A stretch of DNA of 64,000 bases from Sunxiuqinia indica (lineage in GTDB: Bacteria; Bacteroidota; Bacteroidia; Bacteroidales; Prolixibacteraceae), in NCBI RefSeq assembly GCF_009847015.1, contig NZ_WVEM01000006.1:1-64000 (forward strand). Direction: 5' to 3'. Made by a program: the position numbers and the translations under genes. This document shows, piece after piece, positions 1-64,000 of this stretch. Numbering within the stretch: the stretch's first letter is position 1; the number at the start of each line of letters is the position of its first letter. A model generated the notes under the pieces. It saw nothing but the letters and a program-made list of their open reading frames with translations, ran no database searches and had not been told where the DNA came from.

Positions 1-54
1 TGTCTTGATACCAAAAAGTATTCAAAAAAGATCAAGTCAAAGTTGTCTTTCCAG
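1..54. repeat. Partial copy of dispersed repeat (family A)
   Basis: The first ~54 bases match, with very few differences, the start of the two longer family-A copies near 467 and 12511 (shared start TGTCTTGATACCAAAAAGTA, then ATTCAAAAAAGATCAAGTC). After this point the sequence diverges, so this copy is truncated or cut by the window edge. No gene is supported here; short frames on either strand are by-products of the repeat. Confidence 0.75.
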
Positions 55-239
55 ACGGGACCTGATTTTTGTCTTGACACAAAAACCAGGAAAAAAAGTC
101 AAGGCTGACGATGCTTTTGAACAAAAACTACGGGTCAGTCACTGCCCGAAAACCGAACTCCTCCTTTCACTCGTCAAACAAGGTTTTCTTAGCGAGTGCC
201 ATTGCTGTTTCCTTTCCTTGTTTTCCAGTTCAAAACCCT

Positions 240-660
240 CGTAGGCCGGGCTTTTCGCCTGCCAGCGAAGCGGGGGACTTAAATGTCCCAATGGAAGACT
301 CGTCATCCTGACTCGTTTCAGGATCTATTGGCGAGTTGCTCCAATATTGACCGAAACAGATTGCTGCTGTCTTCACCCTCTTGGTTCTTTATTCTTGGAT
401 CTAAAGTCTAATACCTTGTTCTCCTTGCTTATGTTGAGGCGTTGCCCCAAACCCCAAATACTTTTTTGTCTTGATACCAAAAAGTATTCAAAAAAAATCA
501 AGTCTAAGTTGTCTTTCCACGCGCGTCTGGATTTTTTCTTTCCGGCGCACGACCCGGGATACCCGCCAAAAATTCTTCCCTCCATCGCCTCCCCGGGCTA
601 CTTTGACTGGCCACCGCCTTTTTGCCTGTTCGCAAAGTGGGGGACTTTGCTATCCTTAGC
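240..660. repeat. Dispersed repeat element, family A, full copy
   Basis: The core, about 434-625, runs from GGCGTTGCCCCAA through the TGTCTTGATACCAAAAAGTA block and a GC-rich part (CCCGGGATACCCGCCAAAAA) to GGGCTACTTTGACTGGCC. It aligns with a second copy at 12478-12670. An AT-rich module with CTTGGTTCTTTATTC and CTTGTTCT lies just upstream here (about 375-427), but downstream of the core in the other copy, so the element is modular. Two related GC-rich tails with GCGGGGGACTT or GTGGGGGACTT occur near 270 and 640. The reverse strand gives a 70-aa frame of the kind often annotated as hypothetical in related genomes. I treat it as non-coding because the conservation follows DNA, not codons. Confidence 0.75.
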
Positions 661-1129
661 AGAAGCAAAATCCACAATACTTATGATTGAATAACAGCAG
701 GGGTCATAACTGTGGTCAGCCGGGTCAAGCAGTTCGTTAGCTATTCATTACAAACAACAAAATCGACCTTTTGCTCATTTATTTTCGAAATACTATTGTT
801 TATTTAGTTCAATAGCACTACCTTGGTTCACGATTCAGGTTCAGCACCCCATAATCAACAGCACAGGAGAGGAATACCGATAACAACCGAAGAACCGGGA
901 CAGGGCTGTGCAGAATCATCGGTTAACAGCTACCGGAAAAGAGAACGCTATTGACAAACAAGTCGGCATGGCCGGGCAAAAAATAAAAACAGATCTACTC
1001 AACCATTGCTGCGGTAGTGGTTATGCCGGAGAATCAAACCGGTACTAAAAAAAGGCCGCCCTGCCGTGGAAAGCTTTCGGGCGACCCAGATGTCAATAAC
1101 TAGATTAACACACTTTAAATTTAAAAAAA
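661..1129. other. Intergenic stretch, no gene seen
   Basis: No open frame with codon structure is visible on either strand. Near the end, 1051-1064 reads AAAGGCCGCCCTGC, which resembles one unit of the CCTGC array found after the next gene, and an A-rich tract leads into the ATG of that gene. No promoter of the TTTG/TAnnTTTG type stood out. Confidence 0.4.
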
Positions 1130-1873
1130 ATGGCAAACATTGATGACTACAATGCCAAATTAGCCGAAATTCAGGCTATTCCCGACGAGGAAGTAAAAGA
1201 ACCCGGTATTCCTGTTGACGTTTTCTTGCAGGAAGCTGAAAACCTGCATCACTGGAGCCTCGACGATTCCGACTCCTTAAAAGTGGTTGGAATTACCAAG
1301 GCGATGATTGACGAACTGCCTGTTCGGGCAGGGGCCTGCCGCGAAGCTCAGTCGATATGGAACAAAGACTTTCGTTCGCAACAAGAAGCACAGCAACAAT
1401 GGGGCGAACAGTCGCCCATTGCGTACGACCTGCGCAACGACCTCTTGCAATCGCTGCGTTTTGCCTACCGAAACGACCCCGCGTTATTAGGCCGCGTGAG
1501 CGCCATAACCGATGGAGCCGGACATGCCGATATGATTCAGGATCTGAACGACATCGCCGTTTTGGGGCGCGAAAACACCGAGCCGCTACTCGCCATTGGG
1601 TTCGACCTTAGTCAGCTCGACCTGGCTGCCACCCGCGCCGATGAACTGGCCGACCTGCTGGCCGAAGCCAATGGTGACAAAGCCGACAACAACGAATCGA
1701 AAGTGATGCGCGACAAAGCGTATACTCACCTAAAAGCGTTGGTGGATGAAATTCGGGAAGCCGGAAAGTATGTGTTCCGAAATGATCAGAAGCGCCTAAA
1801 TGGGTACTCCAGCCAATACTGGAAAAAACTACACCGAAAACAAAGCAGCAATAGTACTGAAACTGCTGAATAA
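1130..1873 (+). CDS. Conserved hypothetical protein, 247 aa
   Basis: This reads as a real gene: a long open frame with normal codon use, started by an ATG after an A-rich tract. The product is acidic, probably largely alpha-helical and cytoplasmic, with no signal peptide or membrane segment. The middle (about residues 113-150) carries YRNDPALLGRVSAITDG followed by DMIQDLNDIAVLG. The C-terminal third is a basic helix ending in RLNGYSSQYWKKLHRK. I do not recognise a named family and assign no function. It stands alone on the plus strand. Immediately behind its stop lies an unusual array of CCTGC/GCAGG units, so gene and array may belong together (inference from position only). Confidence 0.75.
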   Translation: MANIDDYNAKLAEIQAIPDEEVKEPGIPVDVFLQEAENLHHWSLDDSDSLKVVGITKAMIDELPVRAGACREAQSIWNKDFRSQQEAQQQWGEQSPIAYDLRNDLLQSLRFAYRNDPALLGRVSAITDGAGHADMIQDLNDIAVLGRENTEPLLAIGFDLSQLDLAATRADELADLLAEANGDKADNNESKVMRDKAYTHLKALVDEIREAGKYVFRNDQKRLNGYSSQYWKKLHRKQSSNSTETAE

Positions 1874-1875
1874 TA

Positions 1876-2080
1876 GCGTCCTGCACCATTACCGGGCGTC
1901 CTGCGAACCTGTGGGGCGCCCTGCTTAATTTTACCCCTCCCTGCACCGATTTTAGGCGTCCCTGCGCTGCAGGATTACAAAAAAGTGCCGCAGGGCGGGA
2001 AAAAAGGCCGCAGGAATGGCCAAAAACGGCGCAGGATCACAAAAGAGGCCGAAGGGAACCACAAAAGTGGTGCAGGACAG
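1876..2080. repeat. 11-unit CCTGC/GCAGG array, ~20.5-bp period, with mid-point inversion
   Basis: CTGC cores start at 1881, 1901, 1921, 1941 and 1962. Then the motif flips, and GCAGG (one GAAGG) cores start at 1969, 1990, 2010, 2031, 2051 and 2072. Steps are 20 or 21 bp throughout, close to two helical turns. Plus-orientation units read roughly GGCGTCCTGC plus ten variable bases. The inverted units read GGCCGCAGG plus a purine/A-rich spacer. The switch point, CCTGCGCTGCAGG at 1961-1973, is a small palindrome. Alternating 20/21 steps break any reading frame, so it is not a coding repeat. Unit length and lack of separate spacers argue against CRISPR. It could act as a DNA protein-binding array or fold into a long imperfect hairpin in RNA. 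Confidence 0.8.
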
Positions 2081-2097
2081 ATAAAGAAGCCACTCCA

Positions 2098-2131
2098 AGG
2101 AGTACCCGAGCGCAGCGAGGGGGAGGTGGTT
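2098..2131 (+). repeat. REP-like palindromic element (family B), copy 1
   Basis: The element reads GGAGTACCCGAGCGCAGCGA followed by GGGGGAGGTGGTT. A short hairpin-forming middle is flanked by conserved GGAGTACCC and GGGGAGGTGG ends. It lies about 75 bp upstream of the DUF559 gene, pointing towards it. Other copies are at 2608 (inverted), 2841 and, partly, 2912. Confidence 0.75.
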
Positions 2132-2207
2132 GTTATCCCATTGAAATGTCATGATTGAAAGATCAGATTTGATTTATTTTGAAAATTGCCCGAACTTGAA
2201 ATGAAAA

Positions 2208-2585
2208 ATGGTCAAGCTAAACAACCGGACTTACCTCAAGGATATTCGCAAGAGGCTGCGAAACCATTCCACAGCAGCCGAAGCAACACTCTGGAAGACA
2301 TTAAAGAAGAAACAGGTAGCAGGGTTGAAATTCCGTCGGCAGCATGCTGTTGGTAACTATATCCTGGATTTCTATTGCCCGGAAATCCAACTGGGAATTG
2401 AACTGGATGGGGAATTCCACGCTGGTCCCGCAGCCGAAGAAGATGATCGCAATCGTGATTCCTACTTTAACTCACCTGGAATCGAAGTTCTCCACTTCGA
2501 AAACCGATGGGTGTTTGAATATCCCCAGGACATTGTGGAGGCTATTTTGGAGGTAAAGACCAAACGAACACAGCAAAAGTCCTGA
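2208..2585 (+). CDS. DUF559 domain protein, Vsr/PD-(D/E)xK endonuclease-like
   Basis: The 125-aa product matches the DUF559 pattern over its whole length. It has a basic N-terminus RKRLRNHSTAAEATLWKTLK, then GLKFRRQHAVGNYILDFYCP, IELDGEFH and a C-terminal FENRWVFEYPQDIV. DUF559 belongs to the restriction-endonuclease fold related to Vsr. The Asp of LDFYCP and the Glu/Asp of IELDG are the likely metal ligands. Length is normal for the family. No nuclease substrate is known, so the role is inferred only at fold level. The gene sits alone between family-B palindromes pointing at it from both sides, an arrangement that suggests it travels with or acts on them. ATG at 2208 gives the full domain. 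Confidence 0.88.
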   Translation: MVKLNNRTYLKDIRKRLRNHSTAAEATLWKTLKKKQVAGLKFRRQHAVGNYILDFYCPEIQLGIELDGEFHAGPAAEEDDRNRDSYFNSPGIEVLHFENRWVFEYPQDIVEAILEVKTKRTQQKS

Positions 2586-2607
2586 TCCATCCTGAAAAGA
2601 GAGCTGA

Positions 2608-2643
2608 ACCACCTCCCTCCCGGTAAACCGGGAGTACTCCTCC
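2608..2643 (-). repeat. REP-like palindromic element (family B), copy 2, inverted
   Basis: On the minus strand this reads GGAGGAGTACTCCCGGTTTA and CCGGGAGGGAGGTGG, the same ends as copies 1 and 3 with a different central hairpin (CCCGG/CCGGG). It begins 22 bp after the DUF559 stop and, with copy 1, forms an inverted pair around that gene. It is followed by CTCCTCCTTGGAATAGGAGGAG, an additional small palindrome. Confidence 0.75.
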
Positions 2644-2827
2644 TTGGAATAGGAGGAGAATTTACGGCAGTGACACTCCGCTTGCCTTTAGCTTTCACCC
2701 AAGCGAAAAATCTCCTAACCCCATTTACCGCAGTGACAAGCTCCAAACTCCCGGGAGAAAAATTTAGTACCGTGACAACACGTTTGCTTCAAGCTCCAAA
2801 CCCACGAAGAACCACCAGGCCCATTTT

Positions 2828-2935
2828 CTCCTCCTATTATAGGAGGAGTACCCAAGCGCAGCGAGGGGGAGGTGGTTTTCCTTTTCAAGAGCTTGTCCGG
2901 CTTTTGACGGAAGGAGTGCCCGAGTATAGCGAGTG
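2828..2935 (+). repeat. REP-like palindromic elements (family B), copy 3 and partial copy 4
   Basis: A palindrome CTCCTCCTATTATAGGAGGA(G) leads into copy 3 at 2841-2877, nearly identical to copy 1 (GGAGTACCCAAGCGCAGCGA then GGGGGAGGTGGTT). A degenerate fourth copy, GGAGTGCCCGAGTATAGCGA, lies at 2912-2935. The 530 bp between the DUF559 gene and the next gene contain no coding frame that I can support. Repeated fragments such as GGCAGTGACA and CTCCAAACCC... suggest the whole stretch grew by repeat insertion. Confidence 0.7.
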
Positions 2936-3116
2936 AATACCGTTTTAAAGGTTATTCCAGTCGAAACCGGAAAAAACAAAACCGAAACAGGAAAGCTTTT
3001 CAACACCACAATCAAATCCGAGGTCCGAGGAGTGTCTGCTTAAGATACCGAAGGAAAAAACAAACAATTTGATTTTCTGTGCGTTTCAGTTAAAACAAGC
3101 TTAAAGTATTAAAAAT

Positions 3117-3326
3117 ATGGAATTTAACGAAAAAATTAAAACCGAATTAGAAGGAAGAATCAAAAAAGTGGAAGACCTTATTGCAAAAAAAGGAATCGGC
3201 TCGAAACAGCTTAAAAAAGTAAGAAAAACACAACGCAATGTGAATATGGCTGTTATTGTAGGTAGCCTGATTACTCTTGCAGGAATTACCGTGTGGGCAA
3301 TGAGTAATAGCCACAAAGAAGATTAG
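3117..3326 (+). CDS. Small single-pass membrane protein, 69 aa
   Basis: The short frame has a clear architecture. The charged, lysine-rich N-terminal half (about residues 1-42, heptad-like EGRIKKVEDLIAKKG) could form a helix or coiled coil. It is followed by one hydrophobic segment, about residues 44-62 (MAVIVGSLITLAGITVWAM), and a short polar tail. An ATG follows an A/T-rich leader typical of Bacteroidota. No family is recognised; topology and function are unknown. It is not part of an obvious operon. Small size leaves some doubt that it is expressed. Confidence 0.55.
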   Translation: MEFNEKIKTELEGRIKKVEDLIAKKGIGSKQLKKVRKTQRNVNMAVIVGSLITLAGITVWAMSNSHKED

Positions 3327-3673
3327 CAGTCTACCTGATTGAACCCGTTGGTACACCAACAGCAAATGCCCTTCTGGGGGTATTTGTTAAATGATTCATC
3401 TTCCCTTTACACCCACCCGGGAGCGTATTATTCCGTTGATGTTAAGCTCCGACCAGGGGTGAGGCCAATAAGCATTGCAGCAAATTAACAGAACTACTGC
3501 TGAACCGGATCATATTCCCAGACTTTCCTGTTTCATCCTTTCGAACACTCCGAACATACCATACATGCAACCGCGCGATAGCGAAGAGTTGCATCGTTCC
3601 TATTTAGTTTCGCACAACACCAGCCCATTCAGTTCATTTTTATTTCTTAAAATAATAGCACCTGATCTGATCA
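3327..3673. other. Intergenic stretch with small hairpins
   Basis: No gene is supported. A short perfect hairpin GTTGGTACACCAAC (about 3348-3361) and a second imperfect one, CAAATGCCC/GGGGGTATTTG (about 3364-3388), follow the small membrane protein. They could end its transcript, although no long T-run follows. The remainder leads into the decayed transposase and holds nothing else I can name. Confidence 0.35.
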
Positions 3674-4048
3674 ATGGATAAATTCCAGCATCAATACCGC
3701 ATACCGTCAGCCCGCCTGCAAAATTGGGATTACAGTTCGAACGCTACCTATTTTGTAACCATCTGCACCGGTGGACGGGAATGTTATTTCGGCCATGTGC
3801 AGGACAGGGAAATGGTTTTGTCGGAAACAGGCCGTTTGGTCAATTCAGAATGGTTGAAAACAGTTGACATGCGCAGGGATATGAATTTAACGACGGGCGA
3901 ATAGGTGGTTATGCCCAATCATTTTCATGCGATCGTTATTATTGGTGCAAACGATTATAACCTGCACGGTAATGGCGGAAATGACAGAGACGCGATGCAT
4001 CGAACCCAAAACCCGGACAAGGGTAGAAATGGGTGGTGGGGTTTTTAA
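3674..4048 (+). pseudogene. Decayed REP-associated tyrosine (Y1/RAYT) transposase
   Basis: The first 76 codons encode a clear RAYT N-terminus: SARLQNWDYSSNATYFVTIC, TGGRECYFGHV and a (V)NSEWLKTVDMRRDMNL-like segment. A TAG at 3902-3904 interrupts the frame. Reading on in the same frame gives VVMPNHFHAIVIIG, which contains the HUH metal-binding motif of the family, then NDRDAMHR, before another stop at 4046-4048. The C-terminal part with the catalytic Tyr is missing. Members of this family mobilise short palindromic repeats (established knowledge), so the copy is a likely remnant of a system that once acted on repeats in this region. It is not functional as read, barring stop-codon error. Confidence 0.85.
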
Positions 4049-4078
4049 CCACGCATTAAAAAAAATCCCCCGACAAAA

Positions 4079-4780
4079 TCACAGCGCATCGAACACAACC
4101 CGCAGTTCGTTATAGTAGATCGTTGTGGTGGCTTCAAAGCCGGAGTCGGTTCCAACGATCAGCCATACGTTGCCGTCCGCGTCCGAGGTCACCGTAAAAG
4201 GCTCACTGTTGCTCACTGTTTTCAGGGTATATACTTCCTGATCCGTATCGTTCGAAAAATCGCCCAAGACCAGCATGTCCATGCCGCCCTGGCTTTGGTT
4301 GCCCTTGTCGATGTTCATACGGTAGTAGCCCATGTTATCCTCTTCCGGAAGGGGTTCCGTGGTGGTAGCCCCAGCTTTAATGTAGACCGATTCGCCCGGA
4401 CTTCCGCCAACACCCACCTGGTCATCAGGCACATTCGATGCAAATTCGACCGTAAAGGACACATAATAGGTGGTGTTGGGTTCCAGGTCCGAAACGCCGG
4501 TTTTCATATACATAAACAAGTCATCGCTCATGTTCGTACCCGAAAGCTTGATGGCTCCTTCGGTTTCATCCAGCGGTGCCGGCAGCATGGCTTCGTCAAA
4601 AGTCAGCTCGTAGGCCTCTTCCTCGCCCACAGGATAATCGGCGAAGCCGCCAACCCATCCTTCGGCCCCGGCATTAAAACTATACGAAAGCTCAACTTGG
4701 CCAATCCCATCGTCTTCATCGTCACTACACGATGTCAAGGCTATCAATAAAAGCCCTGCTAAAATTATTCTGCTTATCAT
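4079..4780 (-). CDS. Secreted lipoprotein, 233 aa, unknown function
   Basis: The product starts with an SPII signal, ILAGLLLIALTSC, with the lipobox Cys near residue 18. An Asp-rich stretch follows (SDDEDD), so the mature protein is lipidated and probably surface-exposed or periplasmic. The remaining ~210 residues look like a beta-sandwich. There are aromatic and Thr-rich strands (EPNTTYYVSFTVEFAS; TTIYYNELRVVF) and a carbohydrate-binding-module-like flavour: a GAEGWVGGFADYP opening typical of jelly-roll domains. I cannot name a family. It stands alone, converging on the transposase remnant. Confidence 0.75.
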   Translation of the reverse strand: MISRIILAGLLLIALTSCSDDEDDGIGQVELSYSFNAGAEGWVGGFADYPVGEEEAYELTFDEAMLPAPLDETEGAIKLSGTNMSDDLFMYMKTGVSDLEPNTTYYVSFTVEFASNVPDDQVGVGGSPGESVYIKAGATTTEPLPEEDNMGYYRMNIDKGNQSQGGMDMLVLGDFSNDTDQEVYTLKTVSNSEPFTVTSDADGNVWLIVGTDSGFEATTTIYYNELRVVFDAL

Positions 4781-5205
4781 CTTTCAAAATTTTTAATGGT
4801 TATTCAATATTCACTAAAAGATGATCTGAAATAAGCTTGCCAAACACCAAAAGATGAATCGCCCAGTTGCTTATGGCGCTCAAAAACAGAAAATCTAGCG
4901 ATTCCAGCAGCAGGCAACGATCCAGGAACCGACAGCAGGGCGGCCAGTTGTGGAAAATTTTTCCTACCCGTGGAAACCCTTTCATAGGCCAACGAAGTTA
5001 TAACGGTGGAATTTGCTTTGCCTGTCTTGCCAACTCTTGAAGGTTCGCCAAGCTTGCCAGCGTTTGGCAATTACTCGACTGAAATCGACGCCCCCGGGCT
5101 ACGGGTTTTCAAAAACAGCAAACAGTCTGGAAAAGGGGAAAGGGCAAATTTGTGGCACCAGCGGTGATTTCCTAACTTTAAGAACATGAAAAACAATCTG
5201 TAAAT
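4781..5205. other. Intergenic stretch, no gene supported
   Basis: Two overlapping minus-strand frames of 61 and 88 codons exist but have low-complexity, unconvincing composition and no start context. A direct repetition of GCCAA/CTTGCCA words occurs around 5025-5070. I see no RNA gene or clear promoter ahead of the glycosylase gene. Confidence 0.35.
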
Positions 5206-5868
5206 ATGCACATCGTTTATGAATCTGATATAGAATTTTTCCAGAAGATGCTACTTCACTGGTATGCTGAAAATGGACGGAGCTTTCCTTGGAGGAATAA
5301 ATCGGCGTCAAACTATGTCCTTATTATTTCTGAAGTTTTTTTGCAACGCACAAAAGCAGAAACCGTTGCTCGTTTTCTTCCATCCTTTCTAAAAAAATAT
5401 CCTTCGTGGAAGCAGTTGGGAGAGGCAAATGAAGAAGAACTACAAGAAGTGCTAAGACCTATCGGATTGTATAAACAGCGCGGAACCCGACTATACCAAT
5501 TGGCCCAAGAGTTAAAGAAAAAGAAAGGCCGATTCCCAAAAAAACGTAATCAAGTGGAAGATTTAGCGATGATGGGGCAGTATATTACGAATGCCTTTGA
5601 ACTGTATGTATTGAAAAAGAAAGCTCCACTGCTTGATGTAAACATGGCCCGGTTACTTGAGCGCTTCTTTGGTGAGCGAAAAATGGCTGATATCCGGCAT
5701 GACCCATATCTTCAAACACTTGCTTACCGGGTTGTGGATACTGAGAAATCTAGAGAAATAAACTGGGCAATTTTAGACTTTGGTGCACTAGTCTGTAGGA
5801 AAATCGCGCCGAAGTGCTATATTTGCTCATTATCAAAAAAATGTAAATACTATAACCAAAATGGTTGA
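5206..5868 (+). CDS. MIG-type T/G mismatch DNA glycosylase (HhH-GPD, [4Fe-4S])
   Basis: The 220-aa HhH-GPD protein is of the EndoIII/MutY superfamily but lacks the MutY C-terminal domain. The helix-hairpin-helix region carries MMGQYITNAF. The position that is Lys in EndoIII and Ser in MutY is Tyr126, followed by the catalytic Asp144 in LLDVNMARLL. Tyr plus Asp is the signature of MIG-type thymine glycosylases such as Mig.MthI. The iron-sulphur loop is C197-X6-C204-X2-C207-X5-C213. Such enzymes remove T from T/G mismatches made by deamination of 5-methylcytosine. The stop overlaps the start of the next gene by 8 nt, so both are co-transcribed, and a 5mC methyltransferase faces them. The role as the repair arm of this R-M locus is therefore strongly suggested. 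The alternative is a diverged adenine glycosylase. Confidence 0.88.
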   Translation: MHIVYESDIEFFQKMLLHWYAENGRSFPWRNKSASNYVLIISEVFLQRTKAETVARFLPSFLKKYPSWKQLGEANEEELQEVLRPIGLYKQRGTRLYQLAQELKKKKGRFPKKRNQVEDLAMMGQYITNAFELYVLKKKAPLLDVNMARLLERFFGERKMADIRHDPYLQTLAYRVVDTEKSREINWAILDFGALVCRKIAPKCYICSLSKKCKYYNQNG

Positions 5869-6802
5869 CAACATCTGTGAACATCTCAGAAAGCTCTCTG
5901 TTGAGAGCTGTTTTGAACTTTCGGCGTTTAGAAATGGGTGGAGCACATGGAAGATAGAAATCCAAAATATTCTTGGGCCTTCCTTCGACGAGTCTGACAT
6001 TATTAATCTCGGGGATCATCTGTCCTCAATTTTTGGAACGACTGGAAAGGCAGGAAGAAGTCAAAGCGAGGTATCGGGTGGCGGATACGGATGGGAAGGG
6101 TTGATATGCTGGTACTTAAATCTCAATATGATCGGAAGTCGAGCAGTTGCAGTACGAAAAATATCAGCGTTACCTAGCTCTCTGAGAGATTCTATTTCTG
6201 TAAATTATGGAAACTTCCGAAGCAACACAGAGTCTGATATTACTGTTGTAATTTTCCCAGCTGTGAACGAATTCACCTCGGATAAAAACAATCTAACCAT
6301 AACCAATAGAGGAGGGAGATCAATCCCCTTAACAGTTCGTAATAAGTACAACATAAAACCCATCTTGGAAAGACTCGCAGAAATTCATTTTGATCGTTTT
6401 GAGCTGGGGATAATACAATGCAAAACTAACTGGAACGACAACGCGCAGATACCAATGCTATGGAGCATGATATATGAAGCGAACTCATTTAGTAACCGTG
6501 CAATTTCGGTTGGAAGAAATGGATATAGCATAAGTGATTTAAGACACTTCACATACTCTTTTTGTACAGTTCCAACAAACAGTCTAGATAACTACACGCA
6601 GAACTCAACCTCAGTAAATAGAGTAAGAAATTTGACTGGAGGAAATTACTGGGGGAACATATCCAGTAATGGAATAGCCTCCTCCGTTAAAGAAATATTC
6701 AATAATAATTTCAAAAGTGCGTTTTCTCCTAATCAACGAACTACACTGAGAAACTCGTTGTCTGAAATAGCAAGCGAACTAAGTTATTTCGACATTAGTT
6801 AA
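5861..6802 (+). CDS. Probable type II restriction endonuclease
   Basis: The 313-aa product is cytoplasmic with no membrane segment. Its position, overlapping the glycosylase upstream by 8 nt and the methyltransferase tail downstream by 8 nt on the opposite strand, is what an R-M endonuclease would have. A plausible PD-(D/E)xK core is visible: E124-S-D126 in NTESDITVVIF, then ELGIIQCKTNWNDNAQIPML, where Q186-C-K188 would supply the xK half and flanking beta strands. An earlier GYGWEGLICWYLN helix may hold a supporting Glu (E79). I cannot name the recognition site. Call rests on motif plus context; sequence search against REBASE would settle it. Confidence 0.75.
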   Translation: MVDNICEHLRKLSVESCFELSAFRNGWSTWKIEIQNILGPSFDESDIINLGDHLSSIFGTTGKAGRSQSEVSGGGYGWEGLICWYLNLNMIGSRAVAVRKISALPSSLRDSISVNYGNFRSNTESDITVVIFPAVNEFTSDKNNLTITNRGGRSIPLTVRNKYNIKPILERLAEIHFDRFELGIIQCKTNWNDNAQIPMLWSMIYEANSFSNRAISVGRNGYSISDLRHFTYSFCTVPTNSLDNYTQNSTSVNRVRNLTGGNYWGNISSNGIASSVKEIFNNNFKSAFSPNQRTTLRNSLSEIASELSYFDIS

Positions 6803-8981
6803 TTTTCTTTAGAATTTCCATTGCGATGGCTCTTGCCATCAATGGAGGTACGGCATTTCCTACGAGAGTATATTGTGGTACTTCGTCTTTTCTTTTATTT
6901 CCTCCTGTTGAGCGCTTTCCTTGGAAAACAAAACTATCATCAAAAGATTGAAGTCTTGCCATTTCCCGAACAGTAAGTGCTCTGGGATTTGAATAATGAA
7001 TGTAATCGTCTGGCATAGTCATGATTGTAGGACTTTGTTTCGTTGGATCAAGTACATTATAATTTCTCTTCTTTGATGTTAACTTTTTTTCGTTTAGCTC
7101 CATTTTTGCTAAATCGTAATCTCCAGCTTTTCTAATCACATCCAATCGAGTCACTACTAAATCCGACTGTTTACTTGCCTGGTGATTATGGAGTTCTGCG
7201 AACTGAAAATTCCCATTTTTGAATTCATTGAAATTACCAACATACACAGGTTGTTTTACTTTAATATCTGGTCTTATTCGACCTTCTTTACTCCATTCAT
7301 AAAATGTTTTACCTTCTTCCTCACTTTTTCTTCCTCCAATCTCTCTTTTGAAAATGGGAAAACCATTCAGTCTCTTTGATTTTGAGTTATACTTTATTGC
7401 CTTATCTCCTGCATTAAGAAAATCCAAATCATATAAGGCTTCGCCTACACCAACTTTCACATCTTTGCCAACTGAATACGGAATTTCACGAATTAGCTTT
7501 TGATCGTTTCGACATCCAATAAACAAGACACGCTCCCTATTCTGTGGCACCCCATAATTGGAAGAGTTTGCAACATAAGGTTCATCAATCTGATACAATC
7601 TAAGCTTATTCAGCAGTGAATCGAACTCATCGCCCAATCCAATCAATTTTGCTTCATCTCTAATTTTTTCAAAACAATCATCTAGTGAATACGAAAGAAC
7701 ATCAAAACCAAAAGTCAATTTGTCGATCTCTTCAAACTTGTGATTTTCAGCCAATTCACGTATTGCGTCTTTAATTTCAGCAATTATTGAATCAACACTA
7801 ATAAAATCCAAAAAGGAATTAAATTTCTCAGCAAACCTATCATTATCGACATAACAAGCATCTTTGATCTTAACAATATCTCGCTTGGCCTTTTCTAGTT
7901 CATTCCGCTTCTGAAGCAAATATATTCCATGCTTCACAGTCAGAATCCTTTTATCTGTCTTGTTCTTCTGATAGTCAAAATAAGTGCTAGTTGACTTAAC
8001 AAATAATTGCTCTAGAAAATTTAAATAATTAGAAAGTTCTATTGCTTGGTCATCAAGGCTTTTACTCTCTATTTTCGTTATCCACAACAAACATTCAAGT
8101 TCAAAAATGTTATTGGGTAATTTATTCTTCAGTTTATTCACGAAACTAACCAACTTGGGATACTCTCTATGATCAATTATCGATCTAATTTCTTTCAAAA
8201 TCATGTCCTTGACTTTACCTCCTTCTTTCGTGAGAATCCCTTTAACATTTTCCATTACAAAATACTTGGGCTTCAATTGTGTAATAACTTTCAAGTAATG
8301 AGAGAATAAATCATCCTTTTTATCGAACTTCTTACGCTTCCCCGCAAGGCTAAAACTTTGGCATGGTGGCCCCCCACAAACGACATCAACTCTTTTATCT
8401 TTTAACTTGGCCAACAGGTTTTCAATAAAATCAGGCTCTGTAATATCTTGCCTTATAAACTCAGTACCTAACCCTAATTGATAATTATAGCGAACACGAT
8501 GTGTTAAATCACAGTTCTCATTAATATCACTAGCCAACAAAAAATCAAACACATTATTGTGATAATCTGCCTGTAAAAAACCCTCACTAAATCCTCCAGC
8601 ACCTGCAAAAAGATCAATAAAGGTAAAAAAGGTTTTATATAGCTTTGGATCTGATTCAACAATGTCCAGTTCTTTATCATCCTTGTGCTTATTAACAAAG
8701 CTCTTTAAATCTTGCTGGATATGCTCTTTCGTTACCGATGAAAACTCATGCTGCTCAATCAATTCCTCTGCCCGATATCGAAGCGACGAAAGAAAAGCAT
8801 TTTTTCGCACAGAGTCTTTGTCGTAAACCACAGCTTGTTTTTGCTTATTCCAGTGTTTTGGATCAACTTTGTAACCTGTACCAACTTTAATGGTATTTTT
8901 CTTGCAATATATTTTTAAGTGAATGTTACAAGCCCCACTCTTATCGGCTTTGTCATCGAGATAGTAATTAACTGTTGCCAT
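6795..8981 (-). CDS. DNA (cytosine-5-)methyltransferase with integrase arm-like N-terminal domain
   Basis: With an ATG at 8981 the protein has 728 residues; an upstream ATG at 9038 would add 19 basic residues. C5-methylase motifs are all present: I DLFAGAGGF (about 123-131), IV GGPPCQSFSLAG with catalytic Cys207, VI FVMENVKGIL, VIII PQNRERVLFIG, IX LTVREMARLQSFD and X YTLVGNAVPPLMARAIA. About 215 extra helical residues sit between motifs VI and VIII. The first ~95 residues (MATVNYYLDDKADKSG..., then KVGTGYKVDPKHWNKQKQAV) resemble the arm-type DNA-binding domain of Bacteroidota tyrosine recombinases rather than any methylase part. The gene converges on the endonuclease, with an 8-nt overlap at the 3' ends. 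It protects host DNA by methylation in this R-M system. Confidence 0.92.
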   Translation of the reverse strand: MATVNYYLDDKADKSGACNIHLKIYCKKNTIKVGTGYKVDPKHWNKQKQAVVYDKDSVRKNAFLSSLRYRAEELIEQHEFSSVTKEHIQQDLKSFVNKHKDDKELDIVESDPKLYKTFFTFIDLFAGAGGFSEGFLQADYHNNVFDFLLASDINENCDLTHRVRYNYQLGLGTEFIRQDITEPDFIENLLAKLKDKRVDVVCGGPPCQSFSLAGKRKKFDKKDDLFSHYLKVITQLKPKYFVMENVKGILTKEGGKVKDMILKEIRSIIDHREYPKLVSFVNKLKNKLPNNIFELECLLWITKIESKSLDDQAIELSNYLNFLEQLFVKSTSTYFDYQKNKTDKRILTVKHGIYLLQKRNELEKAKRDIVKIKDACYVDNDRFAEKFNSFLDFISVDSIIAEIKDAIRELAENHKFEEIDKLTFGFDVLSYSLDDCFEKIRDEAKLIGLGDEFDSLLNKLRLYQIDEPYVANSSNYGVPQNRERVLFIGCRNDQKLIREIPYSVGKDVKVGVGEALYDLDFLNAGDKAIKYNSKSKRLNGFPIFKREIGGRKSEEEGKTFYEWSKEGRIRPDIKVKQPVYVGNFNEFKNGNFQFAELHNHQASKQSDLVVTRLDVIRKAGDYDLAKMELNEKKLTSKKRNYNVLDPTKQSPTIMTMPDDYIHYSNPRALTVREMARLQSFDDSFVFQGKRSTGGNKRKDEVPQYTLVGNAVPPLMARAIAMEILKKIN

Positions 8982-8984
8982 TTT

Positions 8985-9026
8985 ATTACGGATAAAATTA
9001 CGAATACGGACAAATTTACGGACAAG
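8985..9026 (-). promoter_or_regulatory. Direct repeats ahead of the methyltransferase (possible operator)
   Basis: On the plus strand TACGGATAA (8987-8995), TACGGACAA (9005-9013) and TACGGACAA (9017-9025) recur at 18- and 12-bp steps, just upstream of the preferred ATG at 8981. Because the methyltransferase begins with an arm-type DNA-binding domain, these repeats could be its binding sites for autoregulation. This is inference. If translation starts instead at 9038, the repeats would be inside the coding region. Confidence 0.45.
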
Positions 9027-9404
9027 AAATGAGAACATTGCTAATCATATCTATTTTTTCAAAGGAAGTTTTCAACAATCAAACATTAAACTCAATTAGT
9101 TCCCATAGTATCAAATGATTTATCCCAAGAAATATCTAATCTGCAACAATGCTTCTCGTTTTGGCATCGTGCACATCCATGCTTATAAAGATAGCGAAGT
9201 TTTTTACGGGCGGGTTGCAGGATGCTGTTATTCGTTGGCTTGGCCTGCCTTTCCGCACCGGCTTGCGTCTGATGCTAGTGCTCTTGCTCTCAGTTAATTC
9301 AGACTAATTCCGAATAACATAAAAAAATACAAGAGGCCGCATCAAACGATCTGGCTTTTCCTATATTTGAACGCACAAATGTTTAACCAACAACAACTGA
9401 TGAG
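9027..9404. other. Intergenic stretch; promoter-like box near the end
   Basis: A 60-codon plus-strand frame here looks spurious. TATATTTG at 9362-9369 fits the Bacteroidota -7 box TAnnTTTG, 36 bp before the ATG at 9405, although no good -33 TTTG lies at the right distance. No other structure recognised. Confidence 0.4.
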
Positions 9405-10301
9405 ATGAAATACATCTACCTGCTCTTCCCGGTTTTATTGCTACTGCTTGCGCTTCCGGGGCAAGCCCAGGATCGCATTATTACCTGGAAAAAGGACACC
9501 ATTTCCTGTACCATTACCAACCAGGGGGCACATTATATCCGTTTCACCGTTGAACAAAACGGGGTAAAAACAAAAGGGAAAATTAACCGTTCGGAAACCA
9601 GAGAGGTTATTTATGACGAAGGGAGCAAGCTCGCTGAACTCGTAAATGGGGAGCCCTACCACTGGCGGGTAGCTGCATCGGGTGGCTTAGGCTATTTGCT
9701 GGGCGACACCGATCCCGGGCGGGAAAGCTTCAGGATGCAGGGACTCCGGCAGGCGGAGATTGACGATTATTTCGACCAGATCCTGTGGGGATGGCAGTCG
9801 TCGGCCTCGGTTCACTACTTCCTGCAGCAGGACCTGGCAGTGGGCTTGCAGTATCGCTTCTTCAAATCGACAGCGGATGTTTGGGCTACCTTTGATCCGC
9901 AGGATGGCGTGAACCTGTATCATGGTCCGCTGAAGGAAACCATGTACGTCAATTTTGTGGGGCCTTCGCTATACACCGAGTATTCGTTGTCGCGCAATCA
10001 CCAGCTGCGTTTCTCAGGATCCATCGCTATGGGAATAGCCTTTTACCGCGATGAAGCCACCCTGCTGGAGACCAATGTGCTGATGACCGGTAAGGCTTTT
10101 GGCGGCTTTTCGGAACTGGGGCTGGAATACTTTATGGCTCCCCGCCTGTCGGTGGGTATCAGCCTGAGTACCTTTTTGTCAAGTCTTGGCAAGCTCAAAT
10201 ACGACAACGGCACCAGTTCCGGCACTTACAAGCTGGAAGATGAAGAAATTCAAAGCATCGCGTCGTTCGATCTGTCGGCCGGCCTTCGTTATTACTTTTA
10301 A
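9405..10301 (+). CDS. Outer-membrane beta-barrel protein, 298 aa
   Basis: A classical signal peptide (YLLFPVLLLLLALPGQAQ, cleavage near residue 21) is followed by a small beta domain, about 22-85 (DRIITWKKDTISCTITNQGA), and alternating aromatic strands that read as a barrel. The chain ends in SAGLRYYF, with the C-terminal Phe typical of outer-membrane barrels. The Tyr/Phe-rich middle (SASVHYFLQQDLAVGLQYRF) supports membrane strands. Only 11 bp separate it from the lipoprotein gene downstream, so they are likely co-transcribed from the TATATTTG box. No transport substrate can be named. Confidence 0.8.
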   Translation: MKYIYLLFPVLLLLLALPGQAQDRIITWKKDTISCTITNQGAHYIRFTVEQNGVKTKGKINRSETREVIYDEGSKLAELVNGEPYHWRVAASGGLGYLLGDTDPGRESFRMQGLRQAEIDDYFDQILWGWQSSASVHYFLQQDLAVGLQYRFFKSTADVWATFDPQDGVNLYHGPLKETMYVNFVGPSLYTEYSLSRNHQLRFSGSIAMGIAFYRDEATLLETNVLMTGKAFGGFSELGLEYFMAPRLSVGISLSTFLSSLGKLKYDNGTSSGTYKLEDEEIQSIASFDLSAGLRYYF

Positions 10302-10312
10302 ACTACCCGGGC

Positions 10313-11764
10313 ATGAAATCATTGATCCATTTCTTTTTAATTGTTATCCTGGCTTTGTTGGCCGGAAGTTGCAACAACGATTTTCTGAATAACACCGAAC
10401 CGACAACCTTCTATACGATTGAGGAACCACTGGTTATTTCCTCGCAACAGCCACAAGGATCGATCTCGTTCCACCTTCCCGAAGCAGGCGATCGTCACTA
10501 TTACATTCGGACTCACCCTAAGTGGATGAATATTGAGCCCACGCAGGGTCGCTTTTCGGGTGGAGCCATTCCCTTCCTCTACACGATGAGCCAGCCGGAT
10601 TACCAAACCGGCGACGACTACTATTCCGGGTGGCTGGAGATCATGGTGGAGGATATTGGCTACTACCAGGTTCAGGTGTGGTATGGCCATTTTGATCAAT
10701 CTACCGATACCATCGGTAACGGGGGAAATGGTCATGGCGGACAGGAACCTCCCATTACCAATAATGGGCGGGTTTCGCCAATAAAGGGAATCGTTACAGA
10801 TGCCTTGTATGATAAAAGCGGCGATCTACTGGTGATTGCAACGAAAAACCCGAACCAGTTGCTCATACGCAATACCCAACTCGACCTTCCTTCAACCATC
10901 GAACTGGATAAAAGCCCCCAATGCCTGGAGCTGACACCGGATGGAAAACTATTGGTAGGCTACACGGTCGCCTATCTTTCAGTGGTTAACATACAGGCGT
11001 TGTCCATTGAAAAAACCTACACGCTAAACTGTGTTCCCTTCGACCTGGCAGCAGGTGACAATGGCTGGTGTTACATTTCGCCATCGGGCAGCGACTTCGA
11101 TAACCTTCGCAACCTAAACCTGGAAACGGGTGAAATAACGCAGTCAAGTAGTCATCCGTCGCACCATTTTCACGGCGGAACGTGGCTCATGAAGGTTAAG
11201 GATCAGCCCTATCTGTTAGCGAGCCGCACATCGGTGTCGCCCAGCGGTGTCTTGCTCTTTGATATCAGCCAGGGCTTGCCGAAGGACACCATCGCGTATT
11301 GGCATGAAGACCTGCAACGTTTCTGGCCCATGCAAAACGGCCAACATATGCTGACCACCCGGGGGAAAGTTTATTTTATACCGGCCTATACTACAAAATG
11401 GGAGCCGATTGCAACGTTCGACCTTTACGGCGAGCTGAACACGCGAATGAATTTCATCAGTTCGTTCGACGAATCGGAACCAACCAACAGTTTGTTTGTC
11501 GCAGAAGGAACGACAGTCTATAAAAACTACAGTCAGCAGGAAACGGGGCTTATTGAGCAATTTGATGCGACCAACCTGAACCGGTTAAACACCTATCCTC
11601 TCTCGCCCTATGAAGTGGATGAGTTCGGCAACCTCAGCGAAGCAAAGCTCGAAGTATGGTATGTGTTTGTCAACAGCCAGGGAAAAGAATTGTATGCACT
11701 CAGGCGCAATGCCAATGAGGCGTATCGGGATCGTTGGTCGCTCGAAGTGTTTGAGGTAGAATAA
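10313..11764 (+). CDS. Surface lipoprotein with probable beta-propeller, 483 aa
   Basis: The N-terminus is an SPII signal, FLIVILALLAGSC, with the lipid Cys at about residue 20. Residues ~25-130 look like a beta-sandwich (EEPLVISSQQPQGSISFHLP; MNIEPTQGRF), similar to the BACON-type all-beta modules of this phylum. A Gly/His-rich linker (TIGNGGNGHGGQEPP) follows. From about 150 on, repeated strands such as LVIATKNPNQLLI, LELTPDGKLLVGYT and GWCYISPSGSDFDNL suggest a YncE/WD-like propeller. It likely partners the outer-membrane barrel encoded just upstream. Function unknown. Confidence 0.78.
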   Translation: MKSLIHFFLIVILALLAGSCNNDFLNNTEPTTFYTIEEPLVISSQQPQGSISFHLPEAGDRHYYIRTHPKWMNIEPTQGRFSGGAIPFLYTMSQPDYQTGDDYYSGWLEIMVEDIGYYQVQVWYGHFDQSTDTIGNGGNGHGGQEPPITNNGRVSPIKGIVTDALYDKSGDLLVIATKNPNQLLIRNTQLDLPSTIELDKSPQCLELTPDGKLLVGYTVAYLSVVNIQALSIEKTYTLNCVPFDLAAGDNGWCYISPSGSDFDNLRNLNLETGEITQSSSHPSHHFHGGTWLMKVKDQPYLLASRTSVSPSGVLLFDISQGLPKDTIAYWHEDLQRFWPMQNGQHMLTTRGKVYFIPAYTTKWEPIATFDLYGELNTRMNFISSFDESEPTNSLFVAEGTTVYKNYSQQETGLIEQFDATNLNRLNTYPLSPYEVDEFGNLSEAKLEVWYVFVNSQGKELYALRRNANEAYRDRWSLEVFEVE

Positions 11765-11827
11765 CCGATATTCCGGATGAGGTGGAGTGCCAATCCGTTT
11801 TCTTTTTTGCTTGCAATTCGATGTCGC

Positions 11828-12358
11828 TTACTTCAGAAGGATCTTATGAATTTCCAATTGGAAGTCTTCGGCTTTTTTGTTGCCGATTAACAAGGCAATT
11901 TCTTCGATATGTGTAGCCGAAAAATTGGGCTGATCCAACTTGCGCCCTCTAAACGAAGGATACATACTTGCCAACGGAATTTCGATGGTTTGCCATTCTC
12001 CCGATGTTTCGAAATAGGCGATGTAAGAATATCGATCGCTGGTATTGGCATAAATTCGTGCCTGGTATCTTTTGCCATCGCCTTTTAAATACAAGGTCAG
12101 CGTTTTTGCATTCGCTATTTCCAGTGGGTCGAAACGGTAATGCACCGATGCAAACCCACCGTTGTTCTCCAGCGAAACCTTTCCTTTAAACAGTCCGTTT
12201 CCATCGGCGTTTAAGTCGAAGGTTGATGTTGACCGCCCACCCATGACGCCATCGTTTACCACAAACCACGCTTGTAAATCACTGTTTTCCGAAAAGTCGA
12301 CTAGTATCATAGGATTCATTGTTAAAGTGAGCAAAACAAACGTTGCAATTTGTAGCAT
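11828..12358 (-). CDS. CIA30 family protein, secreted
   Basis: The 176-aa product carries the CIA30 (NADH:ubiquinone oxidoreductase intermediate-associated 30) fold: VNDGVMGGRSTSTF near residues 33-46, FASVHYRFDPLEI, LTLYLKGDGKRYQARIY and a final EIALLIGNKKAEDFQLEI. The fold is a galactose-binding-like beta-sandwich. A short hydrophobic N-terminus (about residues 1-15) may be a signal peptide. In bacteria the family has no established reaction, so the complex I link in the name should not be transferred. Monocistronic; its 5' side abuts the second dispersed repeat copy. Confidence 0.85.
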   Translation of the reverse strand: MLQIATFVLLTLTMNPMILVDFSENSDLQAWFVVNDGVMGGRSTSTFDLNADGNGLFKGKVSLENNGGFASVHYRFDPLEIANAKTLTLYLKGDGKRYQARIYANTSDRYSYIAYFETSGEWQTIEIPLASMYPSFRGRKLDQPNFSATHIEEIALLIGNKKAEDFQLEIHKILLK

Positions 12359-12399
12359 ACAGCCAATCGTTTAAATCATTCGAACTTGAATTTCAACCC

Positions 12400-12744
12400 G
12401 ATAGTCGTTTAAACCATTCCAGAAAGCTAAAGTTCAAAAGGAGGCTGGCACCATTTCTTTTGGCAGGTGTTGGGGTGTTGGGGCGTTGCCCCAAGCCCCA
12501 ATTACTTTTTTGTCTTGATACCAAAAAGTATTCAAAAAAGATCAAGTCAACGTTATCCTTCCACGCGCGTCAGGATTTTTTCTTTCCGGCGCACTACCCG
12601 GGATACCCGCCAAAAATCCTTCCCTCCACCACCGGCCCGGGCTACTTTGACAGGCCTTCGCGCTTTTCAGCTGATTACTGCTATCTCACCGTCTTGGTTC
12701 TTTATTCTTTATTCTAATATCTATCGTCTTGTTCTTATTGCAGT
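12400..12744. repeat. Dispersed repeat element, family A, second full copy
   Basis: From GGGGCGTTGCCCCAAGCCCC (about 12479) through TGTCTTGATACCAAAAAGTA (12511) and CCCGGGATACCCGCCAAAAA to GGGCTACTTTGACAGGCC (12639-12656), this matches the copy at 434-625 with scattered substitutions. The AT-rich CTTGGTTCTTTATTC/CTTGTTCT module follows the core here (12694-12737), whereas in the first copy it precedes it. Plus-strand frames of 124 and 127 codons through this element are artefacts of it. A TGTTGGGGTGTTGGGGCG stretch opens the copy. Confidence 0.8.
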
Positions 12745-13422
12745 TTATTCTTCTTCGTCGGGGTCTACAAACGGCCGCACAGTGCATTCATATTCTGTTT
12801 TTGTGACATCATTTTTGGTCAGCCATTTCTCTGAAATCGTCATCGAATAAATATGGTCTCCCTTATTTTGCAAGTCCCACACAATTCCGTCAGCCTCCGG
12901 AAAGGATGTCCGCCCCTCCAGTTGATCGCTTAGTAAGCGGTTAAGTAAATTGCTTTCTGAAAGACCATAACTTAGTGCTTTCAATGCGTTTTCTTTTGTG
13001 ATCTCCTCCGGATCATTGTTTTGTCCCGTAATTTCGAACTGGATGATATTTACCTTGCCCTGTGGAAATTTTCCGTTGTAGGCCTTGTAAAGCAACTGAT
13101 TAATGTTGAATAAATCGTGGTGAAGGTCGATCTCCGAATAATTCTCAAAGACTTTTACCCGTAACATTTCGTGCGAAAGATTATCAATCTGTCCTTCGGC
13201 GAGGACATCCGAAAGCTTGTAGTCAAGCAGAATGGCAGCTGCTTCGTTTGGTTCAAAGTCGGAAATGGCCATAAAAAGGAATTCCTCCAATTCTGCTGGT
13301 TTTAATTGATCCGAATCAGGATACTCAAACCGTGTCAGCAATTCCTTATAGTCGTCATTATTCCAGACCCCTTCCAGCTCCCCGGTCGATTTTACATCGT
13401 TTATTTTTACTAAATACTTCAT
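12745..13422 (-). CDS. Hypothetical protein, 225 aa
   Basis: This is a well-formed, acidic, soluble frame beginning MKYLVKINDVKSTGELEGVW and ending in an Asp/Glu-rich tail. It has no signal or membrane segment, so it is probably cytoplasmic. Predicted alternating strands near the N-terminus and helices in the middle (KPAELEEFLFMAISDFEPNE) suggest a mixed alpha/beta domain. I recognise no family. It is flanked by repeat element A on its 3' side, with only AT-rich sequence on its 5' side, so it may be part of an accessory insertion. Codon use does not look foreign. Confidence 0.7.
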   Translation of the reverse strand: MKYLVKINDVKSTGELEGVWNNDDYKELLTRFEYPDSDQLKPAELEEFLFMAISDFEPNEAAAILLDYKLSDVLAEGQIDNLSHEMLRVKVFENYSEIDLHHDLFNINQLLYKAYNGKFPQGKVNIIQFEITGQNNDPEEITKENALKALSYGLSESNLLNRLLSDQLEGRTSFPEADGIVWDLQNKGDHIYSMTISEKWLTKNDVTKTEYECTVRPFVDPDEEE

Positions 13423-13690
13423 TCAACTTGCATGTTGGTTTCAATACTACTAACTCCCGGCATGGATGATTAGTTCATTTTTATTGACTCCGAGAACTCC
13501 TGAACAGATCAAGTCGCTGATTCGTACTTACAATCCTGACTTAATTAGCATGGATTCATCATCCCATTTTAACGGCAACCTATCTGCATGAGGTCTTAAT
13601 CTTCGATCCATGGGTTGCGGGATTTTAACAGGCGAAAAGCCGGGCCGATGCTGCATGTCGGACTCTCCCCTGAGCGCAACCTGTTGAGTC
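13423..13690. other. Intergenic stretch before the metK promoter
   Basis: No gene supported on either strand. A GC-richer patch (13616-13700, GGCGAAAAGCCGGGCCGATG and GGACTCTCCCCTGAGCGCAA) looks like repeat-derived sequence but has no second copy in this window. The metK promoter follows directly. Confidence 0.35.
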
Positions 13691-13698
13691 CGGCTTGT

Positions 13699-13728
13699 TT
13701 TGTATCCGAAAAAAAGATTGTACATTTG
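13699..13728 (+). promoter_or_regulatory. metK promoter, Bacteroidota sigma-ABfr type
   Basis: TTTG at 13699-13702, an 18-bp spacer, then TACATTTG at 13721-13728 match the primary-sigma consensus TTTG-N18/19-TAnnTTTG. Transcription would begin near 13735, placing the SAM-II aptamer at the very 5' end of a leader of about 165 nt. Confidence 0.75.
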
Positions 13729-13737
13729 TAGCCAGCC

Positions 13738-13800
13738 TAGTGGAAAGATTTGAGATTGATTGCAACCACGTTAAAAAAATGCTAAAGCAATCGCTTTAAC
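13738..13800 (+). promoter_or_regulatory. SAM-II riboswitch upstream of metK
   Basis: The layout matches SAM-II. P1 is GTGG (13740-13743) with CCAC (13766-13769). The loop opens GATTTGA and closes with ATTGCAA. After CCACGT come the conserved A-rich linker and ATGCTAAAGC. The pseudoknot P2 is GATTG (13754-13758, or the overlapping copy 13758-13762) with CAATC (13788-13792). The order GATTT..ATTGCAA..CACGT..TAAA..GCTAAA agrees with characterised SAM-II aptamers. A competing hairpin TAAAGC-AATC-GCTTTA (13783-13798) consumes both the ligand-site GCTAAAGC and the P2 3' strand, so it is a candidate ligand-free structure. It precedes a SAM synthetase, so SAM would repress its own production. Distance to the ATG is 100 nt, longer than usual for ribosome-site masking. 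Confidence 0.85.
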
Positions 13801-13900
13801 ACGACCGCATTCATTCAATCTCCATCTTATTTCACAGGTAACTATTAGCCCGGCAGTTTTTGTCTGAGCTTACAATTGTTTATTTAATAGACTTAAAGAT

Positions 13901-15154
13901 ATGAGTTATTTATTTACGAGTGAATCGGTATCCGAGGGACACCCGGATAAAGTTTCTGACCAGATTTCAGATGCCTTGCTGGATGAATTCCTGGCTTTTG
14001 ATCCGGATTCGAAAGTGGCCATCGAAACCCTGGTAACTACCGGACAGGTTGTATTGGCCGGCGAGGTAAAATCGAAAACCTATGTTGACGTACAGGAAAC
14101 TGCCCGAAAAGTAATCAACCAGATTGGTTACACCAAGGCAGCCTATCGCTTCGACGGGGATTCATGTGGGGTGTTAACTGCAATACATGAGCAAAGCCCG
14201 GATATTAACCGGGGAGTTGACAAAACAGACAAGATGGATCAGGGAGCTGGCGACCAGGGCATGATGTTTGGTTACGCCAGCAAAGAAACAGACGATTACA
14301 TGCCGCTCGCATTGGAGCTATCACACCGCATTTTGAAGGAATTGGCTGCTGTCCGTCGCAATGGAAAGGACATGACCTATTTGCGTCCCGATTCAAAATC
14401 GCAGGTCACCATCGAATACAACGATGACAACTCACCAAAACGAGTGGATACCATCGTCGTTTCAACCCAGCACGATGAGTTTGACGATGACGAACCGATG
14501 TTGGCAAAAATCAAGGAAGATGTGATCAATATCCTGATGCCACGTGTAATTGCTCAATTACCCGAGCGGGTGAAAGCGCTGTTTGGCGACGACATTATAT
14601 ACCATGTCAACCCAACCGGTAAGTTTGTAATTGGAGGTCCTCATGGTGATACCGGACTAACCGGACGCAAAATCATAGTGGATACTTATGGAGGTAAAGG
14701 AGCACACGGTGGTGGTGCTTTCTCTGGTAAAGATCCCTCAAAAGTTGACCGTTCGGCAGCTTATGCTTCGCGCCATATAGCTAAAAACTTGGTGGCAGCC
14801 GGGGTTGCCGATGAGATTTTGGTTCAGCTGGCCTATGCGATTGGAGTGGCTCATCCGGTAGGGATTTTTGTGAATACCTACGGAACAGCCAATGTGAAAT
14901 TAGATGATGGTACCATTGCCCAAAAGGTAAAGGAAATCTTTGACCTGCGGCCGGCCGCCATCGAGGAACGTTTGAAATTGCGTAACCCGATTTACCAGGA
15001 AACAGCAGCGTATGGACATATGGGACGTACTCCTGAGGTTAAAGTAAAAACATTTGAGTCTCCGTATTTAGGAAAAATCGAGAAGGAAGTGGAACTATTT
15101 ACCTGGGAGAAACTCGACTATATTGATCAGATAAAAGCTAGTTTTGGTATCTAG
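13901..15154 (+). CDS. metK: S-adenosylmethionine synthetase
   Basis: MetK makes S-adenosylmethionine from methionine and ATP, releasing phosphate and pyrophosphate; it is cytosolic, usually a tetramer. Family motifs are present in order: [19 protein letters not shown] (about residues 14-32), [12 protein letters not shown] (the flexible-loop/ATP region), [13 protein letters not shown] with the P-site His and Asp, and the glycine-rich [20 protein letters not shown] that binds the triphosphate. At 417 residues it is slightly longer than E. coli MetK, as is common in Bacteroidota. The leader carries a SAM-II riboswitch and a strong terminator follows, so it is a single-gene unit. Confidence 0.98.
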
Positions 15155-15174
15155 CAAATCGAAGGATAAAATAA

Positions 15175-15206
15175 AATCCGGGCTGATATCAGCCCGGATT
15201 TTTTTA
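15175..15206 (+). terminator. Intrinsic terminator after metK
   Basis: AATCCGGGCTGAT/ATCAGCCCGGATT is a perfect inverted repeat (15176-15200), followed directly by TTTTT. It lies 21 bp past the metK stop. Confidence 0.9.
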
Positions 15207-15256
15207 GTTATTTAATGGACCCCATGTCATTTTAGACGAAGAAAAACGAATTTGTC

Positions 15257-17116
15257 TTATTTCTGGTTGAGATCCCGTATTTTCTGATTGTCCTCAAAGA
15301 TACTCTCTTCGATTATTTTACCATCTTGCGACTTTAAAGTAACTGCCCCTTGAAGTGTGTCATTCACCCACGTTCCTTCAAGTTGATTGCCATTTGGGTA
15401 GAAAAGTATGCCCTTGCCATTTCTCAAATTGTTTTTAAATTCTCCAACAAATCGTTGTTCGTTTTCCCAAACGAAAGTTCCTTTTCCCTCTCGTTTGTCA
15501 TCTTTCCATTCGCCCCAATAACCCAGTTCCGGTTGAAATTTCATTAAGTAGGTATCCGGGTTTTTGACTTGCTTTATCACTTTGAATTTCAACGGGTATT
15601 TTTTTATCGCCGGAAGCAGGTAGCGTCCTGTTGAAGAATAGCCAAGTTGGTCTAAAACGACATAGTCGGTGCCTTTACTTTTCAAAAACTCAATTTGTTC
15701 CTCGGTGTTCAGCGTGTTTTTGTAGCCGGTAACATATTTGTTCGAAAAAAGAAAAAACAACTGTCCTTTGCGGCAGCAGGTTACTGAACTATCGGGTGCA
15801 TTTGCTTTAACCCATTCGGCAAGTTCGAAATAGTTTCTATACTTGTCCGGATATTTGCTTTTGGCTTTCTTTTCAATAAATCAACAGCTTTTGAAGCATA
15901 TGAACTACTACTGATCAGAACAAGAACAACAACCGCTATTTGAACTACGGCAGGCTTTTTCAGTTTTAAGAATTTTTGAGTGGTTAGCATCAGCAGTTCA
16001 ATGATGCCATTAACAAATAAAAAGGTAAACAGAGGAATTAGTGGAAGCATAAAATCGAACCCCGTACCAGACTTCCGGCCACAAAAGTAAAATCCCGAAA
16101 TAGGAAGCAAGATAGAAGAAAATGAGGTTGAAGTACTTCTTCGTTCGAAAAAGTCCAAATAACATGAAGGCGACCAGAACAAGCCCGATTATCCATTCGG
16201 TACTTGAAATGGCCTCTTTGTAGTTTGCATTTGGTATAAAATTGAACACCCCTGATGGAATTTCACGTGTGATATAGCGCTCCAGATTGTGCCAGAATCT
16301 TGTAAACCAATCTCCAAATTCCATCTGTCCTAGCTCCGGGCGATAAGGATTTTTCCGAATTAATTGTTTCGCATAAGCATTGCCGCCTAGCTGCATGCTC
16401 CTCAGATACCAGGGTAGAATAGACAGTAAAAAACCAAGAACCAGCGTGGCAATATAGGCCCATTTCTTTTTGAAAGCCATATATGCAACAGTACCAATTA
16501 CTAAAGCTAAACCAGTTGACCGAATATAATACGTGATAGGAATAGTGACCAGAAGCAGCAGAAATAGCGGATTCTTATAAAATACTTTATCCAGATTGAG
16601 TTTTGTAACCAGCCAAATTGAAAGTAGTGAAAAGAATAGAAAGGGAATCTCACTCATCATGATAACCGAATAGCTCAACAGGTGATAATTCAATAAGGAA
16701 ATCAAACTGGTGATAAAAGCAACATGAATGCTGCCTGAAAGCTGATACAGTATTAAAAACAGCAGTCCGATTGATGCAAGGAGAAAGAAACCGTTTACTT
16801 TTTTAATAAATAGAATATCGTTGGTGAAAATGGTTGATACCGCTGCAATAACTGCTGGATAACCCGGAGGAAAATGGTTGTGTGCTACTTTTTCTTTTGT
16901 ATGAATGTTGGTAAAACCTTGTCCGCTTTCGATTGCATTTCCTAAAATATAATAGGCAGCATTATCTCCCCCAAGATTAATTTTTTCATCAAAAACACGA
17001 TCGTAGGTTTTGAAAAAAGATACTACGAGTATCAAAATGTAGACAATTACGAAGATTTTGTTCCATCCTTTTTTATCAATCTTATCGTTCTTTTTGGTTT
17101 TAACTGACTTTGACAT
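15257..17116 (-). pseudogene. GT39-like membrane glycosyltransferase with C-terminal MORN repeats, two frameshifts
   Basis: Three frames join into one protein of about 620 residues. The N-terminal part (ATG at 17116, MSKSVKTKKND) has many membrane helices and the GT-C features NLGGDNAAYYILGNAIESGQ and NHFPPGYPAV. After WPEVWYGVRF a one-base gain in an A4 run (16051-16054, plus strand) shifts the frame; the continuation is MLPLIPLFTFLFVNG. A one-base loss near 15866-15873 shifts it again. The restored frame reads KYPDKYRNYFELAEWVKANA, then KQVKNPDTYLMKFQPELG and MORN-like repeats (YWGEWKDDKREGKGTF, FVGEFKNNLRNGKGILFY, GNQLEGTWVND). ArnT/PMT-like enzymes transfer sugars from lipid carriers. Both shifts lie in homopolymers, so sequencing error is possible. 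Confidence 0.82.
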
Positions 17117-17236
17117 GATTCGGGTTAAATGTTGTTGATTCGAGCGTCTTATGCTAAACTTGCTGCAAGTTATAAAAAAACATTTCATGGTGAATATAAA
17201 ATTTATCATTAGTGTCCGGTTAAAATTTCAAATGAT

Positions 17237-17328
17237 GGGCTAAAGCCCGCGTCATATCTGGCATTCACTAACCCCGGGATTAATCCCGGGGTTAGTCATC
17301 GCACTAGAGCGTACGGGCTTTAGCCCAT
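17237..17328. repeat. Nested palindromic REP-like element (family C)
   Basis: The outer arms GGGCTAAAGCCCG (17237-17249) and CGGGCTTTAGCCCA (17314-17327) are inverted. Each arm is itself a small palindrome. Between them lies a perfect 28-bp palindrome, CTAACCCCGGGATT/AATCCCGGGGTTAG (17268-17295). The whole can fold into a cloverleaf or long cruciform. Paired REP hairpins of this kind are typical targets of RAYT transposases, but no intact transposase is nearby. It lies between a broken gene and the radical SAM gene; its AT-rich flanks hold no gene I can support. Confidence 0.8.
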
Positions 17329-17660
17329 AACTCCATCTTGTTGAATATCAAATGTTCTATTTTCATTCGTTTCTCGCATCACCCAAGTTTTTATTTTTCC
17401 CAGACAACAGTGAAAATTTATAACTACAAGCACTTAGTTTATTCTAATATAACAGTAGCTTTTTCATATTCGAGTTTAGCAAAAAACGAGCATTGTAAAG
17501 CAAAACTGACGGGTTACAAAGGACGATTATTATGCAAGAAACAAGAATGCCAAAATTATTTTAATTAGCTGATCCAACATGACCATTGTTTGAGTTCAAT
17601 TCTTTAGGCAGGATTTCAAACCCAAACTTTAAATCCGTATTTTCGCTGAAAAATTACAGC
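17329..17660. other. Intergenic stretch, no convincing gene
   Basis: A 76-codon plus-strand frame starting TTG near 17338 has AT-rich, low-quality composition and no recognisable domain, so I do not call it. The radical SAM frame is open upstream to 17586 only through a TTG; the first ATG is at 17661. Confidence 0.35.
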
Positions 17661-18440
17661 ATGGCAACCTTTCTGTTTGATGAAGTTATCTTTGGTCCGG
17701 TAAAAAGTCGTCGGTTGGGCGTTTCGCTTGGCATAAACCTGCTACCTACCGACAGCAAAGTGTGCTCGTTCGATTGTATTTACTGCGAATGTGGCTGGAA
17801 CCCCGAAAAGCGTGGAAAGAAAGCCGATTTGCCAAGTCGCGGGTTAGTGGCCGACCGTTTGGAACAAAAGCTGAAAAGCATGCTCGAGGAAGGCCAACTG
17901 CCCGATGTAATTACTTTTGCCGGAAATGGCGAGCCCACACTTCACCCCAGGTTCCCGGAGATTATTGACGACACCATTACACTGCGCGACCGGTTTGCTC
18001 CCAACTGTCGTATTGCCGTGCTTTCCAACTCCACCATGATTCATCGGGAGCCCGTGTTTCAAGCGCTCCTGAAAATAAAAGACAACATCCTGAAACTGGA
18101 TTCGGCGATTCCGGAAACCGTTGAATTACTCGACTGCCCGGTTGGCTCCTTTGATCTTGGGCGAACCATCGAACAGCTGAAGCGATTTGGGCAGCATGCC
18201 ATCATTCAAACCATGTTCTTGCGAGGAACATTCAAAGGGCAAACCGTAGACAACACCACCGAGGAAGAATTGTCAGCCTGGCTAAAAGCTCTGAAAGACA
18301 TTCAACCCAAACAGGTTATGATTTATACCGTTGCCCGCGATACGCCCGCTGAAGGATTGGAAAAAGTATCGTTGGAACAACTGAATCAAATTGCCAGCCG
18401 TGTGAAAGCAGCCGGACTGGATGTGCAAGTTTCGGGTTAA
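17661..18440 (+). CDS. Radical SAM protein
   Basis: The 259-aa cytosolic protein has the cluster motif C35-x3-C39-x2-C42 in DSKVCSFDCIYCECGW, which binds a [4Fe-4S] cluster and SAM. The SAM-binding GGE-like segment is FAGNGEPTLHPRF (about residues 91-103). Later strands of the partial TIM barrel follow (IAVLSNSTMIHREPVF; ILKLDSAIPETVELLD). It resembles the YfkB/'Elp3-like' short radical SAM group (COG0731 type) with an N-terminal FGPVKSRRLGVSLGINLLP. Substrate is unknown; wybutosine-like or activase roles cannot be decided from sequence. The TTG-started extension of 25 residues is not needed for the domain. Confidence 0.88.
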   Translation: MATFLFDEVIFGPVKSRRLGVSLGINLLPTDSKVCSFDCIYCECGWNPEKRGKKADLPSRGLVADRLEQKLKSMLEEGQLPDVITFAGNGEPTLHPRFPEIIDDTITLRDRFAPNCRIAVLSNSTMIHREPVFQALLKIKDNILKLDSAIPETVELLDCPVGSFDLGRTIEQLKRFGQHAIIQTMFLRGTFKGQTVDNTTEEELSAWLKALKDIQPKQVMIYTVARDTPAEGLEKVSLEQLNQIASRVKAAGLDVQVSG

Positions 18441-18645
18441 GATGTAAGATGATATCGTTCCGCTACTTCACCTCGAATAGCTCGATACCAACCACATTCG
18501 TCTAATTCAGAATAGGGAAAGATTATTTTGGAACGATTTGATGCAACGTCAAAACATGAATTTCGTCTTTGTTTAAGCTTTCTATTTGTAATAATTTCGT
18601 CAGATAAATACTTATTGTGTTAGAGACTTTACAACTTTTAGCCAT

Positions 18646-20535
18646 ATGAAGAGAATTAACTTGGAAACACTGTTTCTTGCAGCCTTATTGGTGTTTGTAA
18701 TAAATACCGCCAGCTACGCACAGAAAACCCGCGATGAAATTGCCGACCAGTATAAATGGGACTTAACCGACCTGTTTCGTTCAGATGATGCATGGCGCTC
18801 TGCCGTTGCAGATTTGACCAAAAAACTGGATGAGGTCGAGAAATTTAAAGGAACAATTACGCAGTCGCCCGAAAACCTGTTAAACGTTCTGACTTTTAAC
18901 AGCGAGCTGTCAAAAGAGGCTTCAAAAATTTACCTCTATGCCGGGATGAACTCAGACCTGGATATGCGCGACATGAAGTACAACGGCATGAAACAGGAAT
19001 TGCAGTCGTTATTTTCCTCCTTTGGTGCAAAAGCGGCCTTTATCGAACCGGAGATTTTAGAAACCGATTGGGAAACCATTGATGCTTATATTAAATCGGA
19101 GCCCAAGCTGGAAATATATCGCATGCCCTTAGAAAATATGTTTCGCACCAAAGCACACTCGCTGAGTGAAAAGGAAGAGCGCATCATGGCACTTTCAGGA
19201 ACAGTGACCTCGGTGCCACAAGCTGTTTTCGGAACCTTTTCGAATGCCGAAATGCCAAAGCCTGAAGTAACACTTTCGGACGGTACACAGTTGGAAATTG
19301 GAAGTGCAGAATACAGTCGTTACCGGGCTTCGGACAACCGAGCTGACCGCGAAATCGTATTTGATGCCTACTGGAACAACTTTGCCCGATTTCAAGGTAC
19401 CTACGGCGAGATTCTCAACGGTAATGTCAAAGCTCACATTTTCAATGCCCGTGCACGCCATTACGATTCGTCGCTTGAAGCGTCGCTTTATCCCAACAAC
19501 ATTTCGGTCGATGTTTATCATTCGCTGGTTGACAATGTGAATAAAAACCTGCCGGCTTTTCACCGTTACCTGAAAATCAAAAAACGCATGATGGATGTGG
19601 ATACGCTGAAGTACCTGGACTTATATGCGCCGGTTGTCAAGGACGTCGATTTAAACTACAGCTACGACGAAGGAACTGCTATTATTTTGGATGCCTTAAA
19701 ACCAATGGGTGACGAATACACCAATACCGTCAAAAAGGCGATCGACGAGCGCTGGATTGATGTTTATCCGACTCCCGGAAAGCGATCAGGAGCTTATTCA
19801 AATGGGGCTTTTTACGAAGGGCATCCTTTTATATTACTAAACTACAACGATCTTTATGAAGATGTGAGTACCCTGGCGCATGAGCTGGGACACACCATGC
19901 AAAGCTACTTTTCGAATAAAACACAGCCATATCCTACGGCCGGCTACACCACTTTTGTTGCCGAAGTAGCTTCTACCTTCAACGAAGTTCTGCTGTTCAA
20001 CTACATGATGAACAAAGTTGATGATGATGATGTTAAACTGTCTTTATTGATGAATTGGCTCGACCGTTTTAAAGGGACCTTATTCCGTCAAACTCAATTT
20101 GCTGAATTTGAATTGAAGATACACGAAGAAGGTGAAAAAGGGAAACCACTAACCGGAGAAACGTTTTCGGAAATTTATACCGATATTGTGAATCGATATT
20201 ATGGGCACGAAGATGAAGTTTGCTATGTAAACGACTATATCAATATGGAATGGGCATTTATCCCTCATTTCTACTATAACTTTTACGTTTACCAATATAG
20301 CACCTCATTTACGGCTTCAATTTCGTTGGCTGAAAAAGTAATGAGTGGCGACAAGCAAGCCCTGAAAAATTACATGGATTTCTTGTCAGCCGGAGGATCG
20401 GACTATCCAATCCAATTGTTAAAAAATGCCGGAGTTGACATGACCAGCAACGAACCATTCGATAAAGCCATTGCTGCCATGAACAAAGCGATGGATGAGA
20501 TTGAAAAAATACTGGACAAGAAGGAGAAAGAGTAA
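18646..20535 (+). CDS. pepF: Oligoendopeptidase F family metallopeptidase (M3B), exported
   Basis: This zinc peptidase degrades oligopeptides. A signal peptide (LFLAALLVFVINTASYAQ, cleavage around residue 26) sends it to the periplasm, whereas Firmicutes PepF is cytosolic. The catalytic motif is H412-E-L-G-H416 in TLAHELGHTMQSYF, with the third ligand Glu in the FVAEVASTFNEVL helix. The N-terminal DQYKWDLTDLFRSDDAW segment is the family's conserved opening. At 629 residues it is about the usual length of 600 plus signal. A terminator follows, and a second M3 enzyme lies 870 bp further on, suggesting stepwise peptide breakdown in the periplasm. Confidence 0.95.
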   Translation: MKRINLETLFLAALLVFVINTASYAQKTRDEIADQYKWDLTDLFRSDDAWRSAVADLTKKLDEVEKFKGTITQSPENLLNVLTFNSELSKEASKIYLYAGMNSDLDMRDMKYNGMKQELQSLFSSFGAKAAFIEPEILETDWETIDAYIKSEPKLEIYRMPLENMFRTKAHSLSEKEERIMALSGTVTSVPQAVFGTFSNAEMPKPEVTLSDGTQLEIGSAEYSRYRASDNRADREIVFDAYWNNFARFQGTYGEILNGNVKAHIFNARARHYDSSLEASLYPNNISVDVYHSLVDNVNKNLPAFHRYLKIKKRMMDVDTLKYLDLYAPVVKDVDLNYSYDEGTAIILDALKPMGDEYTNTVKKAIDERWIDVYPTPGKRSGAYSNGAFYEGHPFILLNYNDLYEDVSTLAHELGHTMQSYFSNKTQPYPTAGYTTFVAEVASTFNEVLLFNYMMNKVDDDDVKLSLLMNWLDRFKGTLFRQTQFAEFELKIHEEGEKGKPLTGETFSEIYTDIVNRYYGHEDEVCYVNDYINMEWAFIPHFYYNFYVYQYSTSFTASISLAEKVMSGDKQALKNYMDFLSAGGSDYPIQLLKNAGVDMTSNEPFDKAIAAMNKAMDEIEKILDKKEKE

Positions 20536-20557
20536 CCTAGTTACTGACTGTCCACTT

Positions 20558-20591
20558 AAGCCGGCTTTCCAATGGAAAGCCGGCTTTTTAA
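20558..20591 (+). terminator. Intrinsic terminator after pepF
   Basis: AAGCCGGCTTTCC-AAT-GGAAAGCCGGCTT forms a 13-bp stem, followed by TTTT. It lies 22 bp past the peptidase stop. Confidence 0.88.
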
Positions 20592-20714
20592 TTTTCTCCC
20601 CATCAGAGAAAGCAAATGGGGTTTATCGATCAACTTTTCACTTTCGCGATCCCCCCTACTTTCTTACCTTTGCCATTCGCACAAACTCGGAACCCGAAAC
20701 TAAAAACTGAATAC

Positions 20715-21311
20715 ATGGCAAAAGTGAATTGGAAACCCGGAACAATGGTGTACCCATTGCCTGCCGTTTTGGTGAGCTGCGGTGTTACGCCGGAGGAACA
20801 AAACCTAATTACCATTGCCTGGACCGGCACTATCTGTAGCGATCCGCCAATGTGCTACATCTCTGTGAGGCCAAGTCGCCATTCGTACGAAATTATTAAA
20901 CGAACTGGCGAATATGTGATCAACCTAACGACGGCGGAACTTGCCCGTGCTACTGACTGGTGTGGGGTGAGGTCGGGCAAAAAGTTTGACAAGTGGAAGG
21001 AAATGGGCTTAACGCGTGCTCCCGCAAGTGTGGTTCAGGTTCCCATCATTGAAGAGGCACCCATCAGCATCGAATGCAAAGTTAAAGACATTATTGCACT
21101 GGGGACCCACGACATGTTTATCTCCGAGGTAGTGAATGTGATTGCTGACGAACAATACATCGACCCAAAAACCGGGGCTTTCAGCTTAAAAAAGGCCAGT
21201 CCCATTTGTTATTCGCATGGTCACTATTTTGAACTGGGTAAAGCCATTGGCAAATTTGGCTGGTCGGTGCAAAAAAAGAAGAAACGCAAAAAGAAAAAAC
21301 CAGGGAATTGA
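20715..21311 (+). CDS. Flavin reductase-like (FMN-binding split barrel) protein
   Basis: The 198-aa product from the ATG at 20715 matches the flavin reductase-like domain: WKPGTMVYPLPAVLVSCG, NLITIAWTGTICSDPPM, ISVRPSRHSYEIIKRTGEYV and a closing SPICYSHGHYFELGKAIG. These bind FMN in a split barrel and act as NAD(P)H:flavin oxidoreductases, or simply as flavoproteins of the FlrR/COG1853 type. The tail is a run of Lys/Arg residues (KKKKRKKKK) that could bind nucleic acid or simply be disordered. It sits between the two M3 peptidase genes but has a terminator before it, so it is not in pepF's operon. The upstream frame extension (ATG 20616) overlaps the terminator flank and is unlikely. Confidence 0.9.
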   Translation: MAKVNWKPGTMVYPLPAVLVSCGVTPEEQNLITIAWTGTICSDPPMCYISVRPSRHSYEIIKRTGEYVINLTTAELARATDWCGVRSGKKFDKWKEMGLTRAPASVVQVPIIEEAPISIECKVKDIIALGTHDMFISEVVNVIADEQYIDPKTGAFSLKKASPICYSHGHYFELGKAIGKFGWSVQKKKKRKKKKPGN

Positions 21312-21403
21312 ACTATTCTTAAAGTTTTCTGTAATATTTTGTTACAACTTACAACAGATCCTTTACAACTTTTTATTTACTGAAAACTTTAACGCAATAA
21401 AAA

Positions 21404-23509
21404 ATGAAAACAAATTATGGGGTTTTAACGACCCTTTTAGTCTTAGTAATTATGATGACAACAAAAGCAGAAACAACTGAAAATCCGCTATTGAAAACAT
21501 TTGAGAATATTCATCAAACAGCTCCATTTGATAAAATTGAAAACGAGCACTTTTTACCGGCTTTTAAAGTAGCCATTGAGGAAGCCCGCGCCGAAGTACA
21601 AGAAATTATCGACAACCCGGAGCCTCCAACTTTCGAGAATACTGTGGTGGCGATGTCAAAAACAGGCGATCGGTTATCAACTATTCGGAAAATCTTCTTT
21701 AATCTGAATTCAGCCGAAACCAATGATGAGATTCAAAAAATCGCACAGGAGGTCGCTCCCATGCTTTCGGAATTTGGCAATGACATTTCGCTGAACCCTG
21801 ATTTGTTTGCCCGTGTAAAAGTCGTTTACGAGCAAAAAGATGAATTGGAATTAAATCCGGAACAGGAAACCTTGTTGGAAAATTCATACCTCGGATTTGT
21901 TCGCAGTGGGGCTAATTTAAATGATGATGATAAAGCCCGCTACCGCGAAATCACCGGCGAATTATCAAAGCTAGGCTTAACATTTTCTGAAAATGTACTG
22001 GCCGAAACCAACGCCTTTGAATTGCACATTACCGATGAAAATGAATTGACCGGCTTACCTGAATTTGCAAAAGAAGCAGCAGCTCATACTGCCAAATCAA
22101 AAGATAAGGAAGGCTGGATTTTTACACTTCAATATCCGAGCTACATACCGTTTATGAAATATGCTGACAACCGCGAGTTACGCGAAGAAATGTTTCGGGC
22201 ATTTTCAACAAAGGCTAATAAGGGCAACAAATTCGACAACAAGGAAATCATTCAAAAAATTGTTGATCTGAAGTTGGAGAAGGCCAAATTGTTAGGTTAC
22301 GAATCGCACGCCGATTACACGCTACAACGCCGCATGGCCGAAACGCCTGATCGTGTGTTAACGTTTATCGATGAACTACATCAGGCTTCACGTCCTGCTG
22401 CTGAAAAGGATTTCGATGAAGTGGTGGAGTTTGCCAGATCTGAAGGTTTTACTGGGGAGCTACAACGTTGGGACTGGGGCTACTATTCAGAAAAACTGAA
22501 AAAAGCTCGCTATGGGTTTAATGAGGAAGAAGTAAAACCTTATTTCAAGCTTGAAAATGTGATTGATGGTGTATTTAATTTGGCGAATACCTTGTACGGC
22601 TTAGAACTGAAGGAAAACAAAGAAATACCGGTTTATCATCCTGACGTGAAAGCCTACGAAGTGTTTGATGCTACAGGAAACTTTGTGTCAGTGCTGTACA
22701 TGGACTTTTTTCCGCGCGACGGCAAACGTTCCGGAGCCTGGATGACCGATTTTCGTGGGCAGTGGATTGAAGGAGACGAAGATATTCGCCCACATGTAAG
22801 CATTGTAACCAACTTTACCAAGCCAACAGAGACCAAACCATCGCTGCTTACCTTTGATGAACTAACAACCTTTTTACACGAGTTTGGCCATGGCTTGCAC
22901 GGCATGCTGAGCAAATGCCAATACGAAAGTACGTCGGGAACCAACGTATTCTGGGATTTTGTAGAACTTCCCTCGCAGATGCACGAAAACTGGGCTTACG
23001 AAAAAGAGTGGCTCGATCGCTTTGCTGTACATTACGAAACAGGAGAAAAGATCCCTGCTGAATTGATTGAGAAAATTGTTGCCGCTAAAAACTTCCAGTC
23101 GGGTTATATGTCGGAGCGCCAGTTGAGCTTCGGTTTGTTGGATATGGCTTATTATAATGCAACCGAACCTTTGAGTCAACCAGTTGCCGAAATTGAAACA
23201 AAAGCCATGACACCAACCGAACTATTTCCTCCGGTTGACGGAAGCCTGATGAGCACATCATTTTCGCATATTTTTGCCGGTGGTTACTCAGCTGGCTATT
23301 ACAGCTACAAATGGGCCGAAGTGCTCGATGCTGATGCTTTCGCAGCATTTAAGGCGAATGGAATCTTCGACAAGGAAACGGCTGATGCATTCCGTACAAA
23401 TATCCTCGAAAAAGGAGGAAGCGAAAATCCTATGGATTTATACGTTCGGTTTAAAGGACAGAAACCAACTGTTGATGCCCTGTTGGAACGAAGTGGATTG
23501 AAAAATTAA
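21404..23509 (+). CDS. dcp: Peptidyl-dipeptidase Dcp-type M3A metallopeptidase, exported
   Basis: A signal peptide (YGVLTTLLVLVIMMTTKA, cleavage after about residue 22) precedes the M3A domain ENPLLKTFENIHQTAPFDKI. The zinc motif H492-E-F-G-H496 is in TTFLHEFGHGLHGML, and the FVELPSQMHENWAYE helix gives the third ligand. FSHIFAGGYSAGYYSYKWAE near the end is the conserved substrate Tyr/Gly loop of the Dcp/Thimet group. Dcp removes C-terminal dipeptides from peptides. The length of 701 residues is right for exported Bacteroidota members. The poly-T hairpin behind it ends the unit. Confidence 0.96.
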   Translation: MKTNYGVLTTLLVLVIMMTTKAETTENPLLKTFENIHQTAPFDKIENEHFLPAFKVAIEEARAEVQEIIDNPEPPTFENTVVAMSKTGDRLSTIRKIFFNLNSAETNDEIQKIAQEVAPMLSEFGNDISLNPDLFARVKVVYEQKDELELNPEQETLLENSYLGFVRSGANLNDDDKARYREITGELSKLGLTFSENVLAETNAFELHITDENELTGLPEFAKEAAAHTAKSKDKEGWIFTLQYPSYIPFMKYADNRELREEMFRAFSTKANKGNKFDNKEIIQKIVDLKLEKAKLLGYESHADYTLQRRMAETPDRVLTFIDELHQASRPAAEKDFDEVVEFARSEGFTGELQRWDWGYYSEKLKKARYGFNEEEVKPYFKLENVIDGVFNLANTLYGLELKENKEIPVYHPDVKAYEVFDATGNFVSVLYMDFFPRDGKRSGAWMTDFRGQWIEGDEDIRPHVSIVTNFTKPTETKPSLLTFDELTTFLHEFGHGLHGMLSKCQYESTSGTNVFWDFVELPSQMHENWAYEKEWLDRFAVHYETGEKIPAELIEKIVAAKNFQSGYMSERQLSFGLLDMAYYNATEPLSQPVAEIETKAMTPTELFPPVDGSLMSTSFSHIFAGGYSAGYYSYKWAEVLDADAFAAFKANGIFDKETADAFRTNILEKGGSENPMDLYVRFKGQKPTVDALLERSGLKN

Positions 23510-23532
23510 AACCAAAATACGAACTTGATTAG

Positions 23533-23564
23533 AACCGGGCATTGATTTGTCCGGTTTTTTTTTG
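23533..23564 (+). terminator. Intrinsic terminator after dcp
   Basis: A short stem AACCGG(G)/(T)CCGGTT with a 12-nt loop is followed by a run of nine T. It lies 23 bp past the stop. Confidence 0.75.
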
Positions 23565-23657
23565 CTCAATACCAGCTTAACAATTATTTAGGCAAATTTT
23601 TCAACCATTATGGCCTGTCCGCTGTTTTCGACTTATAAATCATCGAAATAATCAATT

Positions 23658-24050
23658 ATGAAGAAAATGAATTTATCTCTAAGCCTGCTTTTAATCGCAT
23701 TATCTTTCGCATTTACTTCTTCCGCTTCCGAAAAAGAAGAGCCGAATGAGAAGACCATCCAGATGTCAGAAGAAGTAAAAGCTGTCGTTAATAATTCGTG
23801 CTTTGGGTGCCACAATACCGACTCGAGGAATGATGATGCCAAAAAAGATTTGGACTTTAAAACCTGGCATGAGCTCTCGACTGTAAAGCAACTAGGTGCT
23901 CTGAAAGACATTAAGGAGGTTCTTATTAAAAATGAAATGCCACCTAAAAAATTTTTAGAACACAAACCGGATAAGGCGCTCTCAGACGATCAAAAAGAGC
24001 TTCTAATCGCGTGGGTCAAAGAACAAAGTAAATCCTTATTGAGTCGATAA
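23658..24050 (+). CDS. Exported mono-haem c-type protein (Haem_bd-like), 130 aa
   Basis: A signal peptide (LSLSLLLIALSFAFTSSAS) is followed by a single covalent haem motif, C48-F-G-C51-H52, in VVNNSCFGCHNTDSRND. The downstream residues KNEMPPKKFLEH supply a plausible Met axial ligand, and LSDDQKELLIAWVKEQSKSL is the closing helix of small haem-binding domains. It is likely a periplasmic electron-transfer or haem-sensing protein. The next gene, starting 35 bp downstream, encodes a second protein of the same type, so they are probably co-transcribed. Confidence 0.85.
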   Translation: MKKMNLSLSLLLIALSFAFTSSASEKEEPNEKTIQMSEEVKAVVNNSCFGCHNTDSRNDDAKKDLDFKTWHELSTVKQLGALKDIKEVLIKNEMPPKKFLEHKPDKALSDDQKELLIAWVKEQSKSLLSR

Positions 24051-24084
24051 AATTGGTAAATTCACTCTTGAAAACTCATTTATC

Positions 24085-24549
24085 ATGCGTAAAATACTGA
24101 AAGTTCTCCTTGTCGTAGTTGTTGTTGCTTTAATTGTTATCCAGTTCATTCAGCCCGAAAAAAATGAAGGTGGAATTGAGACGAATCATCTACTAAAGCA
24201 AGAGCAAGTACCGGCAGAAATTTCAGCGATATTGACCAATGCTTGTCTGGACTGCCATTCAAATCAAACTACTTATCTCTGGTATCATCAGGTGGCACCC
24301 GTTTCATTTTTTATAAACAATCATATTCATGAAGGGAAAAGTGAGTTAAATCTTTCAGACTGGGGAACAATGGACATTCTGGATAAGATTGGAACGATGG
24401 AAGACATCGCAAAGGAAGTCGAAGAAGGGAAAATGCCATTGAAATCATACACCTTGATTCATCCCAAAGCAAGACTTTCAGATCAAGAACGAAAAACCTT
24501 GATTGATTGGACTGAATCGATGAGTGAACGGCTATTGACCGGAGAGTAG
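24085..24549 (+). CDS. Membrane-anchored Haem_bd domain protein, 154 aa
   Basis: One N-terminal membrane helix (KVLLVVVVVALIVIQFIQP) anchors a periplasmic Haem_bd domain. It has C54-L-D-C57-H58 in LTNACLDCHSNQTTYLWYHQ, then NNHIHEGKSELNLSDWG, a hallmark of this family, and EGKMPLKSYTLIHPKARLS, which holds the probable Met ligand. Family members occur next to cytochrome peroxidases and other haem proteins; the exact partner is unknown. It is co-transcribed with the smaller haem protein before it. Confidence 0.93.
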   Translation: MRKILKVLLVVVVVALIVIQFIQPEKNEGGIETNHLLKQEQVPAEISAILTNACLDCHSNQTTYLWYHQVAPVSFFINNHIHEGKSELNLSDWGTMDILDKIGTMEDIAKEVEEGKMPLKSYTLIHPKARLSDQERKTLIDWTESMSERLLTGE

Positions 24550-24715
24550 TTGAGTCGAAAGGTCGTTTTCAAGCTCACATCGCAAGCCATTCATTTGAGT
24601 CAACAACACCAATTTATTGTCAAAGCTTTCAATTTAAAAAGCACCTTGTTTTTGGATAAACACGATGCTTTTTACGTAATTGGGAAGAAAGGTAATTATG
24701 TAATTTGTCGAATGG

Positions 24716-24746
24716 AAAAAACCGCTTCTGCTCTCAGAAGCGGTGT
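24716..24746 (-). terminator. Terminator of the small CarboxypepD gene (minus strand)
   Basis: ACCGCTTCTG-CTCT-CAGAAGCGGT is a 10-bp stem (24721-24744). Read on the minus strand it is followed by TTTTTTCC, and it lies about 35 bp after the minus-strand stop. It may also stop plus-strand reading from the haem genes. Confidence 0.85.
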
Positions 24747-24778
24747 CAATCTTAAGTATATAATTAGCAAGTAAACAA

Positions 24779-25129
24779 TTAGTTGACTACTTCTAAACTA
24801 ATATTTAACTCACTTTTTTTGAGACTTAGTTGAATATTTTCAATTTTTGATTCTTCGTAGGAAATATAAGAAGCGGTTAAATTGTATTGTCCGGCTTCAA
24901 CTCCTTTAAATTGGTAATTTCCATCAAAATCAGTGTAAGCAACTTTATCCGTTCCTTCTAAACAAACTTTAACTCCCACTAAAGCTTCATGGCTTACTTT
25001 ATCCACAACCTGCCCGCTTAAACTTAGTGCAGCTATTTCTGTTTTACTTTCTTCCTTTGTCTCCTTTTGTGCAGCAAACGAGAAAGATACCAGAACTGAA
25101 AATAATACCGTAAATAATAAAGCTTTCAT
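24779..25129 (-). CDS. Secreted CarboxypepD_reg-like single-domain protein
   Basis: The 116-residue product has a signal peptide (ALLFTVLFSVLVSFSFAA) and one carboxypeptidase-regulatory-like beta-sandwich: LSGQVVDKVSHEALVGVKVC, then TDFDGNYQFKGVEAGQYNLT and YISYEESKIENIQL. The same domain forms the N-terminus of SusC-type receptors, but no plug or barrel follows here. It is separated from the lipoprotein gene upstream by a terminator, so it is its own unit in the 3' part of the phosphate region. It may bind or cap a surface complex, but no function is known. Confidence 0.85.
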   Translation of the reverse strand: MKALLFTVLFSVLVSFSFAAQKETKEESKTEIAALSLSGQVVDKVSHEALVGVKVCLEGTDKVAYTDFDGNYQFKGVEAGQYNLTASYISYEESKIENIQLSLKKSELNISLEVVN

Positions 25130-25219
25130 CTTATTTTGTTTTTGTTTTTGTTCACATCAAATGTAGCGGATACTGATTAAGACAGAATTACAGAAAGATT
25201 AAAGTTTAATTAAACAGAA

Positions 25220-25252
25220 AAAAGTTCCGAGTCGGTTGACTCGGAACTTCAC
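25220..25252 (-). terminator. Terminator after the duplicated lipoprotein (minus strand)
   Basis: AAGTTCCGAGTC-GGTT-GACTCGGAACTT forms a perfect 12-bp stem (25222-25249). On the minus strand a T6 run follows. It lies about 60 bp past the lipoprotein stop. Confidence 0.88.
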
Positions 25253-25309
25253 AAATTTACGGGAATTGAAGTCTGCTTACACTTCAATATTGTTATCTAT
25301 TGTGTTTGT

Positions 25310-27265
25310 TTACAGTGTTGCGTCGATCCAGTTCCAACCAGAAATGTCAACTTTAGTACCAGCGTCATACGCTGCAGTTGTGGTTGCATCAGCGCCATCG
25401 ATTTGAACGTTCGTCAAAGCACCATTATCTTTCATATCGATATTTTTATCGTAACCTTCCAGGTAAAGGTTCGTAATGGTTGCTCCAGACTCCAATTTGA
25501 ATTGTAACGCAGTACCACCTACTGTTGAGATAGCTGTTACATTGGTGAATTGTGGGTTGTTGTTCACTTTATCACCTTCAAAAGCGGTAGAGAATCCGGC
25601 AATGGTATGAGAGATATAAGTATTCGTGATACCTCCGCTCCAGCCTTCTGTCCAGTCTACAGCGTCGTCTTCGTTATTTTCTAAGTAGATATTGGTAACA
25701 GAAGCTGTTCCTCCGAAAAATTCAATACCATCATCAGAGCCGTTGATCACTGCAACGTTCTCGATCTTTGTACCAGACCCTACAGAATACAATGAAACGC
25801 CATTGTATTGAGACTCAGGGTTGATCTGAGCACCGGTTCCTTTAATTACCAAGTAGGTAATGTCTCCTGAATCATCTGTATCTTCGGCACCGCCGTACGT
25901 AAAGTCACCAACTTCAGCTGTTGCATTTACACCGGCAGTTGTTGTTGCTTTACCACAAATGGTTAAACCTCCCCAGTCGCCAGGAAGACTTAAGTCTGAA
26001 GCAATTACAACAGGCTCCTCTGCAGTTCCGTTGATAAAAATCTGGCCTCCCATCAATACCGCGATATAAACATCAGTACCACCGTTATCAGCATGAATTT
26101 TTGTTCCTGCAGGGATCGTAAGAGATGCTCCATCCTGAACAATGTAAGAACCAGTTAAACGGTAAGTTTTATCTGAATCAAGAGTAACATCAGAGTCAAC
26201 GCTTCCATTCAGTTCTACAATTTCCGCTAATTCCGCATCAACCCATCCCCAAGCTGTTGGATCTACAGTTGCAGCAGCATTGTAACTTTTTGCAGGATCA
26301 GCTGTTTCTCCATCAATAATAACATTTGCCAACGAACCGTCATCTTTCATGTCGATACTTTTTGTGTATCCTGTTAAAGACAAACCGGTAATTGTCATAC
26401 CTGACTCCAATTTGAATTGAAGAGCTGTTCCCCCAACAGTCGATACTGCAGTCAGGTTATTAATTTTGGGGTTATTATTTACTTTGTCTCCTTCAATAAC
26501 TGTAGAGAATCCAGCAATGGTATGCTCAACATAGGCATTGTCTATTGTTCCGCTCCAACCTTCAGTCCAGTCGATTGCATCGTCTTCGTTGTTTTGCAAG
26601 AATAGGTTTTTTACAGAAACGGTTCCTCCGAAGAATTCAACACCATCATCAGAACCATTGATAACGGCAACATTTTCAACAGTTGTACCTGAACCAACAG
26701 CGTAAAAAGAAACACCGTTGTATTGAGATTCCTCATTAATCTGAGCACCAGTTCCAATAATTACCAGGTTTTTAATTGAACCTGAATTATCAGCATCTTC
26801 AGTCCCACCGTAAATGAAACCACCTACTTCTGCTTCAGCATCAACTCCTGCTGTTGTTGTCGCTTTCCCACAAATGGTTAAACCTCCCCAGTCTCCCGGA
26901 TTACCAGTTGACGACGACATCACTACAGGACTACTTGTTGTTCCCTGGATATCAATTTTACCACCTTTTAATACAGCAATGTAAACATCAGTTCCACCAT
27001 TGTCGGCAACAATGTTCGTTCCGGCAGGAATGGTCAAAGTCATTCCGTCAGGAACAATAAACGATCCGGACAAGTCATAACTTATAGCCGAATTAAGAGT
27101 CACACTCTCAGGAAGTGTACCATTCATTTCTCCGTTTGATAAAGCTTCAAGTACTTCATCTACCGGTGGAATTGGATCATCACCGTTATCACAACTTGTA
27201 AATCCTACAGTTGCTAAAATCGCAAGTCCTAAAATTTTAAATACTAACTTTTTCATTTTTGTCAA
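25310..27265 (-). CDS. Lipoprotein with two tandem copies of a ~305-residue beta-helix domain
   Basis: The SPII signal ends in LATVGFTSC, with Asp/Pro-rich mature start DNGDDPIPP. The rest is two near-equal halves (about residues 45-345 and 350-651) sharing LTIPAGT(N/K)I, ADNGGTDVYIAVL, PGDWGGLTICGKATTTAGV, SQYNGVS, NVAVINGSDDG(V/I)EFFGG, NNEDDA(I/V)DWTEGWSG and STVGGTALQFKLESG. The repeated strands and Gly/Asn turns suggest a right-handed parallel beta-helix. Two codons before the ATG lies the 3' end of the receptor gene (8-bp gap), so the pair is one operon and probably one surface complex. A phosphate-related role is suggested only by the pho genes upstream. The halves differ at many positions, so the duplication is not recent. 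Confidence 0.9.
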   Translation of the reverse strand: MTKMKKLVFKILGLAILATVGFTSCDNGDDPIPPVDEVLEALSNGEMNGTLPESVTLNSAISYDLSGSFIVPDGMTLTIPAGTNIVADNGGTDVYIAVLKGGKIDIQGTTSSPVVMSSSTGNPGDWGGLTICGKATTTAGVDAEAEVGGFIYGGTEDADNSGSIKNLVIIGTGAQINEESQYNGVSFYAVGSGTTVENVAVINGSDDGVEFFGGTVSVKNLFLQNNEDDAIDWTEGWSGTIDNAYVEHTIAGFSTVIEGDKVNNNPKINNLTAVSTVGGTALQFKLESGMTITGLSLTGYTKSIDMKDDGSLANVIIDGETADPAKSYNAAATVDPTAWGWVDAELAEIVELNGSVDSDVTLDSDKTYRLTGSYIVQDGASLTIPAGTKIHADNGGTDVYIAVLMGGQIFINGTAEEPVVIASDLSLPGDWGGLTICGKATTTAGVNATAEVGDFTYGGAEDTDDSGDITYLVIKGTGAQINPESQYNGVSLYSVGSGTKIENVAVINGSDDGIEFFGGTASVTNIYLENNEDDAVDWTEGWSGGITNTYISHTIAGFSTAFEGDKVNNNPQFTNVTAISTVGGTALQFKLESGATITNLYLEGYDKNIDMKDNGALTNVQIDGADATTTAAYDAGTKVDISGWNWIDATL

Positions 27266-27273
27266 TTTTCTAG

Positions 27274-30024
27274 TTATTTGTTCAAATCTATTTTTACACC
27301 TAAACTAAGGGCTATCCCTTTTTTATATGAGCTTACCACTTCGTTGGAAGCACTTCCCGACAAGGGCACTATTTCCTGCGTCTGTTCAATTTTAGGATTT
27401 AGCAGATTCTTGCCTGAAAATTTCAACGAAACAGTTTTTGATATTTTTTTGCTAAGTACAAGATCGACAGTGGCAAATCCTTTTTCGACGATCTCATTAT
27501 TGAAATAGGTGGCGCTGTTTGCAAAATCTTCAGGCGCACCCAAGGCCAATATTTTATCCGATGAGTAGTTGCCGCTAAGGGTCGCGACAAATTCATTTTC
27601 TTTATTATCAGAGTAGCTTAAGGTGCCGTTCGCAATAAAACCGGCAGCACCCTGTAATTCAGTTTCCGTTTTGCTGTTGTACTGAAACTCTTCCAATAAA
27701 TCCTGATTGAACCACATCTTTGTGGCATTCAAACTCAGGTTTAGGTTTGGCGTTCCTGTTCCTTCTGCGGCTATTAAGTCAAGCCTTGTTTCTACCTCGA
27801 AACCATAAACATCAGCCTGTTCGCCGGTATTCTCAAAGACGAAATTACCAGATGATCCTCGCGTTTGTGCCAGATTGATCGGATCTTGTATTCGTTTATA
27901 AAAGCCGGTAACTGAAACCAATTCTTTTGCAGTTGGGAACATTTCCCACTTTAAATCAAGATTGTAGTTGACCGAATTTTTCAGATCAGGATTCCCTTTC
28001 GTGACACGCCCTGTTGGTGAAACATATTCAAACGGAGATAATTCTTTAAACTCAGGTAGTGTGGTCGTTTTACTGGCTGCTAAACGTAACGAGCTTTTTT
28101 CAGTTAACAGGTATTTGAAATTTACACCCGGAAATAAATTGTCGTAGCTATTTGAAAGACTTCCTTTTCTACCGACATAGTTGGCAACATCCCAGTTCGC
28201 ATCGATTTCGTCCTTCTCATATCTCAAGCCTACAATTCCACTCAACTTATTCAGTTTGAAATTGGCATTCAGATAAGCAGCATACACATTTAAATTGGCT
28301 GCATAGATATCCGGTGTTCCTTCCCGCAATCGAAGACTGCCATCGGAATATAAACTCTCATCAAGCAATACTTCATCTATATTATCGATTGATGCAAAGT
28401 CAACACCTTTTCCCCTGACTCCAACTGAGATCGAGTTAAAATCTCTTTCTTTCTTTCGGAAATTTCCTCCAAAATCCAGTTTCAGCTTTCTATCTTCCTG
28501 GTCAATAAACTTTAATTCATCATTCAAATAACCATTAACCTCCCAATCGTTGATATCCTGTAACGATTTTTTCTGTTGATAGTCCCCGACATAAGCAAAT
28601 TGAAACGTATTATCGCCCATGCCATGAACTTGGTTCCGAATTCGATTGGGTTCTTCAGCACTCACCGAATTGTAGCCAACAGCCCACTTCAGCAAATTTT
28701 TATCGTCCAATTTATGCGACCCCATTAACTGATTAACAAGCATCGTTGTTTGTTTCAGGTTTTGATCGCGAACAAATGCCATGGAGTCTTTTGGGAGCTG
28801 GTCATAGATATATCCTTCGCCATTGCGACCTGCTTCATAGAGCTCATCATTTGTTTTAATAACTACCAAACTGTTGAAATTTAGATTGTGGTTGCTATTA
28901 AATTCATAGGCCAGATTAACCAGTCCGGTAGTGGTTATTTTTGTATTGAAGGTTTCGGCATCATTAAACGAATTGTTCAAAATATTGGATCTATATTTTT
29001 TATAAAGCCCCTGTTGGTGCTCGTATTCATTTTCGTGACCAATCGTTGCAAAAACAGTAAAATCACGATCGAATAACTTTAATCTCTTTCCGGCGGTAAG
29101 CGAAAAATCAAATCCGAGTGGCATCGTTCGCTGTTCCGGATTCCAGGATTGCTGTTTGATAGCGGCCTCAGTTGTATAAGTACGTTGATAGATCCCCAAG
29201 CTCACATCATTCATATTTTGAGTTGTTCTGAAATCACTCCAAATACCGTCTTTTATCACATTAGAATTAGCTTTGGCTGAAAGTCCCAGTGTCATCTTTT
29301 CGCTGAATGTTTTTGAACTAACATCAACAGTACCTGAAGCTTGATCACCATAGGTGTCCGCCGAAAAGGTCTTATTGATGCCTACATTCTTGATGATGTC
29401 GGTTGAAAATAAGTTTAAATCGATATTCTTTTTCTCGACATCGTCCGAAGGTATTGGCAAGCCATTCATCGTAGTTGATAAATACCTGTCGCCCAGTCCA
29501 CGAATGTAAACATCACCGGAGCCCTCGTTTTTTGTGACTCCCGAGATTTTGGAAGTGGCCGAAGCGGCATCAGAAACACCCAGGGCGGACAACCGTCTTG
29601 AGCCAATACTCTCTTTAATTCCCGAAGCTTCTTTCTGATCCATTAGCAGCATGGTTTCCGATTCGCGGTTTGCTTTTGCAACCACTTTTACATCGCCAAT
29701 TTCTACTGTTGATTCTCCTAAAATGAAATCAATCTTCACCGTTTCGCCGGCTGTAATTTCGACCTGTTCAACCGATTTTGTTTCGTACGAAATAAATGAA
29801 CAGCGCACCGTATAAGTACCTGCCGGTATTTTATCCACGATGTAGTTTCCATCAAAATCAGTGATTGTGCCAATGGTTGTGCCTTCGAGAAAGATGGTGG
29901 CACCAATCAGTGTTTCGTTTGTTTTCGCATCAGTTACCGCTCCTGTTAGCTTTCCTGTTTGAGCAGTTGCAATGAGTGAAATGCTGCCCAGAATGGTCAG
30001 CAAAAATAATCTCCTAAGTCCCAT
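27274..30024 (-). CDS. TonB-dependent receptor with N-terminal CarboxypepD_reg domain
   Basis: From the ATG at 30024 the protein has 916 residues; an upstream in-frame ATG (30045) adds seven. The order is signal peptide (LFLLTILGSISLIATAQ), CarboxypepD_reg-like domain (LTGAVTDAKTNETLIGATIF, DFDGNYIVDKIPAGTYTV), plug domain (SATSKISGVTKNEGSGDVYI, RGLGDRYLSTTMNGLPIP) and a 22-strand-type barrel ending LSLGVKIDLNK. The receptor takes up a ligand across the outer membrane with TonB energy. There is no SusD gene; instead a duplicated lipoprotein follows after 8 bp. A terminator separates it from phoR, so it has its own promoter. Substrate unknown; phosphate compounds are possible from context. Confidence 0.93.
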   Translation of the reverse strand: MGLRRLFLLTILGSISLIATAQTGKLTGAVTDAKTNETLIGATIFLEGTTIGTITDFDGNYIVDKIPAGTYTVRCSFISYETKSVEQVEITAGETVKIDFILGESTVEIGDVKVVAKANRESETMLLMDQKEASGIKESIGSRRLSALGVSDAASATSKISGVTKNEGSGDVYIRGLGDRYLSTTMNGLPIPSDDVEKKNIDLNLFSTDIIKNVGINKTFSADTYGDQASGTVDVSSKTFSEKMTLGLSAKANSNVIKDGIWSDFRTTQNMNDVSLGIYQRTYTTEAAIKQQSWNPEQRTMPLGFDFSLTAGKRLKLFDRDFTVFATIGHENEYEHQQGLYKKYRSNILNNSFNDAETFNTKITTTGLVNLAYEFNSNHNLNFNSLVVIKTNDELYEAGRNGEGYIYDQLPKDSMAFVRDQNLKQTTMLVNQLMGSHKLDDKNLLKWAVGYNSVSAEEPNRIRNQVHGMGDNTFQFAYVGDYQQKKSLQDINDWEVNGYLNDELKFIDQEDRKLKLDFGGNFRKKERDFNSISVGVRGKGVDFASIDNIDEVLLDESLYSDGSLRLREGTPDIYAANLNVYAAYLNANFKLNKLSGIVGLRYEKDEIDANWDVANYVGRKGSLSNSYDNLFPGVNFKYLLTEKSSLRLAASKTTTLPEFKELSPFEYVSPTGRVTKGNPDLKNSVNYNLDLKWEMFPTAKELVSVTGFYKRIQDPINLAQTRGSSGNFVFENTGEQADVYGFEVETRLDLIAAEGTGTPNLNLSLNATKMWFNQDLLEEFQYNSKTETELQGAAGFIANGTLSYSDNKENEFVATLSGNYSSDKILALGAPEDFANSATYFNNEIVEKGFATVDLVLSKKISKTVSLKFSGKNLLNPKIEQTQEIVPLSGSASNEVVSSYKKGIALSLGVKIDLNK

Positions 30025-30305
30025 AAATTTGTTATCAATTATCAATTAAAATCAACCTCCTGAGTTGAATTTTAACGACCACTACAAAGAACTCCGATTT
30101 TGAAAAATGCTGCCATTGGCATTCGGTTTAGCAGAATCCCGAATCAGATCATTCGATCACATTTAAAGAATCGTCCTTTTTGTCACAGATCGCTCTTGTT
30201 TTCGGGTGCTAAATACGAGTTATTATGTTACACCTTGATTAAAGATTGTATACGCTTAAATTACATCTGGATAACAAAGCATTTAATAATCGGCTGAAAT
30301 ACAAC

Positions 30306-30345
30306 GCAAAAAGCCCCGACCAAAAAATGGTCGGGGCTTATATTT
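30306..30345 (-). terminator. Terminator after phoR (minus strand)
   Basis: AAGCCCCGACCA-AAAAA-TGGTCGGGGCTT is a perfect 12-bp stem (30311-30339) followed, on the minus strand, by TTTTTGCG. It closes the pst-pho operon. The rest of 30046-30372 holds only AT-rich receptor leader sequence and no gene. Confidence 0.92.
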
Positions 30346-30372
30346 TGAATTGCAATTCTATTAAAGTCGTTG

Positions 30373-32145
30373 TTATGCTTTTGCCAATGAAAATAAGAAT
30401 TCCAGACCGCCTTCGGGTTTGTTTCGAACCGAAATTTCTCCCCGATGGAGTTGCACAGCATTTTTCACAATCGACAAACCTAATCCGGTTCCCCCGTTTT
30501 CTCTTGTTCGTCCTTCATCGGCACGATAAAAACGTTCGAATATTCTTGGAAGGTGTGTCTCTGCAATTCCCTTTCCGGAATCAGAATAGCTCAGGTAATA
30601 GAACTTCTCATCTTCCAGGTACTGTTTTATCTTAATCGAAGCATTCTCACCTGCATAATTAATGGAGTTCTCTATGAAGTTTTGGAAAATGGAGGACAGC
30701 AAACTATCATTTCCGAAAACAGTCACTTTTTCATCAACAGCGAGCTGAATCACGATGTTTTTTTCATTCATGCGCGATTCCAGGTTCTCAATCACATCGT
30801 TAATCAGGGGTCGCAAATGCACATGCTTAAACTCAAACAAATCGCCGGCATCTTCAATATTATTCAATAGTGAGATATCGTTGAGCAGCGAATTGAGTCG
30901 CTCACTTTGAAAGAAAGCCCGCTGCACAAAGTACACCTGTTTTTCCTTTGGCAAATTTTTGTTGTTTATAATTGTTTCCAGGTATCCTTTAATCGAAGCC
31001 AAAGGAGTTTTCAATTCGTGTGCAATATTCGATGTCAATTGTTGTTTCAGTAATCGGCGTTTTTCGGGTCTTGTTACATCACTAATTAAAATCTCAAAAC
31101 TCTTATCGGGGAACACAATGCTTTGAACATTATAATATTTTTCGCCTTTGGATATCGTAACCGAAAATTGAGGTAAATCCTTCGGATTAATCACAATATC
31201 ATCACTCAGGTATTTTTCAATTTGAAAAACCAGCGGTTTGAAATCTTCTATTTCGAACAGCATTTCAGCTGAAATGGATGAACGTTCAGAAATTAGATTG
31301 ATGTATTGGATAAAGTGGCTGTTGGCCAATATCTTTTCTTTGGTTGGAAGAAAAAATGCAATCCCTTCGTTCAGTGCATTTAGGTGGTTGAACAGGCGTT
31401 CTTTCTCGGCAGTTAAGTCTTGCTTGGTTTTACGCAAGCCATTGTAAATTTGTACAATTTGCCGTCGGATATCGCCAAACTCCGAATCCACAAACTCCAA
31501 ATGCGGATCAATATCTTCATCTTTCCCGGCGCGGACTGCAAAGTCACGCAGTCGGTTAATAATCTCACCCAGCCGTTTTGTAACCAACGAAAGGAGTATC
31601 CACATAATAACAAAAAGGGCAAGCATAAAAAAGATAAATACCCGCTCGGCTTTCAGAAAGTTTTCAATGGCGATATTATAAACCACCGCACATCGTACAA
31701 AATAGCCATCATAGTAGCGGGCATAATAGTAAAAGTCCTGCCCGGTTGTTTCAGAATGCCTGATGTTTCCCCCGGTATCGGAATACAAAGCCTTTTGTAC
31801 TTCGGGGCGGTGTAAGTGGTTTTCCATCGTTGAATATTCGGGTACAAAACTATCGTACATCACATTCCCTTTCTGCCCAATCACTGTAATCCGGATGTTG
31901 CTTTCCGGAATCAGGTGCTTAATCGTATCAAGGCGCTCAAAATTCTGGTGGCTCAAGATATCGTAATGCTCAATGTAACGATGTGTAAAACCTGCATAGT
32001 TATCCAGCGATGTTTCCAGTTCGTCAATTCGGTATCTCTTTTCCCGATTATACTGGAACGCCAAAATGGCAATCATGAAAAACGAGAATGCCGCAAAAAA
32101 GTAAATGAAAATGCGTTGTTTATATGTTCTGTGTCGAAATACCAC
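30373..32145 (-). CDS. phoR: Phosphate-regulon type sensor histidine kinase
   Basis: Two membrane helices (about residues 14-30 and 168-187) bracket a periplasmic domain of about 135 residues. A HAMP-like stretch and PAS-like region follow. The kinase core has the phospho-acceptor H376 in TSNIAHELKTPLASIKGYL, the N box NFIENSINYA, the G1 box DSGKGIAETHLPRIFERFYR and the G2 box GGTGLGLSIVKNAV. The gene follows phoB by 49 bp in the same operon. The kinase phosphorylates PhoB when phosphate is low, under control of the Pst transporter and PhoU. The sizeable periplasmic domain is larger than in E. coli PhoR, which has almost none. This could mean it also senses a ligand directly (inference). Confidence 0.95.
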   Translation of the reverse strand: MVFRHRTYKQRIFIYFFAAFSFFMIAILAFQYNREKRYRIDELETSLDNYAGFTHRYIEHYDILSHQNFERLDTIKHLIPESNIRITVIGQKGNVMYDSFVPEYSTMENHLHRPEVQKALYSDTGGNIRHSETTGQDFYYYARYYDGYFVRCAVVYNIAIENFLKAERVFIFFMLALFVIMWILLSLVTKRLGEIINRLRDFAVRAGKDEDIDPHLEFVDSEFGDIRRQIVQIYNGLRKTKQDLTAEKERLFNHLNALNEGIAFFLPTKEKILANSHFIQYINLISERSSISAEMLFEIEDFKPLVFQIEKYLSDDIVINPKDLPQFSVTISKGEKYYNVQSIVFPDKSFEILISDVTRPEKRRLLKQQLTSNIAHELKTPLASIKGYLETIINNKNLPKEKQVYFVQRAFFQSERLNSLLNDISLLNNIEDAGDLFEFKHVHLRPLINDVIENLESRMNEKNIVIQLAVDEKVTVFGNDSLLSSIFQNFIENSINYAGENASIKIKQYLEDEKFYYLSYSDSGKGIAETHLPRIFERFYRADEGRTRENGGTGLGLSIVKNAVQLHRGEISVRNKPEGGLEFLFSLAKA

Positions 32146-32194
32146 GGTTTTAATTTTTAGAATGAAACAAAATCAGTTGTCTTTATTGGTCAGG

Positions 32195-32881
32195 TTAATT
32201 CTGATAATCAAAACAATATCCATAACCCGATCGCCCTTTAATGGCTGCACCATAATTGCCAATTTTTTTTCTCAATCGGGCTATATTGACATCCACATTC
32301 CGCTCGGTAACAATAACATCGTCGCTCCAAATCCGATTCAGTATTTCGTGTCGGGCAATAAATTTCCCTTTGCTTTTAACGAGTAGAGACAGGATCTCAA
32401 ACTCTTTGCGGGTTAATCTTATCTGGTTGTCATCTATTGAGACTGACTTTCGGTTCAGGTCTATCATCAACCCATCACATTCAATCAAGCTTGAGGGCTT
32501 TTCGGTCTTTTTGCCGCGTTTCAAAATTGCTTTTATGCGAACAACAACTTCTTTGATTGAAAAGGGTTTGACAATGTAATCATCACCTCCAACATTAAAT
32601 CCCGTAAGCAGGTCATTCTCCGATCCCTTAGCAGTCAGAAAAATAATCGGGACATCCAGTTCTCTTTCTTTCCGAAGGATATCGGCCATTTTATACCCTG
32701 AGATTCCTCCCATCATCACATCCAGTAATATCAGGTGATATTCTTCCAGCGGCATCGTCAACGCCTCTTCGGCCGAGGCGGCTACATCAATGTCAAAGCC
32801 TTCACTCGACAAATTAAATTGAAGGATTTCCCGAAGGTCCTTTTCATCGTCAACTACCAATATTTTAGGAGTGTAATCCAT
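32195..32881 (-). CDS. phoB: Phosphate-regulon response regulator
   Basis: The 228-residue regulator has a receiver domain with acidic D11/D12, phospho-acceptor D54 in LILLDVMMGG, and Lys in DDYIVKPF. A winged-helix OmpR/PhoB DNA-binding domain follows (LTRKEFEILSLLVKSKG, IWSDDVIVTERNVDVNIARL, IKGRSGYGYCF). It starts just after phoU (3-bp gap between coding regions) and is followed by phoR. Its targets would be the pst operon itself, and perhaps the TonB receptor nearby. Some Bacteroidota regulators of this type sit away from pst; here the linkage makes the call firm. Confidence 0.95.
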   Translation of the reverse strand: MDYTPKILVVDDEKDLREILQFNLSSEGFDIDVAASAEEALTMPLEEYHLILLDVMMGGISGYKMADILRKERELDVPIIFLTAKGSENDLLTGFNVGGDDYIVKPFSIKEVVVRIKAILKRGKKTEKPSSLIECDGLMIDLNRKSVSIDDNQIRLTRKEFEILSLLVKSKGKFIARHEILNRIWSDDVIVTERNVDVNIARLRKKIGNYGAAIKGRSGYGYCFDYQN

Positions 32882-32884
32882 GAT

Positions 32885-33571
32885 TTATTTATCTATTTTA
32901 TGATGTCTGATATCTTTCCCCTCGATGGAATAAATTGCAGCCTCGGCAATGTTGGTGGCATGATCCGCAATTCGCTCAATGTTCGACATCATTTCCTTAA
33001 TGGTAATAATGCTCATGAGTAAATGTTTGCTGCTTTCTGCGGTGTCTGCTTTTGCCAACATCTTCTTTAAAAGCTTGTGATTGATTTCATCAAATACAAC
33101 GTCATTCTTAATCGTCCAGATGGCAAACTCCTTATCATCGTTGATAAACGAAAGCAAAGACTTCCGAACCATTTTGATGCTCAAAATAGTCATGTTTGAC
33201 AAAACCTCCTGCAAACGGGAATAGACCTCCGGGGTTTTAATTTTCTCAATAAAATTAGAAATATTAACCACCAGATCTCCGATTCGTTCCAAGCTTAAAA
33301 CAATTCGGTAACAGGCAATAATTCGTCGTAGCTCCGAAGCAACAGGTTGATAAAGAACGATTGTATTTACAATCTTATCGCTAAGTTTAACTTCCTTCTT
33401 ATCAATGTCGTTTTCATTTTGACGAATCTTTTTCAGAACGTCTTCAGGAACCACGATATCTCCGGCAGTTATCACTTGCTCTATTTGATCGAGTTGCTCT
33501 AAAACAATATTTGAAAGTGTTTCAAAGTCGGCAACAATATTATTTAGTGCATCATCTTTTCTAATCGTCAT
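32885..33571 (-). CDS. phoU: Phosphate transport system accessory protein PhoU
   Basis: The 228-aa all-helical protein has the two PhoU repeats. The metal-binding E/D-rich motifs are near IRQNENDIDKKEVKLSDKIV (about residue 49) and IERIADHATNIAEAAIY (about residue 200), the family's most conserved tail. PhoU damps PhoR signalling when phosphate is plentiful and regulates the Pst transporter. It follows pstB by 33 bp on the same strand. Confidence 0.96.
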   Translation of the reverse strand: MTIRKDDALNNIVADFETLSNIVLEQLDQIEQVITAGDIVVPEDVLKKIRQNENDIDKKEVKLSDKIVNTIVLYQPVASELRRIIACYRIVLSLERIGDLVVNISNFIEKIKTPEVYSRLQEVLSNMTILSIKMVRKSLLSFINDDKEFAIWTIKNDVVFDEINHKLLKKMLAKADTAESSKHLLMSIITIKEMMSNIERIADHATNIAEAAIYSIEGKDIRHHKIDK

Positions 33572-33604
33572 AATCCGAATTTTAAAATTTTTCGAAACTG
33601 GTTA

Positions 33605-34384
33605 TCAACCAAATTTACCTGTTAAGTATTCTTCTGTGCGAGGGTCAATCGGATTGGTGAACATGTTTTTTGTTTTACCATACTCCACCAACTCTCCAAG
33701 ATACATAAATAATGAATAATCAGAGATGCGGGCGGCCTGTGACATATTGTGAGTAACCAACACAATGGTGTAATTCTCCTTTAGCTTTACCAGTAAGTCT
33801 TCAACCTTTGAAGTTGCTACCGGATCCAGAGCCGAAGTTGGCTCATCCATTAAAATTACTTCAGGACTAAATGCCAAAGCCCTCGCAATACATAAGCGTT
33901 GCTGCTGTCCTCCCGACAGGAAAGTGCCTTTTTTGAAAAGCGAATCTTTCACTTCATCCCAAAGTGCCACATCGCGTAAAGAACGTTCAACAATCTCGTC
34001 TCGCTCCTTCTTTTTGGTGCGAATACCATTCAGCTTGTACCCGGCAATTACATTATCATAAATGCTCATGGTTGGGAACGGATTTGGGCGTTGAAACACC
34101 ATCCCCATGTGCCTTCTCAACTTGATGGGTGACATATCGTAAATGTTTTTCCCATTCAGAAAAGCTTCCCCTTCAGTGCTGATATTTTCGTACAGTTCGT
34201 GCATCCGGTTTAATGCCCGTAGCAAAGTACTTTTACCACAGCCCGATGGTCCCATGATTGCAGTAACGGTATTCTTTTTTATTTCAACCGACACATTCTT
34301 CACCGCGTATTTTTTATCATAGGCGATTGATAAATCTTTTAGTGAGAGAATCGGTTTTTTAACTTCAGCTATAGTGTTTGTCAT
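33605..34384 (-). CDS. pstB: Phosphate ABC transporter ATP-binding protein
   Basis: The 259-aa ABC ATPase has Walker [11 protein letters not shown]-loop [19 protein letters not shown] (the PFPxSIYDN stretch typical of PstB), signature [16 protein letters not shown] and Walker [13 protein letters not shown], then the H-loop [15 protein letters not shown]. It powers phosphate import through PstC/PstA. It ends in LTGKFG as usual for the family and begins 3 bp after pstA's end on the minus strand, so translation is likely coupled. Confidence 0.98.
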
Positions 34385-34387
34385 TTT

Positions 34388-35269
34388 CTAGTTTCTTTTG
34401 CCTGCAATCTGCTTCGACACAATGTTCAAAATTAATACAATAGCCATTAACAACAGCGACGAACTCCAAATTAGTCCAATCATATTCGGATCGTTGTAAA
34501 ATTCCCAGATCAGCAAGGGAACAGCACTGGTTGGCTGTGTAATATCGAGATTGATGATGGAGCTGCCCAAAGCTGTGAGCAACAAGGGAGCTGTTTCACC
34601 CAAAATACGGGAAATCCCAAGTAATATTCCGGTTGACAACCCACTAAATCCAGTTGGAACCAACACTTTTAAAATCACTTTATGGTAGGGAACTCCCAGT
34701 GCCAGAGCAGCTTCTTTTAATGTTTGCGGAATCATTTTCAGCGTTTCCTCGGTAGAGCGCACAATCATTGGCAACATCATAATTGCCAAAGAAACACTAC
34801 CTGCTAAAGCCGAAAAGCCGTTAGTAATATGCTTTACCACCCATAAGTATGAAATTAAACCAAGGACAATTGAAGGTACCCCTTGCAAAATATCTGAAAT
34901 ATTTCGGGTGAGGTTGGCCATAAACTTTCCCTGATTTTCATACAAATAAATACCGGTTAACACGCCAATTGGAATGGCAATCGCCGATGCTAAGACGACC
35001 ATTAAAAGTGTACCGACAATACCGTTGGCTATTCCACCCGGGATATTCTCGCCATTGGCTACCGCAGTCATCGCTTCGAAGGTGTCCGGAGTGTTTTCAA
35101 TCAGAAAGTCAAGGCTAATCTGCTGATATCCCTCCACAACCAATTTCGATATGATGAGAACAATAGGCGATATGGTGATGAGTGAAAGAACAACAACACC
35201 AACAAGAACTGCTTTGTCTTTCAGCAATCGTCGCGAGGTATGATCCTTCCATGCAAAAGTCGATTTCAT
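34388..35269 (-). CDS. pstA: Phosphate ABC transporter permease PstA
   Basis: The 293-residue permease has six predicted membrane helices and the EAA-type loop EAALALGVPYHKVILKVLVP that contacts PstB. QGVPSIVLGLISYL and LGISRILGETAPLLLTALG are characteristic PstA stretches. It forms the inner-membrane channel with PstC and lies between pstC (6-bp gap) and pstB (3-bp gap). Confidence 0.97.
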   Translation of the reverse strand: MKSTFAWKDHTSRRLLKDKAVLVGVVVLSLITISPIVLIISKLVVEGYQQISLDFLIENTPDTFEAMTAVANGENIPGGIANGIVGTLLMVVLASAIAIPIGVLTGIYLYENQGKFMANLTRNISDILQGVPSIVLGLISYLWVVKHITNGFSALAGSVSLAIMMLPMIVRSTEETLKMIPQTLKEAALALGVPYHKVILKVLVPTGFSGLSTGILLGISRILGETAPLLLTALGSSIINLDITQPTSAVPLLIWEFYNDPNMIGLIWSSSLLLMAIVLILNIVSKQIAGKRN

Positions 35270-35275
35270 AGCAGC

Positions 35276-36127
35276 TTAATTCATCTTTTTAATAATCAGT
35301 TTCCCGGCAGCATTGATTATTCCGGTAATCAGGAATAAAAGCAGACCAATAGCTATCAACGAACTCAGTTTTAGTCCATCAGCTTCGCCAAATTGATTGG
35401 CGATCACACTGGCCATGGTATTCCCTGTTCCGAAAAAGCTTGTTGGTATTTGATTGGTGTTACCAATGAGCATGGTTACAGCCATTGTTTCGCCCAATGC
35501 GCGACCAAAAGCCAAAATATACCCGGCCACAATTCCCGACCGTGCATTTGGAATAGTAACTGAGGTAATCACCTCCAGACGTGTTGCACCGAGAGAATAG
35601 GCCGCTTCCTTTAAATCGTTGGGCACCATGCTGATAATTTCGTTGCTCAGCGATGTTGCGTAAGGAATAATCATAACAGCCAAAATCAGGGCCGCTGTGA
35701 AAATCCCGAATCCGCGACCTCCAAATCCAATTTCTATCAAGGCCGGGCGCAGTACATAAAAGCCCCAAAGTCCGTAAACGATAGACGGGATCCCGGCCAA
35801 TAAATCAACTAAAAGTCCCAGGATTCGAGCAACGCGAGTGCCACGAAAATATTCCCCCAAAAACAGTGAGGTGGAAAATGATAATGGTAAACAAAGAATC
35901 AGGGCGCCAAAGGAAGTCATCAGTGTTCCAACAATAAATGGCAAAGCGCCATATTTTTCTTCACCTTCAGTTGGGTTCCATTCGCCGGAAAAGATAAACT
36001 TCAGCCCAAATTCCTTGAATGCAGGTATGGCACCTCCTACCAGGGAGTATAGCATACCTGCAGCCAACATTAAGATTAATATTGAAACTGAAAATAATAC
36101 GGTTTTTGTGATTTTATCACTATTCAT
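35276..36127 (-). CDS. pstC: Phosphate ABC transporter permease PstC
   Basis: The 283-residue permease shows six helices, with LAGIPSIVYGLWGFYVLRP, the PstB-contact loop LKEAAYSLGATRLEVITSVT and AFGRALGETMAVTMLIGNT. It is a shortened member, starting MNSDKITKTVLFSV. It is partner of PstA in the phosphate channel, encoded directly after pstS (24-bp gap). Confidence 0.97.
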   Translation of the reverse strand: MNSDKITKTVLFSVSILILMLAAGMLYSLVGGAIPAFKEFGLKFIFSGEWNPTEGEEKYGALPFIVGTLMTSFGALILCLPLSFSTSLFLGEYFRGTRVARILGLLVDLLAGIPSIVYGLWGFYVLRPALIEIGFGGRGFGIFTAALILAVMIIPYATSLSNEIISMVPNDLKEAAYSLGATRLEVITSVTIPNARSGIVAGYILAFGRALGETMAVTMLIGNTNQIPTSFFGTGNTMASVIANQFGEADGLKLSSLIAIGLLLFLITGIINAAGKLIIKKMN

Positions 36128-36151
36128 TTTCCAGTTTTGAGAGGTGTATTT

Positions 36152-37213
36152 CTACTCCAAAATAGTTTTGCCCTCGTAAGTAACACTACGAAGAATTGCT
36201 TTTGCTTTTTGAACTGCTGTTTCAGGAAGCGGAGCATAGTTCACTTTTGCCGCCTGTGCTTGTGCTTCTTCGCTCACCATCCAATCAAGGAATTCAACCG
36301 TTGCTTTGGCTTGCTCCATTGAGCGACCATCGTACGCCTGATCTTTGTATAAAATAATCCAGGTAAAACCACTGATTGGGTATGAATCAGGATCAGATGA
36401 ATTGGTCAACATCACACGAGTATCAGCAGGAATCTCTCCTTGCGCTGCTGCACTGATACTTTCGATGCTTGGCAAAATATATTCGCCGCTGCTGTTTTGT
36501 ACTTTAGCGGTTTGAATTTTTTGTGCAAAAGCAAATTCAGAACCGATGTAACCAACAGCACCTTCAGCTTGGCTGATTGTTCCGGCAACTCCGGGGTTCC
36601 CTTTTGCTCCCATTCCAACAGGCCATTTCAACGATTTTCCAGTCCCTACTTCGTCAGCCCATTTTTTGCTGACCTTAGTCATGTAATCGCTAAAGATGTA
36701 GGTTGTTCCACTACCATCCGAACGGTGTACAAAAGTAATTTCCAGGTCTGGAAGAGCTACTCCCGGGTTGTTTGCTTTCAATTCGGCATCGTTCCAGTTC
36801 GTAATTTCACCCATGAAAATTTTCTCCAACAAGGCATCCGATAGTTTTAGCTCATCAACTCCAGGTAAATTATAGGCAATTACCACAGCTCCCATACAAG
36901 TAGGAATGTGAACGACTTCGCCAGGCATCTCCGCTAATTTGTCATCGCTCAAATAAGCATCGGTAGCTCCAAAGTCAACTACTTTGTCTTTCAAACTACG
37001 AATACCACCTCCGGAACCAATACCACCATAGGTAACCAAGGTTCCTGATTTTTTTGTATAGTCTTTGAATGCCAGATTGTAATATGGCAATGGGAAAGTT
37101 GCACCAGCAGCAGTTAAACTAACATTTTCACCGCTTGAATTTGATTTTTTTGCTGAGTTTTGGCAAGCACTAAAAAGCACAACCGCCAAGATAAAAGATA
37201 AAAATACTCTCAT
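36152..37213 (-). CDS. pstS: Phosphate-binding lipoprotein PstS
   Basis: The lipobox in LAVVLFSACQNS gives a lipid-anchored protein (353 aa). The phosphate site elements are AAGATFPLPYYNLAFKDY, GGIGSGGGIRSLKDKVVDFG and FVHRSDGSGTTYIFSDYM, the last being the SGT loop of the family. It delivers periplasmic phosphate to PstC/PstA. The gene lies 18 bp after the porin gene, so porin, binding protein and ABC importer form one transcript. Confidence 0.97.
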   Translation of the reverse strand: MRVFLSFILAVVLFSACQNSAKKSNSSGENVSLTAAGATFPLPYYNLAFKDYTKKSGTLVTYGGIGSGGGIRSLKDKVVDFGATDAYLSDDKLAEMPGEVVHIPTCMGAVVIAYNLPGVDELKLSDALLEKIFMGEITNWNDAELKANNPGVALPDLEITFVHRSDGSGTTYIFSDYMTKVSKKWADEVGTGKSLKWPVGMGAKGNPGVAGTISQAEGAVGYIGSEFAFAQKIQTAKVQNSSGEYILPSIESISAAAQGEIPADTRVMLTNSSDPDSYPISGFTWIILYKDQAYDGRSMEQAKATVEFLDWMVSEEAQAQAAKVNYAPLPETAVQKAKAILRSVTYEGKTILE

Positions 37214-37231
37214 GATTAAATCATTTATTGA

Positions 37232-38212
37232 TTAAAATTTGATTTCACAATTCAAAAATATTGAAGCACTAAATTCCTCACTGTCATCGGCTGGACTCCA
37301 TCCCTGAAAGTTAGGTGAAAGCTTTATTCCTTTCACTGGAGCATACTCCAAACCAGCAATGTACAGCTGACCATCTTTCGAAAGGTTCCAGTCGGCAGAA
37401 CCACCAGAAACAGTATTGGAAAATAGATTATCGTAACGTGCAAAAACCTTCACTTTTGAAGAAGCTTTTACTGTTCCGTAAAACGAGGTACCGCTCAAAT
37501 CACGATCCTCAACATACTTAACATTAAACTGTTGATTATACTCGGCTCCCAATGAAAAATTGTCGCCGGCATAGCCAACAAAAGTTGCCAATGAAGATTG
37601 CATATTGTTGTCGGTAATAAAGTCGTAATAAATGCGTGCAGTTAGCTTTTCAACCGGATTGGCAGTAAGACCAAAACCTGTGCGGAAAGTACTGTCGGAC
37701 TGTAATTTTTTGTATCCTTCGCCATTGGTAACAATAACATCGGCACTCAAGTAGTCGCTAAATTTATAAGCTACACTCACTCCTAAGTCAGCACTCGAGC
37801 TGTATTTATAGGCATCTTGAAATGATTTCGCAATGTAACGGTACCCCCAGGCATTTTCCTGAGTTTTAAAAGCCGTAGTTGAAATCAAACCAAAATTTAC
37901 CGTGAAATTATCTGCCTTATATCTTAAATAGGCGTTTTTCACGTAGGCGGTCATTTCCAAACTACCAGCACCGGGATCACCGATATCCAGATTTGCTTTT
38001 GCTGAAAAGTTTTCGCTGAAATTGTACTCGTAGCCTAGGTACAGCCGGGTTAGTTCAAAGGCGGAAGCTGATTTGCCATCAGAAAATGTACTGTGATAAT
38101 TACTGAAAATTTTCATAAATGGTTTTCCACCTGGTTTAAACTCGTCCGTTTGGGACATTCCTGTTACAGCAAAGCTGAGCAATGCCAATAACAAAAGATT
38201 GACTTTTTTCAT
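37232..38212 (-). CDS. Outer-membrane porin, probable phosphate-selective (OprP/OprO-like)
   Basis: A signal peptide (LLLLALLSFAVTGMSQ) leads into a 326-residue barrel with alternating aromatic strands: NFSAKANLDIGDPGAGSLEM, NFTVNFGLISTTAFKTQENA and ARIYYDFITDNNMQS. The closing strand is FSASIFLNCEIKF with terminal Phe. The first gene of the pst operon, it is likely the outer-membrane entry for phosphate. That specificity is inferred from the operon, since the sequence only shows a porin-like barrel. Comparable porins lead pst operons in many Bacteroidota. Confidence 0.85.
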   Translation of the reverse strand: MKKVNLLLLALLSFAVTGMSQTDEFKPGGKPFMKIFSNYHSTFSDGKSASAFELTRLYLGYEYNFSENFSAKANLDIGDPGAGSLEMTAYVKNAYLRYKADNFTVNFGLISTTAFKTQENAWGYRYIAKSFQDAYKYSSSADLGVSVAYKFSDYLSADVIVTNGEGYKKLQSDSTFRTGFGLTANPVEKLTARIYYDFITDNNMQSSLATFVGYAGDNFSLGAEYNQQFNVKYVEDRDLSGTSFYGTVKASSKVKVFARYDNLFSNTVSGGSADWNLSKDGQLYIAGLEYAPVKGIKLSPNFQGWSPADDSEEFSASIFLNCEIKF

Positions 38213-38653
38213 ATACTTAAGATTGATAAAACTTTAAACTCCTTTAACAGCGGAATTCGATGGCAAATGAATACCTATTGCATTACAGCTGGGTTAATAA
38301 AATATTACAAAACGATTAAATTAACAATTACAGGTTTGTAATAATTCTTGGATACGCCTACTAACCTGCTGCTATACTGATAATTGAAGATTGATTAAAG
38401 AACTATTACAAACTGTTCTTTTTGTAACAAATGACTACAACGCGTAAAAACGATCTCCTTCTTCCTGCCCTAACTGTAAATTTTTTCCAACTCAAGCCCA
38501 AGTCAAATCGATAACAAAAAAAAGACAAAAAAGTATTTTATCAGGCAGCACTTTGCAATAATCCAACGTATCCAATTAATGAAAAGGATTTTTTACTGTT
38601 TGCGAGAACTATTTAGACAATTGAAAATTAAATAAAAATTAAAATTTACAATT
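38213..38653 (-). promoter_or_regulatory. Upstream region of the pst operon with TTACAAA/TTTGTAA inverted repeats
   Basis: This 440-bp gap between the divergent porin and CHRD genes carries TTACAAA-N8-TTTGTAA (38406-38427) and a wider-spaced pair, TTACAAA (38305-38311) with TTTGTAA (38336-38342). Either could bind PhoB or another regulator, but the E. coli Pho box (CTGTCAT repeats) is not obvious, so the link is weak. No coding frame is supported here, and a clear TTTG/TAnnTTTG promoter towards the porin was not found. Confidence 0.4.
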
Positions 38654-39157
38654 ATGAAAACACGAAATCATATGCTAAGAAGAAATGCGACTCCGGGCAT
38701 TTTCATTATTCTCTTACTTTTTACTTTTACTATTTCCTGTAATGATGATGAATCATCGGATATTGAGACAGAGACTAAAGTTACATATTCAGGCAGCTTT
38801 GTCAAGTCTAACAATGATGTTTCAACCTCAGGAAGCGGAACTGTCACAGGGGTGCTTGATTCTGAATCCAGAGAATTTGCCTATACAGTTACATGGTCCG
38901 ATTTAAGCTCTGATGCTGTTGCCATGCATTTTCATGATGATGGGCCCGTGATTGTTGATATTACAGGATTCCCAGACTCTGACAGTGGAACGACCTCAGG
39001 AGTAGCGACTTTTTCAGCAAGCCAAGTCAATGATTTAGCTTCCGGGAAAATATATGTGCAGATTCATACAAGCACTTATCCCGGCGGCGAAATATTAGCG
39101 ACTTTATTAAAGGGTAGTTCAAATCCATCAAATGGCGGAGGTGGAACTGGGTATTAA
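38654..39157 (+). CDS. CHRD domain lipoprotein
   Basis: An SPII signal (FIILLLFTFTISC, Cys near residue 29) is followed by an Asp/Glu-rich linker and a CHRD domain: VTYSGSFVKSNNDVSTSGSG, FAYTVTWSDLSSDAVAMHFH, then QVNDLASGKIYVQIHTSTYP and PGGEILATLL. CHRD domains bind metal or mediate dimer contacts, and their bacterial function is unknown. At 167 residues it is one domain long. It starts a plus-strand run that continues with a cytochrome, YceI and a barrel protein, a set that recurs in Bacteroidota and seems related to redox or envelope stress. Confidence 0.9.
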   Translation: MKTRNHMLRRNATPGIFIILLLFTFTISCNDDESSDIETETKVTYSGSFVKSNNDVSTSGSGTVTGVLDSESREFAYTVTWSDLSSDAVAMHFHDDGPVIVDITGFPDSDSGTTSGVATFSASQVNDLASGKIYVQIHTSTYPGGEILATLLKGSSNPSNGGGGTGY

Positions 39158-39249
39158 ACAGAAATTAGAGGCTCAGCACTTAGTAAAATAAGTGTCGCCC
39201 TGCTTGAATACAAATGACTAAAATTATGATCTCATCAAAACACACTGCT

Positions 39250-39627
39250 ATGAAAAGAACAGCTTTAATTCTTATGCTTGGTTTTAATCTTATTTATTTC
39301 GGATGTTCGAATGAAACGGCTCTTGAAATGCCGGACGAAAATGAAGAAACACCCGATTGTACACCACAATTTCCTGAAATGGATGTGACCTACGACAATT
39401 ACGTGAAGGGAATCGTTGACAAGTACTGTATTTCATGTCATTATGCAGGCAACTCACCCGGTCCGGGGAACTTTACCAGCTATAGTGGAGTTGCAGCATA
39501 TTCTGATTTCTTCGCCACCAGAGTAATTGGCGACAACGCCGACATGCCGCAAGGAAATGCCCCATTACCTCAAGCCGTGAGAGACTCATTAAATGTTTGG
39601 ATTCAGAACTGTGCTCCCAAAAACTAA
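39250..39627 (+). CDS. c-type cytochrome lipoprotein, 125 aa
   Basis: From the ATG at 39250 the SPII signal is LILMLGFNLIYFGC. A single haem site, CISCH, lies in VDKYCISCHYAGNSPGPGNF, and a later NADMPQGNAPLP gives a likely axial Met. The protein is anchored in the membrane and faces the periplasm or surface. The upstream in-frame ATG (39214) would only lengthen the n-region. The YceI gene starts 6 bp past the stop, so translation is probably coupled. Confidence 0.88.
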   Translation: MKRTALILMLGFNLIYFGCSNETALEMPDENEETPDCTPQFPEMDVTYDNYVKGIVDKYCISCHYAGNSPGPGNFTSYSGVAAYSDFFATRVIGDNADMPQGNAPLPQAVRDSLNVWIQNCAPKN

Positions 39628-39633
39628 ATCATC

Positions 39634-40182
39634 ATGTATGCATTAAAATACGGCATCGCAACATTACTCCTCACGATGTCTTGTGTGGTTAGTCAGGCAC
39701 AAGTGATTACTTCGAGGGATGTCATGATTAGTTTTTTTTCGGAAGCTCCGCTGGAAGATATTTATGCTAAAAGTGAGCAAGGCTTATCCGCGATAAATCC
39801 GAAGACCAAAGAGGTTTATTTTAAGATTGCCATCCAGTCGTTCGATTTCAAAAAAGGCCTGATGCAGGAACACTTTAACGAAAATTACCTGGAAAGCGAT
39901 CAATTCCCTCATGCCGAATTCAACGGGGAAATAGTCGATTCGATCGATTTTTCAAAGGAAGGAACCTATTCGGTCAATGTTTCTGGCGACCTGAACATTC
40001 ATGGAGTAACCAAAAACTACTCGGTTTCCGGTGAAATAAAGATCAACAAGGGAACGGTTACAACTCATTCAACTTTTCGAGTGAGTCTGGCAGACCACAA
40101 CATTAAGATCCCCAGACTTGTTATCAAAAATATTGCTGAAGTTGTAGAAGTTACTGTTTCAGCTAAGTACAAAATAAAATAG
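39634..40182 (+). CDS. YceI family protein
   Basis: A signal peptide (ATLLLTMSCVVSQAQ) precedes a YceI-like beta-barrel of about 165 residues: KTKEVYFKIAIQSFDFKKGL, EHFNENYLESDQFPHAEFNG, GDLNIHGVTKNYSVSGEIKI. YceI folds bind isoprenoid lipids such as ubiquinone-like chains (established for the family). Found next to a cytochrome and DUF5777 barrel, it may act in lipid-soluble electron carrier handling (inference). The N-terminal 'VGDFSTSTVT' strand of the family is less conserved here. The barrel gene starts 8 bp later. Confidence 0.92.
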   Translation: MYALKYGIATLLLTMSCVVSQAQVITSRDVMISFFSEAPLEDIYAKSEQGLSAINPKTKEVYFKIAIQSFDFKKGLMQEHFNENYLESDQFPHAEFNGEIVDSIDFSKEGTYSVNVSGDLNIHGVTKNYSVSGEIKINKGTVTTHSTFRVSLADHNIKIPRLVIKNIAEVVEVTVSAKYKIK

Positions 40183-40189
40183 AATTAAG

Positions 40190-41164
40190 ATGATGCGAAA
40201 CACGTTTACCATTTTTTTACTGATCAGCTGTTTTACACCTGTTTTTTCACAAACCGATATGAGCGAATTGTTTAAAGATTCATTGCAGAGTGAAAAATCA
40301 AATCCGGTCATATCAACATTTAAGTCTCCCCGTATTATTAATGCACGAACCAATGAAACGCTTCACAAATACGATCTTCAATTTATGGTTATACACCGAT
40401 TTGGAGACATTGCTGGAGACTTCGGTGGGCTATCTTCTTTTTACGGATTGGACAATTCAACTGATATTTTAATTGGTTTTGAGTACGGTATTTCAGATCA
40501 ATTGAGTGTTGGTATTGGCCGAACAAAGGGCGCACCCAACGGAACCAGTACCTTTCAAAGTGAACTATTTTTCCTGGATGGAAAATTGCGCATCCTCCAG
40601 CAAACCAAAGACAATCATATTCCCGTTTCGCTAACGCTCTTTGGAAATAGCGTAGTTTCAGCAACCGAAGAATCTGATCTTGTCACATCCGATACAAGTT
40701 TTGACAAGTTTGGCGATCGAATGAGTTATACGTCGCAGCTTATTCTTTCACGAAAATTCAGCGATCAATTATCGCTGGTGCTTTTGCCAACTTATATTCA
40801 CCGGAATTTGGTGACTTATCAGGATATGAATAACCTATTTGCATTGGGTATTGGTGGCCGCTTAAAAGTTAGTAGGCGGATGGCTGTAGTTTTTGACTAT
40901 TTCCACAGTTTCAGAAGTCAGGAGAGTGAAGATTACTTTTTGAGAAGTAAGAAATTTGAGTTTTACAACCCCTTAAGTGTTGGCCTCGAAATTGAAACAG
41001 GAGGACACGTATTTAGCTTAGATTTTACCAACTCAACTGCCATTCTCGAAAATCAATTTATTCCAAGCACGAGCAGCAATTGGGGCGATGGTGAATTTCG
41101 TTGGGGTTTCAGCATCTCCCGCACGTTTACCCTCAAAGAGAATTATGAGGACTATGATTGGTAG
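40190..41164 (+). CDS. DUF5777 family beta-barrel protein
   Basis: The signal peptide is FTIFLLISCFTPVFSQ. The mature ~305 residues match DUF5777: DLQFMVIHRFGDIAGDFGG, LDNSTDILIGFEYGISDQLS, VGIGRTKGAPNG, then repeated barrel strands ending FRWGFSISRTFTLKEN. It is probably an outer-membrane barrel. It is the last gene of the CHRD-cytochrome-YceI-barrel run, where the tight spacing supports one transcript and a shared task, so far unknown. Confidence 0.9.
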   Translation: MMRNTFTIFLLISCFTPVFSQTDMSELFKDSLQSEKSNPVISTFKSPRIINARTNETLHKYDLQFMVIHRFGDIAGDFGGLSSFYGLDNSTDILIGFEYGISDQLSVGIGRTKGAPNGTSTFQSELFFLDGKLRILQQTKDNHIPVSLTLFGNSVVSATEESDLVTSDTSFDKFGDRMSYTSQLILSRKFSDQLSLVLLPTYIHRNLVTYQDMNNLFALGIGGRLKVSRRMAVVFDYFHSFRSQESEDYFLRSKKFEFYNPLSVGLEIETGGHVFSLDFTNSTAILENQFIPSTSSNWGDGEFRWGFSISRTFTLKENYEDYDW

Positions 41165-41299
41165 TCAACTTATAAAACCAAAATCAAATGAGAATTTGTT
41201 TTGTTGTATATATAGTACAAATGCTTTCGACTGATTTGTAAAGTACGGATAAAACGAAGTCATTATGTCCTGGTCGATTGCGAATATCATAGTCTCGTT

Positions 41300-41920
41300 A
41301 TGGTAGAAGAAGACTTAAAACCCCTGATTAATGGCTGTCGGAAGCGGGATCGGCAGAGCCAAAAAATGGTGTATCAAAAGCTTTATGGCTTTTCGATGAA
41401 GATTTGTTTGCGCTTTGCCAAAAAACAAGTAGAAGCGGCTGAAATTGTTAACGATGGCTTTTTTAAAGCATTTACAAACATTGATAAGTATGATGAGAAC
41501 TGGTCGTTTAAGACTTGGTTGAGCAGAATAATGCATAACGCATCAATTGATTATTACAGGGCAAATTTGAAATGGTCACAAATGGAAACACTTGATCAGT
41601 CTGAATTTTTCAGACACGAAGCCAGCGTAGAGCGAAAACTGGGCTACGAGGATTTGCTGGAAACGATACGCCAACTTCCACCAGCTTATCGAATGGTATT
41701 TAACCTTTATGCTATTGACGGATACACACACGAAGAAATTGCCAATATGACGGGCATCACTGCAGGAACATCGCGATCGAATCTTTACAAAGCAAGGCAG
41801 AAATTACAGCAGATGTTGGCACGACCACAGTCCATTATTGCGCTTCTGCTATGGACATTGTGGAGGAAACCCATTCGGGTTTCTGCATATAGAAGTAATT
41901 TTTATTCCAACGCAAAATAA
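41300..41920 (+). CDS. ECF-type RNA polymerase sigma factor
   Basis: Region 2 is visible in RLCRFAKKQVEAAEIVNDGF-like sequence (CLRFAKKQVEAAEIVNDGFF, FKTWLSRIMHNASIDYYR). Region 4 follows in LLETIRQLPPAYRMVFNLYA and YTHEEIANMTGITAGTSRSN, a helix-turn-helix for the -35 region. A 33-residue C-terminal tail after that (ending NFYSNAK) is longer than usual. It stops 2 bp before the next gene, which begins with a cytoplasmic segment and a membrane helix and is presumably its regulator. Confidence 0.95.
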   Translation: MVEEDLKPLINGCRKRDRQSQKMVYQKLYGFSMKICLRFAKKQVEAAEIVNDGFFKAFTNIDKYDENWSFKTWLSRIMHNASIDYYRANLKWSQMETLDQSEFFRHEASVERKLGYEDLLETIRQLPPAYRMVFNLYAIDGYTHEEIANMTGITAGTSRSNLYKARQKLQQMLARPQSIIALLLWTLWRKPIRVSAYRSNFYSNAK

Positions 41921-41922
41921 CC

Positions 41923-43128
41923 ATGAAATCCAGAGATCAGAAAAACATAGATGAACTTTTCAGAACAGGATTAAATCCTGATTTTGATCCCGTAGTTTAT
42001 GAAGAAAGCAACTGGACAGAACTTGAAAAACGGCTGATTTGGTTTGAGAGAAGACAAAAAGCCATTATCTGGTTGCGACCTCTTGCCGGAATCGCAGCCC
42101 TATTATTAATCGCTTTTTCAATATGGACCCTGTGGCCAACCAGTCTGGAATCTTTCAATCAGCCATTAGTCACGGAACAACAGAAAGAGAGTGCCCCTGC
42201 CGAAATTGAAAAAGAAAATACGACTTCGAAATTAGCGACAGAAGACCCCAATTCTTCTCTACGAAGTGAAAAGCTTATAGCTTCAACACAAACAACCAAA
42301 GAAACTAAGAATTCGAAACAAGAAGAAACTATAACTCCTGTTCAGGAGTCTGAAAAAGCCATTGATGCCCCAGCTCAGGTTATTTCCGAAACACCATCCG
42401 ATTCCAATGAAACACCAGAGGTCGTTTCACCCGAAGAAAATCCACCAAGTTTCACGCAGACTGATACCGTTCGTTACGAAGAAATGACAGAACCAACCGA
42501 TGAACCATTACTTGCTACCCATGAGCTGGAATCTGCAAAAAAGGCTAGTACATTCCGATCAGTTGCTCTTAGCTTATTGGTTGCTCCGGCTTACAATAGT
42601 GTAAATTCCTTAAGTGAGGGTTCAGTTGGGGGTGACTTTGGTCTGCTAATCTCACTGGGATTATCTGAAAAATGGAGCATCAGCACCGGAGCAGTGTACG
42701 CCAAAAAAGTATATGCTACAGATTTGAACACTTATAGTAATTACGGATCTGGCAGTAACAGCGAAACAGTAGATGCTGACTGTCGAGTTTTGGATATTCC
42801 GCTCAATATCAACTATGCCATTCTCAATCGTGGCAAAACAACGGTTAGTCTGGGCACAGGAGTTTCTTCATACCTTATGCTTCGCGAAGAATATTACTTT
42901 GCCAATACTAATCCATACGGTTCAAATCAAGATGATGTTCATTTGGTTAATGAGAATCAGCACTGGCTGAGCGTTCTCAATTTTCAGGCAAACATTCAAC
43001 AACAGCTGAGCTCAAAAATCAGCATCAGTTTGCAACCCTACTTAAAACTGCCTTTTCAGGATATTGGCTACGCAAAAGTCAGGCTACAGTCAGTAGGAAT
43101 GGCACTCAGCGCGAATTGGAATATTTAG
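41923..43128 (+). CDS. Membrane-helix plus C-terminal beta-barrel protein, putative anti-sigma partner
   Basis: Residues 1-45 are cytoplasmic-like and charged (KNIDELFRTGLNPDFDPVVY), followed by one membrane helix (LAGIAALLLIAFSIWTLWP, about 52-70). A long Glu/Pro/Thr-rich linker covers about 75-195 (EKENTTSKLATEDPNSS). From about 200 on, VALSLLVAPAYNSVNSL and strands such as YAKKVYATDLNTY, TTVSLGTGVSSYLML and IGYAKVRLQSVGMALSANWN look like an outer-membrane OMP_b-brl domain. The protein could span from the cytoplasm to the outer membrane. With the ECF sigma gene 2 bp upstream, an anti-sigma role is inferred. A recognised anti-sigma fold is not visible. Confidence 0.82.
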   Translation: MKSRDQKNIDELFRTGLNPDFDPVVYEESNWTELEKRLIWFERRQKAIIWLRPLAGIAALLLIAFSIWTLWPTSLESFNQPLVTEQQKESAPAEIEKENTTSKLATEDPNSSLRSEKLIASTQTTKETKNSKQEETITPVQESEKAIDAPAQVISETPSDSNETPEVVSPEENPPSFTQTDTVRYEEMTEPTDEPLLATHELESAKKASTFRSVALSLLVAPAYNSVNSLSEGSVGGDFGLLISLGLSEKWSISTGAVYAKKVYATDLNTYSNYGSGSNSETVDADCRVLDIPLNINYAILNRGKTTVSLGTGVSSYLMLREEYYFANTNPYGSNQDDVHLVNENQHWLSVLNFQANIQQQLSSKISISLQPYLKLPFQDIGYAKVRLQSVGMALSANWNI

Positions 43129-43179
43129 TGTTTTTTTGGAAGGTAAAAATGAACGATCCTCTTCCATGTTACGATAAAG

Positions 43180-43890
43180 CTAGTCTTCCAAAAAATAATC
43201 GATGGTAGAAACGACTCGAACGATTTTAATATGCGGTGTGTTTTGATCGCGGTCTGAAATCGTAAATAAACCCTGACGAGCAGTTTTAATTTTACCAACT
43301 TTAGAGTTCGAGTCCATGGCAAATTTCTCGGCTACTTCGCGGGCATTCTTTGTGGCTTCCTCGATCATTGACGGTTTAATTTCATTCAATTTAGTGAAAA
43401 TAAACTCCACTGGTCTCCAGGTATTTTTCGATCCAATAACAATTCCTTTCGATATCAATGAGAGAGATTCACTTAATGCTGCCTGCAAGCGACTAACATC
43501 GTCAGTTCGCACTGTAAATTCGGTTTTCACAATATATCGATATTGGCGGTTTTGCATGTTGCTTCCATACATTTGCGCACGGGCATCATCAATATTGGTC
43601 GATCCCATGCTCAGCTCTTCAGCCGTAAAGCCATGATCGACAAAAAACTGTTGCACCTGTTTTTTCTGATCTTCGATTTCAGTTTTCAACAGCTTTAAAT
43701 CATTGCCGGTGAGTGTAATCTGAATTGGCCAAACAGCAAGATCAGCTTCAACCTCGCGTTCCGATAAGCCTTTCACCTCGACATGCCTGTTCGATTGAAT
43801 CCCATTTTTATGCATGTTGCCAATAAAATACCCGCCCAAAATAATGGCAATAGCAAGAACTATTATCTTCGATATACTCAGTTTTTCCAT
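43180..43890 (-). CDS. SIMPL domain (DUF541) protein
   Basis: From the ATG at 43890 the 236-aa product has an N-terminal membrane helix or uncleaved signal (ISKIIVLAIAIILGGYFIGN). The SIMPL domain follows: VEVKGLSEREVEADLAVWPI, LLKTEIEDQKKQVQQFFVDH and ATKNAREVAEKFAMDSNSKV. These proteins are periplasmic, form ring-like assemblies in some species, and their reaction is unknown. The longer frame from 44007 would put a second hydrophobic segment ahead and is less likely. Converges on the sigma/barrel pair; TTTTTTGGAAG...CTTCCAAAAAA flanks the end (43130-43197) and may form a weak bidirectional terminator. Confidence 0.9.
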   Translation of the reverse strand: MEKLSISKIIVLAIAIILGGYFIGNMHKNGIQSNRHVEVKGLSEREVEADLAVWPIQITLTGNDLKLLKTEIEDQKKQVQQFFVDHGFTAEELSMGSTNIDDARAQMYGSNMQNRQYRYIVKTEFTVRTDDVSRLQAALSESLSLISKGIVIGSKNTWRPVEFIFTKLNEIKPSMIEEATKNAREVAEKFAMDSNSKVGKIKTARQGLFTISDRDQNTPHIKIVRVVSTIDYFLED

Positions 43891-44279
43891 AATAAAATTA
43901 ATTTGAAATGAATTAAGTTTGTCCTTTTTAAAAGCTAATAATTTCGCTGCCAAACTAACACTTAAAACACCTGCTACCAAAACAGTATAAAACTGATGCA
44001 TCCGCAACTATTTCCAAAATCAATATGAAATATTTTTTAATTGTGACAAGTTCAGCACGAGATTCTAAAATCAACAATATCTGAGCCAAAATCTGTTAAA
44101 AACAATATGATCAGTCGAATTGAAAAATAAGTACTTAGCCAAGCCTTCCTGGTTGCTTATATACAGACCAAGAATGAGGTCAACGTTTCACAGCAAATGA
44201 AAATGGCTTTCAAAGCTTAAATACGATTTTATTTAGCTGAATGGCAGGTTGAAATAGAACTTCGAAACAACAAAAAACA
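43891..44279. other. Intergenic stretch, no gene seen
   Basis: AT-rich, with no supported frame on either strand. I see no promoter of the usual form, no RNA gene and no repeat. Confidence 0.35.
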
Positions 44280-44681
44280 TTAAAACTCGGTTGGATCCTG
44301 TTGTTCCCGTTTGTTCGAATCCTCGTGTTTACTTTTGTTATAAATCTTTGGATACTTCAGATGCTTAAACTTTGTTTTCCCATTTCTCGATTCGAAAAGC
44401 GTCACGCGAGCCACAAAAAAACTAGTTTGTCCATTATCAATTGAAATCGGATAGTTGATCTTTCCAAGGGCAAGCTGAGATTCAAAAAAGTTATTAAAGA
44501 TGACATCTACTGAGTCTTTCGATTCAACCAGGTACTTGTGGTTTGTCCGGTCGGTATAATCCTCAACAAGGATGTAATATCCGTTTTTGCGATCACTCGC
44601 GTCATTCGCGTCTTCATTTCCCTCAGTTTTCGTAAATGAAAGACAGAATAAGGAAATAACGATAACTAAAATCGATTTCAT
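44280..44681 (-). CDS. Small secreted hypothetical protein, 133 aa
   Basis: The N-terminus is a signal peptide (SILVIVISLFCLSFTKTEG). The mature part is charged and short, with YYILVEDYTDRTNHKYLVES, a beta-rich middle (ISIDNGQTSFFVARVTLFES) and a basic/acidic tail (NKSKHEDSNKREQQDPTEF). No family is recognised and no function is proposed. It is a single gene with long non-coding flanks on both sides. Confidence 0.65.
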   Translation of the reverse strand: MKSILVIVISLFCLSFTKTEGNEDANDASDRKNGYYILVEDYTDRTNHKYLVESKDSVDVIFNNFFESQLALGKINYPISIDNGQTSFFVARVTLFESRNGKTKFKHLKYPKIYNKSKHEDSNKREQQDPTEF

Positions 44682-45235
44682 AATTTATTTAATAGTAACT
44701 GTAATGTTCACAATCTGTACTTCGCACTGGCTGCCGGTGATTCAGCTGATGGATCCCTTTTTCACATCGGAGAACGAACATATTGTAGCTTTTAAGCAAT
44801 GTGCCTATCTAATCGGGAGGCGAATTTACTAACAAACGAAAACAATGGCAAGTTGTTGTATTCATGATTTATAGCTCGATTTTCACAATTGCTAAAAAGA
44901 GCATGGCTTTCAGCTGGAATTTGCAAGTAAAACGGGCTTCGCTTATGCAAATCATTTTTGTAATTTATAATGATTTTGAATAGTCTTCAGCGTGTGAATC
45001 GAGGTTTTTGTTTACAAAACGAGTAAATTTCAGATTAACAAGAGCCAAACTCAATTCGCATGTTAATCGGAGATTATTTTAAACGGACTTAGATATATTC
45101 AGACAGAATATTCTTTATCTCGGATATTGGATTTTGCCAAAATTACGTATATTGATGCTAGTGATATTGAATCAATAGTTTGATTTCAATATGATTGGCC
45201 GAAGAATTTATAAATCTAATTTATAGGCTGGCAAT
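44682..45235. other. Long AT-rich intergenic stretch, no gene seen
   Basis: An 81-codon frame overlapping the 5' side of the small secreted gene is spurious. About 550 bp hold no coding signal, repeat or RNA that I can support. Confidence 0.35.
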
Positions 45236-46405
45236 ATGGAGTACTTTTACAAAACCTATGAAGAGTGCCGCAATCGCTTTCGGAATGTGGCCAATGAATT
45301 AAGCTCCAACTATAACAACGCCCGGGTTGGGAAAATCAAGGTCGACAGTATGATTGACCCTGACCTAACAGTTGATTGGCTCTATATCCCCGCACAACAG
45401 CAACCCCGGAAATTACTGGTTCTTACTTCAGGGCTTCACGGAATTGAAGGGTTTACCGGTAGCGCTATTCAACTCATGTTTATTGATAGAATACTGAGCA
45501 GATTATCGCTCGAGGAGCTGGGAGTTGTATTTATTCACGGTCTAAATCCTTATGGATTTAAGTACTTCCGGAAAGTAACCGAGAATAATGTTGATTTGAA
45601 TCGAAACTGTGTTATTAATCCAAGGCTGTATCAAAGCATTAATGCGGGTTATTCTAAAATGTCGAATCTGCTAATCCCAAAAGGAGAGTTGTCAATCGAT
45701 AAACTGCAATACCGCTTTTTTCACTTGAATGCCATCTATAAAATAATTAAAGAGTCGCTCCCAATTCTGCGTCAGGCAGCATTGCAAGGGCAATACGAAT
45801 ACGAACGAGGGATTTATTACGGAGGCAAAAGATTGGAGCCTCAACTCGCTGCACTTGAACCATTACTGAGAACTCTTTTTGAAGACTACCAATCGATATT
45901 GAGTGTAGACTTACATACAGGCTATGGCAAACGTGGAAAAATGCACCTGTTTCTCAATCCAATTAATGATGAAAAAGTTTTGGCAGGATTAGACTACGTG
46001 TTAGATGGAGAAAAAATTAACTGGGGAAGCGATGCGGATTTTTATACCATCAACGGAGAATATTTAGAGTGGATGGGGCAGCTTGCCAATGAGAAGTTGT
46101 GTATCCCCATTCGGTTTGAATATGGCACGCTCGATAGCCAAAAAACGTTAGGAGCACTAAAGTCGATTCAAATCATGATTAGCGAAAATCAGGGAGCTCA
46201 ATTCGGCTTTAAGGATCAAAAGTCAAAAGACCGGGTGATGCAAGATTTTCTGGATATGTACTATCCAAGTACAGTTGCATGGCGTTCGAAAGTCCTGACT
46301 GACTCCTCCATAAAAATGAGTAAAATAATGAATCGATTCCTCGAATATGAGGTGGCCGGAGCTGATCAGCGTAAAGCTATCGCCTCAATAACAACTCAGA
46401 AATAA
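45236..46405 (+). CDS. DUF2817 (M14-like) metallopeptidase family protein
   Basis: The 389-aa protein has the zinc-carboxypeptidase-like pattern of DUF2817: H68-x2-E71 in LTSGLHGIEGFTG, NNVDLNRN (117-124) and a third His, H227, in LSVDLHTGYGKR. GLNPYGFKYF and IRFEYGTLDSQKTLGALKSI are typical of the family. No signal peptide is evident, so it is likely cytoplasmic. It probably cleaves peptides or amide bonds; substrate unknown. Single gene, well separated from neighbours. Confidence 0.9.
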   Translation: MEYFYKTYEECRNRFRNVANELSSNYNNARVGKIKVDSMIDPDLTVDWLYIPAQQQPRKLLVLTSGLHGIEGFTGSAIQLMFIDRILSRLSLEELGVVFIHGLNPYGFKYFRKVTENNVDLNRNCVINPRLYQSINAGYSKMSNLLIPKGELSIDKLQYRFFHLNAIYKIIKESLPILRQAALQGQYEYERGIYYGGKRLEPQLAALEPLLRTLFEDYQSILSVDLHTGYGKRGKMHLFLNPINDEKVLAGLDYVLDGEKINWGSDADFYTINGEYLEWMGQLANEKLCIPIRFEYGTLDSQKTLGALKSIQIMISENQGAQFGFKDQKSKDRVMQDFLDMYYPSTVAWRSKVLTDSSIKMSKIMNRFLEYEVAGADQRKAIASITTQK

Positions 46406-46451
46406 GCGAATCCACCCACCATTTAAAAACCGCAAGGTAAAAGTCAGATTT

Positions 46452-47639
46452 TTACGCTTTCTTTTCTTTCGGTTTATACAAGCCGGCATGTGTTTCCTCA
46501 ATTAACTCAACAAGCGGAATTTCATCCGGGCACTTGCTGTTATCAATTTGCTTTAGGTTTTCTGAGGTAGGGAAATTTCCCGGAAACCAATGATCTTTTT
46601 CCTGAAACATGTTGTACCGATAAAATCCAAAGTCTTTCATGTCATAGCATTTCCACAGCTTCCGAAAGCGTAATATTTCTGGAATGTTGAGGCCAGACGG
46701 ATCGCCTAGCATTTCGTAGCCTTCGTAGTAAGCATACGGATCAGACTGCACTTGCTCATCCAGCTTTTGTTTGATGTTCGCATCAGTTTCAGATAGTGGA
46801 ACCGACGCCGGAAAGATTCCATTGATCGGGTAGAAGTGCTCAGGTTCGGTAATGCCAAACGAAAGGGTGTGCACGTTCGGATTGCTCAAACAAAACCGGG
46901 CATTCCACTGAATGGGGTGTAATGGAGCGGTGAGATCAGTCAGCTTTTGCGGTGGATTAAACAGTTGACCTCCTTTGTCGTTGGGGGAAATGATAAATAC
47001 TCCCATATCTTTTGCTGCGGCCAAATCGATTGCCGGCTTATTGCGTTGGAGAAAGTAATAATAATGCAGGTTAACAAAATCGAACAGATCAGTTTCAATG
47101 GCTTTCATTATGACATCCAAAGGTCCGTGCGTGCTAAAGCCAACATGGCCGATTATGCCTTCTTCCTTCATTTTCAGCAGTTCCTCAACCGGTCCACCAG
47201 GAGCACAGGCGGTTTCCTGCAGATCCATGGTATTGATGCCATGCCAGCCATAAAAGTCGAAATAATCCGTTTGCAGAGTTTCCAATTGCTCATTCACCAG
47301 TGTGCGCATCTCCTCTGCGGTATTTGCGTTTCCTTTGGTCATCAGGTAATAGGAGTCACGTTTTACCTTCAGTTTTTCATTCAATACAATCCCAAAAGCA
47401 GTCTCACTTTTTTTATACCCATATGCAGTCTCAATCAGGTTGATGCCTTGTTCCAGAGCTAACTCCACTGTTTTGGTCACCTGAGCAAGCGTATCGGCAG
47501 GAATCTCATGGCGCGGATCGTTCCAGCCATGTTTAAAGCGCATACCTCCCAGGGTGATCACACTTATTTCCTTCTCGGTTTTGCCAAAACGGCGGTATTC
47601 CATTTTGGGCTGGTATCGGGTCATCTTCGTAAAATCCAT
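46452..47639 (-). CDS. Aldo/keto reductase family oxidoreductase
   Basis: From the ATG at 47639 the 395-aa product has the AKR barrel: YRRFGKTEKEISVITLGGMR, INLIETAYGYKKSETAFG (active-site Tyr region), YFDFYGWHGINTMD, EEGIIGHVGFSTHGPLDVIM and FVNLHYYYFLQRNKPAIDLA. It belongs to the large predicted-oxidoreductase branch with a C-terminal extension (about residue 300 on). This extension lacks the 4Fe-4S Cys motif seen in many of these enzymes. It reduces aldehydes or ketones with NADPH; substrate unknown. A TACTTTTG box on the minus strand (47664-47671) places transcription start downstream of the earlier candidate start at 47693, supporting the chosen start. Confidence 0.92.
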   Translation of the reverse strand: MDFTKMTRYQPKMEYRRFGKTEKEISVITLGGMRFKHGWNDPRHEIPADTLAQVTKTVELALEQGINLIETAYGYKKSETAFGIVLNEKLKVKRDSYYLMTKGNANTAEEMRTLVNEQLETLQTDYFDFYGWHGINTMDLQETACAPGGPVEELLKMKEEGIIGHVGFSTHGPLDVIMKAIETDLFDFVNLHYYYFLQRNKPAIDLAAAKDMGVFIISPNDKGGQLFNPPQKLTDLTAPLHPIQWNARFCLSNPNVHTLSFGITEPEHFYPINGIFPASVPLSETDANIKQKLDEQVQSDPYAYYEGYEMLGDPSGLNIPEILRFRKLWKCYDMKDFGFYRYNMFQEKDHWFPGNFPTSENLKQIDNSKCPDEIPLVELIEETHAGLYKPKEKKA

Positions 47640-47663
47640 AAAATTGATCTGATGTAAGGGACA

Positions 47664-47671
47664 CAAAAGTA
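47664..47671 (-). promoter_or_regulatory. -7 box of the aldo/keto reductase promoter
   Basis: On the minus strand the sequence TACTTTTG fits TAnnTTTG and lies 25 bp upstream of the ATG at 47639. No clear -33 TTTG was found at the proper distance, so this is suggestive only. Confidence 0.45.
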
Positions 47672-47779
47672 TTGAAACAACAGCGAAACCCATTGTGATG
47701 TTTATTAATATTTCTTAATGTTTTGCTGCTTCTTGCGGAAATTAGCCATCTTTGTTTTGCTCGAACGAATGGACATTTT

Positions 47780-48805
47780 ATGGCAAACAGTCGCTTTCAA
47801 AACTTCAAACGCTTTTTACCCGATGGATTTATCGCAGGCATTATTTTGATGATTCTGCTCGCCTGGCTGATTCCCGGAATTGGAAGCAAGGGAAGTACTA
47901 TTGAGTTGAAGGTATTGATCCGATATGGCATTTCACTCTTGTTTTTCTTTTATGGCTTACGATTGAGTCCCGAGAAACTGAAAAAGGACCTCAGTAACTG
48001 GCGTTTACATTTGCTAATTCAATCCATTACCTTTATCATATTTCCTTTGGTGGTGCTTGCTTTTCGTCCGCTATTGGCAGGTACTGAAAACGAAATTCTG
48101 TGGTTGGCTGTTTTCTTTCTGGCTGCTTTGCCTTCTACAGTGTCGTCTTCAGTGGTCATGGTGTCTCTGGCCGAAGGAAACATACCGAGTGCTATATTCA
48201 ATGCCAGTATCTCCGGCATTATTGGTATTATCATCACCCCCCTGTGGGTTGGCTTATTTATGGAGAAGCAAAGCGATGCCTTTGCTTTTGCCGAAGTGAT
48301 TAGTGATCTGGTCATGCAAATCCTTATTCCGGTCTGCATCGGACTATTCTTACATCGCTGGTGGGGGAATTGGGGCATCCGCAATAAACGTTATTTTAGC
48401 TTGTTCGATAAGTCGGTTATCCTAACCATTGTGTATCGGAGCTTTAGCGATTCTTTTTTGAATGGCGTTTTTACCAGCATAAAAGTGCACGAGTTATTGA
48501 TTTTAGGTGCTAGTGTCGTCGCCCTGTTCTTTTTTGTTTTTGAAGGAACGAAGTTGTTGATGAAAGCTTTTCATTTTAGCAGAGAAGATCAAATTACGGT
48601 GCTGTTTTGTGGGTCGAAAAAATCACTGGTTCATGGCTCGGTCATGGCTGCGGTACTGTTTGCCGGATCGTCATTTGGTAGCTTGTTTTTAGTTCCGGTA
48701 ATGATCTATCACGCGTTTCAACTTTTTTACATTAGTGTTGTCGCCAGACGGTATGGGAAAGAAAAGATTATGGATAATAAAAGTCAGAGTAATCAGCAGG
48801 ATTGA
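47780..48805 (+). CDS. Bile acid:sodium symporter-like (SBF/Rch1 type) transporter
   Basis: From the ATG at 47780 the 341-aa integral membrane protein has about nine to ten helices: DGFIAGIILMILLAWLIPG, YGISLLFFFYGLRLSPEKL, FFLAALPSTVSSSVVMVSLA (the conserved unwound helix with Ser/Thr ion ligands) and SISGIIGIIITPLWVGLFME. CGSKKSLVHGSVMAAVLF is the second conserved crossing. Members of this YfeH/Rch1 branch are Na+-coupled transporters or solute regulators; substrate is not predictable. The frame upstream to 47723 uses TTG and is not needed. Divergent from the aldo/keto reductase. Confidence 0.92.
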   Translation: MANSRFQNFKRFLPDGFIAGIILMILLAWLIPGIGSKGSTIELKVLIRYGISLLFFFYGLRLSPEKLKKDLSNWRLHLLIQSITFIIFPLVVLAFRPLLAGTENEILWLAVFFLAALPSTVSSSVVMVSLAEGNIPSAIFNASISGIIGIIITPLWVGLFMEKQSDAFAFAEVISDLVMQILIPVCIGLFLHRWWGNWGIRNKRYFSLFDKSVILTIVYRSFSDSFLNGVFTSIKVHELLILGASVVALFFFVFEGTKLLMKAFHFSREDQITVLFCGSKKSLVHGSVMAAVLFAGSSFGSLFLVPVMIYHAFQLFYISVVARRYGKEKIMDNKSQSNQQD

Positions 48806-49004
48806 GATGAACTCAGGGGCTGAGTCTAACTGAAATTAAAACGCAAGCGATGAAAGAAGAATCTGCTTCCCTAACCCTCCTGAAAATTTCTTTCTTGTTG
48901 ACCTTCCAAAATCTCTCCTCCCCTACTATGCGCTCAGGGGCAAGCTATTTCCTGATGTGATCTTACCCCCCCCCGAAAACGGGATCTATCATCTATCTCC
49001 GCCT

Positions 49005-51557
49005 TTATTTTGGCATAATTTCAATCACCTTGGAAACACTGGTCACCTTTCCATCCAAATCAATCAGGTCGGCCTGAATAATAAATTTCCCAGCTACCTC
49101 GCTAGCCATTACTTCAAATTCCGATTGGCCGGAAGGGTTGATCCGAACTGCCGGGCTCCAAAACAGGGTGGTTGGTTGCATGGCTGGTTTTTCAGACTTT
49201 TTTAACCAAAAATCCCGTGCAACACGATAACCATCTTGATGAATATCCTCAACATCTTCCTGTTCAATAACTTCTATACTTTTACCTCTTTTGGTTTCAA
49301 TCTCAATTACGCCGACGGAATTCAGTCCTGTGTGGCGTTGAATATCAACTGGATTGGTAGAAATATTAATTGACTCTACATCCAACGGACTGATGCTATT
49401 AAGTACGCTTGCGCTGGTTCCCACCTTTTGTCCATCAATAACAATCAACGCCCCATCCTGCGCCATGAGGGAATTAGTTCCACCCGGGAAAATAATCAAA
49501 TCACCATCAAGCCGAAACGATTTAATCATTTTTATTACGTCCAACAATGAGGTTGCTGATTGTAAGTATTTTTTATAAGCCGGCTCTGTTTTTTGCTTGG
49601 GAGCCTTTGTCCTTTCTGAAAATAGAAACGTATTGTCACGATAAAAATCACTGCTGTATTGTGCAGGTTCCAGATCAGCATTCGATTGAATAAAATTGAT
49701 TACGTATGCTTTAATTTCTTCAGATAAAGACTTTTCAAACCTCACCATTAAGTTCTCGTTTCCATCCGGCCCCATTGCTTTTATCACAAAGTTGTCCAGT
49801 TGATCCGGCTCAATCGCTTGCTGATAAAATCCACCGTTCTCATCTGTTGATAAGTGAAGGATCTTCATGTTTTGTGAATTCAGAAAGCTAACCTTTGCAT
49901 TTGGAACAGGTTCATTTTCCTGATTCACAACCTGCCCGGAAAGTCCGGATTGATGATACTTCGTTTGTTCCCGCTCCGGCTCGAAATTCAACACTTCATC
50001 CCAGTCGAAATTTTTGAGCTGGTTGGCTACTAAAATATGATTCATGGTCGATTCAATGTTTTCCTTCGACATCAGGCTCTCCAAATTAGGAATTACCTTC
50101 TCCAAATCGGAGTTGACCAATAGCCAGTTGTCCCATTTATAAGGCCAATCCAGCTTCTCCTGCATCGAACTAATCGACAGGTTTACGATCGGCAAATCAG
50201 TATCTTCGGGGACATCTGCTTTCAGGCCAAATTTGAAAACCTCCCCGACCTTTAGCTGATTCGGAGCCGAAAGCTCAATATGGGTGTCATCCTCCCGATC
50301 AATAAAAATCATTCGGCGAGCAAGCACCTGCTGATTTTCATCAAATACAGAAATCAGGCTGATCCCTTCAGGAAATTGCTCTTTGGGAATTCTTAGGCGT
50401 GCCGGCCCACTCATTTCAAGCTCGGAGGCCCAAACAACAGACTCTCTCTGATTGGCAACCAGATACAGCATGTTGGATTGATCTCCAGTTAGCATGAGAT
50501 TAGCGTAAATAAACTCCTGATCAGTTTTTGTAATCATCATCAGCAGCCCATCTTGTGAGTCAGGTAGCGGAAACAATTGATTTTCGCCCAAGGCACTTGT
50601 CAACTTCAGACTGTACTTTTTCCCCTTTTCTGCAGTTATTGAAAAAATTCCATAGCCCGGGAGCAAGGTTTTTATCGTCTGTACTTTGTTCCCAGCCTGA
50701 TCTAAAATATTACCTGTAACTGATTGCGGATTTCCCATTTCATCGAATACCGCGAACCCTATTTTTTGCTGTGTTCCGGCAACTAGCGCTCCTGCTTCGG
50801 GGAAAAACTGAACAGCCATTTTTTGATTTTTGACAGGCAGAATAGTCGAATAATTCAGCTCATTCCTTTTGCTGAATATTTTCATGCTTAATGGCGATGA
50901 ATAATTTTTCTGAGGAATTGCTATTTCCAGACTTACTTTGCCAAATTCATCCGACTTTACTTTATCATCTAAAATTAACTTATCGCCATCAAACAGCTCA
51001 TATTCTAACTTTTCCTTTTTAAAGGGTGAGCCGTCCATTTCTTCAACCAAAAATGAATAATTAACTGACTTGCCTGGAACAAAAAACGGTGGTCGTTCTG
51101 TTTCAACGAGACGAACAGCGGCTTTGTCTCTTGGGTTAATGAATATCAATTTACAAAAGGCCTCATTAGCTTTCGAAATCAGGTCGGTGTATGCCACCAA
51201 AGCGTAGTTGCCTTCTGCCAAACCATTGGGAATTCGCAAATCACCTTTCATTACCCCGGCTTTAGTCTGGTAGGTATCACTACTAATCAGCACTCCATTT
51301 CTGGAATACAACGCGACATGGTATTTCGGACTCTCGGGTTTAGCTAATTGCCCCGCGCTATTGGTAATCATGGTTGAAAACCAAATAATTTCCTCCGGAG
51401 CATACACTTCCTTATCAGTGGTTAACTCAATCTTTTCCTTCGGATAGAATTGATAATAGTCATTCAGCTTTTGTGCAATCTCGTTGATCAAAGGGCTTTG
51501 CGAAAATGCTGATAATGAAAATAAGAAAAAACATATGGCTAATAATCTGGTTCTCAT
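49005..51557 (-). CDS. MG2-like/CarboxypepD/plug domain protein without a barrel, 850 aa
   Basis: A signal peptide (LLAICFFLFSLSAFSQ) leads to macroglobulin-like beta domains. The first is ELTTDKEVYAPEEIIWFSTM (about residues 41-60), the MG2 hallmark 'TDKxxYxPGE'. A CarboxypepD_reg-like module lies near residues 540-600 (SGQVVNQENEPVPNAKVSFL), followed by a TonB plug-like domain near 670-760 (LIVIDGQKVGTSASVLNSIS, then VESINISTNPVDI and GVIEIETKRGK). No barrel follows; the end is another beta domain. Similar proteins are probably anchored at the outer membrane, role unclear. The start codon overlaps the stop of the gene before it (51554), so this is one operon with the sigma/FecR/STN genes. 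Confidence 0.85.
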   Translation of the reverse strand: MRTRLLAICFFLFSLSAFSQSPLINEIAQKLNDYYQFYPKEKIELTTDKEVYAPEEIIWFSTMITNSAGQLAKPESPKYHVALYSRNGVLISSDTYQTKAGVMKGDLRIPNGLAEGNYALVAYTDLISKANEAFCKLIFINPRDKAAVRLVETERPPFFVPGKSVNYSFLVEEMDGSPFKKEKLEYELFDGDKLILDDKVKSDEFGKVSLEIAIPQKNYSSPLSMKIFSKRNELNYSTILPVKNQKMAVQFFPEAGALVAGTQQKIGFAVFDEMGNPQSVTGNILDQAGNKVQTIKTLLPGYGIFSITAEKGKKYSLKLTSALGENQLFPLPDSQDGLLMMITKTDQEFIYANLMLTGDQSNMLYLVANQRESVVWASELEMSGPARLRIPKEQFPEGISLISVFDENQQVLARRMIFIDREDDTHIELSAPNQLKVGEVFKFGLKADVPEDTDLPIVNLSISSMQEKLDWPYKWDNWLLVNSDLEKVIPNLESLMSKENIESTMNHILVANQLKNFDWDEVLNFEPEREQTKYHQSGLSGQVVNQENEPVPNAKVSFLNSQNMKILHLSTDENGGFYQQAIEPDQLDNFVIKAMGPDGNENLMVRFEKSLSEEIKAYVINFIQSNADLEPAQYSSDFYRDNTFLFSERTKAPKQKTEPAYKKYLQSATSLLDVIKMIKSFRLDGDLIIFPGGTNSLMAQDGALIVIDGQKVGTSASVLNSISPLDVESINISTNPVDIQRHTGLNSVGVIEIETKRGKSIEVIEQEDVEDIHQDGYRVARDFWLKKSEKPAMQPTTLFWSPAVRINPSGQSEFEVMASEVAGKFIIQADLIDLDGKVTSVSKVIEIMPK

Positions 51558-53131
51558 GGCATGCTTTTTTGTGACGTTAATTGATTGGTTTGTTGACTAG
51601 GATGAAAAGAACTTTCTTTTGCGGATTCCTTTTTCAAGGCCTTCCGAAGATCTTCTGTTGGTTTTATAATATTGTAGTCACCCCAAAAATCTTCATCGTA
51701 ATCAGTAATAATCTCACTGAAAATTTCAGAGGAGTTAAAATTTTCATGCCGGCTAAAACGCTTCAGGTTGGTTTCCCGATAATCGGTCACTAACAAATCG
51801 GAGATACTGTGAAAGACCGAATTGATTTTATCGCGACGGCTTTTTACATGAAACTTGACAGATGCCTGAGCGGCATTAAAATACCAGCGATCATTATGGT
51901 TTTTATAAGAAACCGTGTAATTCAGTTCAATAGGGCGAACGTTGAACCCCCTCGGCTTTTTACGAATTAAGGATTTCCGGGCTACTTTCTTACCATTTCT
52001 ACTCAAACTAAACGAAGCGTAAACAAGTGCATAGCTTTCCCGATCAATATAAAGTTCGCCCTCATAGGTCAGGTAGTCAAATCTACCATCTGGTTCAAAC
52101 TGAATCACTACAGTTGGTCGCCCACGATACAGAATTACCCGGTCGACTTTGTATTTATAGTATTCTCTGAACTCCGGATCGATGAACGAATCTCTGGTTT
52201 TCACAACATCAAGTTTAGTAATGTAATACGGGCCTCCTTGCATTTTAAAATCTACCATAAGTACTGAAGGTCTGGCTTCCTTCGTTTTTCGCCCTTTCAG
52301 GTAGCGAATATTGTCTTGTCGAAAGGTGTTGCCGTAAGACGATTTTAAAATATCCATCACCGCTTCCGAAACATTGATGTAGTCATTATTTTGCTTCAAC
52401 ACCTCACGATAAAACGAGGTCATTAGTTGCTGCGAAGTGGAATAATTTGTTTCAATATTTTCGACTAACTGATCCATCACTTCCACCGGATCAATCGCTG
52501 TTACTTTTACTTCTTTTAACTGAACATTTATCGGTGTTAGTTGAATATCCAATTCACTTTGCATAAGCGTGTCCAGCGAAATCAGGTGCTGACTGTATCC
52601 CAGGCAGGAAAAAACCAGATCTTCAGACTTATACTCGCTGGGAATTGTTATTCGAAATTCCCCATCGCCATTCGAAATGGTTCCAAACGGATGTCCGGAC
52701 ACCGAAATACTGGCGTATGGAATTGATTGATGTGTTTGCCGATCGGTTAGTTTTCCGCTTAGCTTGAAAACCGACTCGAAGGTTGCTGCTGAATCTCCAC
52801 TTTCATCTTCTTGTCGATTAACAGTAATGATGAGTTGATTTTTGAGAAGTCGAAATGAAAATCGCTCCGAAAAAACAGCTTTCAGGACTTGATCAATCGT
52901 TTGATTCTTCGCCTCAATTGAGATTGGCTGATCGGTATCAACCAAACTGGGATCATAGGAAAAGTAGATTCCTGTTAAAGCAGAAATTTGATCAAACAAA
53001 TCGATTAATTTTCCGTCTTTAATCTGAATCGAGACGTTGGTATCCGGCCTGTAATCTTGCTTCTCCTGCGCATTCAATGCAAATGGCAGCAACACGAAAA
53101 GTAAGGAAACAAACAGGATACTATTTCTCAC
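51554..53131 (-). CDS. STN-CarboxypepD_reg protein, 525 aa, exported
   Basis: After a signal peptide (FVSLLFVLLPFALNAQ), residues ~30-105 are a secretin/TonB short N-terminal (STN) domain: IKDGKLIDLFDQISALTGIY, QTIDQVLKAVFSERFSFRLL. A CarboxypepD_reg-like domain follows (LSGKLTDRQTHQSIPYASIS, GTISNGDGEFRITIPS) and then about 320 residues of beta structure (YKVDRVILYRGRPTVVIQFE, YEGELYIDRESYALVYASFS). STN domains normally sit at the front of signalling TonB receptors and contact FecR; here no barrel follows. Stop and start codons overlap with both neighbours. Confidence 0.87.
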   Translation of the reverse strand: MRNSILFVSLLFVLLPFALNAQEKQDYRPDTNVSIQIKDGKLIDLFDQISALTGIYFSYDPSLVDTDQPISIEAKNQTIDQVLKAVFSERFSFRLLKNQLIITVNRQEDESGDSAATFESVFKLSGKLTDRQTHQSIPYASISVSGHPFGTISNGDGEFRITIPSEYKSEDLVFSCLGYSQHLISLDTLMQSELDIQLTPINVQLKEVKVTAIDPVEVMDQLVENIETNYSTSQQLMTSFYREVLKQNNDYINVSEAVMDILKSSYGNTFRQDNIRYLKGRKTKEARPSVLMVDFKMQGGPYYITKLDVVKTRDSFIDPEFREYYKYKVDRVILYRGRPTVVIQFEPDGRFDYLTYEGELYIDRESYALVYASFSLSRNGKKVARKSLIRKKPRGFNVRPIELNYTVSYKNHNDRWYFNAAQASVKFHVKSRRDKINSVFHSISDLLVTDYRETNLKRFSRHENFNSSEIFSEIITDYDEDFWGDYNIIKPTEDLRKALKKESAKESSFHPSQQTNQLTSQKSMP

Positions 53132-54699
53132 TAAAATATTTTTTCTAAATGAAAACTGGTTTGTATTTCAGCCCCCTCCCTCAACACCTTCATCTTAATC
53201 TTCCGATCTTCTTTGCTTTGAAAGATAAGATTTATATCATTTAAAGACAAAGATTTATGGCTTGTATTATTCAACGATATAATCTGATCGTTTTCTTTCA
53301 AGCCTGCACGATAGCCCGGCGATCCGTTGCGGATATTATCAATCGTATAAATAGGTAATCCGGGCATGGGGCTTGAAACATCTAAGCCACTCATATTGTA
53401 GTTAAAGTCAGACTTCACCTTACTTGTCGGTCGTAATTTCAGTTGATGGTTCGGGTAATCCAGCGTCACAAAAAACCGCCGTAAGATTTCAGCTCCAAGT
53501 GTGCCATTTCTATCGTTTGCCACAATTAACTCTTCAATCATATCATTTTGCGGGAAAGATACGATTGGCGCAGTCAGTACCAGTGGACCAACCCAGATTC
53601 CGCCAATCCGTCCTTTCGTTCCATATAAATCACCGCTTAATCCTCTGCCAAGAAAAGTCTCAATATGTTTACTGGGAATATCAATCCGATCATCAGATTT
53701 GGTTGAAAGCCAGATGGCATCACTGGCCCCGGTATCAACGAGTAGCTTAACCGGTACTTCCTCATTGTCGTCCGTCATAATAGTTGTCCTCACAAAAGGT
53801 TTATTGTGCTCAAAATGTAAGGGCATCACAATATCTTTATTTCGAACCCGATCACGATAATGCTCCGGTTGGATCACGGTAATTTTCTGGTCGTCATAAT
53901 CTATTTCAACAACAAAGTCCTTGAACAAGTCGAAGCCAATGAGTCCGTGTACCGGAATACCCAGTATTTGAGAGATCTGGAAATTGTCATTAATCACCAT
54001 TTGCACTTCCTGATTCCAGGCCACCAGCCCACCTATTTTCATCGTATTATTTCCTGATCGATATGCGGTGAGGCCTTCTCCTTCTCCAAGCCCCCTTATT
54101 TTAATGGGCTTCAGCATATTCAGGTTAAGCTTATTCACATACGGTAGCTCTGTAATAATCGGCAACCGAACGCCGGTATCCAGAATAAAGTTCAGAGTGT
54201 CCGAATCGTTGATGCTGACTGGAATAATAATCAGATTGCTGGCAGATTTAAACTCGAACGTGACTGATTTGCGTCCCCGGTCTGCAAATTCAAAACGGTT
54301 TTTGCTTGGTTGAAATTTTATCCTTTTCTCATAATCGACAGATTCCCGAAGCGGAACATAATCGCGTACAACCAGAAGATTGTTTTCTATCTCGAAAATG
54401 AGATAGAAATCTTTCATGAGCTTTTCCAGAACATCACGAATCGGCTTGTTCGAAACATTCAAGGTAATGTTCTTTCCCTCAAGTAATTCAGAGTTATATG
54501 AGTAGTCCAGATCGAAGTAATCGCATATCTGCTCGATCACCTTAGACAGTGATTCATTTTCAGCATAAAGACTGATATTTTGATCCAGGATCGGATCTCC
54601 TTGCTTTTCTTCCTGAGCGGATACTCGTAAAGGAAAATAGATGATCAGTAGAATCAATATGAAAATTGAAGCACCGACTTTTATTCGTGTTGTATTCAT
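53131..54699 (-). CDS. STN-double aspartyl protease-PDZ protein, 522 aa
   Basis: Signal peptide (FILILLIIYFPLRVSAQ) to about residue 29; STN domain about 38-112 (ENESLSKVIEQICDYFDLDY). Then come two retropepsin-like halves with active-site triplets D174-T-G in LNFILDTGVRLPIITELPYV and D322-T-G in VKLLVDTGASDAIWLS. A PDZ domain covers about 440-515 (GSPGYRAGLKENDQIISLNN). Exported aspartyl protease-PDZ proteins are common in Bacteroidota, but joining one to an STN domain within a sigma/FecR operon is unusual. It may cleave or sense the FecR periplasmic part (inference). DTGVR in the first half lacks the usual DTGA(S/T), so one site may be weakened. Confidence 0.87.
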   Translation of the reverse strand: MNTTRIKVGASIFILILLIIYFPLRVSAQEEKQGDPILDQNISLYAENESLSKVIEQICDYFDLDYSYNSELLEGKNITLNVSNKPIRDVLEKLMKDFYLIFEIENNLLVVRDYVPLRESVDYEKRIKFQPSKNRFEFADRGRKSVTFEFKSASNLIIIPVSINDSDTLNFILDTGVRLPIITELPYVNKLNLNMLKPIKIRGLGEGEGLTAYRSGNNTMKIGGLVAWNQEVQMVINDNFQISQILGIPVHGLIGFDLFKDFVVEIDYDDQKITVIQPEHYRDRVRNKDIVMPLHFEHNKPFVRTTIMTDDNEEVPVKLLVDTGASDAIWLSTKSDDRIDIPSKHIETFLGRGLSGDLYGTKGRIGGIWVGPLVLTAPIVSFPQNDMIEELIVANDRNGTLGAEILRRFFVTLDYPNHQLKLRPTSKVKSDFNYNMSGLDVSSPMPGLPIYTIDNIRNGSPGYRAGLKENDQIISLNNTSHKSLSLNDINLIFQSKEDRKIKMKVLREGAEIQTSFHLEKIF

Positions 54700-54720
54700 G
54701 GCTTAATTTGTTTTTAACGA

Positions 54721-55731
54721 TTAGGCTTCTTTCTTCAATAAATAATGCTCACCAGTTCTGGAAACCGACAATCCATGGGTCTCTGAGATAACTTTTAGAA
54801 TGAAATCCAATGGTTCGTTTTCAAAATGAGCATTTAAGAGCAGGTCGTTTAGACTGAGATCGTTCAATTCAATTTGAACACGGTACACTTTATTCAGCTG
54901 GCTGATGACTTCCTTCAATGAAGTTTCACTAAAAACGAACGACCGTGTTTTCCACGCCAGGTAGTTTGGATCGGCATTTAAGCTCTTAACGAGCTGTTTA
55001 CTGACACTCTCGAAAATTCCCTTTTCTCCGGGATTAAGAAGTAGCCGGTTCATAGACTGACCAATATCATTTTTTGAAAACTGCACCTTCCCGGTAGCAA
55101 CAATAACTTCAATCCTATCACTGCCCGGGTAAGCGTTAACCGTAAAGCTCGTTCCAAGAACTTTTATGGTTGCTTCACCGGCACGAATAATAAAGGGCTT
55201 GTTGGGATCAGGCGTTACTTCAAAAAAAGCTTCTCCTTCAATAAAAACTTCTCTTTTGTTACTTCCAAACTGATCAGGATAATTTATTTTTGAATCTCGA
55301 TTTAGCGTCACAATCGTTCCATCAGCCAATTCAACTTGTGAAAGTCCGCTGTCGTCCACTTTAATTTCGGCTAAGGTTTGCCCGGAAAGCTGCTGCTTGC
55401 CAACGAAATAGGCGGCGGAAACAACCAACAATGCAAGCACTATGGCAGCAGCGATCTTCAGAGTTCGAAGTGTTACTATTCTAGACCCTGATCCGGCTTT
55501 TCTCCTATGAATTTGTGTGTTCACCTTTGCGTAAGCCTTTGGTGTATTGTATTGCTTGATTTTAAAATAAAGATCAACTTTTTCAGACAATTCAGAGATT
55601 CGCTTTTTCTCTGCTTCGTCAACGAAAATGGATTCAACATCTTCCTTTCCCGGACTTGCCGGATCCTCATAAAGTTGTCGGGCAAGCTGCTCCCAATCCT
55701 TCTGCGATATGTTTTTGTTTGTTCCCATCAT
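54721..55731 (-). CDS. FecR-type transmembrane anti-sigma/sigma regulator
   Basis: The 336-aa protein has a cytoplasmic N-terminus (about residues 1-90) with DWEQLARQLYEDPASPGKED, one membrane helix (about 92-110, LKIAAAIVLALLVVSAAYF), then the periplasmic FecR domain: VELADGTIVTLNRDSKINYP, REVFIEGEAFFEVTPDPNKP, IIRAGEATIKVLGTSFTVNA. A DUF4974 STN-interacting tail follows (FSETSLKEVISQLNKVYRVQ, PLDFILKVISETHGL). It controls the sigma factor encoded upstream (33-bp gap) and should receive the signal from an STN domain. Confidence 0.96.
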   Translation of the reverse strand: MMGTNKNISQKDWEQLARQLYEDPASPGKEDVESIFVDEAEKKRISELSEKVDLYFKIKQYNTPKAYAKVNTQIHRRKAGSGSRIVTLRTLKIAAAIVLALLVVSAAYFVGKQQLSGQTLAEIKVDDSGLSQVELADGTIVTLNRDSKINYPDQFGSNKREVFIEGEAFFEVTPDPNKPFIIRAGEATIKVLGTSFTVNAYPGSDRIEVIVATGKVQFSKNDIGQSMNRLLLNPGEKGIFESVSKQLVKSLNADPNYLAWKTRSFVFSETSLKEVISQLNKVYRVQIELNDLSLNDLLLNAHFENEPLDFILKVISETHGLSVSRTGEHYLLKKEA

Positions 55732-55764
55732 TTACAAGACAAGGCTGCACCGAATTACCCTTAA

Positions 55765-56349
55765 TTACTTTTGGTTAATTCTAAAAATGGCTAAGCCAAT
55801 CCAATAGTCTTTATAATCATCGAGTTTTGCCCGCAATTGCTTTAAAGCCAGCCCCATTTGAGCTTCCACCGTTTTAATTGAAATGCCCAGTTGATCTGCA
55901 ATTTCCTGATACTTTAAACCTTCTTCCCGACTTAGTTTAAAAATGTTACGTCTTTTATCGGGCAAGGATTCGATGCTTTCGGCGATCTTTTCAGACAGAC
56001 CTACTTCTAAAAAATAATCTGATTCATTGATCTCTTGATTGAAGTTTTCCAGGACAGATTGAACATGCTTATCTTTAATTTTTTCGTGCTGAAGTTGATT
56101 TAGACAGTGATTTTTAACGGATCTAAACAAATAGTTCTTAACCGATGAGTCGATCGACAATTTTTGCCTTTTGCTCCAGAATTTCACAAAAAAATCCTGG
56201 ACAATTTCTTCGGATTTCTCGTTATCCTTAAAAAATTGATTTGCAAATAAACATAGCGACGCATAATAGGTATTGAAAATTGTTTCAAAGGCTTTTTCAT
56301 CGCTTTGCCGAATTTGATCAAATAGTCTCTTTTCTTCCTGTTTATTCAT
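55765..56349 (-). CDS. FecI-like ECF sigma factor
   Basis: The 194-aa sigma factor has region 2 (DEKAFETIFNTYYASLCLFA, FFKDNEKSEEIVQDFFVKFW) and region 4 (IESLPDKRRNIFKLSREEGL, KYQEIADQLGISIKTVEAQM). It belongs to the Bacteroidetes family-1 RNA polymerase sigma-70 factors that pair with FecR. It would direct transcription of this operon when the surface signal is received. The first gene of the minus-strand operon; no TAnnTTTG box was seen ahead, in line with self-activation by its own sigma. Confidence 0.95.
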   Translation of the reverse strand: MNKQEEKRLFDQIRQSDEKAFETIFNTYYASLCLFANQFFKDNEKSEEIVQDFFVKFWSKRQKLSIDSSVKNYLFRSVKNHCLNQLQHEKIKDKHVQSVLENFNQEINESDYFLEVGLSEKIAESIESLPDKRRNIFKLSREEGLKYQEIADQLGISIKTVEAQMGLALKQLRAKLDDYKDYWIGLAIFRINQK

Positions 56350-56586
56350 TATTTAGTCCGTCAGCCATGGGATAACCAAATGCTAAGTTATCAAAAAATA
56401 AGATGCTTGTGGAAGAAAAAACCCTAAATCCGGCAATTGATTTTGTGCAACAAAATCACATACAAAGATGGCTGCTACGTGGGAATTGTTCGTGTTTATC
56501 CAACATCAGTGCTCATTACTTGTGTCATTTCCCTTATCTTGGTATGTGTTTACCGTTTTCTAATTCGAGTTGGAAAAAATGAGAAC

Positions 56587-57061
56587 ATGATGAAGAAATT
56601 ACTTATCGGCTTTAGCGTTACTTTTTTTCTTTTTAGAATTGCAGCAGCCCAGGACTATGATACCCGGATTGGTTTGCGAGGTGGATTTACTAATGGATTC
56701 ACTATCAAAAACTTTTTCGCTCATAATACTGCAATTGAAGGAATCGTTACAACTCGATGAAAAGGAATAAATTTAACAGGGTTGTACGAAACTCTCAACG
56801 AAACAGCTACCGTTGAAGAACTTAACTGGTATTATGGATTTGGCGGACACATTGGGTTTTGGGATGGCAATCGGGTCAATTGGGCTGACGACAATAATGC
56901 CTACACCGTCATTGGAATTGATGGTATTTTAGGACTGGAGTATCATTTTGCCAGAGCCCCCCATCTGTATCAGTGTCGATTGGAAGCCAACCTTCAACGT
57001 GATCGGGAATTCTGACTTTTGGGGAGGTGGAGGAGCCATTTCGATCCGATATACTTTTTAG
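56587..57061 (+). pseudogene. Broken outer-membrane beta-barrel gene
   Basis: The frame begins MMKKLLIGFSVTFFLFRIAA (signal peptide), then DYDTRIGLRGGFTNGFTIKN. A TGA at 56758-56760 stands where the context (TTR-stop-KGINLTGLYE) suggests a Trp codon. Reading on gives ELNWYYGFGGHIGFWDG and TVIGIDGILGLEYHFARAP. At a six-C run (56957-56962) the frame then shifts; the restored end is VDWKPTFNVIGNSDFWGGGG plus AISIRYTF, a normal barrel closing strand. So a small complete OMP (about 158 aa) has one nonsense change and one homopolymer shift. Decay is likelier than sequencing error, because two different lesions are present. Confidence 0.82.
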
Positions 57062-57082
57062 AGAAATATTATTCCGATTTTT

Positions 57083-57112
57083 TTTGAGCAGAAAAAAAAT
57101 GTGTTACTTTTG
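57083..57112 (+). promoter_or_regulatory. tRNA-Leu promoter, Bacteroidota type
   Basis: TTTG (57083-57086), an 18-bp spacer and TACTTTTG (57105-57112) match the housekeeping consensus, with the same spacing as the metK promoter. The tRNA starts 15 bp downstream. Confidence 0.8.
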
Positions 57113-57126
57113 CATCGCTAATTCAA

Positions 57127-57210
57127 GCCCGGGTGGCGGAATTGGTAGACGCGCTGGATTCAAAATCCAGTGATAGCAATATCGTGCGGGTTCGATTCCC
57201 GCCCCGGGTA
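57127..57210 (+). tRNA. tRNA-Leu (anticodon CAA)
   Basis: The acceptor stem GCCCGGG (57127-57133) pairs with CCCGGGT (57203-57209), closing with a G-U pair. The D arm contains GGTAGAC. The anticodon stem CTGGA/TCCAG has loop TTCAAAA with anticodon CAA, reading TTG. A long variable arm (TGATAGCAATATCGT) marks a type II tRNA, which fits Leu. The T arm is GCGGGTTCGATTCCCGC. The discriminator is A and CCA is not encoded. Confidence 0.95.
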
Positions 57211-57213
57211 CAG

Positions 57214-57252
57214 AAAACCCTCTCAAATACTTTATTTGAGAGGGTTTTTATT
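57214..57252 (+). terminator. Terminator after tRNA-Leu
   Basis: AAACCCTCTCAAATA/TATTTGAGAGGGTTT forms a long, nearly perfect stem (57215-57249) followed by TT and an AT-rich tract. Confidence 0.88.
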
Positions 57253-57435
57253 TCTACTATCGCATAGCTCCTATCCAATTCTTAAATAAATTAGTCTCTT
57301 CACTAATCTTTTAAGAATGAAAATCGTTTATCAAATACTAGAATACATTATTGACTTGAAACACCAACGGCATACTGCTCATTCAGCAAATTATCGAAGG
57401 TGGTGACATTTTCAAGCTAGCTTAAAATACGAACG

Positions 57436-57933
57436 ATGGAAAAACCCTGGAATAAAATTTCTTTTCTGTTAGGGACACAAGCACATATCCATGAGAATAT
57501 AAAGTTTGCTGACCAAAAATCTCTAGTTGTTATAATTATCAATACAGGACTGATTAGTGGACTATACAAAATTGGTATTTTAGATTACTCCTATTCACTT
57601 TTGTTGCTGTCAGCATTTATTAGTTTTTTATGTTTAGCATTTGGTATTTTATTTTCAATATTCGCTATCTGGCCAAGAGGTGAAAACAAGAATTCAGGGG
57701 CAGGTTTTTCAAACCCTGTGAGGATTTCACGCTGGGAAAATATAAGAAAATATAAAGAAGGATTTAAAGAATCAAATCCTGAAAACTTAATGGATGACCT
57801 GCTTGAATTAGTCTTTGACAGAAGTTCAATAAATAAAAAGAAATATTGTTGGCTCAAATGGGCTATCCGAGTATCATTAGTTGGATGGTTTTTAGGGCTG
57901 GTAGCTTCATTGCTTAAAGATGTTGTTGCCTAA
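57436..57933 (+). CDS. Membrane protein resembling Pycsar/DUF5706 effector (orphan)
   Basis: The 165-aa product begins with an amphipathic stretch and then HIHENIKFADQKSLVVIIIN. The 'I/LKFADxKS/A' helix start is a feature of DUF5706 (PycTM) proteins. Two close hydrophobic segments follow (about 38-58 and 62-84, ending FSIFAIWPRG). A polar middle (RISRWENIRKYKEGFKESNP) and a final membrane helix (WAIRVSLVGWFLGLVASLL) complete the picture. Pycsar effectors are membrane proteins that abort infection on cyclic nucleotide binding. No cyclase gene lies nearby, so this is an orphan or unrelated look-alike. Its place just behind a tRNA gene fits a horizontally acquired gene. Confidence 0.6.
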   Translation: MEKPWNKISFLLGTQAHIHENIKFADQKSLVVIIINTGLISGLYKIGILDYSYSLLLLSAFISFLCLAFGILFSIFAIWPRGENKNSGAGFSNPVRISRWENIRKYKEGFKESNPENLMDDLLELVFDRSSINKKKYCWLKWAIRVSLVGWFLGLVASLLKDVVA

Positions 57934-58154
57934 ATAATTAGTTAACGATAGGCATACATTTCTGACATACGCCGGCCAACTTGAACCTCCGTTGACAAGA
58001 AACTGCTCTCCGTGTCAGATTTTTCCCTCTTTTAATAATAACAATTAGATTTTATTCATGATCCCTCTTTCGATTTCAACAAAACAATTCTTTAACCTTT
58101 CCAATACCATCATTTAAAAGGATTTATGTAAATTGCGCTAAATTTTTGAAAATC

Positions 58155-59267
58155 ATGAGCAACCTAAAGTCCAACGTAACAAGTTTCCTGTTTTTCATTT
58201 CAGTCCTTTCTGTTTCAGCGCAAAGCCGCACCGAAATTGCCATTCCTGATATACCAGGATACAAAACCCTGAAATGCGATTTTCATATGCACACCATTTT
58301 TTCTGATGGTGATGTGTGGCCAACCATCCGAGTACAGGAAGCCTGGCAAGAAGGACTGGACGCCATCGCCATTACGGACCATATTGAATATCTGCCCCAT
58401 TCGCAGGACTTGGCTGAAATAGATCATAACCGAGCGTACGAAATTGCCGAACCATTGGCCAATCAAATGGGTGTGGTGCTTATCCCAGGAAGTGAGATTA
58501 CCCGCAAAATGCCACCCGGGCATCTGAATGCTTTGTTTGTAACCAATGCCAACTTGTTGGAGCGCGAAGATTGGATGGATGCTTGCCTGGAAGCGAAAGA
58601 ACAGGGAGCATTTGTGTTTTGGAATCATCCCGGATGGAAAGCACAACAGCCTGATAGCACCCTTTGGTGGACGGAACATACACAATTACAGGAAAAGGGA
58701 ATTTTAAATGGCATTGAAGTTTACAATGAAAAAGAATTCTACCCGGAAGCTCTGCAATGGGCAAAAAGCAAACAGTTAACCTTGCTCTGTAATTCTGATG
58801 TTCATGCACCCATTGCTATGGCCTACCCCGGAACACACCGCCCAATGACACTGGTTTTTGCAACAGAGAAATCGAAAGGTGCCATAAAACAAGCCTTGAA
58901 AGATCGGCGAACAGTAGCATATTTCGACAACCAGCTGGTTGGTAGCCGACAATTCCTAACACCTTTGTTTTTAGGCTCTATTACAATCAAAACGAAGCAA
59001 GCTGGCCTGGAGAACCATCAGCTCAAAAAGATCATGATCCACAATTCAAGCGATATCGATTTTCATTTGAAACAACGGCAACCCTCTATCGGCTTTTCGT
59101 ACCCTGACGAAATTATACTTGAGGCGCATCGTACGGTTTTTTTGGATCTAACAGGCACATCCGACGAGGTAAAAACAATGGAGCGCCTTCAACTTTTTTA
59201 TGAGGTTACAAACCTGAACATGTTATCAGGAAAACCATTGCCGGTTAATCTTGAAGTGGTGAACTAA
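58155..59267 (+). CDS. PHP domain (Sb-PDE family) phosphodiesterase, exported
   Basis: The ATG at 58155 gives a 370-residue protein; the TTG at 58146 is not required. A signal peptide (VTSFLFFISVLSVSAQ) is followed by the PHP domain: CDFHMHTIFSDGDVWPTIRV (metal-binding H-x-H and D), IAITDHIEYLPH, VLIPGSEITRKMP and HLNALFV, then FWNHPGWKAQQPD and LLCNSDVHAPIAM, the remaining metal ligands. The enzyme probably hydrolyses phosphodiesters in the periplasm, by analogy with Sb-PDE. It stands alone with a hairpin terminator just behind it. Confidence 0.9.
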   Translation: MSNLKSNVTSFLFFISVLSVSAQSRTEIAIPDIPGYKTLKCDFHMHTIFSDGDVWPTIRVQEAWQEGLDAIAITDHIEYLPHSQDLAEIDHNRAYEIAEPLANQMGVVLIPGSEITRKMPPGHLNALFVTNANLLEREDWMDACLEAKEQGAFVFWNHPGWKAQQPDSTLWWTEHTQLQEKGILNGIEVYNEKEFYPEALQWAKSKQLTLLCNSDVHAPIAMAYPGTHRPMTLVFATEKSKGAIKQALKDRRTVAYFDNQLVGSRQFLTPLFLGSITIKTKQAGLENHQLKKIMIHNSSDIDFHLKQRQPSIGFSYPDEIILEAHRTVFLDLTGTSDEVKTMERLQLFYEVTNLNMLSGKPLPVNLEVVN

Positions 59268-59268
59268 A

Positions 59269-59310
59269 GAAAGGAAGAGCGATAAACATCTGTTTACCGC
59301 TCTTCCTTTA
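59269..59310 (+). terminator. Hairpin after the PHP phosphodiesterase gene
   Basis: AAAGGAAGAGCGATAAACA pairs with TGTTTACCGCTCTTCCTTT (one mismatch), a 19-bp stem from 59270 to 59309. There is no T-run behind it, so it could end transcription only weakly or protect the 3' end. The remaining ~330 bp to the MscS gene are AT-rich and hold no gene. Confidence 0.6.
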
Positions 59311-59645
59311 AACAAACAACTAAAATTACCTTATTTCTTTGCAATCAGATCAACCAATCAACCCTAAAAAAGTCCCTAATAACAAAACAAAGACTATGTG
59401 ATTGCAAAGGATTATATGATACGATGTTTCATACAATAAGTTTCATTTGCTGCTAAACTGGTTCTTTTAGTGCGATTACATTCTTCTTTAACCATAGGAA
59501 TACGTCATGCAATACCTATTGTCAATAGATGTTTCACTTTGTGCCAGCCTCTGGTGAAAATGTTTTGATTTTTTTTCTTATTGAATTATTACAAGAATTC
59601 CCGTAACTTATTCAATCAAAATAATTAAACCTAAATTCATAAATA

Positions 59646-60458
59646 ATGGAAGATTATCGAGATTTAATTGACAAAGCCTACGAGCTGATGCTTGTCTATG
59701 CTCCCAAGGTCGTACTGGCCATTCTGGTCCTTGTTATCGGCATGTGGATCATCAACCGATTTACGAAGGCTACCAGACGAATGATGACTGTTCGTAGTGT
59801 CAACGTTTCGCTGATTGGATTTGTATCCAGCTTGGCCAATCTGGGACTTAAAGCTCTTCTGCTGGTCAGCGTGGCTGGCATGATCGGCATCCAAACAACC
59901 TCTTTCATCGCGATTCTGGGTGCTGCGGGGCTGGCAATTGGCTTAGCTCTTCAAGGTACTTTAGCAAATTTTGCTGGTGGAGTTATGATCCTGATTTTTA
60001 AGCCCTACAATGTGGGGGACTTGATTAAAGCTCAGGGGCATCTGGGCGTAGTGAAGGAAATCCACATCTTCGTAACTATTTTGTTGTCGCCAGAGAGTAA
60101 AACGATCATCATTCCAAACGGAGCTATTTCAAATGGTGATATTACCAACTACACCACCGAAGGAAAAATCCGTGTTGACATGACTTTCGGAATTTCTTAC
60201 GAATCCAATATAAAAAACGCGAAAGATGTTTTGATGGGTATCTTAACAGCTCATCCAAAGGTATTGAAAGAACCGGCACCTTTTGTTGGAGTCAGCGAGT
60301 TGGCCGATAGTTCGGTGAATCTTGCTGTTCGTCCACATGCGAAGCCCCAAGATTATTGGGCCGTTTATTTTGATGTGTATGAAAATGGAAAAATTGCGCT
60401 GGATGAAGCTAAAATTACGATCCCATTCCCTCAAGTAGATGTTCATATGGATAAATAG
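59646..60458 (+). CDS. Small-conductance mechanosensitive channel, MscS family
   Basis: The 270-residue channel has three membrane helices (about 16-36, 55-76 and 80-105). The pore helix is LGAAGLAIGLALQGTLANFA, with the Gly/Ala packing pattern of MscS TM3. The beta domain follows with GGVMILIFKPYNVGDLIKAQ and SKTIIIPNGAISNGDITNYT, a family hallmark. It opens under membrane tension to release solutes in hypo-osmotic shock. Single gene ahead of the trp leader. Confidence 0.96.
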   Translation: MEDYRDLIDKAYELMLVYAPKVVLAILVLVIGMWIINRFTKATRRMMTVRSVNVSLIGFVSSLANLGLKALLLVSVAGMIGIQTTSFIAILGAAGLAIGLALQGTLANFAGGVMILIFKPYNVGDLIKAQGHLGVVKEIHIFVTILLSPESKTIIIPNGAISNGDITNYTTEGKIRVDMTFGISYESNIKNAKDVLMGILTAHPKVLKEPAPFVGVSELADSSVNLAVRPHAKPQDYWAVYFDVYENGKIALDEAKITIPFPQVDVHMDK

Positions 60459-60627
60459 GTTTCCGACTGGCTCTCCTGACTACGCGATGAAAAAGTCATT
60501 TAATCCTCCTTCTTCATGCATTAAAAAAATAACATTTTTAGAAGGTCAGTGAGTTTTTATTTGGCAGTTCAAATAAAAATTCATTTTTTTGTTGTCACAA
60601 GTTCAAAAAAGATAATGATATAAATAC
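60459..60627. other. Intergenic stretch ahead of the trp leader
   Basis: No gene. AT-rich with TTTTTTTGTTGTCACA (60584-60599), which offers a -33 TTTG, but no convincing TAnnTTTG box lies at 18-19 bp, so the trp promoter is not fixed. Confidence 0.35.
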
Positions 60628-60702
60628 AATATGGCTTCCGTGGTGGGGTCTTCTTTTGGTAAGAAGGTAATAGCCATATTGGTATTTTAAAAAATATTTC
60701 AA

Positions 60703-60771
60703 ATGAATCAGATCATGTTAACATCTTGGTGGTGGCGCAACAACTTTTCACAATACCGTGGAGAGAGGTAG
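60703..60771 (+). CDS. trpL: trp leader peptide, 22 aa
   Basis: The small frame encodes MNQIMLTSWWWRNNFSQYRG plus two residues before TAG. Trp is encoded by three consecutive TGG codons (60727-60735). It is followed by a Rho-independent hairpin and then trpE, so it is the sensor of charged tRNA-Trp. An earlier start-like frame (60631) of 19 codons exists but contains no Trp and probably forms the first stem instead. Confidence 0.88.
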   Translation: MNQIMLTSWWWRNNFSQYRGER

Positions 60772-60797
60772 CTTTCATGTCAAGACATGATCAAAGG

Positions 60798-60832
60798 AGC
60801 GGCTTATCGGAACACGGTAAGCCGCTTTTTTT
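60798..60832 (+). terminator. trp attenuator terminator
   Basis: AGCGGCTTATC-GGAACAC-GGTAAGCCGCT (11-bp stem, one G-T pair), followed by TTTTTTT ending at 60832. It lies 27 bp after the leader stop and 30 bp before the trpE ATG. Confidence 0.9.
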
Positions 60833-60861
60833 ATGTCGAAAATTAAATAATACAACATACC

Positions 60862-62268
60862 ATGAACCCAATTAATGTGCAAGTAAACGTCAAGAAAATT
60901 CTGGCCGACACGCTAACGCCGGTCAGTGTTTATCTTAAGTTCAGGGAGTTATTCCCCAACTCTATTTTGCTTGAAAGTTCCGATTATCACGGAAACGAAA
61001 ATGCCTATTCATTCATCTGTATAAAGCCGATGTATTGCTTTACTGCCGATCAGGGGGTAATTACTATCGACCATTTAGGGAAGCAGCTGATGCAAAAGAA
61101 AGTTACAGATCATAAAACGGTAGCTGTCGATTTGGATGCTTTTTTTAAGTCGTTTAAGTTGAGTGGCGATGTGGCTGAAATGCCGGCCAACGGGTTATTT
61201 GGCTATCTCAGCTTCGATTCGATCAAATATTTTGAAAAGATTGATATTACTGCCGAGCGAAAAGATGAATATGCTGTGCCTGAAGTAAAGTATTGCTTTT
61301 ACAAATACATCATTGCGATCGATCATAACAAAGACATGATCTCGCTGATCGAAAACCTTCCGGAAGGTGAAACAGCAGAGATGGTACAAATTGAGTCCTT
61401 ATTGAAAAACCTATCATTCCCCGATACACATTTCAATCTGTTAGGCGATGAGAAGTCGAATATAACAGATGAGGATTACCGACAAATGGTGAGCAAAGGC
61501 AAAGAGCACTGCTATCGGGGCGACGTTTTTCAAATTGTACTTTCGCGCCAGTTTTCACAACAATATGTAGGCGATGAATTTAACGTGTACCGGGCACTGC
61601 GGTCAGTTAATCCATCGCCTTATTTATTTTTCTTCGACTATGGCGATTTCCGGATATTCGGATCGAGCCCCGAAGCAGAACTGCGTATTAAAAAAGGTCG
61701 TGCGATAATTAATCCTATTGCCGGGACTTTCCGCAGAACAGGCAACGATGAGCAGGATCGTATTTTAGCCGAGAAATTATGCGCTGACCCAAAAGAGAAT
61801 GCCGAGCATGTGATGCTGGTTGATCTGGCACGAAACGACCTTAGCCGCAACGCAGAAGATGTAGTGGTGGACAGCTATCGTGAGGTGCAATACTTCTCGC
61901 ATGTGATTCACCTGGTTTCAGAAGTTTCTGGTAAGTTGCCGGAAGATGCGAATATGGTGACTGTGCTAGGCGATTCTTTTCCTGCAGGAACGTTGTCAGG
62001 AGCACCCAAGCACATGGCCATGCAGTTAATCGACCGATACGAAAATCAGCGCAGGAGTTATTACGGCGGTGCCATTGGCTTTATGGGATTCGACAATAGC
62101 CTGAATCATGCCATTATGATCCGTTCATTTTTGAGTAAAGGAAAAACACTTTATTACCAGGCCGGTGCCGGAATTGTAGCAGATTCGCAGGAAGAAAACG
62201 AATTGCAGGAAGTAAATAACAAATTGGCCGCCTTGAAAAAAGCCATCGAAATTGCTAAGGAGATTTAA
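60862..62268 (+). CDS. trpE: Anthranilate synthase component I
   Basis: TrpE makes anthranilate from chorismate, using ammonia from TrpG. The feedback-site motif LLESSDYHGNE lies near residue 31, followed by the chorismate-binding domain with FGSSPEAELRIKKGRAIINP, IAGTFRRTGNDEQDRILAEK, HVMLVDLARNDLSRNAEDVV, FPAGTLSGAPKHMAMQLIDR and GGAIGFMGFDNSLNHAIMIR. All active-site segments are present over 468 residues. It heads the trp operon behind an attenuator, and trpG begins 2 bp after its stop. Confidence 0.98.
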   Translation: MNPINVQVNVKKILADTLTPVSVYLKFRELFPNSILLESSDYHGNENAYSFICIKPMYCFTADQGVITIDHLGKQLMQKKVTDHKTVAVDLDAFFKSFKLSGDVAEMPANGLFGYLSFDSIKYFEKIDITAERKDEYAVPEVKYCFYKYIIAIDHNKDMISLIENLPEGETAEMVQIESLLKNLSFPDTHFNLLGDEKSNITDEDYRQMVSKGKEHCYRGDVFQIVLSRQFSQQYVGDEFNVYRALRSVNPSPYLFFFDYGDFRIFGSSPEAELRIKKGRAIINPIAGTFRRTGNDEQDRILAEKLCADPKENAEHVMLVDLARNDLSRNAEDVVVDSYREVQYFSHVIHLVSEVSGKLPEDANMVTVLGDSFPAGTLSGAPKHMAMQLIDRYENQRRSYYGGAIGFMGFDNSLNHAIMIRSFLSKGKTLYYQAGAGIVADSQEENELQEVNNKLAALKKAIEIAKEI

Positions 62269-62270
62269 TC

Positions 62271-62840
62271 ATGAAAATAGTAGTCATAGATAATTACGAT
62301 TCATTCACCTACAATTTGGTGCATGCTATTAAAAAGATATCCGGACAGCCGGTTGATGTCATTCGTAACGATGAGTTGGTACTGAGTGATTTGGAAAAAT
62401 ACGATAAAATTGTACTTTCTCCCGGACCGGGAATACCTGAAGAAGCTGGTTTGCTATTGGATATTATTCGCGAATTTGCCCCACGCAAAAGCCTGTTCGG
62501 GGTTTGTTTAGGACATCAGGCCATTGGTGAAGCGTTTGGTGGAACACTAACTAATATGAACCGAGTGCTGCATGGTATCGCTACTCCGGTGAGCCAGGTG
62601 GCAGCCGACCCGATTTTATTTGATGGACTTCCTGAGCAATTTGACGCGGGCCGCTACCATAGCTGGATTGTTGATGCGGAAGGACTACCCGACTGTTTTG
62701 AAGTAACCAGCACAGACAAAAATGGACAGATCATGTCGATGAAGCACAAAGAATATGATGTGCGAGGCGTGCAGTTTCATCCCGAGTCGGTATTAACTCC
62801 GCTGGGCGAAAAGATGATCGAAAACTGGTTGAATAACTAA
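62271..62840 (+). CDS. trpG: Anthranilate synthase component II (glutamine amidotransferase)
   Basis: The 189-residue class I glutamine amidotransferase supplies ammonia to TrpE. The oxyanion Gly motif LSPGPGIPEEAGLLLD precedes the catalytic Cys in LFGVCLGHQAIGEAFGG, and the His-x-Glu pair is in VRGVQFHPESVLTPLGE. YHSWIVDAEGLPDCFEVT is the family's PYHS-like loop. It is not fused to trpD as in enterobacteria. It couples closely to trpE. Confidence 0.98.
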   Translation: MKIVVIDNYDSFTYNLVHAIKKISGQPVDVIRNDELVLSDLEKYDKIVLSPGPGIPEEAGLLLDIIREFAPRKSLFGVCLGHQAIGEAFGGTLTNMNRVLHGIATPVSQVAADPILFDGLPEQFDAGRYHSWIVDAEGLPDCFEVTSTDKNGQIMSMKHKEYDVRGVQFHPESVLTPLGEKMIENWLNN

Positions 62841-62875
62841 AAAAACTCGAAACGTTGAACTCGAAACTAATTGAC

Positions 62876-63865
62876 ATGAAAGATACTTTAAACTATTTAT
62901 TTGAAGGAAATACGCTGACTGCTGCAGAAGCAGAAGCGATTCTGACAAGAATTGGCGAAGGGCAGTTTTCAGAATCTGAGATTGCTTCTTTTTTAACGGT
63001 TTTCCGCATGCGAAAAGTGAAAGGTGAAGAGATGGCCGGCTTTCGTCAGGCGATGTTGAACTTGTGCATTCCGGTCGACTTTTCAGATTTCAATACGATT
63101 GACGTGGTGGGCACCGGTGGCGACGGTAAAAACACGTTTAACATTTCAACTTTAAGTTGCTTTATTATTGCCGGAGCGGGTTATAAGGTGACCAAACATG
63201 GCAACTATGGCTTATCGTCGGTAAGTGGCTCTTCCAATATGTTTGAGCATTTTGGCTACCAATTTACCAACGATCCTGAAAAGCTGCGTCGCGAGGTGGA
63301 TGAAATTGGTATTTGCTTTTTTCATGCTCCACTTTTCCACCCGGCGATGAAGCATGTTGGCCCGGTTCGAAGAGCATTGAAAGTAAGAACCTTATTCAAT
63401 ATTATGGGGCCACTGTTAAATCCATCGTTTCCAAAAAATCAACTGGTTGGGGTTTCTGATCTGGAGATCATGAAACTGTATCACGAGGTTTTTAAAAGCA
63501 GTGATCAAAACTTCATGATTGTTCATAGCTTGGATGGCTACGATGAAATCTCTCTAACCAGCGATGCTCAGGTTATCTCCTCAGAAGATAATAAGATCCT
63601 TGCGCCCGCTGACTTTGGTTTTGACACTTATGCCCAGGAGGAATTATCCGGCGGCGAATCGGTGGAAGATGCCGCACGAATTTTTAAAAGTATTTTGGAA
63701 GGCACAGGAACACCGGCACAAAAACATGTTGGAATTGCTAATGCTGCACTTGGTATCAAGTGCATGTGTCCCGAGAAGTCACTTACTGACTGTGTTGCCG
63801 AAGCAACTGAAGCACTGGAAAACAAAAAAGCGTTGGAGGTTTTTACCAAACTGATGACGAATTGA
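62876..63865 (+). CDS. trpD: Anthranilate phosphoribosyltransferase
   Basis: The 329-residue enzyme joins anthranilate to PRPP. PRPP-binding elements are VVGTGGDGKNTFNISTLSCF and VTKHGNYGLSSVSGSSNMFE, with the anthranilate-channel residues at FHPAMKHVGPVRRALKVRTL and NIMGPLLNPSFPKNQLVGVS. The ATG at 62876 is preferred; a TTG at 62855 would add seven residues. In the operon it lies 35 bp after trpG and 19 bp before trpC. Confidence 0.97.
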   Translation: MKDTLNYLFEGNTLTAAEAEAILTRIGEGQFSESEIASFLTVFRMRKVKGEEMAGFRQAMLNLCIPVDFSDFNTIDVVGTGGDGKNTFNISTLSCFIIAGAGYKVTKHGNYGLSSVSGSSNMFEHFGYQFTNDPEKLRREVDEIGICFFHAPLFHPAMKHVGPVRRALKVRTLFNIMGPLLNPSFPKNQLVGVSDLEIMKLYHEVFKSSDQNFMIVHSLDGYDEISLTSDAQVISSEDNKILAPADFGFDTYAQEELSGGESVEDAARIFKSILEGTGTPAQKHVGIANAALGIKCMCPEKSLTDCVAEATEALENKKALEVFTKLMTN

Positions 63866-63884
63866 CAATAAACGAAAAATCGAA

Positions 63885-64000
63885 ATGACCATATTAGACG
63901 AAATAAACAATAATAAGCGACGTGAGGTAGCTGAAGCAAAGTCCAGAATTAGCGTGGAGGAGTTAAAATTATCTCCCTACTTCAAGCGAAAAACCAATTC
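63885..64000 (+). CDS. trpC: Indole-3-glycerol phosphate synthase, 5' part (cut by window end)
   Basis: The frame starts MTILDEINNNKRREVAEAKS and runs to the window end with SVEELKLSPYFKRKTN. The TrpC N-terminal helix ILDEIxxxKRxEVxxxK and the position directly after trpD make the call secure, although only 38 codons are visible. The enzyme makes the indole ring precursor from CdRP. Confidence 0.88.
   Translation, partial: MTILDEINNNKRREVAEAKSRISVEELKLSPYFKRKTN

Follow-up and report, generated by a model that had tools for sequence, protein, structure and literature searches.

A C5-cytosine methyltransferase with an integrase-type arm domain and a conserved operator-like element over its predicted promoter in Bacteroidota

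In a 64,000-nucleotide stretch of the Sunxiuqinia indica contig NZ_WVEM01000006.1, analysed here at its full length and called the window, a C5-cytosine DNA methyltransferase begins with an arm domain homologous to those of Bacteroidota tyrosine recombinases, and the direct repeats ahead of its start codon belong to a conserved operator-like element. We consider it probable that the arm domain binds half-sites on its own promoter and represses the methyltransferase gene. With somewhat less confidence, we favor a wider reading in which these loci form a Bacteroidota-wide restriction-modification class run by methyltransferases with a recombinase arm as repressor, where up to four molecules, lined up along four direct half-sites that cover the -7 box and the transcript start, would meter the dose, and where the module would have stayed in place while at least three endonuclease families partnered with it. 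Comparison of sequences establishes the homology of the domain, the conservation of the element, its exclusivity in the scanned genomes and its non-coding nature; binding by the arm and repression by that binding are what we infer, for a promoter predicted from sequence.

The methyltransferase has the PF00145 domain and the catalytic PCQ motif of a C5 DNA methyltransferase, and GGPPCQS(FS) together with the other C5 motifs is invariant among five aligned homologs. The preliminary description had likened the N-terminus to an integrase arm, a proposal that stood or fell with a match to the Arm-DNA-bind_5 profile, and this match was obtained: with residues counted from the ATG at 8981, PF17293 scores 34.9 bits against a cut-off of 22.6 (E 2.3e-8), in a whole-protein Pfam scan it scores 29.3 bits alongside PF00145, and the arm profile is matched at E ≤ 0.01 in all 60 methyltransferases scanned. 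The AlphaFold2 model of the arm (mean pLDDT 83.8) has the order strand-strand-strand-helix-helix, both helices being long. A Pfam scan extended up to an E value of 1 gave no PF00589 recombinase catalytic domain in the methyltransferase, and the 12 Pfam families reported across 60 members include no helix-turn-helix family. We place the start codon at 8981 because the homologs align from the equivalent ATG and 45 of 83 loci have an in-frame stop ahead of it; an in-frame ATG at 9038 would, in this genome, place the repeats inside the coding frame.

The usual job of the arm domains of Bacteroidota tyrosine recombinases is to bind short direct repeats. A profile built from the methyltransferase arms alone leads to eight further places in the same genome, the best of them (E 9.8e-10) in a tyrosine recombinase; the genome holds 14 PF17293 domains, the window's included, and the four other arm open reading frames scanned are ordinary tyrosine recombinases composed of PF17293, the SAM-like PF13102 and the Phage_integrase domain PF00589. 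Among the methyltransferases arm identity falls to 24%, with H21 (57/60), Q30 (57/60), K32 (59/60) and K38 (60/60) conserved, whereas column 32 holds E in seven of the nine distinct integrase-type arms of the same genome that were aligned. Judging from strand alternation, residues 21, 30 and 32 would be placed on the open face of the sheet, which is the DNA-contacting surface of integrase arms.

Table 1. Coordinates of the methyltransferase locus and its upstream element in the window
Feature	Position	Strand	Remark
HhH-GPD/MutY-like DNA glycosylase	5206..5868	+	PF00730 E 2.5e-14; TIGR01084 mutY below cut-off; matched by a PADLOC model for type II nicking endonucleases
Probable partner restriction endonuclease, convergent to the methyltransferase gene	5861..6802	+	no Pfam family reaches its cut-off
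728-aa C5-cytosine DNA methyltransferase with an arm domain at its N-terminus	6795..8981	-	PF00145 E 3.4e-55; start codon 8981
Arm-DNA-bind_5 domain (methyltransferase residues 10-80)	8742..8954	-	PF17293; AlphaFold2 model
Operator-like element of two 18-bp units in tandem, with GTCCGT-N6-GTCCGT in each	8988..9023	-	core kept at 85/85 loci
Half-site 4, ATCCGT	8988..8993	-	
Half-site 3, ATTCGT	9000..9005	-	degenerate in the window
Half-site 2, GTCCGT	9006..9011	-	
Predicted sigma-A -7 box TAAATTTG, lying between half-sites 1 and 2 and in contact with both	9011..9018	-	fits TAnnTTTG
Half-site 1, GTCCGT	9018..9023	-	

The word TACGGAYAA occurs at 8987-8995, 9005-9013 and 9017-9025 and once elsewhere in the 64 kb, four copies against 0.72 expected and at most three in 100 shuffles, and when the local 400 bp were shuffled by mononucleotide 20000 times, three copies never fell inside 60 bp. 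The three TACGGA(T/C)AA repeats reported earlier ahead of the ATG are thus real and clustered, yet they form part of a larger element of four half-sites, in which GTCCGT recurs on the minus strand at offsets 0, 12, 18 and 30.

Four other full-length relatives, 52-54% identical, came from a search of 395 Bacteroidota genomes, and in each the ATG is preceded by the same core words. Their alignment, A1, was used to scan one genome per species, and the 80 best of the 372 relatives that it yielded were taken; all of these match over the full length, arm included (L193 to residue 717, L200 from residue 2), and all 80 carry the core element directly upstream with 0-2 mismatches of 19. Together with the window, L036, L037, L231 and L232 they make up 85 loci encoding 84 distinct proteins, 50-99% identical, since the proteins of L208 and L232 are the same; L038, L039, L229 and L230 were kept out, their contigs being equal in length to ones already in the 80. 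The relatives come from Flavobacteriales, Bacteroidales, Chitinophagaceae, Sphingobacteriia, Saprospiraceae, Spirosomataceae, Flammeovirga and others. The fusion and the upstream words, for which a search of other genomes had been proposed, are found at all 85 loci, the core lying just before the ATG with at most two mismatches of 18 (16-18 matched; placing the core at its best consensus match biases the count towards conservation), and the best match in 1700 shuffled upstreams was 13 of 18. Rather than an unrelated N-terminus with no repeats upstream, the relatives have both the arm and the repeats.

Of 83 upstream regions, 47 have the 18-bp core GTCCGTAAATTTGTCCGT without any change, 26 have it with one mismatch and 10 with two, and half-sites with at most one mismatch number four in 66 regions, three in 10 and two in 7; L198 was mis-anchored on its second unit and really has four half-sites, leaving six loci with a single unit. 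Between proteins that are 50-60% identical (1367 pairs, compared without L198 and the loci with short upstreams), identity amounts to 95% in the core, 77% in the second unit and 34% in the 28 bp that flank the element upstream. The element is not coding: its first base lies 21-51 bp from the ATG at distances that are mixed modulo 3 (40/29/14 of 83 loci), and the in-frame stops mentioned above fall in the same stretch.

The element is tied to this one gene type. In the 395 phylum genomes, the loose pattern TGTCCGTAN{2,6}TGTCCG gave 44 matches against about 90 for its reversed control and is noise, as it matches less often than the control; only the subset with the spacer AAWT carries signal, and its five members are exactly the five arm-methyltransferases. 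The tighter TGTCCGTANNTTTGTCCG, applied to 395 genomes from the order of G029, gave five matches and none for the control, all before arm-methyltransferases and two of them already counted, so that in both 395-genome Bacteroidota scans the spacer-specific element is exclusive to arm-methyltransferase upstreams. Of the 39 matches without AAWT, 25 loci were searched, for arm domains only. One of these 25, L041, the locus of a chance-level repeat match, holds an arm-type open reading frame of 209 aa.

Of 60 Bacteroidia genomes, 40 have arm domains, which with few exceptions sit in frames of roughly 350-490 aa or in shorter pieces; the only two arm frames above 500 aa, in the window and in G767, are both arm-methyltransferases with the element. 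At 16 distant C5 methyltransferase loci (L020-L035) no arm was detected by the A2 profile and no element was found, with 5-7 mismatches to the 19-mer. Two protein scans of viral contigs gave no full-length relative and one 33% match, L225, without the arm, and of the 75 viral stretches that fit the core pattern none has the methyltransferase by tblastn. Among the 20 matches listed each for plasmid and phage records (1901 and 190 more exist), two phage rows, H35 and H36, start within the arm region; the A2 profile detects no arm in H35, H36 or L225, and their core match reaches at most 13 of 19. A site shared with integrases was also considered and rejected: in the genome's 13 remaining arm-domain loci, each of about 3.2 kb, the best matches have 6-7 mismatches of 19.

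The position of the element relative to the promoter goes beyond the preliminary description. In the available portion of PMC9723704, TAnnTTTG is the flavobacterial sigma-A -7 box, located at -12 to -5. This motif occurs at the same offset inside the element in 77 of 83 loci, and half-sites 1 and 2, which flank it, are the pair retained at every locus. The -33 consensus is a TTG about 19 bp before TAnnTTTG; at 19 or 20 bp before the motif, TTG is present in 32 and TAGG in 26 of the 83 loci. In the window the transcript start is predicted near 9006, and the element would span about -17 to +19 if the -7 box call is right. A protein on half-sites 1-2 should exclude RNA polymerase. The operator is thus predicted to overlap the promoter of its own gene, and this overlap lends further weight to the autoregulation suggested earlier, a reading that the comparative data support. 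Promoter control through CCNGG methylation was set aside on the near-absence of CCNGG upstream, with one occurrence in 12424 bases of the 83 regions against 7.8 expected from mononucleotide shuffles, a count that is indicative only, as CCNGG is the presumed target. The scarcity fits avoidance of the system's own presumed target.

The endonuclease partner varies between loci, which leaves the methyltransferase as the one constant gene and favors it as the reader of the element. Proteins 46-54% identical to the probable endonuclease of the window occupy the same convergent place in 7 of the 80 loci, and one further locus has a partial copy, eight in all. Its conserved ESDI...QCKTNWND reads by eye, with no profile match, like a PD-(D/E)XK motif; a search with its fold model (pLDDT 74.7) gave no usable match, and the gene perhaps represents an undescribed type II endonuclease family. 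A MvaI/BcnI-family endonuclease lies downstream in 68 of the 80 loci (one of them, L219, weak and partial), L177 has an EcoRII-C family endonuclease at 7230-8081, convergent with the arm-methyltransferase, as a third partner type, and three contigs (L153, L193, L213) end before any partner could show. MvaI/BcnI and EcoRII-C enzymes cut CCWGG/CCSGG-type sites, which suggests a CCWGG or CCNGG target for the methyltransferase. An element at the endonuclease promoter was rejected: GTCCG, TCCGTA and CCGTAA do not occur in the 250 bp before 5206, nor in the 200 bp before four of five window-type endonuclease genes, the fifth, L157, having one CCGTAA.

Further features of these loci were recorded alongside. 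In L036 the MvaI/BcnI-like gene at 6796-7638 is shortened to 280 aa, against 392-394 in L037 and L039, and half of the profile is matched. Two genes lie between methyltransferase and endonuclease at L151:2624-4832 and L037:9685-11893; the L151 pair matches PADLOC DzbA and DzbB, the L037 pair starts with very similar residues, and in L152, L162, L186 and L194 the endonuclease likewise begins about 2.2 kb downstream. The glycosylase gene of the window overlaps the endonuclease gene and has relatives at 6 of 80 arm-methyltransferase loci; its product probably repairs T:G mismatches arising from methylcytosine deamination. The GC content of the locus is 34-39% at 6-9 kb and 41-52% over the rest of the first 14 kb, and this AT-richness fits acquired DNA. 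A small protein of 125 aa, encoded at 2208-2585, resembles by eye the DUF559 nuclease-like family.

Dual-function methyltransferase repressors described in the available portions of PMC12707154 and PMC3874152 have an N-terminal helix-turn-helix, and M.SsoII, according to the available text of PMC6100179, represses its own gene and has a 15-bp palindrome as its binding site. As far as the same partial sources describe them, M.SsoII and M.Ecl18kI resemble the present protein in uniting a C5 methyltransferase with an N-terminal DNA-binding domain in one chain, here by homology, and in having an operator unique to the system on the methyltransferase promoter, which in our case is predicted. Their domain is a helix-turn-helix, whereas the one here is an integrase arm modeled as three strands and two helices, and the operator of M.SsoII is a palindrome between the M and R genes, in contrast to direct repeats with the R gene downstream or convergent. 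M.SsoII methylates CCNGG, and the partners found here belong to CCWGG/CCSGG-type families. Both operators contain GTCC and an AAATT run, a coincidence that we attribute to chance. With neither a helix-turn-helix nor a palindrome, the present loci are best described as a variant sharing the SsoII/Ecl18kI logic rather than as a member of that group.

M.EcoRII, in the accessible part of PMC12707154, likewise has a repressor domain fused to a C5 methyltransferase and represses its own gene, as we propose here, but its repression needs methylated substrate sites, whereas the present upstreams are nearly without CCNGG, the presumed target. The tyrosine recombinases with Arm-DNA-bind_5 share the homologous N-terminal domain; the protein described here differs in lacking the SAM-like and catalytic recombinase domains, in the methyltransferase joined to the arm and in the repeats being on a promoter. 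C (controller) proteins also exert promoter-bound control of a restriction-modification locus, but they are separate helix-turn-helix proteins. The literature listings searched, with most subscription journals outside their scope, showed no description of an arm-domain methyltransferase.

These comparisons can be combined into a mechanism. The protein would be a C5 methyltransferase with two functions, belonging to a type II restriction-modification locus; its N-terminal arm, homologous to those of Bacteroidota tyrosine recombinases, would have been retained as a sequence-specific DNA-binding module and would bind the direct GTCCGT half-sites in the core promoter of the methyltransferase gene itself, with half-sites 1 and 2 bracketing the -7 box and half-sites 3 and 4 covering the transcript start. 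Upon entry into a new cell, when the methyltransferase is scarce, the promoter would be open; as the protein accumulates, the sites would fill, RNA polymerase would be shut out and the level of methyltransferase would be capped, and at most loci, where the endonuclease gene lies directly behind, the endonuclease would probably be capped as well. Several observations count against this explanation: half-sites 3 and 4 are both degenerate in the window, six loci have a single unit, the window has the -7 box and no TTG at the -33 position, its arm has T at residue 30 in place of the common Q, and certain relatives have arms below the curated PF17293 cut-off (L038, 15.4 against 22.6). We also count against it that the element was not found at the genome's other 13 arm-domain loci and that integrase arm sites normally serve recombination.

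Four alternatives can be set against self-repression by the arm. The element could be the operator of some other protein, be it a regulator of the host or an unlinked factor, with the arm serving otherwise, for example in guiding the methyltransferase. The contact between arm and element is itself deduced from sequence, which speaks for such an arrangement, yet unlike a host regulon the spacer-specific element occurs only before the methyltransferase gene in the two 395-genome scans, and the methyltransferase stays constant as species and partners change; we therefore regard this alternative as unlikely. About equally improbable is that the arm binds and activates, or activates at low dose and represses at high dose in the manner of C proteins. 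Two 18-bp units would permit two occupancy states, and the full set of four half-sites is widespread (66 of 83 loci, and L198 by eye). However, the six single-unit loci keep, by eye, the unit with TAnnTTTG, which is a repressor position, and an exact GTCCGT farther upstream occurs in only one of 85 loci, L198, where it is that locus's own first unit.

The proximity of the core to the ATG, and a frame that in the window is open to the ATG at 9038, would also be in line with a function of the conserved stretch in the mRNA leader, as a translation control or RNA element, or with an N-terminal peptide. The leaders of four loci, all that were folded, fold no better than shuffles (z from -0.81 to 0.65), half-site 1 would sit upstream of the predicted transcript start, and the mixed frame and the in-frame stops rule out the repeats as a peptide, so that we give this possibility very little weight. 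Finally, the homology of the arm to integrases raises the question of whether arm and repeats are relics of an integrase module, the remnant of a recombination site; relics would not remain 95% identical across proteins that are 50-60% identical, and the other arm-domain loci of the genome have no such element, which makes this reading scarcely credible.

Self-repression through the arm would have several consequences. A recombinase arm reading direct repeats would, if it binds as proposed, be a new variant form of methyltransferase self-regulation. Beside the fused helix-turn-helix covered in the available part of a 2025 review (PMC12707154), it would give methyltransferases a second and unrelated means of reading their own promoters, and it would place an integrase arm domain in use outside recombination. 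The loci would offer a ready-made pair of protein and DNA, in 84 natural protein variants, from which the specificity of arm domains could be read, and the safe establishment of Bacteroidota restriction loci in a new host would become testable.
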